A stretch of DNA of 48,249 bases, from assembly GCA_913061095.1 (NCBI GenBank), contig CAJXVM010000028.1:1-48249 (forward strand), read 5' to 3'. The notes beneath the pieces are model-generated. The model made no database searches, was not told the origin of the DNA, and saw only the letters and a program-made list of their open reading frames with translations. The stretch comes from an uncultured Ignavibacteria bacterium (GTDB lineage: Bacteria; Bacteroidota; Ignavibacteria; SZUA-365). The translations under genes and the position numbers were made by a program. Below are positions 1 through 48,249 of this stretch, in pieces; position 1 is the first letter of the stretch; each line of letters begins with the position of its first letter.

Positions 1-46
1 ATGCAACACTTTCCGGATGGCTGCTGGGCAATCGTGGATGTTTTTT
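1..46 (+). repeat. Dispersed 3'-flank repeat, copy A (cut by window start)
   Basis: The first 46 bases match 6598-6643 at 42 of 46 positions. In the other two copies (2928 and 6586) the element directly follows the stop codon of a T9SS-tail coding sequence, so an unseen relative of those genes probably ends just left of the window. Only the second arm of the element's hairpin is present here. Confidence 0.6.
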
Positions 47-142
47 GGATGTTCGCGTGTCCGAAAAGTGCTGGAAGGCCTGTAAATAAAGGGTAAAATG
101 AAAAATGGCGAAGAGTCCCTCACCCTCCGCTCCCTGTACGAG

Positions 143-176
143 ACAGCCCGGAATGCGTATTTCCGGGCTGTTTTCG
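143..176 (+). terminator. Intrinsic terminator
   Basis: An 11-bp perfect stem (143-153 with 161-171, left arm ACAGCCCGGAA) surrounds a 7-nt loop and is followed by TTTTCG. It would end transcription coming from a gene left of the window, past the repeat at 1-46. Confidence 0.65.
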
Positions 177-209
177 TAGATTCGCATCCTCCTGATCCAC
201 CTGAAACAC

Positions 210-359
210 ATGATGGAAGAGAACACTTCTGGATTCGGCCCTTCCAAGGGATACGTCAGCAACGGCGTCGCAATTCTCGCCGCACTGATGCTCGGCTACA
301 AGATCAAACCGTTCGATTGTGACGACCCGAACGTCCTGATTGCCGTGAAAGCAAGGTAA
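210..359 (+). pseudogene. Orphan 49-residue coding fragment
   Basis: A 49-codon frame opens with two consecutive ATG codons at 210 and 213 and ends at TAA 357-359. The peptide looks like genuine protein: it contains SGFGPSKGYVSNG, then a hydrophobic helix (VAILAALMLGY), then DDPNVLIAVKAR. The frame is open upstream only to a TAG at 175-177, which lies in the terminator. No good ribosome binding site precedes the ATGs. It may be a C-terminal remnant of a broken gene or a very small gene. I do not recognise the family. It sits convergent to the T9SS gene at 451-2610. Confidence 0.35.
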
Positions 360-450
360 AGAGAAGCAGGTGCAAGCCTGCGCTGATTCATTCTCCAAGG
401 ACGTCAGGCTATTCTACACTTCCTGGAGCAGCTTTCATTTCTTCGAGGTG

Positions 451-2610
451 CTACCGCAAGATGACCACCCTCTTGGAAAGCATCCGTTCATCTGTCGTGC
501 GACGCTGATCCGCGGGAAAGGCCGCGCGCATCAGATACACGCCCTCCGGCAATCTGGAGACATCGAAGGCTCCACTCTGCACACTGGTTCTGCCTGATCG
601 GGCAACCACCCTGCCGGCGAGATCGATGAGGAGTACATCGACCGGGTATTCCATCCCCTGGAGCGACCAGGCAAGTTCGTCATGCGCGGGCGTCGGCCAC
701 GCTGAAAGAACCGGCGCTTCCGGCGATACCGCGACCTGCGGTGCGGATAATGGCACGGCGCCATATGCGAACAATCCATACTCGCAGTTCACAAGCAGAC
801 GGCTCCGGTCGGTAAAGCCGATTCTTGAATATATGATGTAATTCCGTGGCGTGAAGAAGGCTGCTGGCAGACCTTCCCCGATCGACTGCCAGGATAGTCC
901 GTCATCTGTAGAGAGCACGACATCCTGAATCGGATGCAGTTTGTGTCTCTCGTCGAGGAAGCCGCGGCAGACAATCCCCGCGAACGTGCCATCGCTGTTG
1001 ACAGCCACGTAGACCAGACCGACATCCAGTCCGGTTTCAGTTGGTCCTTCCCAGTCCTCACCCTGTGTCCGCGATGTCCATGCAAGGTTCCCGACCGTGT
1101 AGACGAGCACGCGGTCGTTGGCGATGAGATTTCTGTACCCTCCCTGACCCTGCGGCAGGGAGAACTCCGTCCAGTTGACGCCTCTATCGGACGAACGCAG
1201 AAGCACGTCCCTCGTCAGGGCATACAGCATATTCCCCTGCTCTCGGAATGCCGTTACCCGTGAAGGGTTCGAATTCGTGAGGACGAAACTTCGTCCCTGA
1301 TCGGTCGAGCGAATGATCGTATTGTTCGTGACCGCGACGAGAATGACGTCATCGAGGGCGAGAAAGTCTTCGATCTCCCAGCCGTATGGCTGCTCCCAGG
1401 TCCTGGCGCTGTCGCGTGAGATTCGAAGATGTCCGCGGTTCTCGTACATGATGCCGTCGGAGGTCACCTGCAATGCGAACGGGTTGAGTCCGCTCCCGAT
1501 TCCCGGGTAGGACCAGCTTGTCCCGCCGTCACTGCTCAGGGCATACCTTCCCCCCATAACATGGACCCGCTGACCCCGCGTTTCGAAATGTACGATCGAT
1601 GGTGTGGACACTATATGCATGCATTCCTCGAAAGCGATGCCGTCCGAGGATCTCCGTATGACACTCTCACTTGCTGCGAATATCCGGCCGCCATGCTGTC
1701 CATAATACTCGAGGGTGGAGCTCAGCGTGGAGTCCGCGATTCTCCATGTCATACCGTCATCGCTGCTCTCCTGGATATAGCTGTGTGGCCCAAAGGGTGA
1801 CCCATGGGATACGAGCAGACGACCGTCCTCTGTGGCGATGGCACTGAATGCAAACGGCCAGAGGTTATCCCGGTTATATAACTCTTTCACCGTGTCCGCT
1901 GCAGCATCATATTTGAGCAAGCGACACCAGCTGTTCATATAGACATCGCCATTCGGCTTATGAAATACCGTTGGAGAATATGTGCCCGCCTCCACGCCTC
2001 CTTCATATGGAACCCAGCTTCCCATGCCTTCATCGAAGCGCAGCAAAGCGGAGCGGGTGTTGCACCAGAGGCTGCCATCATGTCCCAGGCTCAAGATATC
2101 CTCGGTATACCATTGCGGCAGGCTGAAATCCAACGGCGCGATGCCGGTCCAGCGTGCGCCCTGATTCTCTGATACAACGACGGAATCCGCGTCCTCACCA
2201 TGCATGAGACCGTACACCTTCCCGTCAGAGCTGCAGCAGAACGCCCATATCGGACGTTCGGTTGGAACGAACGTAAAAGTTCTCCCATGATCCGAGCTGC
2301 GGTAGAATCTTGTTGTGGAGGAAGGCGTATCCGCAAGGAGATACAGTTCCTCTCCTCCTACCTCGAGATTCCGGACACCCATGGAGTCTGGGGTGGAGCG
2401 CAATTGCCATGAATCCCCGCCATTCGTCGAAACATAGAATTCGTTCACCGAGGAGGGAAGGGCATACAGAACCCCCGACTCCGATATCTCAAAGTCCTGC
2501 ACGAGAATACCTTCGAGCGACATCAGACGGGTCCACTGGCTCTGAGCCATTGGTGGCAGCACGGCAAGCAAGCTGAGTATTGTTACCAATCCCTGAATTG
2601 CGTTTTTCAT
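451..2610 (-). CDS. T9SS-exported BNR/Ycf48-like repeat protein
   Basis: 719-residue secreted protein. The start at 2610 is chosen because GGAGG lies 4 nt upstream and a signal peptide follows at once (MKNAIQGLVTILSLL, ending near MAQSQ); the frame stays open to 2781 without such signals. The body is built of repeated Ser/Asp-x-Asp-x-Gly-x-x-Trp turns (STNGGDSWQ, SSDHGRTF, SSDGGTSWS, STDQGRSF, SSDRGVNWT), the mark of BNR/sialidase-type or Ycf48-like beta-propellers. The last ~75 residues form a type A T9SS sorting domain ending SKRVVILR. By family knowledge it should cross the outer membrane and stay on or leave the cell surface. The ligand is unknown; there is no sign of sialidase catalytic residues, so I do not call it an enzyme. 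Confidence 0.85.
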   Translation of the reverse strand: MKNAIQGLVTILSLLAVLPPMAQSQWTRLMSLEGILVQDFEISESGVLYALPSSVNEFYVSTNGGDSWQLRSTPDSMGVRNLEVGGEELYLLADTPSSTTRFYRSSDHGRTFTFVPTERPIWAFCCSSDGKVYGLMHGEDADSVVVSENQGARWTGIAPLDFSLPQWYTEDILSLGHDGSLWCNTRSALLRFDEGMGSWVPYEGGVEAGTYSPTVFHKPNGDVYMNSWCRLLKYDAAADTVKELYNRDNLWPFAFSAIATEDGRLLVSHGSPFGPHSYIQESSDDGMTWRIADSTLSSTLEYYGQHGGRIFAASESVIRRSSDGIAFEECMHIVSTPSIVHFETRGQRVHVMGGRYALSSDGGTSWSYPGIGSGLNPFALQVTSDGIMYENRGHLRISRDSARTWEQPYGWEIEDFLALDDVILVAVTNNTIIRSTDQGRSFVLTNSNPSRVTAFREQGNMLYALTRDVLLRSSDRGVNWTEFSLPQGQGGYRNLIANDRVLVYTVGNLAWTSRTQGEDWEGPTETGLDVGLVYVAVNSDGTFAGIVCRGFLDERHKLHPIQDVVLSTDDGLSWQSIGEGLPAAFFTPRNYIIYSRIGFTDRSRLLVNCEYGLFAYGAVPLSAPQVAVSPEAPVLSAWPTPAHDELAWSLQGMEYPVDVLLIDLAGRVVARSGRTSVQSGAFDVSRLPEGVYLMRAAFPADQRRTTDERMLSKRVVILR

Positions 2611-2698
2611 GAACCCTCCGACCATGATATCTTTGAGCCATTGTCCGCCGTTCTGTGGGGAGATGACAGCAGGATCGAACAGACCGTGCTTCACATTA

Positions 2699-2914
2699 CA
2701 ATTTCCAGATAACAATGTCAATTTCCGCCTTGACTTTGCTCGCACTATCCTCCTCCCACAGCTCTTCCGCAACCAGCTCATGGCGGAGGCATACCTTCAG
2801 CACAAGGACTACGACGTGGTGTACACCGGCCTGTTCTGCCACGAGGAAGATGCGAGTGCTCAGCGTGTGGGATCCGTCCCTACCGTGACGCGCAGGATGG
2901 TTCTGCTGCGATAG
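2699..2914 (+). pseudogene. Truncated T9SS-tail gene, mosaic remnant
   Basis: The last codons read QRVGSVPTVTRRMVLLR and end at TAG 2912-2914. Bases 2861-2881 are identical to 6042-6062 and bases 2883-2918 match 6541-6576 with one difference, so this is a relative of the 4419-6572 gene with a 477-bp in-frame internal deletion. Upstream of 2861 the frame encodes an unrelated stretch (AEAYLQHKDYDVVYTGLF and neighbours) that looks like real protein from another gene. There is no signal peptide or credible start; the frame can be traced back to 2609, where it runs opposite the first codons of the 451-2610 gene. I read it as a rearranged remnant, not a working gene. Confidence 0.6.
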
Positions 2915-2927
2915 CACACACTCGAAA

Positions 2928-2953
2928 TTGCATGCAACAATGCAACACTTTTA
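2928..2953 (+). repeat. Dispersed 3'-flank repeat, copy B (hairpin)
   Basis: TTGCAT (2928-2933), loop GCAACA, ATGCAA (2940-2945), then CACTTTT. It lies 13 nt after the stop codon of the truncated T9SS-tail gene, the same distance and sequence as copy C at 6586. Similarity to copies A and C ends soon after the T-run. The hairpin plus T-run could act as a weak terminator. Confidence 0.6.
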
Positions 2954-3038
2954 GTGGCCGCCGATCCCTCTGGGAAAAGGAGGGGTGCCTGACGGCTCCA
3001 GATCGACAAGTATTGAGTTTGGAATCGAATTCGGGCTC

Positions 3039-4256
3039 TCACCGCAGAAGCAGCATTTTCCGACACATCACCGATTCGCCTGAGACAGCGCGAATGAAAT
3101 ACAGGCCGGACTTGAGTCCAGCCGCATCGAGCCGGAACACGTGTCGGCCGGCGGCTCTGTACCCATCTGCCATTCTTGCGACTTCTCTTCCCCAGAGATC
3201 GTGCACGGTAATCCTCAGCGAACCAGGCGCATCGAGATTGACGCTCAGTGTGGCAGTCGTGGTAACAGGATGCGGAGAAATCGGGTCGAGAGTGAACGCT
3301 GCAGGTGTCTCAACGCGTCCTGCTGACGTCGTGGACACGAGCCGCATTGTATCTCTGTAATGAGATGTCATCCCATCCGAACGATACCCCAGACGAAAAA
3401 TGCCGAAATCCCGTTTGAGGGAGGCGCCAGCACCGTAATCTATGGGGCTCCCAGTGATCCAATAACCAATCCAGATAGTCTCGCGGCCTGATGAAGTCCA
3501 GAGACTGTCAGAAGAAATGAAGCGTTCACCAGAGTACTTGAAAAGATCCCTTCCGGCGTCCCCCACAATAGATACAGAACGTCCGTCCCCATTCCACCAT
3601 GGTGCGAAAAACAGGGATAAGCGCCCCCACCCCCAGTAACCGCCGCCCTGTAAATCGAGACGTGGAAGACTGTCGTACTTGCATACAATTCGAAAAATGG
3701 AGGTATCATAAATTCCTCCTTCTCCTTCACCGATATACCGGAACGGATAGATATGGACGTGATCAGAATCCTGCACTGCGCTGTGTGCCCGGTAACGTCG
3801 TGTTCGTGTCCATATATGATCATCCATATAATTGTGGCTGTACTCGTACACCAGTTCGATGCGGGGACGAGGGATGAGGTAATCGAGAAGGTCGATCATC
3901 ACATCCGGAAGCGTTGTGACCGTATCTCCCCATTCGATGCGGAGGGTGTGATCGGCCATGAACCGCCGCGCCCTGTACCGGTAGGTCTCCCGGCTGCTGA
4001 CGGAACTGTCGACCATGGACGCCGCCGGGGATCGGACTATTCCGACCGTCTGCCAGACGGAGTCCGCGGCACAGCGCTCAATGGTGACTTGCAGCCAGGG
4101 CGCGATCAGGCTGTCGCTCCATGACACGAGAACCATCGGTGCGCGATCAGTGCTGACATTCTGGACCGCCAGTGCCGGTGCCTGCTGGGCAGCAAGCGGT
4201 AAGGCCAGGCCGGATGCGCAAATGATGAAGATGATTGCCAGACGTGAGAAAGCCAT
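3039..4256 (-). CDS. T9SS-exported protein of unknown function
   Basis: 405 residues with a signal peptide (MAFSRLAIIFIICASGLALP, cleavage near LAAQQ). The start at 4256 has GGAAGG 4 nt upstream. An N-terminal segment (about 25-110, TDRAPMVLVSWSD to SSRETYRYRARR) resembles a fibronectin-III-like beta-sandwich. The middle is rich in Tyr, Trp and Asp and matches nothing I know. The last ~80 residues are a T9SS type A sorting domain (begins near ISPHPVTTTATLS, ends CRKMLLLR). It is divergent from 4419-6572, with a 162-nt shared upstream region. It is predicted to be on the cell surface or released; the role is unknown. Confidence 0.8.
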   Translation of the reverse strand: MAFSRLAIIFIICASGLALPLAAQQAPALAVQNVSTDRAPMVLVSWSDSLIAPWLQVTIERCAADSVWQTVGIVRSPAASMVDSSVSSRETYRYRARRFMADHTLRIEWGDTVTTLPDVMIDLLDYLIPRPRIELVYEYSHNYMDDHIWTRTRRYRAHSAVQDSDHVHIYPFRYIGEGEGGIYDTSIFRIVCKYDSLPRLDLQGGGYWGWGRLSLFFAPWWNGDGRSVSIVGDAGRDLFKYSGERFISSDSLWTSSGRETIWIGYWITGSPIDYGAGASLKRDFGIFRLGYRSDGMTSHYRDTMRLVSTTSAGRVETPAAFTLDPISPHPVTTTATLSVNLDAPGSLRITVHDLWGREVARMADGYRAAGRHVFRLDAAGLKSGLYFIRAVSGESVMCRKMLLLR

Positions 4257-4418
4257 GCATCCTTCCCCGTATAATTCAGCGATGTCGTGTACAGGATAAC
4301 CTCGTCATTTATCGATGCGAAGTCAAGTACATTGCAGGGACCGCCGATCTGCTCGCATCCACACACTCCAGATTGTAACATTCCTCTGCTCATGGTGTTC
4401 TATACGTGGAGTATCATC

Positions 4419-6572
4419 ATGATTCGATTTTGTTACGCGATCTGTGCGCTATTACTCTCCCATTGTGATCTGTTCGCGCAAGTGACTTGGGAGAAAGTAT
4501 ACCCGGTACCAGATGCTCACGAAAAATGTGCGGTGGCGTCACCTCTTGCCGGTCAATTCATTGTCGTAGGTGCAGAAGGACGCATCTGGAGGAGTATCGA
4601 TGATGGTGTACAGTGGAGCACCATGCCATCACCGGCAGCAGCCAAACTGAACGATATCATTTTTTCAACAACATCTACGGGCTGTATTGTCGGTGAGGGA
4701 GGAGTCATTCTTCGAACAGAGGATGCAGGTGAAACATGGGAGCTTGTTCCCAGCACGATCTCGGCAAACTGGTCTGCTGTCACTGCTGCGGATTCGAACA
4801 CCTTCATTGCAGTAGGATCAGGGGGAAACATCGTTCGCTCGGAGGATGGAGGGCGCAGCTGGAGCAGCGTGGCTGCGCTGGGTGAGGTCGCAATAACAGA
4901 TATCGCGTTCGCGACCGAAACCCTGGGGGCAGCGGTGGGAGATGATGGTTTGTTTGCCGTGACGACGGATGGGGGACGCAGCTGGACCACACAGTCTTTT
5001 TCCCATCTGACGTATGGAGATCTGCGCGTTGTTGAAGCACTGGATGATTCGACGATGGTGGTGTGTTCCCTGATCGACTACTGTGCGATTGCATTGCATC
5101 CGGACAACGCGCAGGTCCATGATTTGCTCTGGTACGAACCTGCATACGACACCTACTATCAGAAGAGCGCGAGGAGTGTTGATGGCAGCGTCTGGCTTGT
5201 GGGATACTGGATGGCCTGGTGCCAGACGCCCCCGACACCCCGGCATGGGAATCTCATCGAATGCACGCCACAGGAGCATCCGAAGCGCGCGATGACATTC
5301 GGACTCGGTCCCGGGAATGTCTTCTGTCCTTCTCTTCGGGATGCCGCGGTTTCTGATGAAGGGACCTGCGTCGCGGTCGCTGAGGACGGAATCATTCTTC
5401 GGGGTGATACCAGCTGGTCGAGCTGGACGACCAGTAATCCCGCCACTGCCGATCTTCACGGCCTGGCAATCGATGGTGACGGAATCATCCACGCTTACGG
5501 AACTTCTGCGGTAAGTCTGGCCTCCTTCGATGGCGGCACAACCTGGTCACAGTCCACGGACAGCTGGGTCGAGACGCTGACCTTCGCGGGGAGGACAGCC
5601 GGACTGAAGCTCTCCAACTACATCGGCGCGTATAACTGGCATCTCTCCCGCACACCCGACGGTGGGAACAGCTGGCTCCCTGCGTTCAAGGGAGGCGCAC
5701 CTCGTTTCCTGGCCGCGGATATCCACCATTCCGGTTTCTGCCTCGCCATAGATGCAAATCTGAACCTGTTCAAATCCACCAACAGCGGGGAGACCTGGTT
5801 CGAATGTCCATCGATAGCCAGCCTGCCTTACATCGAGGCATCCATTGTCATCGCGGACGAACAGCGTGCCTATGTTATCTTGGATCGTCGCGAAATCCTC
5901 GAAACGACGGATCAGGGACGCACCTGGACGGAATCCCGCGCACCGATAACCGGACCACGGAAGTGTTCTTTTCTGGATTCGGGAATTGGTGTGGCTGAAG
6001 AGCATGGGCTCTGGCTTACGCGCAATGCCGGGGTTACGTGGCAGCGTGTGGGATCCGTCCCTTTTTCGGTACGTGGGATTCACCTGTATGACTCCCTCCG
6101 CATCCTCATTGTCGGCGACGATGGAAGTGCCGCATTGAGCACGGACGTCGGCAGTTCGTGGGAAACAAGCGCGTCGATCACGACGAATGATCTTTTTGCA
6201 TGCCGAATCCTCGATGAATCACATTGTGTCGCGGTTGGGGTAAACGGGACCGTCCTTTATGGGACTGTCTCGTCGCCGACATCAATTGGAAACGCTCAGG
6301 ATCGGACGATGGATTACAGGCTGCATCAAAACTTCCCGAACCCCTTCAACCCCTCGACAACCATCGAGTTCAGCCTCCCGAACCGCGGCAATGTTCGGCT
6401 CGCTGTCTTGGATCATCTGGGACGAGAAATTGCAGTACTCACAGAACGTGAGTATCTGGCTGGGACACACTCATGCCAGTTCAGCGGCGCGGAGCTGCCG
6501 TCTGGCGTGTACATGTATCGTCTCAGCTGGAACGGCAATACCGTGACGCGCAGGATGATTCTGCTGCGATAG
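4419..6572 (+). CDS. T9SS-exported Ycf48-like/BNR repeat protein
   Basis: 717 residues from the ATG at 4419 (GGAG 8 nt upstream, signal peptide MIRFCYAICALLLSHCDLFAQ). The frame is open further upstream but without these signals. The body has many SxDxGxxW-type repeats (SIDDGVQWS, TEDAGETWE, SEDGGRSWS, TTDGGRSWT, STNSGETWF, TTDQGRTWT) typical of Ycf48-like/BNR propellers. The tail begins at NFPNPFNPSTTIEF, the classic start of this superphylum's T9SS sorting domain, and ends TRRMILLR. It should be exported to the cell surface; the ligand is unknown. A truncated relative lies at 2699-2914, and both are followed by the same repeat, so this family appears to be duplicated as gene plus 3' flank. 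Confidence 0.9.
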   Translation: MIRFCYAICALLLSHCDLFAQVTWEKVYPVPDAHEKCAVASPLAGQFIVVGAEGRIWRSIDDGVQWSTMPSPAAAKLNDIIFSTTSTGCIVGEGGVILRTEDAGETWELVPSTISANWSAVTAADSNTFIAVGSGGNIVRSEDGGRSWSSVAALGEVAITDIAFATETLGAAVGDDGLFAVTTDGGRSWTTQSFSHLTYGDLRVVEALDDSTMVVCSLIDYCAIALHPDNAQVHDLLWYEPAYDTYYQKSARSVDGSVWLVGYWMAWCQTPPTPRHGNLIECTPQEHPKRAMTFGLGPGNVFCPSLRDAAVSDEGTCVAVAEDGIILRGDTSWSSWTTSNPATADLHGLAIDGDGIIHAYGTSAVSLASFDGGTTWSQSTDSWVETLTFAGRTAGLKLSNYIGAYNWHLSRTPDGGNSWLPAFKGGAPRFLAADIHHSGFCLAIDANLNLFKSTNSGETWFECPSIASLPYIEASIVIADEQRAYVILDRREILETTDQGRTWTESRAPITGPRKCSFLDSGIGVAEEHGLWLTRNAGVTWQRVGSVPFSVRGIHLYDSLRILIVGDDGSAALSTDVGSSWETSASITTNDLFACRILDESHCVAVGVNGTVLYGTVSSPTSIGNAQDRTMDYRLHQNFPNPFNPSTTIEFSLPNRGNVRLAVLDHLGREIAVLTEREYLAGTHSCQFSGAELPSGVYMYRLSWNGNTVTRRMILLR

Positions 6573-6585
6573 CACATCCCTGAAC

Positions 6586-6643
6586 TTGCATGCAACAATG
6601 CAACACTTTCCCGATGCCTGCTGGGCAACCGTGGATGTTTTCT
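6586..6643 (+). repeat. Dispersed 3'-flank repeat, copy C
   Basis: Hairpin TTGCAT (6586-6591), loop GCAACA, ATGCAA (6598-6603), then CACTTTC. Bases 6598-6643 match the window's first 46 bases at 42 positions. It starts 13 nt after the stop codon of the 4419-6572 gene. It is the fullest of the three copies visible here. Confidence 0.65.
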
Positions 6644-6729
6644 GTAGCGCCGTGCCGAAGTGCCGCGAAGTGGTACGAAGGCGGGCAGGTGATTGCTCTG
6701 CGAGGCGGTTGCCCACGCAGTCTCCCGAT

Positions 6730-6816
6730 TCAGAATATGCTGAGCAGCGCCAGTGCGATGAGCATGAGAATGATGTAAATCGGTGGAAATGTCGCGCGGG
6801 GGGTCTCTCTGTCCAT
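6730..6816 (-). CDS. 28-residue single-span membrane protein
   Basis: A short frame from ATG 6816-6814 to TGA 6732-6730. It has a near-perfect ribosome binding site: GGAAGGAG ends 3 nt before the ATG. The peptide starts with a short polar segment (MDRETPRATFPP) followed by a hydrophobic helix of about 16 residues (IYIILMLIALALLSIF) that ends the protein. A promoter-like sequence lies about 110 nt upstream (6925-6953). This architecture, short polar N-terminus plus C-terminal membrane helix, is typical of small regulatory or complex-stabilising membrane proteins. I do not recognise the family. It lies 153 nt downstream of the 6970-7575 gene on the same strand. Confidence 0.55.
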   Translation of the reverse strand: MDRETPRATFPPIYIILMLIALALLSIF

Positions 6817-6924
6817 ATACTCCTTCCTGGCTGAGCTGGTGGCGAAGAAATACAGCATGCAGCGATACGTTCGGCCCGTGCCGTGCCGCATCGCAGTGAG
6901 AGGAGTTGGAGAGAGAGTACGCGC

Positions 6925-6953
6925 AATATTGTAAGTCAGGATGAGAATGTCAA
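6925..6953 (-). promoter_or_regulatory. Sigma-70-like promoter for the small membrane protein
   Basis: On the minus strand TTGACA (6953-6948) is followed after exactly 17 nt by AATATT (6930-6925), giving an exact -35 and a 4-of-6 -10 box. Transcription would begin near 6918 and leave a leader of about 100 nt before the ATG at 6816. Confidence 0.4.
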
Positions 6954-6969
6954 GTATGCCGCGCGTGCT

Positions 6970-7575
6970 TCAGATATCCCGTGTGGAAGGCAGGAGGTAG
7001 GTGGTCCGGGGATCCGTCATGCCGGGCGGATCGCTCCAGTGCATGCCGCCCGGTGTCTCGATGAAAAACATGCGCCGCTCGAACTCTCCGTTCGACCCGA
7101 GTTCCATGAACTGGAAAAACCAGGCGCCGTCTTCAAACGAACCGGACATGAACAGCGAATCCGGTGTCGCATGATTCGACAGACGCGTATCCTCTCCGTA
7201 AGGATCCGGCAAACACCACAGATGCAGCGGGAAACTCTGTACCGGCGCCATGCGGCTGCTCAGAATCCGGATGACATTGCCCTCGCGTTCAGTGGAAGTC
7301 CTCCAGCGCAGCCACGGCTGGAAATCAAACTCCTTCGCAACGAACTCCTCTCCCGCAACATAGAGGGAGATGTGCTCGATGTTTTTCAGCCAGAGGGTGT
7401 CCATCGACCATACCCGGAGACGCCCGTCCAGCAGGGTCACCGTCGGCAGTTGCCAGGGTGTTCCGGTCAGTTCGATGATTTTCGCCTCGGTACGATCCTG
7501 TGCGCGCAACGCTTCAGGCAGCACACAGGCGCACAGCATCAAGACGGCGAACAGGGAAAGGGTCAGGAAACGCAT
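6970..7575 (-). CDS. Secreted protein of unknown function
   Basis: 201 residues. The start at 7575 has GGAGGAG 3 nt upstream. The signal peptide spans about residues 1-25 (MRFLTLSLFAVLMLCACVLP, cleavage near LRAQ). The rest is rich in Trp and aromatic residues (GTPWQLPTV, WLRWRTSTEREG, WFFQFMELG) with no internal helix, which suggests a small periplasmic beta-rich domain. There is no T9SS tail. It is divergent from the caspase cluster, with 142 nt between the two starts, so they may share regulation. I do not recognise the family. Confidence 0.7.
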   Translation of the reverse strand: MRFLTLSLFAVLMLCACVLPEALRAQDRTEAKIIELTGTPWQLPTVTLLDGRLRVWSMDTLWLKNIEHISLYVAGEEFVAKEFDFQPWLRWRTSTEREGNVIRILSSRMAPVQSFPLHLWCLPDPYGEDTRLSNHATPDSLFMSGSFEDGAWFFQFMELGSNGEFERRMFFIETPGGMHWSDPPGMTDPRTTYLLPSTRDI

Positions 7576-7717
7576 CGCTCCTCCGCTCCGCGTATTTGTG
7601 ATGTCTTTCTCTGAACATACGGCATACCGGACGAAAAGGAAACAGCCGTCCCCCAGCCTTCCAATGCCGGAGGCATTTTGTATATTTCCCGGAGATTCAT
7701 CCAGATCAGGAATTCAG

Positions 7718-9976
7718 ATGATCATTCGTCGCGTACCGGATTTCACCCTGCTGTGTCTGCTCTGGGGAGTGCTGTTCGCCGGAGAGGCGGCCGCCCAGGA
7801 GCGCGTGGCCCTGCATCTCGAGGAAGGAATGTCCGGCGCAGTGTGGGATCTCGCGGTGGGACCCGACGGCCACACGCTGTACACCTGCGGCCGCGATTCC
7901 ACCGCGAAGTCCTGGGATCTGCGCACCGGCGAAAGCATCCGGATGTTCAAGACCGATCAGCCGACATTGATCACGTCGCTCGCGCTCGATCACACGGGCA
8001 CCTGGCTCGCCCTCGGCGACATGCACGGAACGCTCACGGTCTGGAACGCCCGCAGCGGCGTGCAGTATTACAGCGCTCCCGCGCACGACCGCTACGTGAC
8101 CGCCGTTGCGATGACGCCAGACGGCAGCACGATACTCACCGCGGGACGCGACGGCAGGATCCGGCTCTGGAATACCGACGACGGTCGGCCGATCCGAACA
8201 CTCGAGGCGGGCATGCTGTGGGTGCAGGATGTCAGCGTGTCGCCCGACGGAACGACCATCGCAGCCGCCGGGCAGGACGGCACCGTCCGTCTCTGGCCGC
8301 TCGCGGGAGACGCTCCCGCAACGGAGCTCGGCACGCACAGCCGCTTCGCGCGCACGCTGCTGTTCTCCGGCGATGGACGCTTCCTGTTTTCTTCCGGTGC
8401 GGACGGCCATGTCAAGGTGTGGGATCTCGAGACAATGGCCCTGTATCGCGATATCAAACTGCAGGACGGCTACGCGCACGGACTGGACCTCGACCGCACC
8501 GAGGAGCACCTGCTCGTCAGCAAAATGAACGGCCTGATGGAGATCTGGGACTGGCGCCGCCGCCTCCTGAAACGGAAACTTCCGCCGTCTTCGTATGGTA
8601 CAATGCAGTCGGTGTTCAACGATGCCGGCGACCGCATCTTCAGCGCCCACACCAGCGGTGCGGTCAAAGTCTGGCGAACGGAAGACGGAGCACTGCTTCT
8701 CGATATGGTCGGATTCAGCGACGGACAATGGCTCTCCTTCACTCCGGACGGGTATTACGACTGCTCGGCCTACGGTGACCGCTACGTGCAGTGGCGCCGG
8801 GGACAGGAGCTTTTTCCCCTGGAGCGCTACAGTGAGCTATTCAAACGTCCCGCGATCATCGAAGACGTCCTGCGCGGGGGCTACGACCCCGGCGACGGCA
8901 TCGAGCGCATCATCGATCCTCCCACCGCGACGATCCTTGCTCCCCGCGACGCCCAGCTGTTCGCCTTCGGCAGCGAGCCGCTTGAAATCATCGTCGAGGC
9001 CGAGGGGCGCGACAGCGAACGCATCGAGCGGCTCGCCGTCAAGCTCAACGGAAGGCAGCTCTCTTCCGTGCAGATTCTCGATCAGCGTATCATCCGGCGC
9101 AGCGACAGCCTGCTGCGCATGCGATGGCGTATCCCGGTGCTGCCGGGCCGCAACGCAGTCGAAGTCGTGGCTGTGAATGCAGCGCGCGTCCGCAGTGAAG
9201 TCCGCCGCGCCGAGATTACCGTGGAAACCGGACGCAGCCTTGACCCGAGTCTCTACGTGCTCGCAGTGGGTGCCGACGACTACGCGCCCGCCTATCCCGA
9301 CCTGGAGTTTGCCGTCGTGGATGCGCAGGCCGTGGCCGACGAATTCATGCGGCAGGAGGGCGGGATGTACACCCGCGTATACACGACAACGCTGACGGAT
9401 CGCGATGCTGCGCGGGAGAACATTTTCCGTGCGCTTCGCGAATTTGGGGAGATGAAGCCGCAGGATGTGCTGCTGCTGTTTTTCAGCGGCCACGGGGTGC
9501 GCGACCGCGACCGCTCGGGAAGGATTCGCTACTATTACCTGCCTGCGGGCGTGACACCGTCCACCCTGTCGACGCGCGCCATGGCCTGGGAAGATTTCTC
9601 CGGCGAGATCCGGCGGCTGAATGCCGGACGCGTCATTCTCCTGCTTGATGCCTGTCACTCGGGGGATGTCTCAAGCGGTGCATCCAACGAAAAAGTGGCG
9701 GCCTCGATGGCGGGCGATGTGGGCATCGTGTTCACGTCCAGTTCCGGCAACGAGTTTTCCTATGAGGACCGCAGCTGGGGACACGGCGCCTTCACCCGCG
9801 CGCTGCTCGATGGACTGCGCGGCAAGGCCGATTTCACCGGCGACGGCATCGTCGACTGGAGCGAACTGCAGCTGTATGTCAGCACGGCCGTGCGCAGCAT
9901 GACGCAGGGCAGCCAGAATCCGATGGTCCCCCGGCTCGAACAATTCGCAAACTTCGAACTCGTGAGAGTGCCATGA
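7718..9976 (+). CDS. Secreted WD40-caspase (peptidase C14) protein
   Basis: 752 residues. The start at 7718 is chosen because a signal peptide follows (FTLLCLLWGVLFAGEAAAQ); upstream codons overlap the divergent gene. Residues about 28-370 form WD40 repeats (SKSWDLRTGE- and RLWNTDDGRP-type blades with the usual GH/WD spacing). A beta-sandwich-like linker follows (about 395-500). A caspase-fold domain spans about 510-752: the catalytic His is in FFSGHG (His592) and Cys in LLLDACHSGD (Cys646), both intact, so it should be an active clan CD protease, probably cutting after basic residues as metacaspases do. The WD40 part likely senses a partner or ligand. The export signal places it in the periplasm or outside. 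It shares ATGA (9973-9976) with the next gene. Confidence 0.9.
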   Translation: MIIRRVPDFTLLCLLWGVLFAGEAAAQERVALHLEEGMSGAVWDLAVGPDGHTLYTCGRDSTAKSWDLRTGESIRMFKTDQPTLITSLALDHTGTWLALGDMHGTLTVWNARSGVQYYSAPAHDRYVTAVAMTPDGSTILTAGRDGRIRLWNTDDGRPIRTLEAGMLWVQDVSVSPDGTTIAAAGQDGTVRLWPLAGDAPATELGTHSRFARTLLFSGDGRFLFSSGADGHVKVWDLETMALYRDIKLQDGYAHGLDLDRTEEHLLVSKMNGLMEIWDWRRRLLKRKLPPSSYGTMQSVFNDAGDRIFSAHTSGAVKVWRTEDGALLLDMVGFSDGQWLSFTPDGYYDCSAYGDRYVQWRRGQELFPLERYSELFKRPAIIEDVLRGGYDPGDGIERIIDPPTATILAPRDAQLFAFGSEPLEIIVEAEGRDSERIERLAVKLNGRQLSSVQILDQRIIRRSDSLLRMRWRIPVLPGRNAVEVVAVNAARVRSEVRRAEITVETGRSLDPSLYVLAVGADDYAPAYPDLEFAVVDAQAVADEFMRQEGGMYTRVYTTTLTDRDAARENIFRALREFGEMKPQDVLLLFFSGHGVRDRDRSGRIRYYYLPAGVTPSTLSTRAMAWEDFSGEIRRLNAGRVILLLDACHSGDVSSGASNEKVAASMAGDVGIVFTSSSGNEFSYEDRSWGHGAFTRALLDGLRGKADFTGDGIVDWSELQLYVSTAVRSMTQGSQNPMVPRLEQFANFELVRVP

Positions 9977-11034
9977 AACGCCATACAATGTTCATCACTG
10001 TTCTGACGATCATGCTCACCGCCGTGCCCGCGGTTGCGCAGGAAGGCGCCGCGACAGACGGGGAGAACAGCCCGGAAGCACAGCAGCCCGATGTCGCGAT
10101 GGTCACCTCCGTTTCCGGCACGGCCACCTGCTTCACCGGCGGAGAGGAACTGCCGCTTGAACTCGGCGTTCGTCTTCGCGAGGGGGACGAAATTGTCGTG
10201 AAGAGCGGACGCGCCGCGCTGGTATTCCTCGCGGGTGACTATCTCGCGCTCAGCGAGGGCGAACGGCTGACACTTGGTCCTTCACTCGAGGAAAGCACGG
10301 TCGAGCAGGGAGGTGGCACGCGCGGTCTCTCCGCCGATGACGGCACGAACGTCGCCGCGGGCGGTGTGGATGCGGGACGCAAGCGTTACCGCTGGCAGTC
10401 CCAACTCGCATCGGTCTCCAGCATCCGTGCCGATGCAGCGGCGATCGCCGTCGCGCCGCGCCTGACCATCTCCGATCCCAATCCCGTCTTCTGCTGGTTC
10501 GACACCGACACGGCATCCGGCGACGCGGAACGAGCCTACACGCTGGTGCTCTATGACGCGGACGGCGCGCGCATTGCGACCCAGCAGGTTCGCGGACGTG
10601 TCGGCGTGCTCAACAGCCACCGTTTCGCCGCTCCCCCGACGGGACTCACCGCATCGCCGCGGACGCATTACTCCTGGACGGTCATCCCGGCGGGAGAGAC
10701 CATACCCGAGGGCAGGCAGGATGCGTCGTTTGTCTATGTCGATGAGGCCGGGCTCGCGGCGGCCGCGGCACACCGGCAGCGCATCGCGCAGCTGCACGAA
10801 AGCGGGCAGGTGGACGACGCATCGATGCACATGCTGCTCAGCCGGTACTTCCTCGATGAACGTGAGCGGCTGTTCGCCGACGCCATCCCGCATCTCATCG
10901 TCCTGCAGTCGCAGCACGGCGGCGGCACGTACGCGCGCGAGCAGCTCGCGGAGATGTTCCTGCGCTTCGGAAATCAGGTGTCCGTTCTCGCCCCCCGCAT
11001 CCTGCAGTCAACGGTGCTGCTCTCCGCTCCATGA
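9973..11034 (+). CDS. Secreted FecR-domain protein
   Basis: 353 residues, signal peptide MFITVLTIMLTAVPAVAQ. Residues about 40-105 match a FecR-type domain: a VSGTA strand, then LREGDEIVVKSGRAALVFLAGDYLALSEGERLTL. Here it is not tied to a TonB receptor or sigma factor. The middle (about 150-260) looks like an Ig-like beta-sandwich (FCWFDTDTASGDAERAYTLV, HYSWTVIPAGETIPEG). The C-terminal ~90 residues are helical (LAAAAAHRQRIAQLHESGQV) and resemble TPR helices. It starts inside the stop of the caspase gene and ends overlapping the CHAT gene by 4 nt, so the three are translationally coupled. It may scaffold or control the two proteases; that is inference. Confidence 0.8.
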   Translation: MKRHTMFITVLTIMLTAVPAVAQEGAATDGENSPEAQQPDVAMVTSVSGTATCFTGGEELPLELGVRLREGDEIVVKSGRAALVFLAGDYLALSEGERLTLGPSLEESTVEQGGGTRGLSADDGTNVAAGGVDAGRKRYRWQSQLASVSSIRADAAAIAVAPRLTISDPNPVFCWFDTDTASGDAERAYTLVLYDADGARIATQQVRGRVGVLNSHRFAAPPTGLTASPRTHYSWTVIPAGETIPEGRQDASFVYVDEAGLAAAAAHRQRIAQLHESGQVDDASMHMLLSRYFLDERERLFADAIPHLIVLQSQHGGGTYAREQLAEMFLRFGNQVSVLAPRILQSTVLLSAP

Positions 11035-13445
11035 GAACGCTTCTGCTTCTGCTTTGCGTGACGTTTGCGGCAGGGCTGCTTTCCTGCAGCGGCGGGAAGG
11101 AGTTCGCCGCGGAGGACCCGCGCATCCGCGAGGGCCGGCTGTATTATGCGCGTTCGGAATTCGACCGCGCGCAGAGACATTTCCGCGATGTGCTTTACGA
11201 GGCGCTGGCCAGCGGCGACCGCCTCGTGGCGGCGCAGGCGCAGAAGTGGCTCGGCAGCATCTTCCTCGCCTACGAGCAGCCCGGTGAGGCGGTCGTCTGG
11301 TACGAGGAAAGCCTCGCTCTCCTCAGCCAGGGGCTGGACGAAGCGGCGGTGACGGACCGGCAGACGCAGCAGCTCTGGCTGGATGAACGGCACAACGTGC
11401 TCAGCAACATCGCCGTCGTGCACAGGAATCTCGGAGCCTATGACCGGGCGGATTCGCTGTTCCGCGTCGTGCTGCATTATGACAGCCTGCAACGGGATGA
11501 TCTCGGGATCGCGCTCTCACTCAACAACCTCGGGGATCTGTACAATCAGCGTGCCGCGGCGGCGGATGAGGATTACGACTCCACCGCGTTCCGCAAGTAT
11601 CATTCCATGGCGCGCCGGTACCTCGGGAATGCGCTGTCCGCCTCCCCGATCCCTGATGCCTGGCTGAACCTCGGAAACAACTTCGCCAACGTGAGTGATC
11701 TCGACAGCGCAATCGTCTGCTACCGCCAGGCGGAGGAGATCTACCGGCGGGACGGCAATCCCGTGCAGCGGGCGCTGGCGCTTGGCAACATCGGCGTGCT
11801 GGCGCGGAAACTCGGCCGGCTCGACGAAGCCGCCGGGGCGCTGCGCGCGAGCATCGCCATTGTCGAGGAACTGCGCGGCAGCATCTCATCGATCGACATC
11901 CGCAGCAGTTTCATTTCCGATAAATACTACATATACGAGAATCTCATCGACATCCTCGTCGAGGCAGACAGCGTGCACGCGGCCTTCGAATTCGTCGAGC
12001 GCGCGAAGGCACGTTCTTTCCTCGACATGATCGGCAGCAAATCCGTCGGCGAAGGCAAACAGCGGCCGCCGGAGGTGCAGGCGTTGGTCGACAGGGAACA
12101 GGCGCTGCAGCGCCGGATGGGTCGGCTGCTGACGCAGCCCGACAGCAGCAGGCGGCTGGTCGAAGTGATCGAGCAGCACAAGCAGGTGCTGGCGACGCTG
12201 CGGGAAAAGGATCCGGAATATGCATCAGTGAAGAGCATAGATCCGATTCCCGCCGCCGAGCTGCAGCGCATGCTCGATGACAGCACGGCCCTGGTGGAGT
12301 ATTTCATTGGCCGGGAGGCGGGGTATGCATTCCTGCTCCGTCGGGATACCGTCTTTGTGAAGCCGCTGACGCTGGATCCGCTAATCCCGCTCGAAGTGGA
12401 AATCGAACGGCTGCGGCGGAAACTGTTCTACGATTTTCCAATGCAGAAGGCGCGCGTGATACGCGAGCAGCGGCTCGGTGAGGGCAAGAGCATGGAGGAG
12501 GCCCTCGCCGCCTGGCATGCGATGGTGACGGAGACCGAATGGCAGTTCATACTCGGCGATATGCATGCGCGATTCTTTCGCCCCGTCTCCCGGGCACTTG
12601 AGGGAATTACGCAGCTGTACATCGTCCCGCACGGTCCCCTGCATCATCTGCCGTTCCAGGCGCTGCTTGACTTATGGAACTCGGATCAGCGGAGAGACGT
12701 CCATATCGCGCGTCCGCGGTATCTGATCGAGGAGTATGCCATCGCCTACCTGCCGTCGGCGAGTGTGCTCGGCTTCGCGCTCCGGAAGAATCTCGAGAAG
12801 GCACGCACGGCGCTCATCGTCGGAGATCCGGTCTACGCTGACCCGAAGTACCGGCGGCGTCCGCTCGAAGGCGCGCTGATCGAGGCAGATACCGTCGCCC
12901 GCTACGCCCGCGATCCGCTGGTGCTCAAGCGCGGGGAAGCGGATGAGAAAACGGTACGGCGGAAGATCGGTGAAATGGACCTGCTGCATTTCGCCACGCA
13001 CGGCGAACTGAACAAGAAGGACCCCATGCAGTCGCGCATTCTGCTCGCGTCTGCAGAACCCGACAGCGTGTACGACGGCGACCTGACCGTCGCGAAGATT
13101 TTCAACCTCGATCTGCGGGCGATGCTGGTGACGCTCAGTGCCTGCCAGACCGCTCAGGTTGCCGGTGAGGAGGGGGAATTCACGCCGGGTGACGAACTGG
13201 TTGGACTCACGCGCTCCTTCATGTATGCCGGGTCTCCTGCCGTGATCGCCTCGCTGTGGTACGTCGACGATGCCGCGACACTGGCCTGGATGCGCCATTT
13301 CTACCGCTCGTGGCTGGAGAATGGGCAGAGCCGCATGCAGGCGGCGCGCAGCGCGGCACTGCACATGCTCGAGCAGCCCGGCGATCCCGACTGGATTTTT
13401 CCGTATTACTGGGCGGCGTTCGTCTACATGGGCGACAGCCGCTGA
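11031..13445 (+). CDS. TPR-CHAT lipoprotein
   Basis: 804 residues. A lipoprotein signal (LLLLLCVTFAAGLLSC, lipidated Cys19) tethers it to a membrane facing the periplasm. Residues about 30-330 are TPR helices (LYYARSEFDRAQRHFRDVL; LNNLGDLYNQRAAA; LGNIGVLARKLGRLDEAAG). A helical linker (about 330-450) leads to a CHAT domain (about 470-804), a caspase/separase-like protease fold. The catalytic pair is intact: His657 in LLHFATHGEL and Cys705 in VTLSACQTAQ. TPR-CHAT proteins are known as proteases, for example in type III-E CRISPR (Craspase) and gasdermin-linked defence, but those act in the cytoplasm; this one is exported. It overlaps the FecR gene by ATGA. Confidence 0.9.
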   Translation: MRTLLLLLCVTFAAGLLSCSGGKEFAAEDPRIREGRLYYARSEFDRAQRHFRDVLYEALASGDRLVAAQAQKWLGSIFLAYEQPGEAVVWYEESLALLSQGLDEAAVTDRQTQQLWLDERHNVLSNIAVVHRNLGAYDRADSLFRVVLHYDSLQRDDLGIALSLNNLGDLYNQRAAAADEDYDSTAFRKYHSMARRYLGNALSASPIPDAWLNLGNNFANVSDLDSAIVCYRQAEEIYRRDGNPVQRALALGNIGVLARKLGRLDEAAGALRASIAIVEELRGSISSIDIRSSFISDKYYIYENLIDILVEADSVHAAFEFVERAKARSFLDMIGSKSVGEGKQRPPEVQALVDREQALQRRMGRLLTQPDSSRRLVEVIEQHKQVLATLREKDPEYASVKSIDPIPAAELQRMLDDSTALVEYFIGREAGYAFLLRRDTVFVKPLTLDPLIPLEVEIERLRRKLFYDFPMQKARVIREQRLGEGKSMEEALAAWHAMVTETEWQFILGDMHARFFRPVSRALEGITQLYIVPHGPLHHLPFQALLDLWNSDQRRDVHIARPRYLIEEYAIAYLPSASVLGFALRKNLEKARTALIVGDPVYADPKYRRRPLEGALIEADTVARYARDPLVLKRGEADEKTVRRKIGEMDLLHFATHGELNKKDPMQSRILLASAEPDSVYDGDLTVAKIFNLDLRAMLVTLSACQTAQVAGEEGEFTPGDELVGLTRSFMYAGSPAVIASLWYVDDAATLAWMRHFYRSWLENGQSRMQAARSAALHMLEQPGDPDWIFPYYWAAFVYMGDSR

Positions 13446-13547
13446 TGCCAGGTGCCGCCGTATCCCCCCCAAGGGAACCGCTCCTGCGCCGGCAACGTAT
13501 CACAACCCTGAATCATTGCCTCATCACTGCAATCCCGGAGGTGCCGG

Positions 13548-14210
13548 ATGATACGATTCATTCCGATTTTTTTCACCGTCCTGCTCTTCGCCGAAACGGC
13601 GGCCGCGCAGGAAGGCACAACCTCGAAGCTGGGCGAACCGGTGTTTCCCAAACTGGAATACGTCAACCTGAATGTGGAATTCGATTTCGCAACCGACGTC
13701 ATGCGTGGCTTCGGCGCGCGGGTGGACGACGCCCGGCGTGACGCGGATGCCGCGGCAGTGTCGGGACTCGCCGTGCAGCTGCAGTTCGCCGAAACACTCG
13801 CCGGGAAAACCGCCGAGACCGTCAATGCCGTGCAGCTGCTCGCAGAGGCCGCCCGCATCGCGGAGGAGCAGCAGAGCATGCCCGCCGTCGAGGCGGTCGC
13901 ACTAGCGTCCGGACAGATCCCCGACACGGAGGGCATCGTGCAGCGCCTTCGCGAATCCGCGCAGCTGTTCGCGCAGCGCGGGGAGGGCGAATTTCTCGGC
14001 TTCGTGCGGATCGTCAACGGCTGCGATCGCGTTCTCGATATATATGTCGACGGCAAGTACATGGGCTTCCTCTACGACGGCGAGGAGAACGTTTTTTCCA
14101 CCGGAAACGGAACGACGCATACGCGTGTCACTGATGCCTTCGGCAATACCGTCAGCGAAATACTCTACGTGAAGCAGGATGAAACTGTGACATGGACGAT
14201 CGAACCCTGA
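13548..14210 (+). CDS. Secreted PEGA-like protein of the caspase/CHAT cluster
   Basis: 220 residues, signal peptide MIRFIPIFFTVLLFAETAAAQ; GGAGG lies 8 nt before the ATG. Residues about 60-150 are an Ala/Glu-rich helical stretch (LAGKTAETVNAVQLLAEAAR). The C-terminal ~70 residues (GFVRIVNGCDRVLDIYVDGKY to TVTWTIEP) look like a PEGA-type beta-sandwich, a domain found in surface and periplasmic proteins. It begins 102 nt after the CHAT gene on the same strand, and its last 19 nt overlap the start of folC, so it is likely transcribed with both. The function is unknown; it could be a substrate or a partner of the two proteases. Confidence 0.7.
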   Translation: MIRFIPIFFTVLLFAETAAAQEGTTSKLGEPVFPKLEYVNLNVEFDFATDVMRGFGARVDDARRDADAAAVSGLAVQLQFAETLAGKTAETVNAVQLLAEAARIAEEQQSMPAVEAVALASGQIPDTEGIVQRLRESAQLFAQRGEGEFLGFVRIVNGCDRVLDIYVDGKYMGFLYDGEENVFSTGNGTTHTRVTDAFGNTVSEILYVKQDETVTWTIEP

Positions 14211-15502
14211 GCTACGGCGAAAGCATCGACTGGCTGTTCAATCTGCAGTTTTTCGGCGTCAAGCTGGGACTGGAAAACATCCGTGCGCTCGCGGAAGCGT
14301 GGGGGAATCCCGAGCTGCGCTATCCCGTTGTGCACGTGGCGGGGACAAACGGGAAGGGATCGACGGCAAGCTTCATTGCGGCCGCACTGCAGGCGGCCGG
14401 TTATCGCACCGGACTGTACACCTCTCCGCATCTCGTCGATTTCACCGAACGCATCCGCGTTGACGGTGTGCCGATCGCGCCGCAGCGCGTCGCTGAATAT
14501 GCGCAACGTCTGCGGCCCGACGTCGAGCGCCACAACGCCACCTTCTTCGAAGCCACCACCCTCATGGCGTTTCAGTATTTCGCTGAATGCGGCGTGGATG
14601 CCGCCGTCATCGAGACGGGACTCGGCGGACGGCTCGACGCGACCAACATCGTCGAGCCCGCACTCTGCGTCATCACCAGCCTTTCGCTCGACCATCGCGA
14701 ACATCTCGGTGACACCATCGCGGATATCGCACGCGAGAAGGCGGGAATCATCAAGCGGGGTGTGCCGGCGGTTGTCGCTCCCGCCGTGCCGGCGGCCGGG
14801 GATGTCATCACCACGCGCTGCCGTGAGCAGGATGCCCCCCTCGAGATTCTTCCCGCAGGAGGGGAGGTCCACGCCTGGCGCGACCTCAATGCCATGGACT
14901 GCCTTCTTCCCGAATTCCCCGACCCCGTCTGTCTTGGTCTTGTCGGCGGGCATCAGATCGAGAACGCGCGTCTCGCCGTCCGCGCCCTCCGTCAGCTCGG
15001 CAGGACCGGTTTTCCTCGCCTCGATGACGACGCGGTTCGTGAGGGACTCTCTGACGTGCGTCGCCGCAGCGGTCTTCGGGGACGGCTTGAACGGCTGCAG
15101 GAGCACCCGGAGCTGGTCATTGACGTCGGCCACAATCCCGAAGGGATCCGCGTCATGATGGAGACCTGGACCGCGCTGCGCGACCCACGCGAAACGGATT
15201 TCGTGTTCGGGGTATTGAAATCCAAGGACCTTCGCGCTATGTTTTCCGTACTGGCGCATATTCCGATACGAAGCCTGACGCTTGTCGAGGCCGATTCCCA
15301 TGAGGCGCAGTCACTCGACCAGATGCTGGTATCGGCCAGGGAAGCAGGGCTGCCGGCAGTCACCGCATCCAGCGTATCCGACGGCGTGGCTGCATTGCTC
15401 GATGCGAGCGGCGCGGACAGTATACTGCTGTTCGGTTCACATTACGTCGTCGGCAGTTATCTCCGCCAGTGGCATGACAGCCATGATCGGAACAAAAACT
15501 GA
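14192..15502 (+). CDS. folC: Folylpolyglutamate/dihydrofolate synthase
   Basis: 436 residues, a normal length for FolC. It adds glutamate to folates (and usually to dihydropteroate) using ATP, in the cytoplasm. The ATP-binding loop is GTNGKGST (51-58), the folate/Mg loop is ETGLGGRLDATNIV, and VIDVGHNPEG marks the C-terminal domain. The ATG at 14192 lies inside the preceding secreted-protein gene and overlaps it by 19 nt in another frame; no later ATG would keep the N-terminal helix. The gene therefore appears to depend on transcription, and perhaps translation, of the caspase/CHAT cluster. Confidence 0.93.
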   Translation: MDDRTLSYGESIDWLFNLQFFGVKLGLENIRALAEAWGNPELRYPVVHVAGTNGKGSTASFIAAALQAAGYRTGLYTSPHLVDFTERIRVDGVPIAPQRVAEYAQRLRPDVERHNATFFEATTLMAFQYFAECGVDAAVIETGLGGRLDATNIVEPALCVITSLSLDHREHLGDTIADIAREKAGIIKRGVPAVVAPAVPAAGDVITTRCREQDAPLEILPAGGEVHAWRDLNAMDCLLPEFPDPVCLGLVGGHQIENARLAVRALRQLGRTGFPRLDDDAVREGLSDVRRRSGLRGRLERLQEHPELVIDVGHNPEGIRVMMETWTALRDPRETDFVFGVLKSKDLRAMFSVLAHIPIRSLTLVEADSHEAQSLDQMLVSAREAGLPAVTASSVSDGVAALLDASGADSILLFGSHYVVGSYLRQWHDSHDRNKN

Positions 15503-15832
15503 GAATCGTTTCCGAACACCCTTGATTCTTTCCGTGCGGAGTCTGATATTAGCAGGTGGAGCCTCATCCTACCAAGTACCGAGACGTACTGCACTTCCAA
15601 AGGCATTCCTTGGTTTTCCGTTTTTGACTCCAGACAGCACGGCCGGACTCCGAAATCCATTTGTCCTTGCTATAGAACTTTCGGTCGCATAACAGAACGC
15701 GTCGCGCTGAACCGCCTGACGCCTGATCCCTGCGGATCAGCCTTCGCGGCGAACTCCCGGTCACAACCGATGGTCCTCCCAAGATAGATTTCGACAATTG
15801 TTTTACCGTTTTCATTCCACAGGGTACACATC
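15503..15832 (+). other. 330-nt intergenic region and likely rho leader
   Basis: No credible gene. The only structure I see is a small perfect hairpin (15723-15729 with 15734-15740, CTGATCC/GGATCAG) with no T-run, and an AT-rich stretch just before rho (15785-15815). rho genes are often self-regulated through a long leader, so this stretch may carry the rho promoter and an autoregulatory leader. Confidence 0.35.
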
Positions 15833-17086
15833 ATGACGATGGACATTGCGGAACTCAAGTCCAAGCGCATCGCGGAGCTTTCCAGCATCGCCAAGGAGCT
15901 CGACATATCGGGTTACAGCGACATGCGCAAGCAGGAATTGATCTTCCGAATCCTCGAGGCACAGACGCAGAAAGACGGCATGAGCTTCAGCAAGGGAGTG
16001 CTCGAGGTGCTTCCCGACGGCTACGGCTTTCTCCGCTCCGCCGATTACAACTACCTTCCGTCACCGGACGACATATACGTGTCGCCAAGCCAGATCAAGA
16101 AGTTCTCCCTTCGTACGGGTGATACGATCAGTGGCCAGGTGCGTCCGCCGAAGGAAGGCGAGCGTTTCTTCGCGCTGCTGAAAGTGGAGGCCGTGAATTA
16201 CGACGGGCCGGAGAAGATCCGCGAGCGCACGATTTTCGACAACCTCACGCCGCTGTATCCCAATGAACGGCTGGAGCTCGAGGTGGCGCCGAACGACCTG
16301 TCGACGCGCATCATGGATCTGCTCACACCGATCGGCAAGGGGAACCGTGGTCTGATCGTATCCCCGCCCAAGAGCGGAAAGACGATCCTGCTGCAGAAAA
16401 TCGCCAACAGCATCAGCGCCAATCATCCCGAGGTCATTCTCCTCGTGCTGCTCATCGACGAGCGTCCGGAGGAGGTCACCGACATGGAGCGTTCGGTCAA
16501 GGCCGAGGTCATCAGTTCCACCTTCGACGAGCCGCCCGAGCGCCACGTGCAGGTGTCGGATATGGTGCTCGAGAAAGCCAAGCGCCTCACCGAATCCAAG
16601 AAAGACGTGGTCATCCTCCTCGACTCGATCACGCGTCTGGCCCGTGCACACAATACGGTTGTTCCGCACTCCGGGAAGATTCTCTCCGGTGGTGTGGATG
16701 CCAACGCACTGCACAGGCCGAAGCGCTTCTTTGGTGCCGCGCGCAACGTGGAGGAGGGCGGCAGCCTCACCATCATCGCTACCGCGCTGGTCGAGACCGG
16801 CAGCCGCATGGACGAAGTGATCTTCGAGGAATTCAAGGGCACGGGCAATATGGAAATCGTGCTTGACCGCAAGCTCTCCGATCGCCGCATCTTCCCCGCA
16901 ATGGATGTCAACCGCTCCGGTACGCGCAAGGAAGACCTGCTGCTCACGCCCGAGGAGCTCAGCCGCGTCTGGATTCTACGGAAGGTGCTCAGCGAGTACA
17001 CGACCGTCGAAGCGATGGAATTCCTCATTGAGAAGATGCGCGGCACCAAGAGCAACAAGGAGTTCCTGAAGTACATGAACAGCTGA
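15833..17086 (+). CDS. rho: Transcription termination factor Rho
   Basis: 417 residues, the usual compact Rho. It is a hexameric RNA helicase that ends transcription. The N-terminal SAP-like helical domain ([19 protein letters not shown]) is followed by the cold-shock RNA-binding domain ([15 protein letters not shown], about 55-125) and the ATPase. The Walker A is PPKSGKT (Lys183) and Walker B lies in [15 protein letters not shown]. The secondary RNA-binding Q-loop and R-loop lie in the region from [14 protein letters not shown] to [20 protein letters not shown] gives two possible starts; the first is used. There is no long N-terminal insertion of the kind seen in some Bacteroidota. Confidence 0.97.
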
Positions 17087-17127
17087 CGCGAACAATCAGT
17101 CATTTTTCATCAGCGCAGGGAATCGAT

Positions 17128-18303
<1,176 letters not shown>

Positions 18304-18454
18304 GCCATCGGCGGAGGCACCGTGCAGTGACCGTCTGCGGCCGTCACATCCGCCCCGGTGCGGGCGTGGTGCGGCGGCCGCGTTGTTCCCCGCTTCCGCG
18401 GACGCGGACATCCATCATGAATCCATTCATGTCCATCTGATACAGGAATCCATC

Positions 18455-19309
18455 ATGCAGAACGTTACCGTCGTCGGCGCGGGCACCATGGGCAACGGCA
18501 TCGCCCACGTGTTCGCCATGAACGGATACCAGGTGCACCTGGTCGACATCAAGCAGGATTATCTCGACCGCGCACTCGCGACCATCACGAAGAACCTTGA
18601 TCGCCAGGTCAAAAAGGAAATCATCACTGAGGATCAGAAGAAGGAAACGCTCGATCACATCACGATGACCACCGACCTGGAATCCACCCTGAGCAATGCG
18701 GATCTCGTCGTTGAGGCCGCCTCCGAGAATGAAGATATCAAGAAGGATCTCTTTCGGACCTTTGATGCGAAGACCGGTCCCGACTGTATCCTCGCATCCA
18801 ACACCTCTTCGATCTCCATTACGAAGATCGGCGCCGTCACCGGGCGCGCGGACAAGGTCATCGGCATGCATTTCTTCAATCCCGTGCCGGTGATGAAGCT
18901 CGTGGAAATCATTCGCGGTCACGAGACCTCCGACACCGTCTACAAAACCATTCACGAGCTGGCGGAGAAGCTGGGCAAGACGCCTGTCGAGGTGCAGGAC
19001 TACCCCGGCTTTGTGTCCAACCGCGTGCTCATGCCCATGATCAACGAAGCGATTTATGCGCTCATGGAAGGCGTGGCCACGGTCGAGGACATCGATACCG
19101 TGATGAAGCTTGGCATGGCACATCCGATGGGACCGCTGACGCTGGCTGATTTCATCGGGCTGGATGTCTGTCTCGACATCATGAACGTGCTGTACGAGGG
19201 TATCGGTGATCCGAAATACCGGCCCTGTCCGCTGCTCAAGAAGATGGTCGCCGCCGGGCATCTCGGCAGGAAGAGCGGCCGCGGCTTCTATGATTACTCG
19301 CAGTCCTGA
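18455..19309 (+). CDS. hbd: 3-hydroxybutyryl-CoA dehydrogenase
   Basis: 284 residues from ATG 18455, the family's normal length. The frame is open upstream to 18152 but inside the thiolase gene. The NAD-binding fingerprint [10 protein letters not shown] is at residues 7-16. SNTSSISIT and [17 protein letters not shown] are the catalytic and substrate motifs of the 3-hydroxyacyl-CoA dehydrogenase family, and the C-terminal dimer domain is complete. The reaction is acetoacetyl-CoA plus NAD(P)H to 3-hydroxybutyryl-CoA, reversible. It follows the thiolase after 151 nt and precedes the acyl-CoA dehydrogenase. No enoyl-CoA hydratase gene is present in the window. Confidence 0.94.
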
Positions 19310-19360
19310 TCACCGCTGCGCAACCTGTTTCCGTTTACTCCAGAGCAAGGAAGGTAGAAC

Positions 19361-20503
19361 ATGCAATTCGATCTGACCGAAGATCAAAAAATGATTCAGC
19401 AGACCGCGCGCGAATTTGCGCGGGAAGAGATTGCGCCCACCACCGTTGAGCGCGACATCAACGCGGAGTTCCCTCACGAGATCGTGAAAAAACTCGGTGA
19501 ACTCGGTTTCATGGGCATCATGGTCGATCCCGAGTACGGCGGTGCCGGGATGGATACGCTCAGTTATGTGCTGGCCATGGAAGAAATTTCCGCGGTCGAC
19601 GCCTCCGTGGGCGTCATCATGTCGGTGAACAATTCCCTGGTCACCTATGGTCTGCAGAAGTATGCATCCGATCACGTCAAGCAGAAGTACCTGGCGCCGC
19701 TGGCCACCGGTGAGAAACTGGGTGCATTCGCGCTGAGCGAGCCGGAGGCGGGCAGTGATGCCACATTTCAGAAAACACAGGCCGTGCTGGATGGTGAGAA
19801 CTGGAAGCTGACCGGCACCAAGAACTGGATTACGAACGGTACCACGGCGGATTACTATCTCGTCATGGCACAGACGGATCCCGAGAAGGGATACCATGGC
19901 ATTACGACGTTCCTCGTCGAGAAAGGATGGCCCGGTTTCGAGCAGGGCGCGAAAGAGGACAAACTCGGGATCCGCAGTTCAGACACTTCAACGCTGCTCT
20001 TCACCGACACGCCCGTTCCCGACGAAAACCGTATCTGGGAAGTGGGCAAGGGCTTCAACTTCGCGATGGATACGCTCAACGGTGGCCGCATCGGTATCGC
20101 CGCGCAGGCGCTGGGGATCGCTGCCGCCAGTCTCGAGGCGGCTGTCAATTACAGCAAGGAACGCAAGCAGTTCGGGACGGAGATCATGAACCATCAGGCG
20201 ATTCAGTTCAAGCTCAGCAAGATGGCATGCGATCTCGAATCCGCACGCCTGCTGACGTACAAGGCGGCCTATCTGAAAGACACGCATCAGAAGTTTGTTA
20301 AGGAATCGGCGATGGCTAAATTAGTGGCATCCCGCGTCGCAGTTTCGAATGCCCTGGAAGCCATCCAGATTCACGGTGGTTACGGATACGTCCGTGAGTA
20401 TCTTGTCGAGCGCTATCTCCGCGATGCCAAGATCACCGAGATCTATGAAGGAACCTCGGAGGTGCAGAACATCGTTATAGCACGAGAACTGCTAAGGGAT
20501 TAG
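19361..20503 (+). CDS. Short-chain acyl-CoA dehydrogenase
   Basis: 380 residues, typical of butyryl-CoA dehydrogenases. It oxidises short acyl-CoA to enoyl-CoA with FAD, or reduces crotonyl-CoA when paired with an electron-transfer flavoprotein. Motifs: FALSEPEAGSDA (FAD and acyl binding), NWITNGT, and the catalytic base Glu363 in EIYEGTSEVQ, the position used by short- and medium-chain members. GGAAGG precedes the ATG. The gene lies 51 nt after the 3-hydroxyacyl-CoA dehydrogenase. No etfAB genes are visible here. The likely names are bcd or acdA, which sequence alone cannot separate. Confidence 0.93.
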   Translation: MQFDLTEDQKMIQQTAREFAREEIAPTTVERDINAEFPHEIVKKLGELGFMGIMVDPEYGGAGMDTLSYVLAMEEISAVDASVGVIMSVNNSLVTYGLQKYASDHVKQKYLAPLATGEKLGAFALSEPEAGSDATFQKTQAVLDGENWKLTGTKNWITNGTTADYYLVMAQTDPEKGYHGITTFLVEKGWPGFEQGAKEDKLGIRSSDTSTLLFTDTPVPDENRIWEVGKGFNFAMDTLNGGRIGIAAQALGIAAASLEAAVNYSKERKQFGTEIMNHQAIQFKLSKMACDLESARLLTYKAAYLKDTHQKFVKESAMAKLVASRVAVSNALEAIQIHGGYGYVREYLVERYLRDAKITEIYEGTSEVQNIVIARELLRD

Positions 20504-20539
20504 CCGAATTATCCATCACCACTCATAGAGGAGTTCACT

Positions 20540-21082
20540 ATGAAAGTATTCGTGAAAGTCACGCTTCTTACCGTTGCGCTGTCGTTTCTGTTCACCGTGA
20601 ACAGTGACGCGCAGTTCCGCCATCGCGGCAACTGGCTGGGACCCGTGCTGACGCTGGCGACTGACCCGATCGGCTTTGGTGCCAATTTTGAACATGGCAT
20701 CAGCAAAAATGTCGGCATCGGCGGTATCATCCGTTACTGGGGTGATTCCGAGGAAACGGCATTCTATGACATTTCAGCCACGACCATCATTCCGCAGGCC
20801 CAGGCAGCCTATCATTTCATGCCGGGCGAACAGCTTGATCCCTATGCGGGCGGTCGTCTCGGGTACGCAATCAACAGTGTCTCTGTCGACAGTAAATCCG
20901 CATTTGGTCCCGATTATGATGATTCCGGTACCAGCGGACTGTTCCTGACCGCGTATGGCGGCCTCCGCTATTTCTTCTCTCCGAAGGTCGCCGCAAACGG
21001 AAGCCTCGAATTCCGCGTGGCGGGCGAGGACTATTTCGACGGAGCGCTGCAGCTTTCGGTGGGTGTGGATTTCACGCTCTAA
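20540..21082 (+). CDS. Small outer-membrane beta-barrel protein, first of a pair
   Basis: 180 residues. Signal peptide ends near NSDAQ (about 24). The rest alternates hydrophobic and polar residues and ends with an aromatic/hydrophobic last strand (LQLSVGVDFTL), as in eight-stranded OmpA/OmpW-like barrels. It shares the pattern TDPIGFGANFEHG...NVGIGGIIRYW with the next gene (TDPVGWGVNYEYG...NLGLGMLVRYW), so the two are relatives. GGAG precedes the ATG. A strong terminator (21105) ends the transcript. The role is likely porin-like or structural; not known. Confidence 0.75.
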   Translation: MKVFVKVTLLTVALSFLFTVNSDAQFRHRGNWLGPVLTLATDPIGFGANFEHGISKNVGIGGIIRYWGDSEETAFYDISATTIIPQAQAAYHFMPGEQLDPYAGGRLGYAINSVSVDSKSAFGPDYDDSGTSGLFLTAYGGLRYFFSPKVAANGSLEFRVAGEDYFDGALQLSVGVDFTL

Positions 21083-21104
21083 GCAATTCGTCTCATAAAG
21101 TTGA

Positions 21105-21139
21105 AAAAGCGTCCCGCTCCCGGCGGGACGCTTTTCTCT
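21105..21139 (+). terminator. Strong intrinsic terminator
   Basis: GC stem GCGTCCCGC/GCGGGACGC (21109-21117 with 21123-21131) with a 5-nt loop, extended by AAAA/TTTT to 13 bp and followed by a pyrimidine-rich run. It lies 22 nt after the stop of the 20540-21082 gene. Confidence 0.9.
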
Positions 21140-21304
21140 TTTCAGGGAATTTCATAGATTCCAATGCACAGGAGAGTTGTGGAACCGATACCTTTTTTCC
21201 ATCCCCTCCATTCACGTTGTTACTGGTCGCACATTCGCGATATTCCTGATACCGGTATCCCCGGACCCTGTCATTTCATCATTCACTTACTCAAGGACGG
21301 CGGG

Positions 21305-21880
21305 ATGAAACGTTGGTTTACCATTTTCATGCTGACACTGCTTGCGGTCATTCTCACTTCAACGACCGGGTACGCGCAATACAAACCCGGTACGCACACC
21401 ATCGGCGTCAATGCGACCGCCGTCACCGACCCTGTTGGGTGGGGCGTCAACTACGAGTACGGGTATGATGAAAATCTGGGCCTGGGCATGCTTGTCCGCT
21501 ACTGGTCCCCGGAAGAGCGCAAGGCGTACGAATCGACCGGTGAGGCGAGCATCACGCGGGCAACATACATGGTGCAGCTGCAGGCACTTTACCACGCACT
21601 GCCGACCTCGGCATGGGATCCGCATGCGGGGGTGCGTGTCGGCTATTCCTACTATGATGAAGAATTCTCCACCAGCGGGATCGTTGTCGGCATCAGCGAA
21701 CCCGAGCCCAAGGCCGAGAGCAATATTTCTCTGAGCATTGTCGGCGGCATGCGGTACTACCTCAGCGAGCAGCTGAGCCTGGGGGCCGCGCTTGAGTATT
21801 TCCTCTTCAACGACGAGAATTACTTCGACAATGAAAGCACGACCGGCGTCGTGTTTGACCTGAGCTTCACGCTGCGGTAA
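21305..21880 (+). CDS. Small outer-membrane beta-barrel protein, second of a pair
   Basis: 191 residues from ATG 21305, which has AAGGA 8 nt upstream and begins a signal peptide (FMLTLLAVILTSTTGYAQ). The frame is open to 21164 without such signals. It ends in a beta-strand (TTGVVFDLSFTLR). It shares its strand pattern and the TDPxGxG and RYW motifs with the preceding gene, so they appear to be tandem paralogues that have diverged a good deal. It has its own terminator (21910) and is separated from its neighbour by one, so it is probably a single-gene transcript. Likely an outer-membrane barrel of unknown role. Confidence 0.75.
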   Translation: MKRWFTIFMLTLLAVILTSTTGYAQYKPGTHTIGVNATAVTDPVGWGVNYEYGYDENLGLGMLVRYWSPEERKAYESTGEASITRATYMVQLQALYHALPTSAWDPHAGVRVGYSYYDEEFSTSGIVVGISEPEPKAESNISLSIVGGMRYYLSEQLSLGAALEYFLFNDENYFDNESTTGVVFDLSFTLR

Positions 21881-21909
21881 GAATCCTGCCGGTCACTGAC
21901 GATCTTCAC

Positions 21910-21938
21910 GCCCCGCACACTCTGCGGGGCTTTTTTTT
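21910..21938 (+). terminator. Strong intrinsic terminator
   Basis: Stem GCCCCGCA/TGCGGGGC (21910-21917 with 21923-21930), 5-nt loop, then eight T. It is a textbook terminator 29 nt after the stop of the 21305-21880 gene. Confidence 0.93.
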
Positions 21939-21948
21939 CAGCCTCCTG

Positions 21949-21980
21949 CTTCCTGCCTTCCTGCCTTCCTGCCTTCCTGC
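21949..21980 (+). repeat. 8-bp tandem repeat CTTCCTGC x4
   Basis: Four perfect copies of CTTCCTGC, with a degenerate copy just before and a partial one (CTTT) after. It lies between the terminator at 21910 and the likely promoter of lemA. An 8-bp unit changes spacing on slippage. Confidence 0.85.
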
Positions 21981-22063
21981 CTTTCATATCCCTGCGCGTT
22001 TTCGTAATATTCTGTTTCGAGAAAATTGATTACAACAGCATCACATATTTCACTGGAGTGGAG

Positions 22064-22654
22064 ATGAAAAAGAATCTCACCTTGATCATTATCGGCGGTA
22101 TCGTCGTCATTGTCGTACTCTGGTTCATCAGCGCACAGAACAGCCTGGTGTCCAAGGAGGAAGCGGTCACGGCGAAGTGGAGCCAGGTCGAAAACGTCTA
22201 TCAGCGACGCCTGGATCTGATCCCCAATCTCGTTGAAACCGTCAAGGGATATGCGCAGCAGGAACAGGAAGTGCTCACGCGGGTGACGGAACTGCGTTCG
22301 CGGGTCGGACAGATGAATGTCAGCAGCGATATCGTGAACAATCCCGAAGCCCTGCAGCGCTTCCAGAGCGCGCAGAATGAGCTCGGCAGCGCGCTCAGCC
22401 GCCTGCTCGTCGTGGCGGAGAAATATCCGGACTTGAAATCCAACCAGAATTTCCTCGCGCTGCAGAGTCAGCTCGAAGGCACGGAAAACCGCATCGCGGT
22501 AGAGCGGAAACGCTTCATCGAAACCGTGCAGGAGTACAACACCGCAATTCGCCGCTTCCCGACATCCCTCGTGGCGTCGATCGGCGGCTTTGACCGTATG
22601 GAAACCTTTACCGCCGACGAAGGAGCGGAAGAAGCACCACAGGTGGAGTTTTAA
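22064..22654 (+). CDS. lemA: LemA family protein
   Basis: 196 residues. The ATG at 22064 is preferred, with GGAG 5 nt upstream; a GTG at 22058 in the same frame is possible. One N-terminal membrane helix (LTLIIIGGIVVIVVLWFI) is followed by the long helical domain with the family motif VYQRRLDLIPNLVETVKGYA and ENRIAVERKRFIETVQEYN. LemA proteins are inner-membrane anchored with the helices outside the cytoplasm; the role is unclear but they commonly neighbour TPM-domain proteins, as here. It shares one base (TAATG) with the next gene. Confidence 0.92.
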   Translation: MKKNLTLIIIGGIVVIVVLWFISAQNSLVSKEEAVTAKWSQVENVYQRRLDLIPNLVETVKGYAQQEQEVLTRVTELRSRVGQMNVSSDIVNNPEALQRFQSAQNELGSALSRLLVVAEKYPDLKSNQNFLALQSQLEGTENRIAVERKRFIETVQEYNTAIRRFPTSLVASIGGFDRMETFTADEGAEEAPQVEF

Positions 22655-23403
22655 TGTATTTATCGCGCTATCGGACACTGATTCTCACACTGCTCCTGTT
22701 CATTCCGGCGGCCACCGCCGGGGCGATTGAAGTCCCGGAGCTGCAGCGCTATGTGACCGATCGTGCGGGCGTTCTGTCCTCCGGCGAAGCCGAACAGATC
22801 GAACGGCTGCTTCAGGAGTACGACCGATCGACGTCCAATCAGTTCGTTGTCCTCATCATTCCGTCGCTCGAAGGGGAGTCGCTGGAGGATTTCTCCATCC
22901 GCGTCACCGAGAAAAACGGTATCGGAACCCGGGAGAATGACAATGGCCTGCTTTTACTCGTCGCGGTCAATGACAGGAAGATGCGTTTCGAGGTCGGGTA
23001 CGGACTCGAGCCCGTCCTTACCGACGCACTGACTTCGGTTATCATCAGTGACGTCGTGGCGCCGGAATTTCGGCGAGGTGATTACGCCAACGGCATCTAC
23101 GCCGGATTGCAGACCGCGATGCGGGCGGCGAGCGGGGAGTTTACCGTCAGTGAAACCTCCCGGAGGCCGAAGAAGGAAAAGAAGGGCAACTTCGTAGGAC
23201 TGATCATCTTCCTCATCATCATGTTTATCGTCTTTCGCGGAAATCGCCGCGGCGGAAGGGGCGGCGGAATCTGGTTTATCGGCGGACCCTTCGGCGGCGG
23301 CGGTGGATTCGGCGGCGGCGGTGGATTCGGCGGCGGTGGCTTTGGCGGGTTTTCCGGCGGGGGCGGAAGCTTCGGCGGCGGCGGCGCCTCCGGAGGCTGG
23401 TAA
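22654..23403 (+). CDS. TPM-domain (YgcG-like) membrane protein
   Basis: 249 residues. Signal peptide (YRTLILTLLLFIPAATAGA), then a TPM domain (about 28-150; VTDRAGVLSSGEAEQIERLL, LLLVAVNDRKMRFEVGYGLE), a linker rich in basic residues, a membrane helix (FVGLIIFLIIMFIVF) and a Gly/Phe-rich tail made of FGGGGG-type units ending GGASGGW. The TPM domain should lie in the periplasm and the Gly-rich tail in the cytoplasm. TPM proteins paired with LemA are widespread and poorly understood; some TPM domains act in photosystem II repair, which does not apply here. The ATG overlaps the lemA stop by one base. Confidence 0.88.
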   Translation: MYLSRYRTLILTLLLFIPAATAGAIEVPELQRYVTDRAGVLSSGEAEQIERLLQEYDRSTSNQFVVLIIPSLEGESLEDFSIRVTEKNGIGTRENDNGLLLLVAVNDRKMRFEVGYGLEPVLTDALTSVIISDVVAPEFRRGDYANGIYAGLQTAMRAASGEFTVSETSRRPKKEKKGNFVGLIIFLIIMFIVFRGNRRGGRGGGIWFIGGPFGGGGGFGGGGGFGGGGFGGFSGGGGSFGGGGASGGW

Positions 23404-23424
23404 CGCACGCACAGGAGCATTTTC

Positions 23425-24384
23425 TTGAACAAATACATCCATGCACCGTTCGGCTGGAACAGCATCGTGAGACCCACACTGACGATGATGATCTGCGCCG
23501 CGGTGTTCCTCGCTGCATGTGGGGACGGACAGCGGCGTAACACGGGTGCAGCCGATGCAGCGGACTCCACCGCTCAAAAACAGGGCGTGGATTTCAGCGG
23601 CCGTACTCCGGTCGATACGCTTCATGTCGACTGCACAGGCGATGGCACACCGGAAATGGCGATCGCCTCGCGTTCGGACTCGCTCGAGCAGGATCCCATG
23701 CTCCGCGGAAGTTTTGATCGTGTGGATATCCTCACATCTGATCCTCCCGTGCGGCGTCTGTTTTTCGATCTCGTCGATTACGGACGATCGATGGAATCCC
23801 GTGATCTGACCGGTGATGGCGTCGGCGATATCATCGTGCATCTCGATGCGGGAGGCAACAATCCCATCACCTCGCGTGGGATGCATTGTTACGGATTGAA
23901 CGACAACGATGAAGTCACCCTGCTGTTCTACGCCGCGAGCGGACTGCCGCGCCTGCAGGATCTCGACGATGACGGCGACAGTGAAATCCTCCTCTCCGAT
24001 CAGTTCTGGGGGATGGTGCCCCATTCCGAAGCGATTGGTTTTACAGTACAGATATTCACCTACGAGCACGGGCTCTACGTCCCGGCCCGGGAGCGCTTTC
24101 GTCCGTATTTCACACCGATCCTCGCCAAGAGGCGCTCCGCATACGAGCGGCTGCGGCGCGCACCGGTGGATAGCGAGGAGGCGCGGCTGCAACTCTACCT
24201 GCGCATGGCTGACTATCTGGTGTGGAGTTATGCCCGCGGTGGAGCGACCGAAGCTGCGGCGCGCTGGCGGGCGGAACGTGAGTTTCTCCGCTCGGCGCTC
24301 AGCGCGGAGCAGTTCGAGGATCTCCGCTCGTTTGTCGACGACGTGCAGGAAATGGATCATGAGCAGATCGGGGGTATGAGCTGA
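23425..24384 (+). CDS. Lipoprotein with FG-GAP/VCBS-like repeats
   Basis: 319 residues from a TTG at 23425 chosen because AGGAG lies 7 nt upstream. The lipoprotein signal ends MMICAAVFLAAC, with lipidated Cys32. Two stretches, DLTGDGVGDIIVHLD and DLDDDGDSEILL, are calcium-binding-like turns of FG-GAP/VCBS propeller blades. The C-terminal third is helical (EEARLQLYLRMADYLVWSYA). It is probably attached to the outer or inner membrane in the periplasm. It follows the TPM gene after 21 nt and precedes the unknown at 24393 by 8 nt, so it is likely part of the same transcript. The function is unknown. Confidence 0.75.
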   Translation: MNKYIHAPFGWNSIVRPTLTMMICAAVFLAACGDGQRRNTGAADAADSTAQKQGVDFSGRTPVDTLHVDCTGDGTPEMAIASRSDSLEQDPMLRGSFDRVDILTSDPPVRRLFFDLVDYGRSMESRDLTGDGVGDIIVHLDAGGNNPITSRGMHCYGLNDNDEVTLLFYAASGLPRLQDLDDDGDSEILLSDQFWGMVPHSEAIGFTVQIFTYEHGLYVPARERFRPYFTPILAKRRSAYERLRRAPVDSEEARLQLYLRMADYLVWSYARGGATEAAARWRAEREFLRSALSAEQFEDLRSFVDDVQEMDHEQIGGMS

Positions 24385-24392
24385 GCAGCTTG

Positions 24393-24944
24393 ATGCGATA
24401 CGGATTCTCTATCCTGCTGGTGTTTCCGGTGTTCCTGAATGCCCAGCAGGTCACCGACACGGAAGCTCTGGCTTCACTCCTGCGACCGGTCGCCGCCGAA
24501 TCCGCGGCGCGTATATCAGGCGAAACCGTGTATCTGACCGTCCTCCCCGAGCACGCACCTGTGCTCGTGACACAGATATTTTCGGAGGAACTCCAGAAGC
24601 GCGACCGCCAGGTATTTTTCCGGGAGACGGAAACGGCATCCGCGCTGACCGTGGATGTGAGGGAGATGGATTCGTATGCTGTGTCGAGTGGAAAATCTTC
24701 CTATTTTCGAAACATTAACGCCACGCTCGGGATTCTGCTCCGGGATCGCGAGGCGGGGCAGGTGTCGTGGTCCCGGGAGTTTCAGCTTGCCCGTACCGAC
24801 ACGCTCGATGGTGACGCTCCGTACGTGCGCCGCTCGTGGCTCGAAGAGGACTCGTCTTTCTGGGACGACCTGTTCGAACCCCTGCTGGTGACCGCCAGCG
24901 CCGTTGTCATCGCGATATTGCTTTTCACCGTTCGAGGATCCTGA
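24393..24944 (+). CDS. Exported/membrane protein of unknown function
   Basis: 183 residues from ATG 24393 (a TTG lies just before it). An N-terminal signal (MRYGFSILLVFPVFLNAQ) is followed by an alpha/beta domain (about 25-145; VYLTVLPEHAPVLVTQIFSEE, SALTVDVREMDSYAV) and one C-terminal membrane helix (PLLVTASAVVIAILLFTV) ending VRGS. So it would be anchored with its domain in the periplasm. The domain is a little like the small periplasmic domains that bind lipoproteins, but I do not recognise a family. Its stop shares one base with the bamD start (TGATG), which suggests a shared role in envelope assembly. Confidence 0.65.
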   Translation: MRYGFSILLVFPVFLNAQQVTDTEALASLLRPVAAESAARISGETVYLTVLPEHAPVLVTQIFSEELQKRDRQVFFRETETASALTVDVREMDSYAVSSGKSSYFRNINATLGILLRDREAGQVSWSREFQLARTDTLDGDAPYVRRSWLEEDSSFWDDLFEPLLVTASAVVIAILLFTVRGS

Positions 24945-25720
24945 TGCGCTTGCTGTTCAGAACCGTTCCCCTTTTTTTTGCAGCCCTGCTTCTCGTTGCC
25001 TGCGGCTCCAGTGACGTCACGGAAAATCCCGGCGCGAGCGAGCGTTTCCGCCTGGGAATGAAGGAATATGAAGACGAAGATTACCTCGAGGCGTTGAATC
25101 ACTTCGAGGTCATCCGGCTGCAGTTCCCGGGAAGCAGTGTGTCTGACAGTGCGCGCTATTTTACCGGTATGTGCCGCTTTCATCGGGAGGAATATCTGCT
25201 CGCTTCCTATGAATTCAACAGGCTCATCCAGGGCAGCCGCCGCAGCGCACTCGCTCCCGATGCCTATTACATGTTCTCGCAGTGCTATTACCAGATGTCG
25301 CCCAAGGTGCAGCTCGATCAGACCAATACCCAGCGCGCCATCGATGCACTGCAGAGTTTTGTCGAGCAGTATCCGAATCATCCGAAAGCACCGACGGTGG
25401 AAAAGCAGGTCCTCGAACTCGTCAACAAGCTTGCGGACAAGGAATACGAAACAGCGGTGCTCTACGAAAAAATGGAAAACCGGCAGGCGGCGCTGATTTA
25501 CTTCAGCACCATTGTGGACCGCTATTACAACACGTATGTCGCCGATGATGCCCTGGCCGGAAAAATCCGCATGCTCATATCCCTGAAACGCTACGATGAA
25601 GCCGCATCGGCGGTCGATGACTTCCTCGAACGATATCCCGAAAGCGACTGGCGTGACGATGTCACGGACATGCAGGAGGATCTTGCGGAGCTCCGGCAGG
25701 AGCAGACTGCGACGCAGTAA
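24944..25720 (+). CDS. bamD: Outer membrane assembly lipoprotein BamD
   Basis: 258 residues from ATG 24944. The lipoprotein signal ends ALLLVAC (Cys20). Five TPR-like helix pairs follow (FRLGMKEYEDEDYLEALNHF, YYMFSQCYYQ, AIDALQSFVEQYPNHP, ALIYFSTIVDRYYNTY, AASAVDDFLERYPESDW), the BamD/ComL pattern with the typical QYPxHP and RYPESDW turns. BamD binds BamA and guides beta-barrel proteins into the outer membrane. The start shares one base with the previous stop, so the two are coupled. The length is close to BamD's usual ~245-280. Confidence 0.9.
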   Translation: MRLLFRTVPLFFAALLLVACGSSDVTENPGASERFRLGMKEYEDEDYLEALNHFEVIRLQFPGSSVSDSARYFTGMCRFHREEYLLASYEFNRLIQGSRRSALAPDAYYMFSQCYYQMSPKVQLDQTNTQRAIDALQSFVEQYPNHPKAPTVEKQVLELVNKLADKEYETAVLYEKMENRQAALIYFSTIVDRYYNTYVADDALAGKIRMLISLKRYDEAASAVDDFLERYPESDWRDDVTDMQEDLAELRQEQTATQ

Positions 25721-25751
25721 GTTTCGACAATCACGAAACGGGCATACGACC

Positions 25752-26249
25752 ATGAATGAAGAACGCTCGACGCCGCCGCACAGCGTCCGCGCCTCACAGG
25801 TGGAAATGACGGAACTGGTGCTGCCGAACGACACCAATCAGCTCGGAAATCTGCTTGGCGGACGACTGATGCACATGATGGACATCGCCATGGCCATCGC
25901 CGCCGCGCGGCATTCCGGCCTGGTATGCGTGACGGCCTCCGTCGATGAGATCAACTTTCTGCACCCCATCCGTCTCGGACAGGTGGTGATTCTGCGGTCG
26001 TCGGTAAATCGTGTGTTTCGCACGTCGATGGAAGTCGGGGTCAAGGTGTTCTGCGAGGATCTGAAATCCGGCAAGCGTACACATACGAATTCCGCGTATA
26101 TGACATTCGTGGGATTGAACGCCGAGGGCACACCGACACCGTCACCGCAGGTTATCCCCGAGACGGAGGAAGAGAAACGCCGTTTTGAGGATGCGCAGCG
26201 ACGGCGCAGACATCGTCTCGAAGGAAAAGCAAAGGGTGAAGGCTCATAG
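25752..26249 (+). CDS. Acyl-CoA thioesterase, hotdog fold (YciA-like)
   Basis: 165 residues from ATG 25752, 31 nt after bamD. It has the HotDog ACOT pattern: ELVLPNDTNQLGNLLGGRLMHMMD, with Asn/Asp and Gly residues of the active-site helix, then VTASVDEINFLHPIRLGQVVIL and TNSAYMTFVGLN. Such enzymes hydrolyse acyl-CoA to free acid and CoA in the cytoplasm and are usually hexamers. The C-terminal 35 residues are strongly charged (EEEKRRFEDAQRRRRHRLEG) and look like a helix or a basic tail. Substrate length is not predictable. Confidence 0.85.
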   Translation: MNEERSTPPHSVRASQVEMTELVLPNDTNQLGNLLGGRLMHMMDIAMAIAAARHSGLVCVTASVDEINFLHPIRLGQVVILRSSVNRVFRTSMEVGVKVFCEDLKSGKRTHTNSAYMTFVGLNAEGTPTPSPQVIPETEEEKRRFEDAQRRRRHRLEGKAKGEGS

Positions 26250-26264
26250 TGAACAGGATCAGTC

Positions 26265-28025
26265 ATGACAACGATATCATCTAAAAACAGACAGCGCACA
26301 TTCCGCGCCATCGTGCCTGTACCGGCGGTGCTTGCGCTGCTTCTCATGCTTTTGCCTGCCGGCCGGGCAGACGCTCAGGAGCAGGCAATGAGTGATCTAA
26401 GCAATCAGGACTTCATTTCCTTTGTCCGCACCCTGCGCAATCCGCAAATGCTCTCGGCAAACGCGGGGCAACTGCCGATCCCACGGGGTGCGCGCTGTGG
26501 ACTCGGCATCTCCGCCGAGGCGGTGCGCCGTCTCCCGACCATGCCACCGGACCAGGCCGATGAACTGCGCAAACTGCTTTCCCTGCAGCGTCGGGATATC
26601 AGTGTCGTCAGTCCTTCCGGCAGATTCCGCATTCATTTTGATACAACGGGCTATCATTCCCCGGCCCTGCTCGACGAGAACTTCAATCGCATTCCCAATA
26701 CCGCATATGCCTACGCGGATTCGGTCGCGCGCATTTTCGATGAGGTTTATGAGGTGGAAATCGGACAGTACGGCTTTGATCCACCGCCGTTCCGCGCCGG
26801 AGAGACGGAATACCAGATCACCATCCTCGAATTTCTCGGCAATTATTACGGGCAGACGCTGTTCAACGCCCCGCTGCCTAACGGCGGCACCGTGCGCAAT
26901 ACGTATGCCACGCACATGGAAATCGACAATGACTTCCTGCGGTACGACACCCGCGGGATCGAAGGGGTACGAGTGACCGCCGCCCACGAATTCCATCATA
27001 TGGTGCAGCTCGGGATGTACGGATTCTGGGATACCGATCGGTGGGTGCATGAAATGACATCCACATTTTTCGAGGAAGCCGTTTATCCTGAAATCAACGA
27101 CTACTTCCAGTATATCGGCACCTTCATGCGGAAGACCGACCTGCCGATGTACGCGTGGAGCCCTGATGGATACGAGCTCGTGCTCTGGCCAATCTTCCTC
27201 GAGTACAAATACGGGAACACGCTGATCCGTGAAATCTGGGAAGGGATGCGGCAGGTCGAGCCCGTCACGGCGACGCGTGACGCCATCCGTGATCATCTGC
27301 CGGTCGGCGGGGATGTTGCTTCGGATTTCTGCAGCTGGACGTCGCAGAATTATTTCACCGGGTATCGCGCCGAGCGGAAGTCGCCGAATATGTACGACGA
27401 TGCCGCGCAGCTCGCCTCGGTCGATCCGACCGAGCTGGAGCTGGTCGCCGAGTCGGCGCGGATGACCGGCACACTGCTGCCGCTGTCTGCGGAATACCTG
27501 CGCGTGTACCGCGGCCTCGATTCCCTGACCTTCGTCGTCAGCAATTCCGATATCACATCCGCCATCAGCCGCAGCGGTGCCGGTGTGTCCTACGAACTCG
27601 AAGTGCGCCGCTCCGGATACGACGAATCATGGATCTCGCTGTCCAACGGCTGGGCGTACAGATTTACCGCCAGCCAGCCGAACGCACTGTGCGTGGCGCT
27701 TCTCGAAGGGGGGACAGCCGCGATGGTGGAGCGGGACGCTCCGTTCCCGAATCCGTTCTTTCCCCGTGAGCATACCCGCCTGCAGTTTCCCATTCCCCGC
27801 AGCGTCGAGGCCAACCGCGCTGACCTGTATCTCTTTTCTCCCAGCATGGAAAAGGTGTTTGCGAGCGAGAACATGGCCATCGAACTCGACGACATGACTG
27901 GTGCGCACGTCGCCTGGGACGGCCGCGGCGAAGACGGTGATTTCGTGTCCAGTGGCGTCTATTTTTATGTGCTGCAATACGGTGGGGAAACGGTGAAAGG
28001 AAAAATCGCCGTGGTGAAGAGGTAG
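26265..28025 (+). CDS. T9SS-exported zinc metalloprotease (MXAN_6640-like)
   Basis: 586 residues, with a signal peptide (AVLALLLMLLPAGRADAQ). The zinc motif HEFHH (His241, Glu242, His245) lies in VTAAHEFHHMVQLGMYG; the likely third ligand is in the following STFFEEAVYPE. This fits the MXAN_6640-type metalloprotease family. The C-terminal ~90 residues are a T9SS sorting domain (FPNPFFPREHTRLQFPIP to SSGVYFYVLQYG, ending GKIAVVKR). Exported to the surface or medium, it should cut proteins. It begins 15 nt after the thioesterase gene and ends 2 nt before ccmA, so it is co-transcribed with the cytochrome maturation ABC genes, an odd neighbour for a protease. Confidence 0.87.
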   Translation: MTTISSKNRQRTFRAIVPVPAVLALLLMLLPAGRADAQEQAMSDLSNQDFISFVRTLRNPQMLSANAGQLPIPRGARCGLGISAEAVRRLPTMPPDQADELRKLLSLQRRDISVVSPSGRFRIHFDTTGYHSPALLDENFNRIPNTAYAYADSVARIFDEVYEVEIGQYGFDPPPFRAGETEYQITILEFLGNYYGQTLFNAPLPNGGTVRNTYATHMEIDNDFLRYDTRGIEGVRVTAAHEFHHMVQLGMYGFWDTDRWVHEMTSTFFEEAVYPEINDYFQYIGTFMRKTDLPMYAWSPDGYELVLWPIFLEYKYGNTLIREIWEGMRQVEPVTATRDAIRDHLPVGGDVASDFCSWTSQNYFTGYRAERKSPNMYDDAAQLASVDPTELELVAESARMTGTLLPLSAEYLRVYRGLDSLTFVVSNSDITSAISRSGAGVSYELEVRRSGYDESWISLSNGWAYRFTASQPNALCVALLEGGTAAMVERDAPFPNPFFPREHTRLQFPIPRSVEANRADLYLFSPSMEKVFASENMAIELDDMTGAHVAWDGRGEDGDFVSSGVYFYVLQYGGETVKGKIAVVKR

Positions 28026-28027
28026 GC

Positions 28028-28648
28028 ATGCACGTTGCGGCCGAGGCGGTATCCAAGAAATTCAATCGACGACAGGTGTTCGCCGATGTCAGTTTCGAGG
28101 TGGCACCCGGTGAAGTGTTCGGCATCACCGGCCGGAACGGTTCCGGGAAATCCACGCTCCTGCGCATCATCGGGGGGCTGCTCACGCCCAGTGGCGGACG
28201 CATGCGCTACCGGCACGGAGACGCCGATGTCGAGGCTGAAAAACTCTATCCGCATATCGGCTACGCGGCGCCATACCTGGTTCTGTACGAGGAATTCAAC
28301 GCGGCGGAAAACCTGGCGCTCTATGCCCGGATCCGCGGTGTGGGACTAACCGCGGGGGAGATTGACGGACTGCTGCAGCGTGTGGGACTCCCCACCGACC
28401 GCAGGGATCCCATTCGTTCGTTTTCATCGGGCATGAAACAGCGCATGAAACTGCTCTTCGCGATTTTTCACCGGCCGCCGCTGCTGCTGCTCGACGAGCC
28501 GATCTCCAATCTCGACAGCGAGGGGATGGCGGTCGTCTATGATCTCGTGGCGGAGCAGCGGAAACGGGGCAGTGTCATCATCGCGACCAATGACGCGGAA
28601 GACATCCAGCAGTGTGACCGCACCTTTCGTGTCGAGGGACGCGCATGA
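28028..28648 (+). CDS. ccmA: Cytochrome c biogenesis ABC ATPase CcmA
   Basis: 206 residues, the usual CcmA size. It is the cytoplasmic ATPase of the CcmAB haem-release transporter. Walker A is GRNGSGKST, signature FSSGMKQRMKLL, and Walker B LLLLDEPISNLDSE. Where most ABC proteins have the switch His (ATHD), this one has ATND with Asn188, which may weaken hydrolysis. It starts 2 nt after the metalloprotease gene and overlaps ccmB by ATGA. Calling it CcmA rather than another ABC ATPase rests on ccmB and ccmC-F following. Confidence 0.9.
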   Translation: MHVAAEAVSKKFNRRQVFADVSFEVAPGEVFGITGRNGSGKSTLLRIIGGLLTPSGGRMRYRHGDADVEAEKLYPHIGYAAPYLVLYEEFNAAENLALYARIRGVGLTAGEIDGLLQRVGLPTDRRDPIRSFSSGMKQRMKLLFAIFHRPPLLLLDEPISNLDSEGMAVVYDLVAEQRKRGSVIIATNDAEDIQQCDRTFRVEGRA

Positions 28649-29310
28649 TCCGTCAGGCGATCGCGATTTTCACCAAGGATCTCATGAGCGAGCTCCGCAC
28701 GCGTTACGCGATCAACGCGCTGCTGATGTTCGTGGTCGTCACGCTCGCCGTGATCATGTTTTCCCTCGTGGGTGAATCCCTTTCCCCGGGCGCGCTTACC
28801 GGCATGCTCTGGGTGGTGATGTTTTTCGCCGCCATGAGCGGTCTTTCGCGAAGCTTCGTCGCGGAGGAGGAACGCGGAACCACGATGACGCTGCAGCTGC
28901 TGGCCTCACCCATGTCGGTGTACCTCGGGAAGCTGCTGTTCAATCTGCTGCTTGTCGTTGCACTGAATATCTTCATCGTGCTGCTTTTTCTGCTCGTGAT
29001 GGATCAGTTCACCGTCGCCCAGCCCGATCTGTTCTGGACCGTCATGCTGCTCGGCAGCGTCGGCATCGCCGCCGCGACGGCCATCATCGCGGCTATCATC
29101 GCAAAGGCCAACACAAAGGGGACGCTGTTTCCGGTGCTGTCGTTTCCCGTGCTCCTCCCTCTGCTGATGGCGGGCATCGCCGCGACCAAAGTCGCCGTCG
29201 AGGAACCGGTCTGGGATAATGCCCTGCCCGAACTGCAGATGCTTGCGTCATACATCGTTGTTGTTGTCACGGTGTCCTTTTTGCTCTTCGATTTTGTGTG
29301 GAAGGACTGA
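28645..29310 (+). CDS. ccmB: Cytochrome c biogenesis membrane protein CcmB
   Basis: 221 residues with six predicted membrane helices and the CcmB signature VAEEERGTTMTLQLLASPMSVYLGKLLFN between helices. It pairs with CcmA as the membrane half of the transporter that uses ATP to release holo-CcmE from CcmC. The start overlaps the ccmA stop by 4 nt (ATGA). A gap of 163 nt follows before ccmC, with a short dyad (TGGGT/ACCCA) near 29390-29403, so ccmC-F may have a second promoter. Confidence 0.92.
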   Translation: MIRQAIAIFTKDLMSELRTRYAINALLMFVVVTLAVIMFSLVGESLSPGALTGMLWVVMFFAAMSGLSRSFVAEEERGTTMTLQLLASPMSVYLGKLLFNLLLVVALNIFIVLLFLLVMDQFTVAQPDLFWTVMLLGSVGIAAATAIIAAIIAKANTKGTLFPVLSFPVLLPLLMAGIAATKVAVEEPVWDNALPELQMLASYIVVVVTVSFLLFDFVWKD

Positions 29311-29473
29311 ATTCTGGCCGCTTTCATGCCGCGTCCTCCGATTTCCATTGCGTAAGTCTTTGAAAATGTTATCTATGAATCCGGATAATGTGGGTATAAA
29401 CCCATTCATTGTAAGTTTTCCGCGATGTTGCTACATTGTTGTTTACTACCATTGACGAAGGAAATAATTGCGC

Positions 29474-30421
29474 ATGTGGTGGAAAATTCTTCTCTTTTTC
29501 TGGATCGCGGTTCTGAGCGCTGTCGCCATCGTCACTCCGATCGCGGGCACTCTCGGTGACCTCGCCGGCGTCGCGCAGTGGAGCGAGACGAAGATGATTC
29601 CGATGCGCTTTACCGTCACCGACCGCGGCGGTGCTGCCGATGATGGTGGCTGGCTGCTTCGCGGTGCGGATGAGGATGGAAGGGAGGCGGATTTTCACTT
29701 TGCAACACGTCCCGATGGTCTGGATCAGGCTGAGGGCTACCTCGTCCTTGCCCGCTATGACACGGAAGAGCACCGTGTGGAGGTCGCGGAAATCCTGGGT
29801 GACTATCCCGCGTTTGCGTTTCCCTTCATTCCGGGACTCGAAGAACGCGCAAAGATCATATTCTTCCACGTCCCCATGTCGTGGATGACCGTTGTGGCCT
29901 TTCTCGTGTCGATGTGGTTCGGCATTCAATATCTGCGGAAGAAGGACCTCGAGGACGATTTCCGTTCCGCGGTATCCGCCGGACTGGGATTGCTATTCTG
30001 CATTCTGGCGACGACGACGGGATCGCTCTGGGCCAAGTTCAACTGGGGATCCTTCTGGAACTGGGATCCGCGGCAGACCTCGATTTTCGTGCTGCTTCTC
30101 GTATATGGGGCGTATTTCGCACTTCGTTCGGCCATCGAGGTCGACGAAAAGCGTGCCTCCCTTTCGGCAGTCTACAGCATCATCGCCGCGGCGACAGTCC
30201 CGTTTTTCATTTTTATCATGCCGCGCATCATGCCCGGACTGCATCCGGGATCGGCGGACGACACCGGATCCGGCCCCGTTTTCAGCAGCGGTATGGACGC
30301 GGGCATGCGCGTGGTGCTGTACTCGATGCTGCTCGGGTACCTGGTGCTTTACGCGTGGCTGATGCGCATCCAGATGCGTCTTCACCGCATCAAACTTAAA
30401 CGTGCCGACGTGGCACTGTAA
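29474..30421 (+). CDS. ccmC: Haem handling protein CcmC with inserted domain
   Basis: 315 residues from ATG 29474; a TTG at 29468 with AAGGA 5 nt upstream is an alternative. The core is CcmC: six membrane helices with the tryptophan-rich haem motif FNWGSFWNWDPRQT, and a likely haem-ligand His in FFHVPMSW. CcmC loads haem onto CcmE in the periplasm. The unusual part is a periplasmic segment of about 80 residues (about 28-105) between helices 1 and 2, where ordinary CcmC has about 20. It contains a beta-rich stretch, MRFTVTDRGG to LARYDTEEHRVEVAEIL, which resembles the OB-fold of CcmE. Confidence 0.88.
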   Translation: MWWKILLFFWIAVLSAVAIVTPIAGTLGDLAGVAQWSETKMIPMRFTVTDRGGAADDGGWLLRGADEDGREADFHFATRPDGLDQAEGYLVLARYDTEEHRVEVAEILGDYPAFAFPFIPGLEERAKIIFFHVPMSWMTVVAFLVSMWFGIQYLRKKDLEDDFRSAVSAGLGLLFCILATTTGSLWAKFNWGSFWNWDPRQTSIFVLLLVYGAYFALRSAIEVDEKRASLSAVYSIIAAATVPFFIFIMPRIMPGLHPGSADDTGSGPVFSSGMDAGMRVVLYSMLLGYLVLYAWLMRIQMRLHRIKLKRADVAL

Positions 30422-30445
30422 CGTTCATCGCGGAGTATAACATTC

Positions 30446-30565
30446 ATGTATGAATTCCTCGAACAGAACGCCATTTACGTGGTCATGCTCATTGTCCTGA
30501 TGATCTGGACGGGGCTGTTCATCTATCTTTTCCGAATTGACCGGCAGCTGAAAGAACTTGAATAA
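30446..30565 (+). CDS. ccmD: CcmD-like small membrane protein
   Basis: 39 residues: MYEFLEQNAI, a membrane helix (YVVMLIVLMIWTGLFIYLF), then a charged tail RIDRQLKELE. Size, single helix, and position between ccmC and ccmE match CcmD, which stabilises CcmC-CcmE in the inner membrane. GGAG lies 12 nt upstream, at a longer than usual distance. It ends 17 nt before ccmE. Confidence 0.8.
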   Translation: MYEFLEQNAIYVVMLIVLMIWTGLFIYLFRIDRQLKELE

Positions 30566-30582
30566 AGGAAAGGTCTGAGCAC

Positions 30583-30990
30583 ATGAAGAAACGGTATGTC
30601 ATCGGCGGCGCCATCGTTGCGGTGTTTCTCGTCATCGGAGGACTCTCGTTCCTGAACTCCTCCGTCGAGTACGCGACGCTGAGCAAGGCCGAGCAGTCTG
30701 GCAAAAAAGTACAGGTGACCGGCAAGTGGGTGCAGGATATGAGCACACACTACGACACGGAAAACAACACGTTCATGTTCTACATGCGTGATGAGAATGA
30801 CCGTATCGCCAAGGTGGTACTCGACGGCCCGAAGCCCAACAACTTCGATATCGCAACCAGTGTCGTCACCAAGGGCCGCTACGAGGATGGCGTCTTCCAC
30901 GCCTCCGAAGTGCTTACCAAGTGTCCCTCGAAGTACGAGGGTGAATCGGCGAGTGACCATCCAGACGGAATCAAGAAATCATCGCTGTGA
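30583..30990 (+). CDS. ccmE: Haem chaperone CcmE, CxxxY variant
   Basis: 135 residues: one N-terminal membrane helix (YVIGGAIVAVFLVIGGLSFL), then the OB-fold (VQVTGKWVQDM, FMFYMRDENDRIAKVV, RYEDGVFHASEVLTK). Usual CcmE binds haem covalently through His in a HxxxY motif. Here the residue is Cys114 in KCPSKY, giving CxxxY, the variant described for archaea and some bacteria such as Desulfovibrio, whose loci also lack ccmH. GGAAAGG precedes the ATG. No ccmG or ccmH gene lies in the window, which agrees with the variant system. Confidence 0.93.
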   Translation: MKKRYVIGGAIVAVFLVIGGLSFLNSSVEYATLSKAEQSGKKVQVTGKWVQDMSTHYDTENNTFMFYMRDENDRIAKVVLDGPKPNNFDIATSVVTKGRYEDGVFHASEVLTKCPSKYEGESASDHPDGIKKSSL

Positions 30991-31002
30991 CAGGATCACG
31001 AC

Positions 31003-31034
31003 GGGAAGGCTCCCTGCGCCTTCCCGCTGTTTTG
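31003..31034 (+). terminator. Weak terminator or attenuator between ccmE and ccmF
   Basis: Stem GGGAAGGC/GCCTTCCC (31003-31010 with 31018-31025), 7-nt loop, then GCTGTTTTG. The T-run is short, so it would only partly stop transcription and could lower ccmF relative to ccmE. Confidence 0.45.
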
Positions 31035-31114
31035 CCTGGAAAATCTCTATTCAAGATCATAAATATCCGCCTTTGAGATGACGCCGCCGCAGCGGCTGCA
31101 GAAAGGACGAGGAC

Positions 31115-33832
31115 ATGTATAACGCACTTGGTTTTCTCGGAAACGCCGCAATCATCGTTGGCTTCGTGGCCGCGGTGCTTGGAATGGTGAGTTATTTCCG
31201 GAGTATTCAGCAGCCCCGGGTGATCGGTTTCGCCCGTACGGGTTTTCACATCGCCGTCACGACGGTGTTCATCGCATCGGCAATTTTGCTGATTCTCATC
31301 GTCAAGCACCAGTTCCAGTTCCATTACGTCTGGGCCTACAGTTCGCGCGAACTGCCGCTCGGACTGCTGATGTCGACCTTCTACGCCGGGCAGGAGGGAA
31401 GCTTCCTGGTCTGGACGCTGATGGTCGCTGTCGTTGGAATCGTGCTGCTCGTGTACACGCAGAAGCACGACAATGAACGCGAGGTGATGGGTGTCTATTC
31501 GGGTATGTTGGCCTTCCTGCTCCTGCTGCTGATCGTCAAGAATCCATTCACGCTCATCGAAGGCGGCGTGGTCCCCGCAGACGGACGCGGCCTCAATCCG
31601 CTGCTGCAGAATTTCTGGATGCAGATTCATCCGCCCATTCTTTTCCTCGGTTTTGCCGCCATGACGCCGCCGTTCGCCCTGGCTATCGCCGCGCTGATGC
31701 GCCGCCGCTACCAGGCCTGGGTGACCAGCGCGCTGCCGTGGGTCGTCGGGGGCTCTGTCGTGCTCGGTCTCGGTATCGCGCTCGGCGGGTTCTGGGCATA
31801 CGAGACGCTCGGATGGGGCGGATGGTGGGGATGGGACCCCGTTGAAAACGCCTCGCTGATTCCCTGGCTGGTCTCCATCGCGCTCATTCATACGATGGTT
31901 ACGCAGAAGCGGACGCGGGGACTGATTCTCACAAATTTCCTTCTGGCCATTCTGGCCTTTGTCTTCGTGCTGTACTCGACCTTTCTGACGCGCAGCGGCG
32001 TGCTTGGCGATGCCTCGGTGCACTCGTTCGTGGATCCAGGCCGCTTCAGCTTCACGCTGCTCGTGCTGTTCATGTTCGCCTTCACCGACGTGGGCCTCGC
32101 CCTGCTGTTCGGCCGCTTCACGCGCTGGGGCAAGCGTCTCTTCGAAAAGTACGAGGGCTGGAAGCTGATCGGGCTTTCCTACCTGATTGTCATCGGTCCG
32201 AGTATCCCGGTGTTCGCGCAGGTGAGCGGTGACCTCGTCCCGGTGTTCACCGAGATGATCGAAGGCGCGAATCCCGTCATGCTGCTGGTCTATTATCCCA
32301 TGCTGTGGATCGCTCATCTGCTCAATCTCGCCAGCTATCTCTGGCTGCCTGCGCTTCTCCTGAAGCTCGGAATGATCGTCTACATCTTTACCGGACGCAT
32401 GCACAGCGAGAAGGATTTCGACAGTTTCGCGATGCTCTCGCGTGAGACCTGGCTTGGACTCGGCTCCGCCGTCGTCGGCGTGCTGACTTTCATCGTGCTG
32501 ATCGGCACCTCGCTTCCCATCATCCCGCAGTTCGTCGTCGACGCGTTCAACGTCGTGCTCGGATGGATCAACGGTATCACGGGAACGTCGTACAGTCTCG
32601 GCAATACCGTCGAGCCGGCGTTCTACGATGCCATGGGACTGCCGTTGGCGATCCTCATGATGTTCATGACGGGCTTCACCATTCTGCTGATGTGGAGCAG
32701 CAACCGTACCGAGTCACTGTACCGCAAGCTTACCCTCCCCGCAATTCTGACGGTGGTTGCCACACTTGTCACCGTATTCGCTGGCAGCGTGTATGATCCC
32801 GGTATGATCCTTCTCGCGACGGCCTCCTGGTTTGCGCTGCTTTCGAACGCGGTGATCGGCTATCGTATCGTGCGCGGCAACCCGAAATTTTCCGGCGCAT
32901 ACATCGCGCACATCGGCGTCGCCATGATGCTGCTCGGCGTCATCGGTTCCGGATTCTACAGCACATCGAATTCGATGGAGCTCAAGCAGGGCGAACCGGT
33001 GGAATGGAAGGGGTATCGCTTTACCTACACCGGATTCGAGACCTTCTGGAACGGCGAACGCTACTATTTCAATGTCAAGCTCGATGATGCGGAAACCGGC
33101 GAACATATCGAAACCGTCAAGACGGTCATGTTCGTCTCCAACTACGGCGGCCAGGAACAGATCATGCGCAATCCCGGTATCGCGCGCTTCCTGACTACCG
33201 ACGTATACGTCGAGCCGCAGGCGCTCTACGAGGCGGATCCCAAGGGAGGAAAGCGTTTTGTCTTCACCAAAGGACAGACCTTCTCGTACGGTGGCTACAA
33301 CGTCACGTTCCTCGACTTCGATATGAACAATGCACAGTCCTCTGACGTGTTCCGTCTCGGTGGCGTATTCCGCGTCGAAAAATACGGTGAGGAGGCTGAG
33401 GAACTCGTTTCACAGCGCATCACCGGTCCGGAGGGCGTGCAGCTCGAACCCGCGGTGACTGCGGCGGGCGACCTGCAGATCGAATTGCTGTCCATGACGC
33501 CCAACCGCGAGGATCTTGCGCTTTCGCAGCTCGAAGTGCGCCTCAAGAACCCCAATGTGAAGGTCGATCCCAATGACCTGCGCGAAACGCTTGTCGTACA
33601 GGCCTCCCTCGAACCCTTCATCGGCTTCGTCTGGGCCGGCATCATCATCATGATTATCGGTTTCTTCGTCGCGCGGTCTCGCCGGTCGAAGGAAGCGCAC
33701 CGTCTCGGTACCTATGAGATTGCTCCCGAGGTCAAGAAAGCTGCGCTCAAGGGCGGCCAGGTACAGCAGCCCGTACCTTCCCAGAGTGAGCAGGAAGCAG
33801 CGGGCCAGGATGAGGAAGTGCAGCGCGGCTGA
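31115..33832 (+). CDS. ccmF: Haem lyase CcmF
   Basis: 905 residues, longer than the ~650 of E. coli CcmF. It joins haem from CcmE to apocytochrome c in the periplasm. The WWD haem motif is GWGGWWGWDPVENASL; surrounding helices and HPPILFLGFAAMTPPF are typical. About 200 residues near the C-terminus (from SGFYSTSNSMELKQGE to FEPFIGFVWAG) form the periplasmic beta domain, followed by the last helix (IIIMIIGFFVARS) and a charged cytoplasmic tail rich in Gln/Glu. GAGGA precedes the ATG. With no ccmH/ccmI here, this CcmF probably works without them, as in other CxxxY systems. Confidence 0.95.
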   Translation: MYNALGFLGNAAIIVGFVAAVLGMVSYFRSIQQPRVIGFARTGFHIAVTTVFIASAILLILIVKHQFQFHYVWAYSSRELPLGLLMSTFYAGQEGSFLVWTLMVAVVGIVLLVYTQKHDNEREVMGVYSGMLAFLLLLLIVKNPFTLIEGGVVPADGRGLNPLLQNFWMQIHPPILFLGFAAMTPPFALAIAALMRRRYQAWVTSALPWVVGGSVVLGLGIALGGFWAYETLGWGGWWGWDPVENASLIPWLVSIALIHTMVTQKRTRGLILTNFLLAILAFVFVLYSTFLTRSGVLGDASVHSFVDPGRFSFTLLVLFMFAFTDVGLALLFGRFTRWGKRLFEKYEGWKLIGLSYLIVIGPSIPVFAQVSGDLVPVFTEMIEGANPVMLLVYYPMLWIAHLLNLASYLWLPALLLKLGMIVYIFTGRMHSEKDFDSFAMLSRETWLGLGSAVVGVLTFIVLIGTSLPIIPQFVVDAFNVVLGWINGITGTSYSLGNTVEPAFYDAMGLPLAILMMFMTGFTILLMWSSNRTESLYRKLTLPAILTVVATLVTVFAGSVYDPGMILLATASWFALLSNAVIGYRIVRGNPKFSGAYIAHIGVAMMLLGVIGSGFYSTSNSMELKQGEPVEWKGYRFTYTGFETFWNGERYYFNVKLDDAETGEHIETVKTVMFVSNYGGQEQIMRNPGIARFLTTDVYVEPQALYEADPKGGKRFVFTKGQTFSYGGYNVTFLDFDMNNAQSSDVFRLGGVFRVEKYGEEAEELVSQRITGPEGVQLEPAVTAAGDLQIELLSMTPNREDLALSQLEVRLKNPNVKVDPNDLRETLVVQASLEPFIGFVWAGIIIMIIGFFVARSRRSKEAHRLGTYEIAPEVKKAALKGGQVQQPVPSQSEQEAAGQDEEVQRG

Positions 33833-34126
33833 TGATTTTCAGCGGCATCATCGCACGCAAGGCTGCCTGAAATCGGCAGCCGAAAAACAGGAATACCGAC
33901 AGCACGGCGCATCGATCACGGTGCGCCGTGCCGCGTTCTGGTGCTCATCTCCTTGGCATTTCCCCGCGTTGGATTCTGCAGGATTTTTGCGTGGACGCGT
34001 GTGCCGCGGAATTGAGAAAAGAGGGGAAAATTCTTAAGTTCCATTTCAGGTTCAGGGAACATCGCTTCCTTCCCGGCGAGACGGCATCGCACCATCCCTT
34101 TCCGAAATAGATCCTCAGGCGCATTC

Positions 34127-35446
34127 ATGAAAGAAACTCCGATTGACAGCAGTATCGTCGAAGAAAAAATCAAGGGGAGCGGACTGAGCAGCATCGGGCG
34201 CTCATCTATCCGCGAGATCCGTACACTTATCAACGAGATTGAGCAGGCAAGCGGAAAGAAGTTCATCCGCATGGAAATGGGTATCCCGGGACTGCCTGCC
34301 GCACAGATCGGTATCGATGCCGAGAAAAAGGCCCTCGACGGGGGCTGCGCCTCATTTTATCCCAGTATCGAGGGCATTCCCGAACTGAAGGTGGAAATCT
34401 CCCGCCTCATCAAACTTTTCGTGGACCTCGACGTCGCGCCGGGCGGCTGCATCCCCTGCACGGGATCCACCAGCGGGAGCATGATTACCTTTCTCACCGC
34501 AGGGCGCATGAATCCCGACAAAGACACCGTGCTCTTTCTCGATCCCGGGTTCCCCGTGCACAAACAGCAGTGCAATGTGCTTGGCATCAAGCATCGCAGT
34601 CTCGATGTCTATAATTACCGCGGAGAAAAACTTCGTGCGAGGCTCGAGGAGATCCTCAGCGAGGGCAATATTTCCTGCATCCTCTACTCGAATCCCAACA
34701 ATCCTACCTGGATCTGCTTCACCCATACCGAACTCGAGATTATCGGTGAGATGGCGACGAAATATGATGCCGTGGTAGTTGAGGATCTCGCGTATTTCAC
34801 GATGGATTTTCGCAAGGACTACTCCATTCCCGGGCGGCCGCCGTTTCAGCCCTCCGTCGGCAAGTACACGGACAATTACATTCTTCTGATCTCCAGCTCG
34901 AAGGCGTTTTCGTATGCGGGACAGCGTATCGGGATGCTGGCCGTGTCGAACGCTCTGTTCGATCGCGAAGTACCGGGGCTTACACGGTATTTCACGCAGA
35001 AGACCTTCGGGCGCGCGATGATTTACGGCGCGGCGTATGCGCAGTCCGCCGGCGTGACGCATTCCACCCAGTACGGTCTTGCGGCCCTTCTCAAGGCGAC
35101 GAACGATGCGACGTACCGTTTCATCGACGAGGTGAAGGTTTACGGTGAGCGTGCGAAAGTCATGAAGAAGGACTTCACTGACAACGGATTCTACATCGTG
35201 TACGACAAGGACGAGGACAACCCCATCGCCGACGGATTCTATTTCACCGTCGCCTACCCGGGCATGGACGGTGTGCAGCTGATCGAAGAGCTGCTGTATT
35301 ACGGCATCAGCGCCATCTCTCTGGCGAACACTGGAAGCGAACGGATAGAGGGCATTCGCGCATGCGTGTCACTGGTTTCGGAAGAACAGCTCCCCGAACT
35401 GCGCCATCGCCTCGAGGTGTTCCGCGAGAACCACCCCGTGAACTGA
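34127..35446 (+). CDS. PLP-dependent class I/II aminotransferase
   Basis: 439 residues, fold type I. The PLP-binding Lys is in LLISSSKAFSYAGQRIG; SNPNNPTWICF and VVVEDLAYFTMDF carry the Asn and Asp that hold the cofactor. The C-terminal domain is complete. The N-terminal part (GSGLSSIGRSSIREIRTLINEIEQ) and the Cys-rich CIPCTGSTSG stretch differ from AspC/KatB types. Substrate unknown: could be amino acid catabolism or biosynthesis. It stands alone, preceded by 294 nt without other genes and followed by 90 nt with a hairpin. The ATG is supported by an AGG 7 nt upstream. Confidence 0.88.
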   Translation: MKETPIDSSIVEEKIKGSGLSSIGRSSIREIRTLINEIEQASGKKFIRMEMGIPGLPAAQIGIDAEKKALDGGCASFYPSIEGIPELKVEISRLIKLFVDLDVAPGGCIPCTGSTSGSMITFLTAGRMNPDKDTVLFLDPGFPVHKQQCNVLGIKHRSLDVYNYRGEKLRARLEEILSEGNISCILYSNPNNPTWICFTHTELEIIGEMATKYDAVVVEDLAYFTMDFRKDYSIPGRPPFQPSVGKYTDNYILLISSSKAFSYAGQRIGMLAVSNALFDREVPGLTRYFTQKTFGRAMIYGAAYAQSAGVTHSTQYGLAALLKATNDATYRFIDEVKVYGERAKVMKKDFTDNGFYIVYDKDEDNPIADGFYFTVAYPGMDGVQLIEELLYYGISAISLANTGSERIEGIRACVSLVSEEQLPELRHRLEVFRENHPVN

Positions 35447-35472
35447 CCCGGCGAAATCCGGTGAAAATTTCG

Positions 35473-35508
35473 TATGTTTATGATCGCCACGGCAGTCACC
35501 GTGGCGAT
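35473..35508 (+). promoter_or_regulatory. Possible promoter followed by a 10-bp hairpin
   Basis: TATGTTTA (35473-35480) is close to the Bacteroidota -7 box TAnnTTTG. A perfect 10-bp inverted repeat begins 3 nt later: ATCGCCACGG (35483-35492), loop CAGTCA, CCGTGGCGAT (35499-35508), then TTTCATT. The hairpin would lie at the very 5' end of the 35537 gene's message, or it could be a terminator of the aminotransferase gene with a poor T-run. Confidence 0.4.
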
Positions 35509-35536
35509 TTCATTGCAGAACGGATAAGCGTGTGAC

Positions 35537-36274
35537 ATGAAACGAACCCTGCTTCTGTCCATTCTCTTCGTGTTCTGCGGAACGCAGGCCCTCGCACAGG
35601 TCCCCGAAGTGCGCGGTCGCTGGTTCCGGCTGACGGGCGGCGATTCCGTGCTTGTCGAGTATGCTTCCCCGGACGGAGCACTGGCCTATCCGGCCGTTCT
35701 CGTGCTCTCCGACCGCTTCGGCCAGCAGGAGAATGTTCGTTCTATGCTGAAAGTACTCGCGCAGATGGGATTTCACGCCTATGCGCCGCCGCTGCGTTCC
35801 GCGCCGCTGCGTCCCGTCTCCGGAGTGCCCTCATTTTCGTACGACAGCAGCGATGCCGAAATCATCACCCAGATTGCGGTGGATGTCATGAACCGTGAAA
35901 ACTGCAACGGCAAGCTCGGTCTTCTGGCACTCGACGCCGGAGCGGTGGTCGCCATCGACATTGTGCGGCGTTTCCCGTTTTTCAAAAGCGCAGCCCTGCT
36001 GTATCCCGCGGGCGGACTGCCCGTGCTCGAGCGACTGCTGGAAGCACAGACCGTACTGCAGCTGCATGTGGCGCAGTTCGATCCGGAATGCACCCTCGAC
36101 GACGTACAGAAGCTGCGCGTGCAGTTCATCGAAGCCGGCCGGCGGCTGCATGTGTTCTATTACAAGGAAGCTCACCGCTTCTTTTTCAATCCTGAACACG
36201 AACGCTACCACCGGAAGAACACGCAGACGGCATGGAACAAACTCATGGATCTCTACCGGTCGACACTGCGGTAG
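35537..36274 (+). CDS. Secreted dienelactone-hydrolase-like protein, Asp nucleophile
   Basis: 245 residues with a signal peptide (LLLSILFVFCGTQALAQ). The fold matches dienelactone hydrolase (DLH): the strand before the nucleophile (LGLLALDAGAVVA), the acid Asp182 in AQFDPEC and catalytic His213 in KEAHRFFFNPEHERYH. DLH uses Cys in a GxCxGG turn, but here that position is Asp133. The spacing (133-182-213) equals that of DLH (123-171-202) within one residue. So it either uses Asp, as haloalkane dehalogenases do, or lacks activity. It is exported to the periplasm, which is unusual for DLH. It stands alone. Confidence 0.75.
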   Translation: MKRTLLLSILFVFCGTQALAQVPEVRGRWFRLTGGDSVLVEYASPDGALAYPAVLVLSDRFGQQENVRSMLKVLAQMGFHAYAPPLRSAPLRPVSGVPSFSYDSSDAEIITQIAVDVMNRENCNGKLGLLALDAGAVVAIDIVRRFPFFKSAALLYPAGGLPVLERLLEAQTVLQLHVAQFDPECTLDDVQKLRVQFIEAGRRLHVFYYKEAHRFFFNPEHERYHRKNTQTAWNKLMDLYRSTLR

Positions 36275-36360
36275 AATGCGAAGCACCCCGCATTCGCGGC
36301 ACATCGGCGGCTTACGACAAACCGCCAACGGCGTTCATCACATGACGAGCTCCTGAATCT

Positions 36361-36397
36361 CCAGCAACCAAGAACCAAAAACCAACAACCAAAAACC
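36361..36397 (+). repeat. 7-bp tandem repeat CCAANAA ending at the rfaE1 start codon
   Basis: Five units of seven bases (CCAGCAA, CCAAGAA, CCAAAAA, CCAACAA, CCAAAAA) plus CC, then ATG at 36398. The tract fills the place where a ribosome binding site should be, and no Shine-Dalgarno is visible. The opposite strand shows six GG pairs spaced every seven bases. Confidence 0.8.
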
Positions 36398-37399
36398 ATG
36401 CGCTTCGAAGAAACACGCCTGCACGAGATATTCAGCAGCATGCAGAACCGCTTCATCGCGGTCATCGGCGATGTCATGCTCGACCGTTACATCTGGGGCA
36501 GCGTCACACGCATCTCACCTGAGGCCCCGGTCCCCGTCATCGACGTCGCGCGGGAAAGCAATCATCTCGGAGGCGCCAGCAACGTCGCGCTGAATATCCG
36601 CAGCATGGGCGCCGTGCCGGTGCTTTTCGGTGTGGTCGGACGCGATTCGAATGCGAATGAACTGCGGATGATTTTCGAGCAGGAAAAAATCATCACCGAT
36701 TTCCTCGTCGAGGACGATGCGCGTCCGACGACGGTCAAGACGCGCATCATCGCGGGGAGCCAGCACGTCGCGCGTATCGATTACGAAGACCGGCAGCAGA
36801 TCAGCGACGAGGTGACCCGCCGCGTGATAGATCGACTCGAAAACCACATCGGATCCATCAACATCATCATCCTTCAGGATTACAATAAGGGTGTGGTCGG
36901 TCCGGCCCTGATACGGCAGGTCATCGAGCTGGCACGCGAGCACAATATTCCCGTGCTGGTCGATCCGAAGTTCAATAATTTCTTTGAATACCAGGGCGTG
37001 ACCGTCTTCAAGCCAAATCGCAAGGAGACCGAAGACGCACTCAAGGTGCGACTCAGCGACGAGTCGAGTTTCATCGAGGCGGCACGCACGCTGCGCCAGC
37101 GCCTCAACAGTGAGCATGTACTGCTCACGCTCGGCGAGAAGGGCATGCTGCTTCTCGAGGAAGACGGAGAAGTTACACGGGTTGATACCCGCGCGCGCAA
37201 GGTTGCCGATGTCTCCGGCGCTGGTGACACCGTGATCGCGACGCTTGCCGTGGCGCTCGCGAGTGGCGCCTCCATGATCGAAGCAGCGCATATCGCGAAC
37301 TTTGCCGGCGGACTGGTCTGTGAGGAGGTCGGTATCGTCCCGGTCGATCGCGACAAGCTCTATGATGCCGCACTCGGTAAACTGGGAGTGCTCGACTGA
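36398..37399 (+). CDS. rfaE1: D-glycero-beta-D-manno-heptose-7-phosphate kinase
   Basis: 333 residues, the first half of the HldE pair as a separate protein. It phosphorylates heptose-7-phosphate at C1 for LPS core heptose, in the cytoplasm. PfkB/ribokinase fold: IGDVMLDRYIWG near the start, GGASNVALNI, and DVSGAGDT with the catalytic Asp. The ATG directly abuts a 7-bp tandem repeat and has no ribosome site. It shares a base with rfaE2 (TGATG, 37397-37401), so both halves are translated together. Symbols hldA or hldE-N are also used. Confidence 0.92.
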   Translation: MRFEETRLHEIFSSMQNRFIAVIGDVMLDRYIWGSVTRISPEAPVPVIDVARESNHLGGASNVALNIRSMGAVPVLFGVVGRDSNANELRMIFEQEKIITDFLVEDDARPTTVKTRIIAGSQHVARIDYEDRQQISDEVTRRVIDRLENHIGSINIIILQDYNKGVVGPALIRQVIELAREHNIPVLVDPKFNNFFEYQGVTVFKPNRKETEDALKVRLSDESSFIEAARTLRQRLNSEHVLLTLGEKGMLLLEEDGEVTRVDTRARKVADVSGAGDTVIATLAVALASGASMIEAAHIANFAGGLVCEEVGIVPVDRDKLYDAALGKLGVLD

Positions 37400-37887
37400 T
37401 GGGCCGCCTGTTCTCCTGGTCCGCGATGAAAACGGAGCGCGAGAAACTGCGCCGCGACGGCAGACGGCTGGTATTTACCAACGGCGTCTTCGACATAATC
37501 CACCGCGGTCACTGTGAGTACCTGCGGGATGCGCGGAACCATGGTGACGCGCTCATCGTAGGATTGAACAGCGATGCGAGTGTGCGCCGCCTCAAGGGCG
37601 AAAAAAAACCCATTGTCCCCGAGGCTGACAGGGCGGCAGTGCTTTGCGCCTTGCAGGCTGTTGATTATGTCGTGATATTTGGTGAAGATACACCTGCTGA
37701 ATTGATATCGGAACTCCTCCCCGATGTGCTGATCAAGGGAGGTGATTACACACTGGACGATATCGTGGGCCGCGCCGACGTCGAGGCGGCCGGCGGCACA
37801 GTGCTCACCATCCCGCTGACGGAGGGAAGATCCTCAACCAACATCATTTCGACCATCATTGAGCGGTACTGCGAACACGAAGACTGA
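37399..37887 (+). CDS. rfaE2: D-glycero-beta-D-manno-heptose 1-phosphate adenylyltransferase
   Basis: 162 residues. It transfers AMP from ATP to heptose-1-phosphate, giving ADP-heptose for the LPS inner core. The nucleotidyltransferase motif HxGH appears as HRGH (in FDIIHRGHCEYL), with VGLNSDASVRRLKG and PDVLIKGGDYTLDDI further on. GVFD begins the Rossmann-like domain. The start overlaps rfaE1 by one base; the end overlaps the tamB frame by 29 nt. Confidence 0.93.
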   Translation: MGRLFSWSAMKTEREKLRRDGRRLVFTNGVFDIIHRGHCEYLRDARNHGDALIVGLNSDASVRRLKGEKKPIVPEADRAAVLCALQAVDYVVIFGEDTPAELISELLPDVLIKGGDYTLDDIVGRADVEAAGGTVLTIPLTEGRSSTNIISTIIERYCEHED

Positions 37888-40800
37888 GAATGGAAAGAAA
37901 CGGAAGCGGCGAAGCTGGGCCGTCCGCATCGTCCGCGGCATCGTCTTTGCCGGAATCGGTTTCTTCCTTCTCCTCGTCGCACTGATCGCCTTCAGTGAAA
38001 CATCCACATTCCGTTCGATGATGCGTGACTTCATCGTCGAAACGGCCGACTCCACGCTCAATGCCCGGCTCACCATCGATGACATCGACGGCAATCTCTT
38101 CTCCGGCTGGAAAATCAGCGGCGTGCGGCTGCGTGATGCCCATGGTCCGGTCGCGGATATCGAGAGCATCGTGCTTCGCTACAATATCTTCCGCATTCCC
38201 TGGAAAATCGTCACGTTGCGCGAGCTGACGCTTAACACGCCGCGCATATTCATCACGCGTGCGGAGGGACGCGACTGGAATATCAGCACTCTTGTGCAGC
38301 CATCCGATAAAGAGGAGGATACTACGGCGTCGCCGTTCGACTGGGACATCCGCGTCGAAAACCTGCGGATCCTTGACGGGACGCTGCTGGTCTACGACTC
38401 CTCCACGGCGGGGCCCGCGCGTTATGACCGCCTTGATACGCGGCACATGAAACTGGAACGGATGAATCTCGCGCTCAGCGCGCATATCCGTGATGAAGAG
38501 AAACGCGTTTCCATCAACCGATTTTCCTGGGAGAACCCCTTCGGGGCGGTCGCCATGAGAAATCTCTCGGGAGATCTCGTCGTCCGGAAGACCGGTGTGG
38601 AAGTGAACGCGCTCTCGGTTCAGACACAGCGCAGCGGCGCCATCATGTCCGCCTCTCTCGACAGCGCCGATGTTCTCGGAGCATTCGACAGCGACGGCTT
38701 CCCCGACATGCCGATGGCGCTCAGTCTCGACGCCCCGGAAGTGGATCTGCGTGATCTCCAGTATTTTCTTCCTCCGCTGGATATCCTCGGAGATCGTGCA
38801 ACGCTCGAACTCGAAGCCGCGGGCACGCTTCGCAACCTCGCGATCGAGACGCTCGAGCTGGAAGCGGGCGACAGCCGCATCTCCTTCGCCGGCGTGATAC
38901 GCGATATCCCGGAGGGCGCGGACATGTTCATCGATGTCATCTCCAGTGACACCCGCATCACCGGCACCGACATCCCGCTGCTGCTTCCCGGCATCCCCAT
39001 CATGGACCTTTCCGGTATGGGAACGGCAGAATTTTCGCTGCTCCGTTTCACCGGAAAGCCGCTGAATTTCACTGCGGAGATGGATCTGGAGTCCGATGCG
39101 GGAGCAATTGCAGGAAGCATCGATCTCGACCTCACCGGCGATCAGATGGAGTACGACGGAATGATCCGCACGCGCGGGGTCAACCTCGAGCGCGTGCTCG
39201 GAAACCCGCGTCTCTCATCCTCCCTTACCGTTCAGGGGGGCATACGCGGTTCGGGAACGCGTATCGGGGGCATCGTCGCCGCCATGAACCTGCAGGTGGA
39301 TTCCTCCCGCTTTCAGCGATACGCCGTCGAATCTCTGGACATGCAGGTGGATGTGCGGCGCGACAGCCTGACACTCGAACTCGATTCCCGATTCGGCGGC
39401 AGCTCCCTCGTCATGGATGGCGGCATGAGTTTCCGCACCGACAGTATCACTGGATTCAGGCTGCACTCGGAGACGTCCTCCTTCGATCTCGGCCGCGCGC
39501 TGGGGGATGAGAAGCTGGAAAGCGACCTCACCTTCCATCTCACTGCGCAGGGGAGCGGTATCGATCCGTCCAGCGCATCCGGCAGCGTTGAAATCGTCTT
39601 CGAGCCGTCGCGGCTGGGGGATATCACCATCGAGCAGGACACCTTCCGCCTCGTGCTGCAGCAGAGCGTTCGGGATGCGGAGTACCTGCTGCTCGCTTCC
39701 CAGTACGCCGACGCCCGCATCGACGGCCGCTTCGACTTTCCGCGCTTTTTCGACTATGTATCCATGCAGACCGATTCGCTCCGTCGCGCCATGGGTGCGT
39801 TTGCCTTTTTCCCCGATACCTCCGCAGCAGCCGTGGAGACAGTGCCCGCGGAAAGCGTGGAGAAAACAGCGCAGGCAGCGGAAGCGCCGGTTGATACGTC
39901 CGACTTCATGGATGTCGACTACAGTATCACGCTGAAGAACCCGGAACGGATTGCCCGGTATTTCAACGCGAGTACATTCATGCTGCGCGGCACCTACCGC
40001 GGATCCATCCGCGGAGGAATGAACGGATTCGATATCGACGGTGCCCTGAATGTCAGCGATTTTTATTACGTGGACTCCGTGCGTACCTGGCTGGCCGCGG
40101 GACTGCAAGTCAGCTATGACATCCGCGACCTCACGCTGCATCAGCCGCTCGAACGGCTCAAACTCGAAACGCGGATCCGCACCGGCGACGTGAATATCAA
40201 CGGTCTGCGCCTGAGGCGCACGGACGTGCAGCTGGACTATGCGGATCTGCAGCCTCAGCTGCGCATCCGCACCATGATCGACACCCTGCTGCAGGCGGAC
40301 ATCCAGGCATATGCGCGGTACGACGACTACGGTATTGATGTAAACTTCCCGATGGTCGATCTGCGGTATCTCAAGGAGCCGTGGACAAACGACAGGGAAA
40401 TCGCCCTGCGCATCGATTCGTCGGGTATCGCCGTGAACCGTTTCGTGCTCCGGCATGAATCCATGCGGTTCACGCTCAGCGGCCGGCGCAGTGCGGAAGG
40501 CGAGAATTCCTTTACCATCTATGGCGACAGCCTCGACGTCGGTATGGTCGAGTATCTCGCAACCGCGTCCGCGGAAGCTCGCAGCGGCGACAGCTTTACC
40601 GGGACGGCATCCCTGCAGGTGAACATCAAGGGGACAGATGCCGCACCGCTGATGGCTGCCGATCTGTTCATCGACAGCCTCGGATACGGGGGATTGCATT
40701 TCGGAGAACTGATCGCGGAGGCCCGCTATTTCGAGCGGCGGATCGAGCTGTATTCCGAACTGGTGTACATGAACATGGAGGGAGAGGAAGAAAACGTCTT

Positions 40801-42448
40801 CTTTATATCCGGTACCCTGCCCATGCAGCTTGCGCTCGCCGGTGCTTCCGAAGAGGACGCGTCAGCCGCACCAGAACAGCCCGCCAACCTGCGCGCGCAG
40901 ATGAAAGCCTTCCCGCTGATGCTCGTCGAGGATTTCATCGGACTCTTTTCTCCGCTTCAGGGCACGGCTGATGCGGACATCACCGTGAGCGGGACGCGTT
41001 CCGAGCCGTCCATTACCGGCTTTCTCAGTATTCAGAACGCCCGGGGGCGCTTCCTCTTCAACAACATGGAATACCTGCTGGGAATGCGCATCGAAGCAAC
41101 GGGGCAGGATATCCGCATCGTCGACGCATCGGTGAAAAACGTGCCCTCCGACTGGAACGCCGGGGAGATCAGCGCGAGCGGCACCATCAGCACCGAGGCC
41201 TTCAGCATCTCGCATATCGATCTCTCGGTCAAGGGACGGCTACAGGTTCTCAAGCCGGCGTCCCGATCGGCACTGCGGTCACTATACGGCAGCCTGTATA
41301 TCACGACCGGAGGAGAAAGCCTCACATGGGACGGCCGCCTCGATCGTTCGAAGCTCATCGGGGACATCATCGTCGAGGAAGGAAATCTCTTCATGCCGCT
41401 GCAGCAAACCGAGGTGGGGACAAACGAATACGCCGACTTCATGTACGTCACAGTCGATGATACGACGAAAGAGGTGCGTTCGTCGCTGTCCTCAGGGCGG
41501 TTCAGCCGTGCACGCGGTGAGGGAGGGGATCAGCCTGCCGCGGTGCCGGAGCGGTCGGTGCTCGAAGGATTGACCTACGACCTGACCCTCGCAACCCGTG
41601 GGACGCTGCGTATCGAAATCCCGCTGACGCCGCTGCAGGAAGAACTCAACGCAGCGCTGAAGATCGACAATCTCAAAGTCAACAACTGGGGCGGCGGGGG
41701 AATGAAGTTCGTCGGCGAGGTCGAACTCGGCAAGGATTCGTATTACATCTTCTTCGGCAAGCGCATGACCGCGACGGGGACGCTGCGCTTCACACGTGAT
41801 CCCATGAATCCGGATCTGAACCTGGAAGCCGTCTATTCCGATTTCTACGATGACCCGAGATCAGAGACGGAACGACGACGCAGGGTTTTTGTTATCATTA
41901 CTATCACGGGGACAAAAAACCAGCCGGAGCTGAGCTGGGACATGCGATGGGACGATCCCGAAGGCGACCCCGTGGCGTCCGCTGGAGACATCGAATCCGA
42001 TGCATTTTCCTTCCTCCTTTTCGGCATGTTTGCGCGGGATTTTACCGCGGGCGAAGGAGACCGCGGATCACTGCTTGACAAATCCCCCGAGCTGCTCAAC
42101 GCGGTGACCTCTTCACTCGCATCCAGCGCGGCGACACAGTTCGTCAAACGCGCGGGACTGGAAGATGTCGTCAAGCGTGTCGAATTCGAGCAGCTCGGCA
42201 CACAGGAGTCACGTGTGAAAGTCACCGGTGAACTCGGACGCGCCGTGATCATCTATGACGGGAAGGTGAAGGATTTGGGCAGTTCGAATGTTACCGCGGA
42301 ATTTCCGGTGAGTCGCATTCTCGGCATCCCGTGGACCAACCTCGTCATACAGGTTGCCTACAAGAGCCAGGACGAACGAGCCCAGAGTTCGTCGCAGCCC
42401 AACACCACGATCTGGGAACTTAAACTTCTTGAACGATTTTCATTCTGA
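37859..42448 (+). CDS. tamB: TamB-like translocation and assembly protein (DUF490)
   Basis: 1529 residues. A basic N-terminus (KKRKRRSWAVRIVRG) leads into one membrane helix (IVFAGIGFFLLLVALIAF), then a very long periplasmic beta-rich body that begins LTIDDIDGNLFSGWKISGVR, as TamB does. The last ~300 residues are the TamB/DUF490 domain (GGGGMKFVGEVELGKDSYYI, TGTLRFTRDPMNPDLNLEAV, ending LLERFSF). TamB spans the periplasm as a beta-taco groove, and now is thought to move phospholipids or barrel proteins to the outer membrane. The start is a TTG at 37859 without a good ribosome site, 29 nt inside rfaE2; the true start is uncertain. One base separates its stop from the rnr GTG. Confidence 0.88.
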   Translation: MSGTANTKTENGKKRKRRSWAVRIVRGIVFAGIGFFLLLVALIAFSETSTFRSMMRDFIVETADSTLNARLTIDDIDGNLFSGWKISGVRLRDAHGPVADIESIVLRYNIFRIPWKIVTLRELTLNTPRIFITRAEGRDWNISTLVQPSDKEEDTTASPFDWDIRVENLRILDGTLLVYDSSTAGPARYDRLDTRHMKLERMNLALSAHIRDEEKRVSINRFSWENPFGAVAMRNLSGDLVVRKTGVEVNALSVQTQRSGAIMSASLDSADVLGAFDSDGFPDMPMALSLDAPEVDLRDLQYFLPPLDILGDRATLELEAAGTLRNLAIETLELEAGDSRISFAGVIRDIPEGADMFIDVISSDTRITGTDIPLLLPGIPIMDLSGMGTAEFSLLRFTGKPLNFTAEMDLESDAGAIAGSIDLDLTGDQMEYDGMIRTRGVNLERVLGNPRLSSSLTVQGGIRGSGTRIGGIVAAMNLQVDSSRFQRYAVESLDMQVDVRRDSLTLELDSRFGGSSLVMDGGMSFRTDSITGFRLHSETSSFDLGRALGDEKLESDLTFHLTAQGSGIDPSSASGSVEIVFEPSRLGDITIEQDTFRLVLQQSVRDAEYLLLASQYADARIDGRFDFPRFFDYVSMQTDSLRRAMGAFAFFPDTSAAAVETVPAESVEKTAQAAEAPVDTSDFMDVDYSITLKNPERIARYFNASTFMLRGTYRGSIRGGMNGFDIDGALNVSDFYYVDSVRTWLAAGLQVSYDIRDLTLHQPLERLKLETRIRTGDVNINGLRLRRTDVQLDYADLQPQLRIRTMIDTLLQADIQAYARYDDYGIDVNFPMVDLRYLKEPWTNDREIALRIDSSGIAVNRFVLRHESMRFTLSGRRSAEGENSFTIYGDSLDVGMVEYLATASAEARSGDSFTGTASLQVNIKGTDAAPLMAADLFIDSLGYGGLHFGELIAEARYFERRIELYSELVYMNMEGEEENVFFISGTLPMQLALAGASEEDASAAPEQPANLRAQMKAFPLMLVEDFIGLFSPLQGTADADITVSGTRSEPSITGFLSIQNARGRFLFNNMEYLLGMRIEATGQDIRIVDASVKNVPSDWNAGEISASGTISTEAFSISHIDLSVKGRLQVLKPASRSALRSLYGSLYITTGGESLTWDGRLDRSKLIGDIIVEEGNLFMPLQQTEVGTNEYADFMYVTVDDTTKEVRSSLSSGRFSRARGEGGDQPAAVPERSVLEGLTYDLTLATRGTLRIEIPLTPLQEELNAALKIDNLKVNNWGGGGMKFVGEVELGKDSYYIFFGKRMTATGTLRFTRDPMNPDLNLEAVYSDFYDDPRSETERRRRVFVIITITGTKNQPELSWDMRWDDPEGDPVASAGDIESDAFSFLLFGMFARDFTAGEGDRGSLLDKSPELLNAVTSSLASSAATQFVKRAGLEDVVKRVEFEQLGTQESRVKVTGELGRAVIIYDGKVKDLGSSNVTAEFPVSRILGIPWTNLVIQVAYKSQDERAQSSSQPNTTIWELKLLERFSF

Positions 42449-42449
42449 C

Positions 42450-44540
42450 GTGACACAATCACTCAAAAGCCGCGTCCTCACCTTTCTTCGAGAAGGACAG
42501 GGACGCGCATTCAAAACAAAAGAGCTGGCCCGACAACTTGAGCTGCCGAAGCAGGGGCCAGAATATCAGAAACTCAAGGCATTGCTGCGCGAACTGCAGG
42601 AAGAAGATCTCCTCGTGCGACTGAAAGGCAGCCGCTGGATGGTTCGCGAGGATGAAGAATCCCCGTCTCGTCCCGACCGCCATATCGTCGGCACACTCAA
42701 GCAGATTCGAAAACTCTTCTATGTCGAACCCGACGACCGGGAGGTGGAAGGTGACGTGGCCATCGACAAACGAAACGTCGGTGACGCCCGCGACGGCGAC
42801 AAGGTCGTCGTTCGTCTCATTCTCGAATCCCGTCGCCATGCCGGACTCGAAGGTGAGATCGTCGAGGTACTTGGCCGGCAGGGACGCGCCGATGTCGAAA
42901 TGCTGGCACTCGCTCGCAGGTACGGACTCAGCATGAAGTTTCCCGATGGCGTCATGGATGAAGCGCACGGGCTGCCCGCCGAGATCGAGTCGTCCGATAT
43001 CACGGGACGCATGGATCTCCGCGGCGAAGAATGCTTCACGATCGATCCTGAAGACGCGCGCGATTACGATGATGCCGTTTCCCTGTCCATGAACGATGAC
43101 GGCAGTTTCCGTCTCGGTGTGCATATCGCCGATGTCAGTCATTACGTGCGCGAAGACAGTGAACTCGACCGGGAAGCGCTGCGACGCGGTACCAGCGTGT
43201 ATCTCGTTGACGGCGTGTTCCCGATGCTCCCCGAACGCCTGTCGAATCATCTCTGCAGTCTCAAGGAGGGGAAGGATCGGCTGACCTTCTCGGTGATCAT
43301 GACCGTATCCTCCCGCGGAGTCGTAAAGGATTTCGAACTTGGCAAATCCGTCATCCACTCCCGCAAACGCTTCACGTATGAAGAAGTGCAGGAGATCCTT
43401 GACGGCGGTGAAGGACCGCATGCTGAAAGCCTCAGACTGATGGAGAAACTCGCATCCACACTCATGCGGAAGCGGTTCCGTGAGGGATCGGTTGATTTCG
43501 CGGTGCCGGAGGTGCGTTTCAAGCTCGACGCGACCGGGCGTCCGATCGACATCGTGCCGAAAAAACGTCTGATGAGTATGCGTCTCATCGAGGAGTTCAT
43601 GCTGCTTGCCAACCGCACAGTCGCCCGCGCGGCGGCACAGAGGAAGGGACAGGCGCCGATTCCCTTTATCTACCGTGTACACGATGTGCCTGATCCCGAG
43701 AAGGTGCGGGAGCTGCTCGAGTTCCTCCGGCATCTCGGCGTCAATGTGCAGCTCGATCCGGGATCCTCGAAGTCGTTCCAGAAAATGGTGGAGACCGTGC
43801 GCGGGCGTCCCGAAGAGGACGTCGTGCAGGATGTCGCCATTCGTTCCATGGCAAAGGCCGTGTACAGCGAAAAGAACATCGGGCACTTTGGTCTCGGATT
43901 TCACCACTACACGCATTTCACGTCGCCGATCCGGCGCTACCCGGATCTCGTCGTGCATCGTCTGCTGCATCGCGCGTTCGGTGACGGCGAGGGGAGGATG
44001 CCGACGGAGAAGCGACTCGCGGACATCGCCCGGCAAAGTTCGATCCGCGAGCGCGTTGCGGTGGAGGCCGAGCGCGAGTCGGTCAAGATCAAGCAGGTGG
44101 AGTACATGAAGCGCCACGAAGGTGACGAATTTGACGGCGTGGTCAGTGGTGTAACGCGCTGGGGGCTGTATGTCGAGCTCATCCCGACGCTGGTCGAGGG
44201 ACTGGTGCACGTGCGCAGTATGGACGACTTCTACAACTACGACAAGAGACGCATGCAGCTTGTCGGGGAGCGGAGCGGGCGCAAGTACCGACTCGGCGAC
44301 CGCGTCCGCGTGCAGGTCTCGCGTGTCGACAGTATCGACCAGGAAATTGACTTTGTGCTCATCGAAGAGAAAGAAACACATCCCGGCGGTGGGAAATCCG
44401 GCGGTGGGAAATCCGGCGGCGGGAAATCCGGCGGCGGGAAATCCGGCGGCGGGAAATCCGGCGGCGGGAAATCCGGCGGCGGGAAATCCGGCGGTGGGAA
44501 ATCCGGCGGTGGGCGGAAAGGTGGGAGGGGGAAGCGGTGA
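42450..44540 (+). CDS. rnr: Ribonuclease R with a GGGKS-repeat tail
   Basis: 696 residues from GTG 42450, one base after the tamB stop. The frame is open upstream inside tamB but the RNase R helix-turn-helix starts here (SLKSRVLTFLREGQ). Order: winged helix, cold-shock domains, RNB catalytic domain with DPEDARDYDDAVSL (from Asp199), then an S1 domain (FDGVVSGVTRWGLYVELIP, about 555-645). It degrades structured RNA 3' to 5' in the cytoplasm. The tail, about residues 645-696, is eight GGGKS repeats then GGGRKGGRGKR; E. coli RNase R also has a basic tail, but not a clean tandem repeat. It overlaps coaX by 4 nt. Confidence 0.93.
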   Translation: MTQSLKSRVLTFLREGQGRAFKTKELARQLELPKQGPEYQKLKALLRELQEEDLLVRLKGSRWMVREDEESPSRPDRHIVGTLKQIRKLFYVEPDDREVEGDVAIDKRNVGDARDGDKVVVRLILESRRHAGLEGEIVEVLGRQGRADVEMLALARRYGLSMKFPDGVMDEAHGLPAEIESSDITGRMDLRGEECFTIDPEDARDYDDAVSLSMNDDGSFRLGVHIADVSHYVREDSELDREALRRGTSVYLVDGVFPMLPERLSNHLCSLKEGKDRLTFSVIMTVSSRGVVKDFELGKSVIHSRKRFTYEEVQEILDGGEGPHAESLRLMEKLASTLMRKRFREGSVDFAVPEVRFKLDATGRPIDIVPKKRLMSMRLIEEFMLLANRTVARAAAQRKGQAPIPFIYRVHDVPDPEKVRELLEFLRHLGVNVQLDPGSSKSFQKMVETVRGRPEEDVVQDVAIRSMAKAVYSEKNIGHFGLGFHHYTHFTSPIRRYPDLVVHRLLHRAFGDGEGRMPTEKRLADIARQSSIRERVAVEAERESVKIKQVEYMKRHEGDEFDGVVSGVTRWGLYVELIPTLVEGLVHVRSMDDFYNYDKRRMQLVGERSGRKYRLGDRVRVQVSRVDSIDQEIDFVLIEEKETHPGGGKSGGGKSGGGKSGGGKSGGGKSGGGKSGGGKSGGGKSGGGRKGGRGKR
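44385..44504 (+). repeat. 15-bp in-frame tandem repeat, eight copies (rnr tail)
   Basis: Eight 15-bp units (GGCGGYGGGAAATCC) give eight GGGKS peptides, followed by a partial ninth. The one variable base reads T,T,C,C,C,C,C,T along the array, then T in the partial copy. Unit length is a multiple of three, so gain or loss of copies would keep the frame. Confidence 0.95.
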
Positions 44541-45355
44541 GGGAATCCCGGTTGTCGCGAGAGTTTTCCATTGCTGCGGGGATCGGCAACAGCACAGTCC
44601 GTCTGGCACTGATGCGCGGTGATGAGGTTCTGCGGAGCACAGCTGTTCCGCACACCGTCGTCGGTATGGAAGTGATTCGGGCTGAACTGCAGCGTCTGCT
44701 TTCGGGCAGTGACGAGGAGGGCGGTGCAGATGTGCGCTCCGATGTTCCGCGCCGTGCGGGAATCTGTTCCGTTGTACCCCGGCTGACGGAGCAGATCGAG
44801 ACGATGCTCGCCGACGAGGGCGTACGTGACGTGCGTGTCTGCCGTCCTGCCGCGACAGACTGGTTCCCTTCCACGTATCAAACGATGGAGACGCTGGGTG
44901 CGGACCGTTTCTGTGCGGTGCTGGGCGCGCGTGAGCGCTACGGCGTACCGGTGATTGTGATCGACTGCGGGACGGCCACGACACTCAACGTCGTCGATGC
45001 CGACGGTCACTTTCTCGGCGGCAGTATTGCTCCGGGGGTGGATGCGTCGTTCCGCGTTCTGCACGATCGCACCGCGCAGCTGCCAGCGCTTGACGCGGCG
45101 GGTGATACGGATATGCCGCTGATCGGTGCGGACACGGCGGCGAGCCTGCGTTCCGGTGTGCTGCAGTTCAGCCGTCTCGCACTGGAGGGTGCGGTGGCGG
45201 AAGTAAAAAACCTAACAGGACCGGATACTCCGGTAATATGCACCGGCGGCGCCCTGCCGCATCTGCTGCGGGCGGGTCTGGCGATTCCGGGAATGCGGCG
45301 GGACGACGATATTCTTCTACGGGGGGTCATTTTCTTCTTGCATTACACCGGATGA
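44537..45355 (+). CDS. coaX: Type III pantothenate kinase, altered first motif
   Basis: 272 residues from GTG 44537 (GTGA overlap with the rnr stop). It should phosphorylate pantothenate, the first step of CoA synthesis. Motifs of the ASKHA-fold CoaX family are present: TLGADRFCAVLGA, IVIDCGTATTLNVVDADG, GGSIAPGV and VICTGGALPHLL. In the first motif, where CoaX has DxGNT/S with an essential Asp, this protein has AAGIGNST with Gly15 in place of Asp. Either this enzyme tolerates Gly or it is impaired. The start is fixed by the overlap; no other in-frame start would supply the Asp. Confidence 0.85.
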   Translation: MRESRLSREFSIAAGIGNSTVRLALMRGDEVLRSTAVPHTVVGMEVIRAELQRLLSGSDEEGGADVRSDVPRRAGICSVVPRLTEQIETMLADEGVRDVRVCRPAATDWFPSTYQTMETLGADRFCAVLGARERYGVPVIVIDCGTATTLNVVDADGHFLGGSIAPGVDASFRVLHDRTAQLPALDAAGDTDMPLIGADTAASLRSGVLQFSRLALEGAVAEVKNLTGPDTPVICTGGALPHLLRAGLAIPGMRRDDDILLRGVIFFLHYTG

Positions 45356-45437
45356 CCTGCGTATATTGTTTTCCCTTTCCGATGTCGGGCATCTTTCACG
45401 CCGACTCTGTACGAAGAAAAAAATGTGGAAGAAAAGC

Positions 45438-45468
45438 TTGACAAAGGGTTAGAAAAGAGTTAACTTTG
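45438..45468 (+). promoter_or_regulatory. rRNA operon promoter
   Basis: TTGACA (45438-45443), 17 nt, then TAACTTTG (45461-45468). This fits both the sigma-70 spacing and the Bacteroidota -7 box TAnnTTTG. It lies about 115 nt before 16S and 82 nt after the coaX stop, the usual place for an rrn promoter. Confidence 0.65.
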
Positions 45469-45489
45469 TTGACCGTTCGAGAGACGGTA

Positions 45490-45517
45490 GCCGCGAAAGC
45501 GGCAAGTTCTTTGAAAA
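45490..45517 (+). promoter_or_regulatory. Leader hairpin (GNRA loop) and boxA
   Basis: GCCGC GAAA GCGGC (45490-45503) forms a five-pair stem with a GAAA tetraloop, followed by GTTCTTTGAAAA (45506-45517), close to a boxA. A second boxA-like site is at 47484. Hairpin then boxA in the leader is the layout of rRNA antitermination signals bound by NusB/NusE. Confidence 0.55.
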
Positions 45518-45533
45518 GAGATTGTGCATAGTC
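45514..45533 (+). other. Left arm of precursor-16S processing stem
   Basis: These 20 bases are complementary to 47163-47181 after 16S, with all 19 pairing and one bulged T. The two arms would bring the 16S ends together to form the long helix cut by RNase III. Confidence 0.8.
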
Positions 45534-45581
45534 AGTGAATTTGAGATTCAGCAAGCTCGACATTGTAAGTAAGAAATATTT

Positions 45582-47113
<1,532 letters not shown>

Positions 47114-47162
47114 TAAAGAGTTATGCCACCGCGAGGTGGACAACCCTGTTTCTCGATGAAGC

Positions 47163-47181
47163 GACTATGCACATCTCTTTT
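47163..47181 (+). other. Right arm of precursor-16S processing stem
   Basis: Pairs with 45514-45533 in the leader (19 of 19 bases, one bulge on the leader side). It lies 50 nt after 16S and before tRNA-Ile. Confidence 0.8.
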
Positions 47182-47202
47182 CCTTTTTGTTCTGCACCGA
47201 TC

Positions 47203-47276
<74 letters not shown>

Positions 47277-47300
47277 CACTGGTCTATAGTGCAAGCGTAT

Positions 47301-47376
47301 GGGCCTGTAGCTCAGCTGGGAGAGCGCCTGATTTGCATTCAGGAGGTCGTCGGTTCGATCCCGGTCAGGTCCACCA
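47301..47376 (+). tRNA. tRNA-Ala (TGC)
   Basis: 76 nt with the 3' CCA encoded. The acceptor stem GGGCCTG/CAGGTCC pairs in seven positions with one G-T, anticodon TGC in loop TTTGCAT, T loop GTTCGAT. It follows tRNA-Ile by 24 nt in the 16S-23S spacer. Confidence 0.98.
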
Positions 47377-47480
47377 GTTGTGCAGTTGGTTTGCAGCGGC
47401 CGCATTCACCAGGGGTGATGCGCGCGGGCTGCCGTGAGGTTCAAGTCCTTGCAAGCCGCACAATCCGCACATGCGCGGAA

Positions 47481-47527
47481 GAAGTTCTTTGACGTAACAG
47501 AAGACGACTGAAGTTTATGCTTCAGTC
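47481..47527 (+). promoter_or_regulatory. Second boxA and hairpin before 23S
   Basis: GAAGTTCTTTGACGTA (47481-47496) repeats the boxA core AAGTTCTTTGA of the 16S leader (45505-45515). A perfect 8-bp hairpin follows: GACTGAAG (47506-47513), six-nt loop, CTTCAGTC (47520-47527). Spacer boxA sites before 23S are common in bacteria. Confidence 0.5.
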
Positions 47528-47601
47528 TCGATAATCCGAAATATGCGCTTTATGTTTTTAACAAGTTCACTGAAGCACTGATCTGTGCGATAATAAAATT
47601 C

Positions 47602-48249
<648 letters not shown>

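Follow-up and report, generated by a model that had tools for sequence, protein, structure and literature searches.

A conserved operon of an exported caspase, an MtxA-like adaptor and a CHAT lipoprotein as a candidate envelope signalling module in Ignavibacteria

Most discussion of bacterial caspase and CHAT proteases treats them as cytoplasmic enzymes of defence or cell death. MtxA is a periplasmic protein with a signal peptide and an Ig plus TPR domain; its gene adjoins that of a CHASE2-adenylate cyclase, and deletion of mtxA gives no visible phenotype under standard conditions (PMC4439547). The operon termed 'BiofilmReg' encodes a LysM-FecR protein and a CHASE2 histidine kinase (PMC5192318). 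Among the prokaryotic caspases (metacaspases and orthocaspases) are WD40- and TPR-containing forms, and a subset of these caspases has been reported to carry an N-terminal helix that is possibly a signal peptide (PMC3501461). Csx29, the protease of Craspase, is a TPR plus CHAT protein with a His-Cys dyad.

We analysed a stretch of 48,249 nucleotides from an uncultured Ignavibacteria bacterium (assembly GCA_913061095.1, contig CAJXVM010000028.1; hereafter the window), which contains an operon, called the cassette below, that resembles each of these systems in part. Like the MtxA-CHASE2 pair, it has an exported adaptor of Ig-like plus TPR fold beside envelope signalling genes, whereas its partners are two exported proteases, without a CHASE2 receptor or a cyclase. 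The 'BiofilmReg' operon is alike in its exported FecR-type protein beside an extracytoplasmic sensor, but it has no protease and belongs to a two-component system, while the cassette adaptor has no PF04773 match. The domain types and the His-Cys dyad of the cassette caspase are those of the WD40- and TPR-containing prokaryotic caspases, for which we did not find an operon with an MtxA-like adaptor and a CHAT lipoprotein described. The TPR-CHAT protein has the domains and the dyad of Csx29; unlike Csx29 it is a predicted lipoprotein, the cassette has no CRISPR effector gene, and against the NCBIfam model for type III-E CRISPR Craspase (Csx29) the score is 35.1 bits, with a cut-off of 300. In sister families of the class (L145, L146), an exported WD40-caspase likewise lies in an envelope-sensor operon, followed by DUF4384 and then a CHASE2-guanylate cyclase where the cassette has adaptor and CHAT. 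The parts are known, and the caspase-adaptor-CHAT combination appears to be undescribed; a literature search, with most subscription papers outside its reach, found neither FecR, caspase and CHAT domain together nor CHASE2 and CHAT domain together. The features are as follows:

7656 to 7677, + strand: weak terminator-like hairpin upstream of the operon; such sites are no commoner than chance in the region
7718 to 9976, + strand: P0001, exported WD40 beta-propeller plus caspase (Peptidase C14), 752 aa, H592/C646
9973 to 11034, + strand: P0002, exported adaptor, 353 aa, two domains
10318 to 10326, + strand: codons of T116-R117-G118, a hypothetical P1-Arg site, invariant in cassette-linked orthologs
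11031 to 13445, + strand: P0003, TPR-CHAT lipoprotein, 804 aa, lipobox LLSC (Cys19), H657/C705
13548 to 14210, + strand: P0004, exported protein, 220 aa, link to the trio uncertain
14192 to 15502, + strand: folC-like gene of the Mur ligase family, a conserved downstream neighbour not thought to be part of the module

The ORF coordinates bear out the original prediction that P0001, P0002 and P0003 are joined by 4-nt ATGA overlaps, and both dyads, H592/C646 and H657/C705, are found where it had placed them. Its claim of secreted and lipoprotein N-termini is also sustained, in that export-type signals, read by eye as motifs and not with a trained predictor, are present in all four proteins, with Sec-type AxA sites in P0001 (AAA/QER), P0002 (AVA/QEG) and P0004 (AAA/QEG). 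Cytoplasmic proteins had been set beforehand as the outcome that would speak against the idea; export-like N-termini were found throughout. Full-length orthologs carry export signals as well, and hydropathy windows gave no further hydrophobic segment near transmembrane-helix level in P0001-P0004. Upstream of the cassette, at 4287-6572 on the + strand, lies a gene for a secreted BNR/YCF48-like protein with a C-terminal sorting tail (Por_Secre_tail).

P0001 belongs to Peptidase C14: next to WD40 repeats, it matches PF00656 above the curated cut-off (E 3.4e-16, 60.1 bits against 21.4) and has the His-Cys dyad, which is invariant in 13 sequences, these being all orthologs that reach that region. 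It scored 90.4 bits against the EACC1-associated caspase model (NF047832), whose cut-off is 140, and the sole match of its caspase domain among PDB sequences was metacaspase-4 (E 0.0074). From family knowledge, we infer that P0001 is a soluble periplasmic caspase and that its propeller binds partners, and the acidic Asp644 within the DACHSG motif suggests a specificity for Arg/Lys as in metacaspases and orthocaspases. A second exported caspase is encoded elsewhere in the window's own genome (L153, positions 4978-6624, on contig C18 of G000), where its neighbours are ORFs of 167 aa and 1827 aa, the longer of which matches FlgD_ig weakly. P0003 is a CHAT protein by its profile match (TPR plus CHAT, PF12770; E 2e-62, 211.7 bits against a cut-off of 24) and by its dyad. 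This dyad and the lipobox Cys are both invariant in 15 sequences; from the latter, P0003 is a predicted bacterial lipoprotein that would be membrane-anchored, and the Ser at +2 makes the outer membrane the probable site. The PDB matches listed for the CHAT profile are to TPR and are uninformative for CHAT.

The adaptor P0002 is recognisable by fold. A Pfam search gave nothing useful, and the adaptor profile had no significant match among PDB sequences. In the AlphaFold2 model (pLDDT 77.9), residues 38-131 align to 5ix9, a cell-surface anchoring domain, namely an RTX-adhesin retention domain (Z 9.8, 73/76 residues, rmsd 2.7), and residues 155-346 align to 4z29, the MtxA C-terminal domain (Z 10.1, 158 residues, rmsd 4.6); the structure matches after these have a Z of only about 5. 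The residues aligned to 5ix9 also match the LapA retention module weakly in sequence (E 0.023). The model thus assigns residues 38-131 to the RTX-adhesin retention (RI) or FecR-like beta domains, in fold but not in function, and residues 155-346 to MtxA-like Ig/TPR domains, a likeness of fold and not of sequence. As for the FecR domain predicted originally, the label is lost, with PF04773 matched by 0/13 orthologs (E 0.1), while the fold stands as one of the related retention/FecR-like kind; instead of FecR scaffold, MtxA-like adaptor is the better name. The residues T116-R117-G118 are invariant in 13/13 cassette-linked adaptors of the alignment amid an otherwise variable stretch, and as TRG they are absent from six adaptor relatives outside the cassette (TRS in G371), six being few. 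R117 is a hypothetical cleavage site: Arg at P1 would suit a metacaspase-type protease, but in the model it falls in a short strand. In the class genomes G371 and G256, the P0002 relatives had no caspase or CHAT match alongside.

Relatives of the cassette parts occur beside CHASE2 genes and beside each other. In the window's own genome, a CHASE2 gene overlaps an MtxA-like adaptor relative (L154, positions 3430-6377, contig C21 of G000), and a CHASE2 gene adjoins an MtxA-like relative in the same way in G001 (L056); the genome's one CHASE2 is that on contig C21, and no CHASE2 receptor lies beside the cassette. Caspase and CHASE2 matches are close together in G016 and G031 and about 4.5 kb apart in G021, and an adaptor-like gene occurs with CHAT at L141. 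A caspase lies beside a TPR-CHAT gene, both with export-like N-termini, in another Bacteroidota genome (L147, with a 4-nt overlap) and at the cyanobacterial loci L096 and L082, the latter having two ORFs in between, and such neighbours in separate lineages support a functional link between both protease types. Within the phylum, caspase and CHAT are adjacent only in G313 besides the window's own genome (among the matches listed, by eye), and in a CHAT-profile scan of genome contigs most relatives outside the order had no caspase neighbour with the profiles used here. The named relatives come almost entirely from metagenomes.

The best reading, by analogy with the MtxA-CHASE2 pair, is that the two clan-CD proteases take the place of the CHASE2 receptor as partners of the adaptor, and that the cassette may be an envelope (periplasm/outer-membrane) signalling module, to which we give a probability of roughly 0.55. 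That its parts are exported and work together is likely. A periplasmic or surface protease relay, or stress or cell-contact sensing, had been proposed originally; an envelope sensing/protease module is what stands, supported by export together with intact active sites and protein-binding modules.

Our genome set comprised 61 genomes, 16 of the window's order (three families) and 45 others of the class. CHAT is present in all 16 genomes of the order (full-length in 15, a contig-end fragment in G011), the adaptor and P0004 in 15 each, and the cassette caspase in 14, a count that includes G013, where the caspase adjoins a partial adaptor at one end of a separate contig, C529; no adaptor and no P0004 turned up among the other class genomes sampled (0/45). 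The syntenic block in the order is caspase-adaptor-CHAT-P0004-folC-rho-thiolase. Counting the window, the caspase and adaptor genes overlap by 4 nt in ten genomes and the adaptor and CHAT genes do so in six, and the recurrence of the gene order, usually with these overlaps, argues for an arrangement beyond chance. Loss of the neighbourhood in relatives had also been set as an outcome against the prediction; the genes are kept together across the order. The pN/pS values of 0.20-0.46 across all four genes, which are rough with synonymous sites near saturation, indicate that all four are under purifying selection, and by comparison of the genomes the order conserves the cassette by vertical inheritance.

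This deep vertical conservation beside folC-rho-thiolase would fit separate housekeeping roles too. The caspase and CHAT could process or turn over exported proteins in the envelope, with the adaptor and the WD40/TPR modules picking substrates and no relay involved, and indeed the cassette has no transcription factor, kinase or cyclase. Against this, genes of the adaptor type and for exported WD40-caspases are met again next to CHASE2 sensors, in the same genome and in sister families, which points to signalling, and we place housekeeping on the unlikely side. The genes could also hitch-hike with the folC-rho block without joint function. In G008, P0004 stays with folC-rho and the trio lies about 214 kb away, and in G007, CHAT-P0004 sits at a contig end and neither the adaptor nor the cassette caspase was found, so that CHAT may work alone. 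However, the G008 trio is intact as a unit although it is apart from folC, the 4-nt overlaps are retained, and caspase and CHAT neighbours recur in other lineages, which makes a passive gene order improbable. A toxin, cell-death or anti-phage device, raised originally as an alternative, is very improbable, for although such systems do use caspase and CHAT domains (Craspase, caspase defence) and PADLOC gave weak generic matches, all parts carry export signals, the location is a syntenic core with a distribution within the order that is vertical and not sporadic, there is no immunity gene, the Csx29 score is far under its cut-off, and a caspase profile search found no relatives of P0001 in viral contigs.

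For the envelope signalling module, we propose the following: The adaptor would hold the proteases together or sense the state of the envelope. An envelope cue would change the adaptor, upon which the caspase would be released or activated and would cleave the adaptor or CHAT, the signal thus being passed on by proteolysis. The protease-relay step is a tentative guess. In its most specific form, a periplasmic cascade, the MtxA-like adaptor would gate the exported caspase, with a possible cut at T116-R117-G118, and the caspase would switch on the membrane-anchored CHAT; we regard this form as unlikely. An order-wide operon that exports one caspase, one CHAT and an adaptor of a kind known from beside CHASE2 receptors suggests a function in signalling at the envelope, and it offers a testable three-gene unit with a specific candidate cleavage site. 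MtxA-like proteins would thereby gain a second type of partner besides CHASE2.

P0004 is the least certain part of the cassette, staying with folC in G008, and it is known only from the window's order so far. The earlier description as PEGA-like fails, as PEGA was matched by none of 13 orthologs (E 0.1), and a Pfam search of P0004 gave nothing useful. The protein has a helical N-terminal part and a C-terminal beta-sandwich; a function from the beta-sandwich was considered and dropped, since it aligns at Z 7-9 with many structures that are unrelated to one another (AlgF, VHL). The window's P0004 and folC share 19 nt, an overlap that recurs in the other assemblies worked out (families f1 and f3), except G012. 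In one ortholog (L053, contig C72 of G013), P0004 is split into two ORFs by an in-frame TAA, which could be genuine or stem from the assembly.
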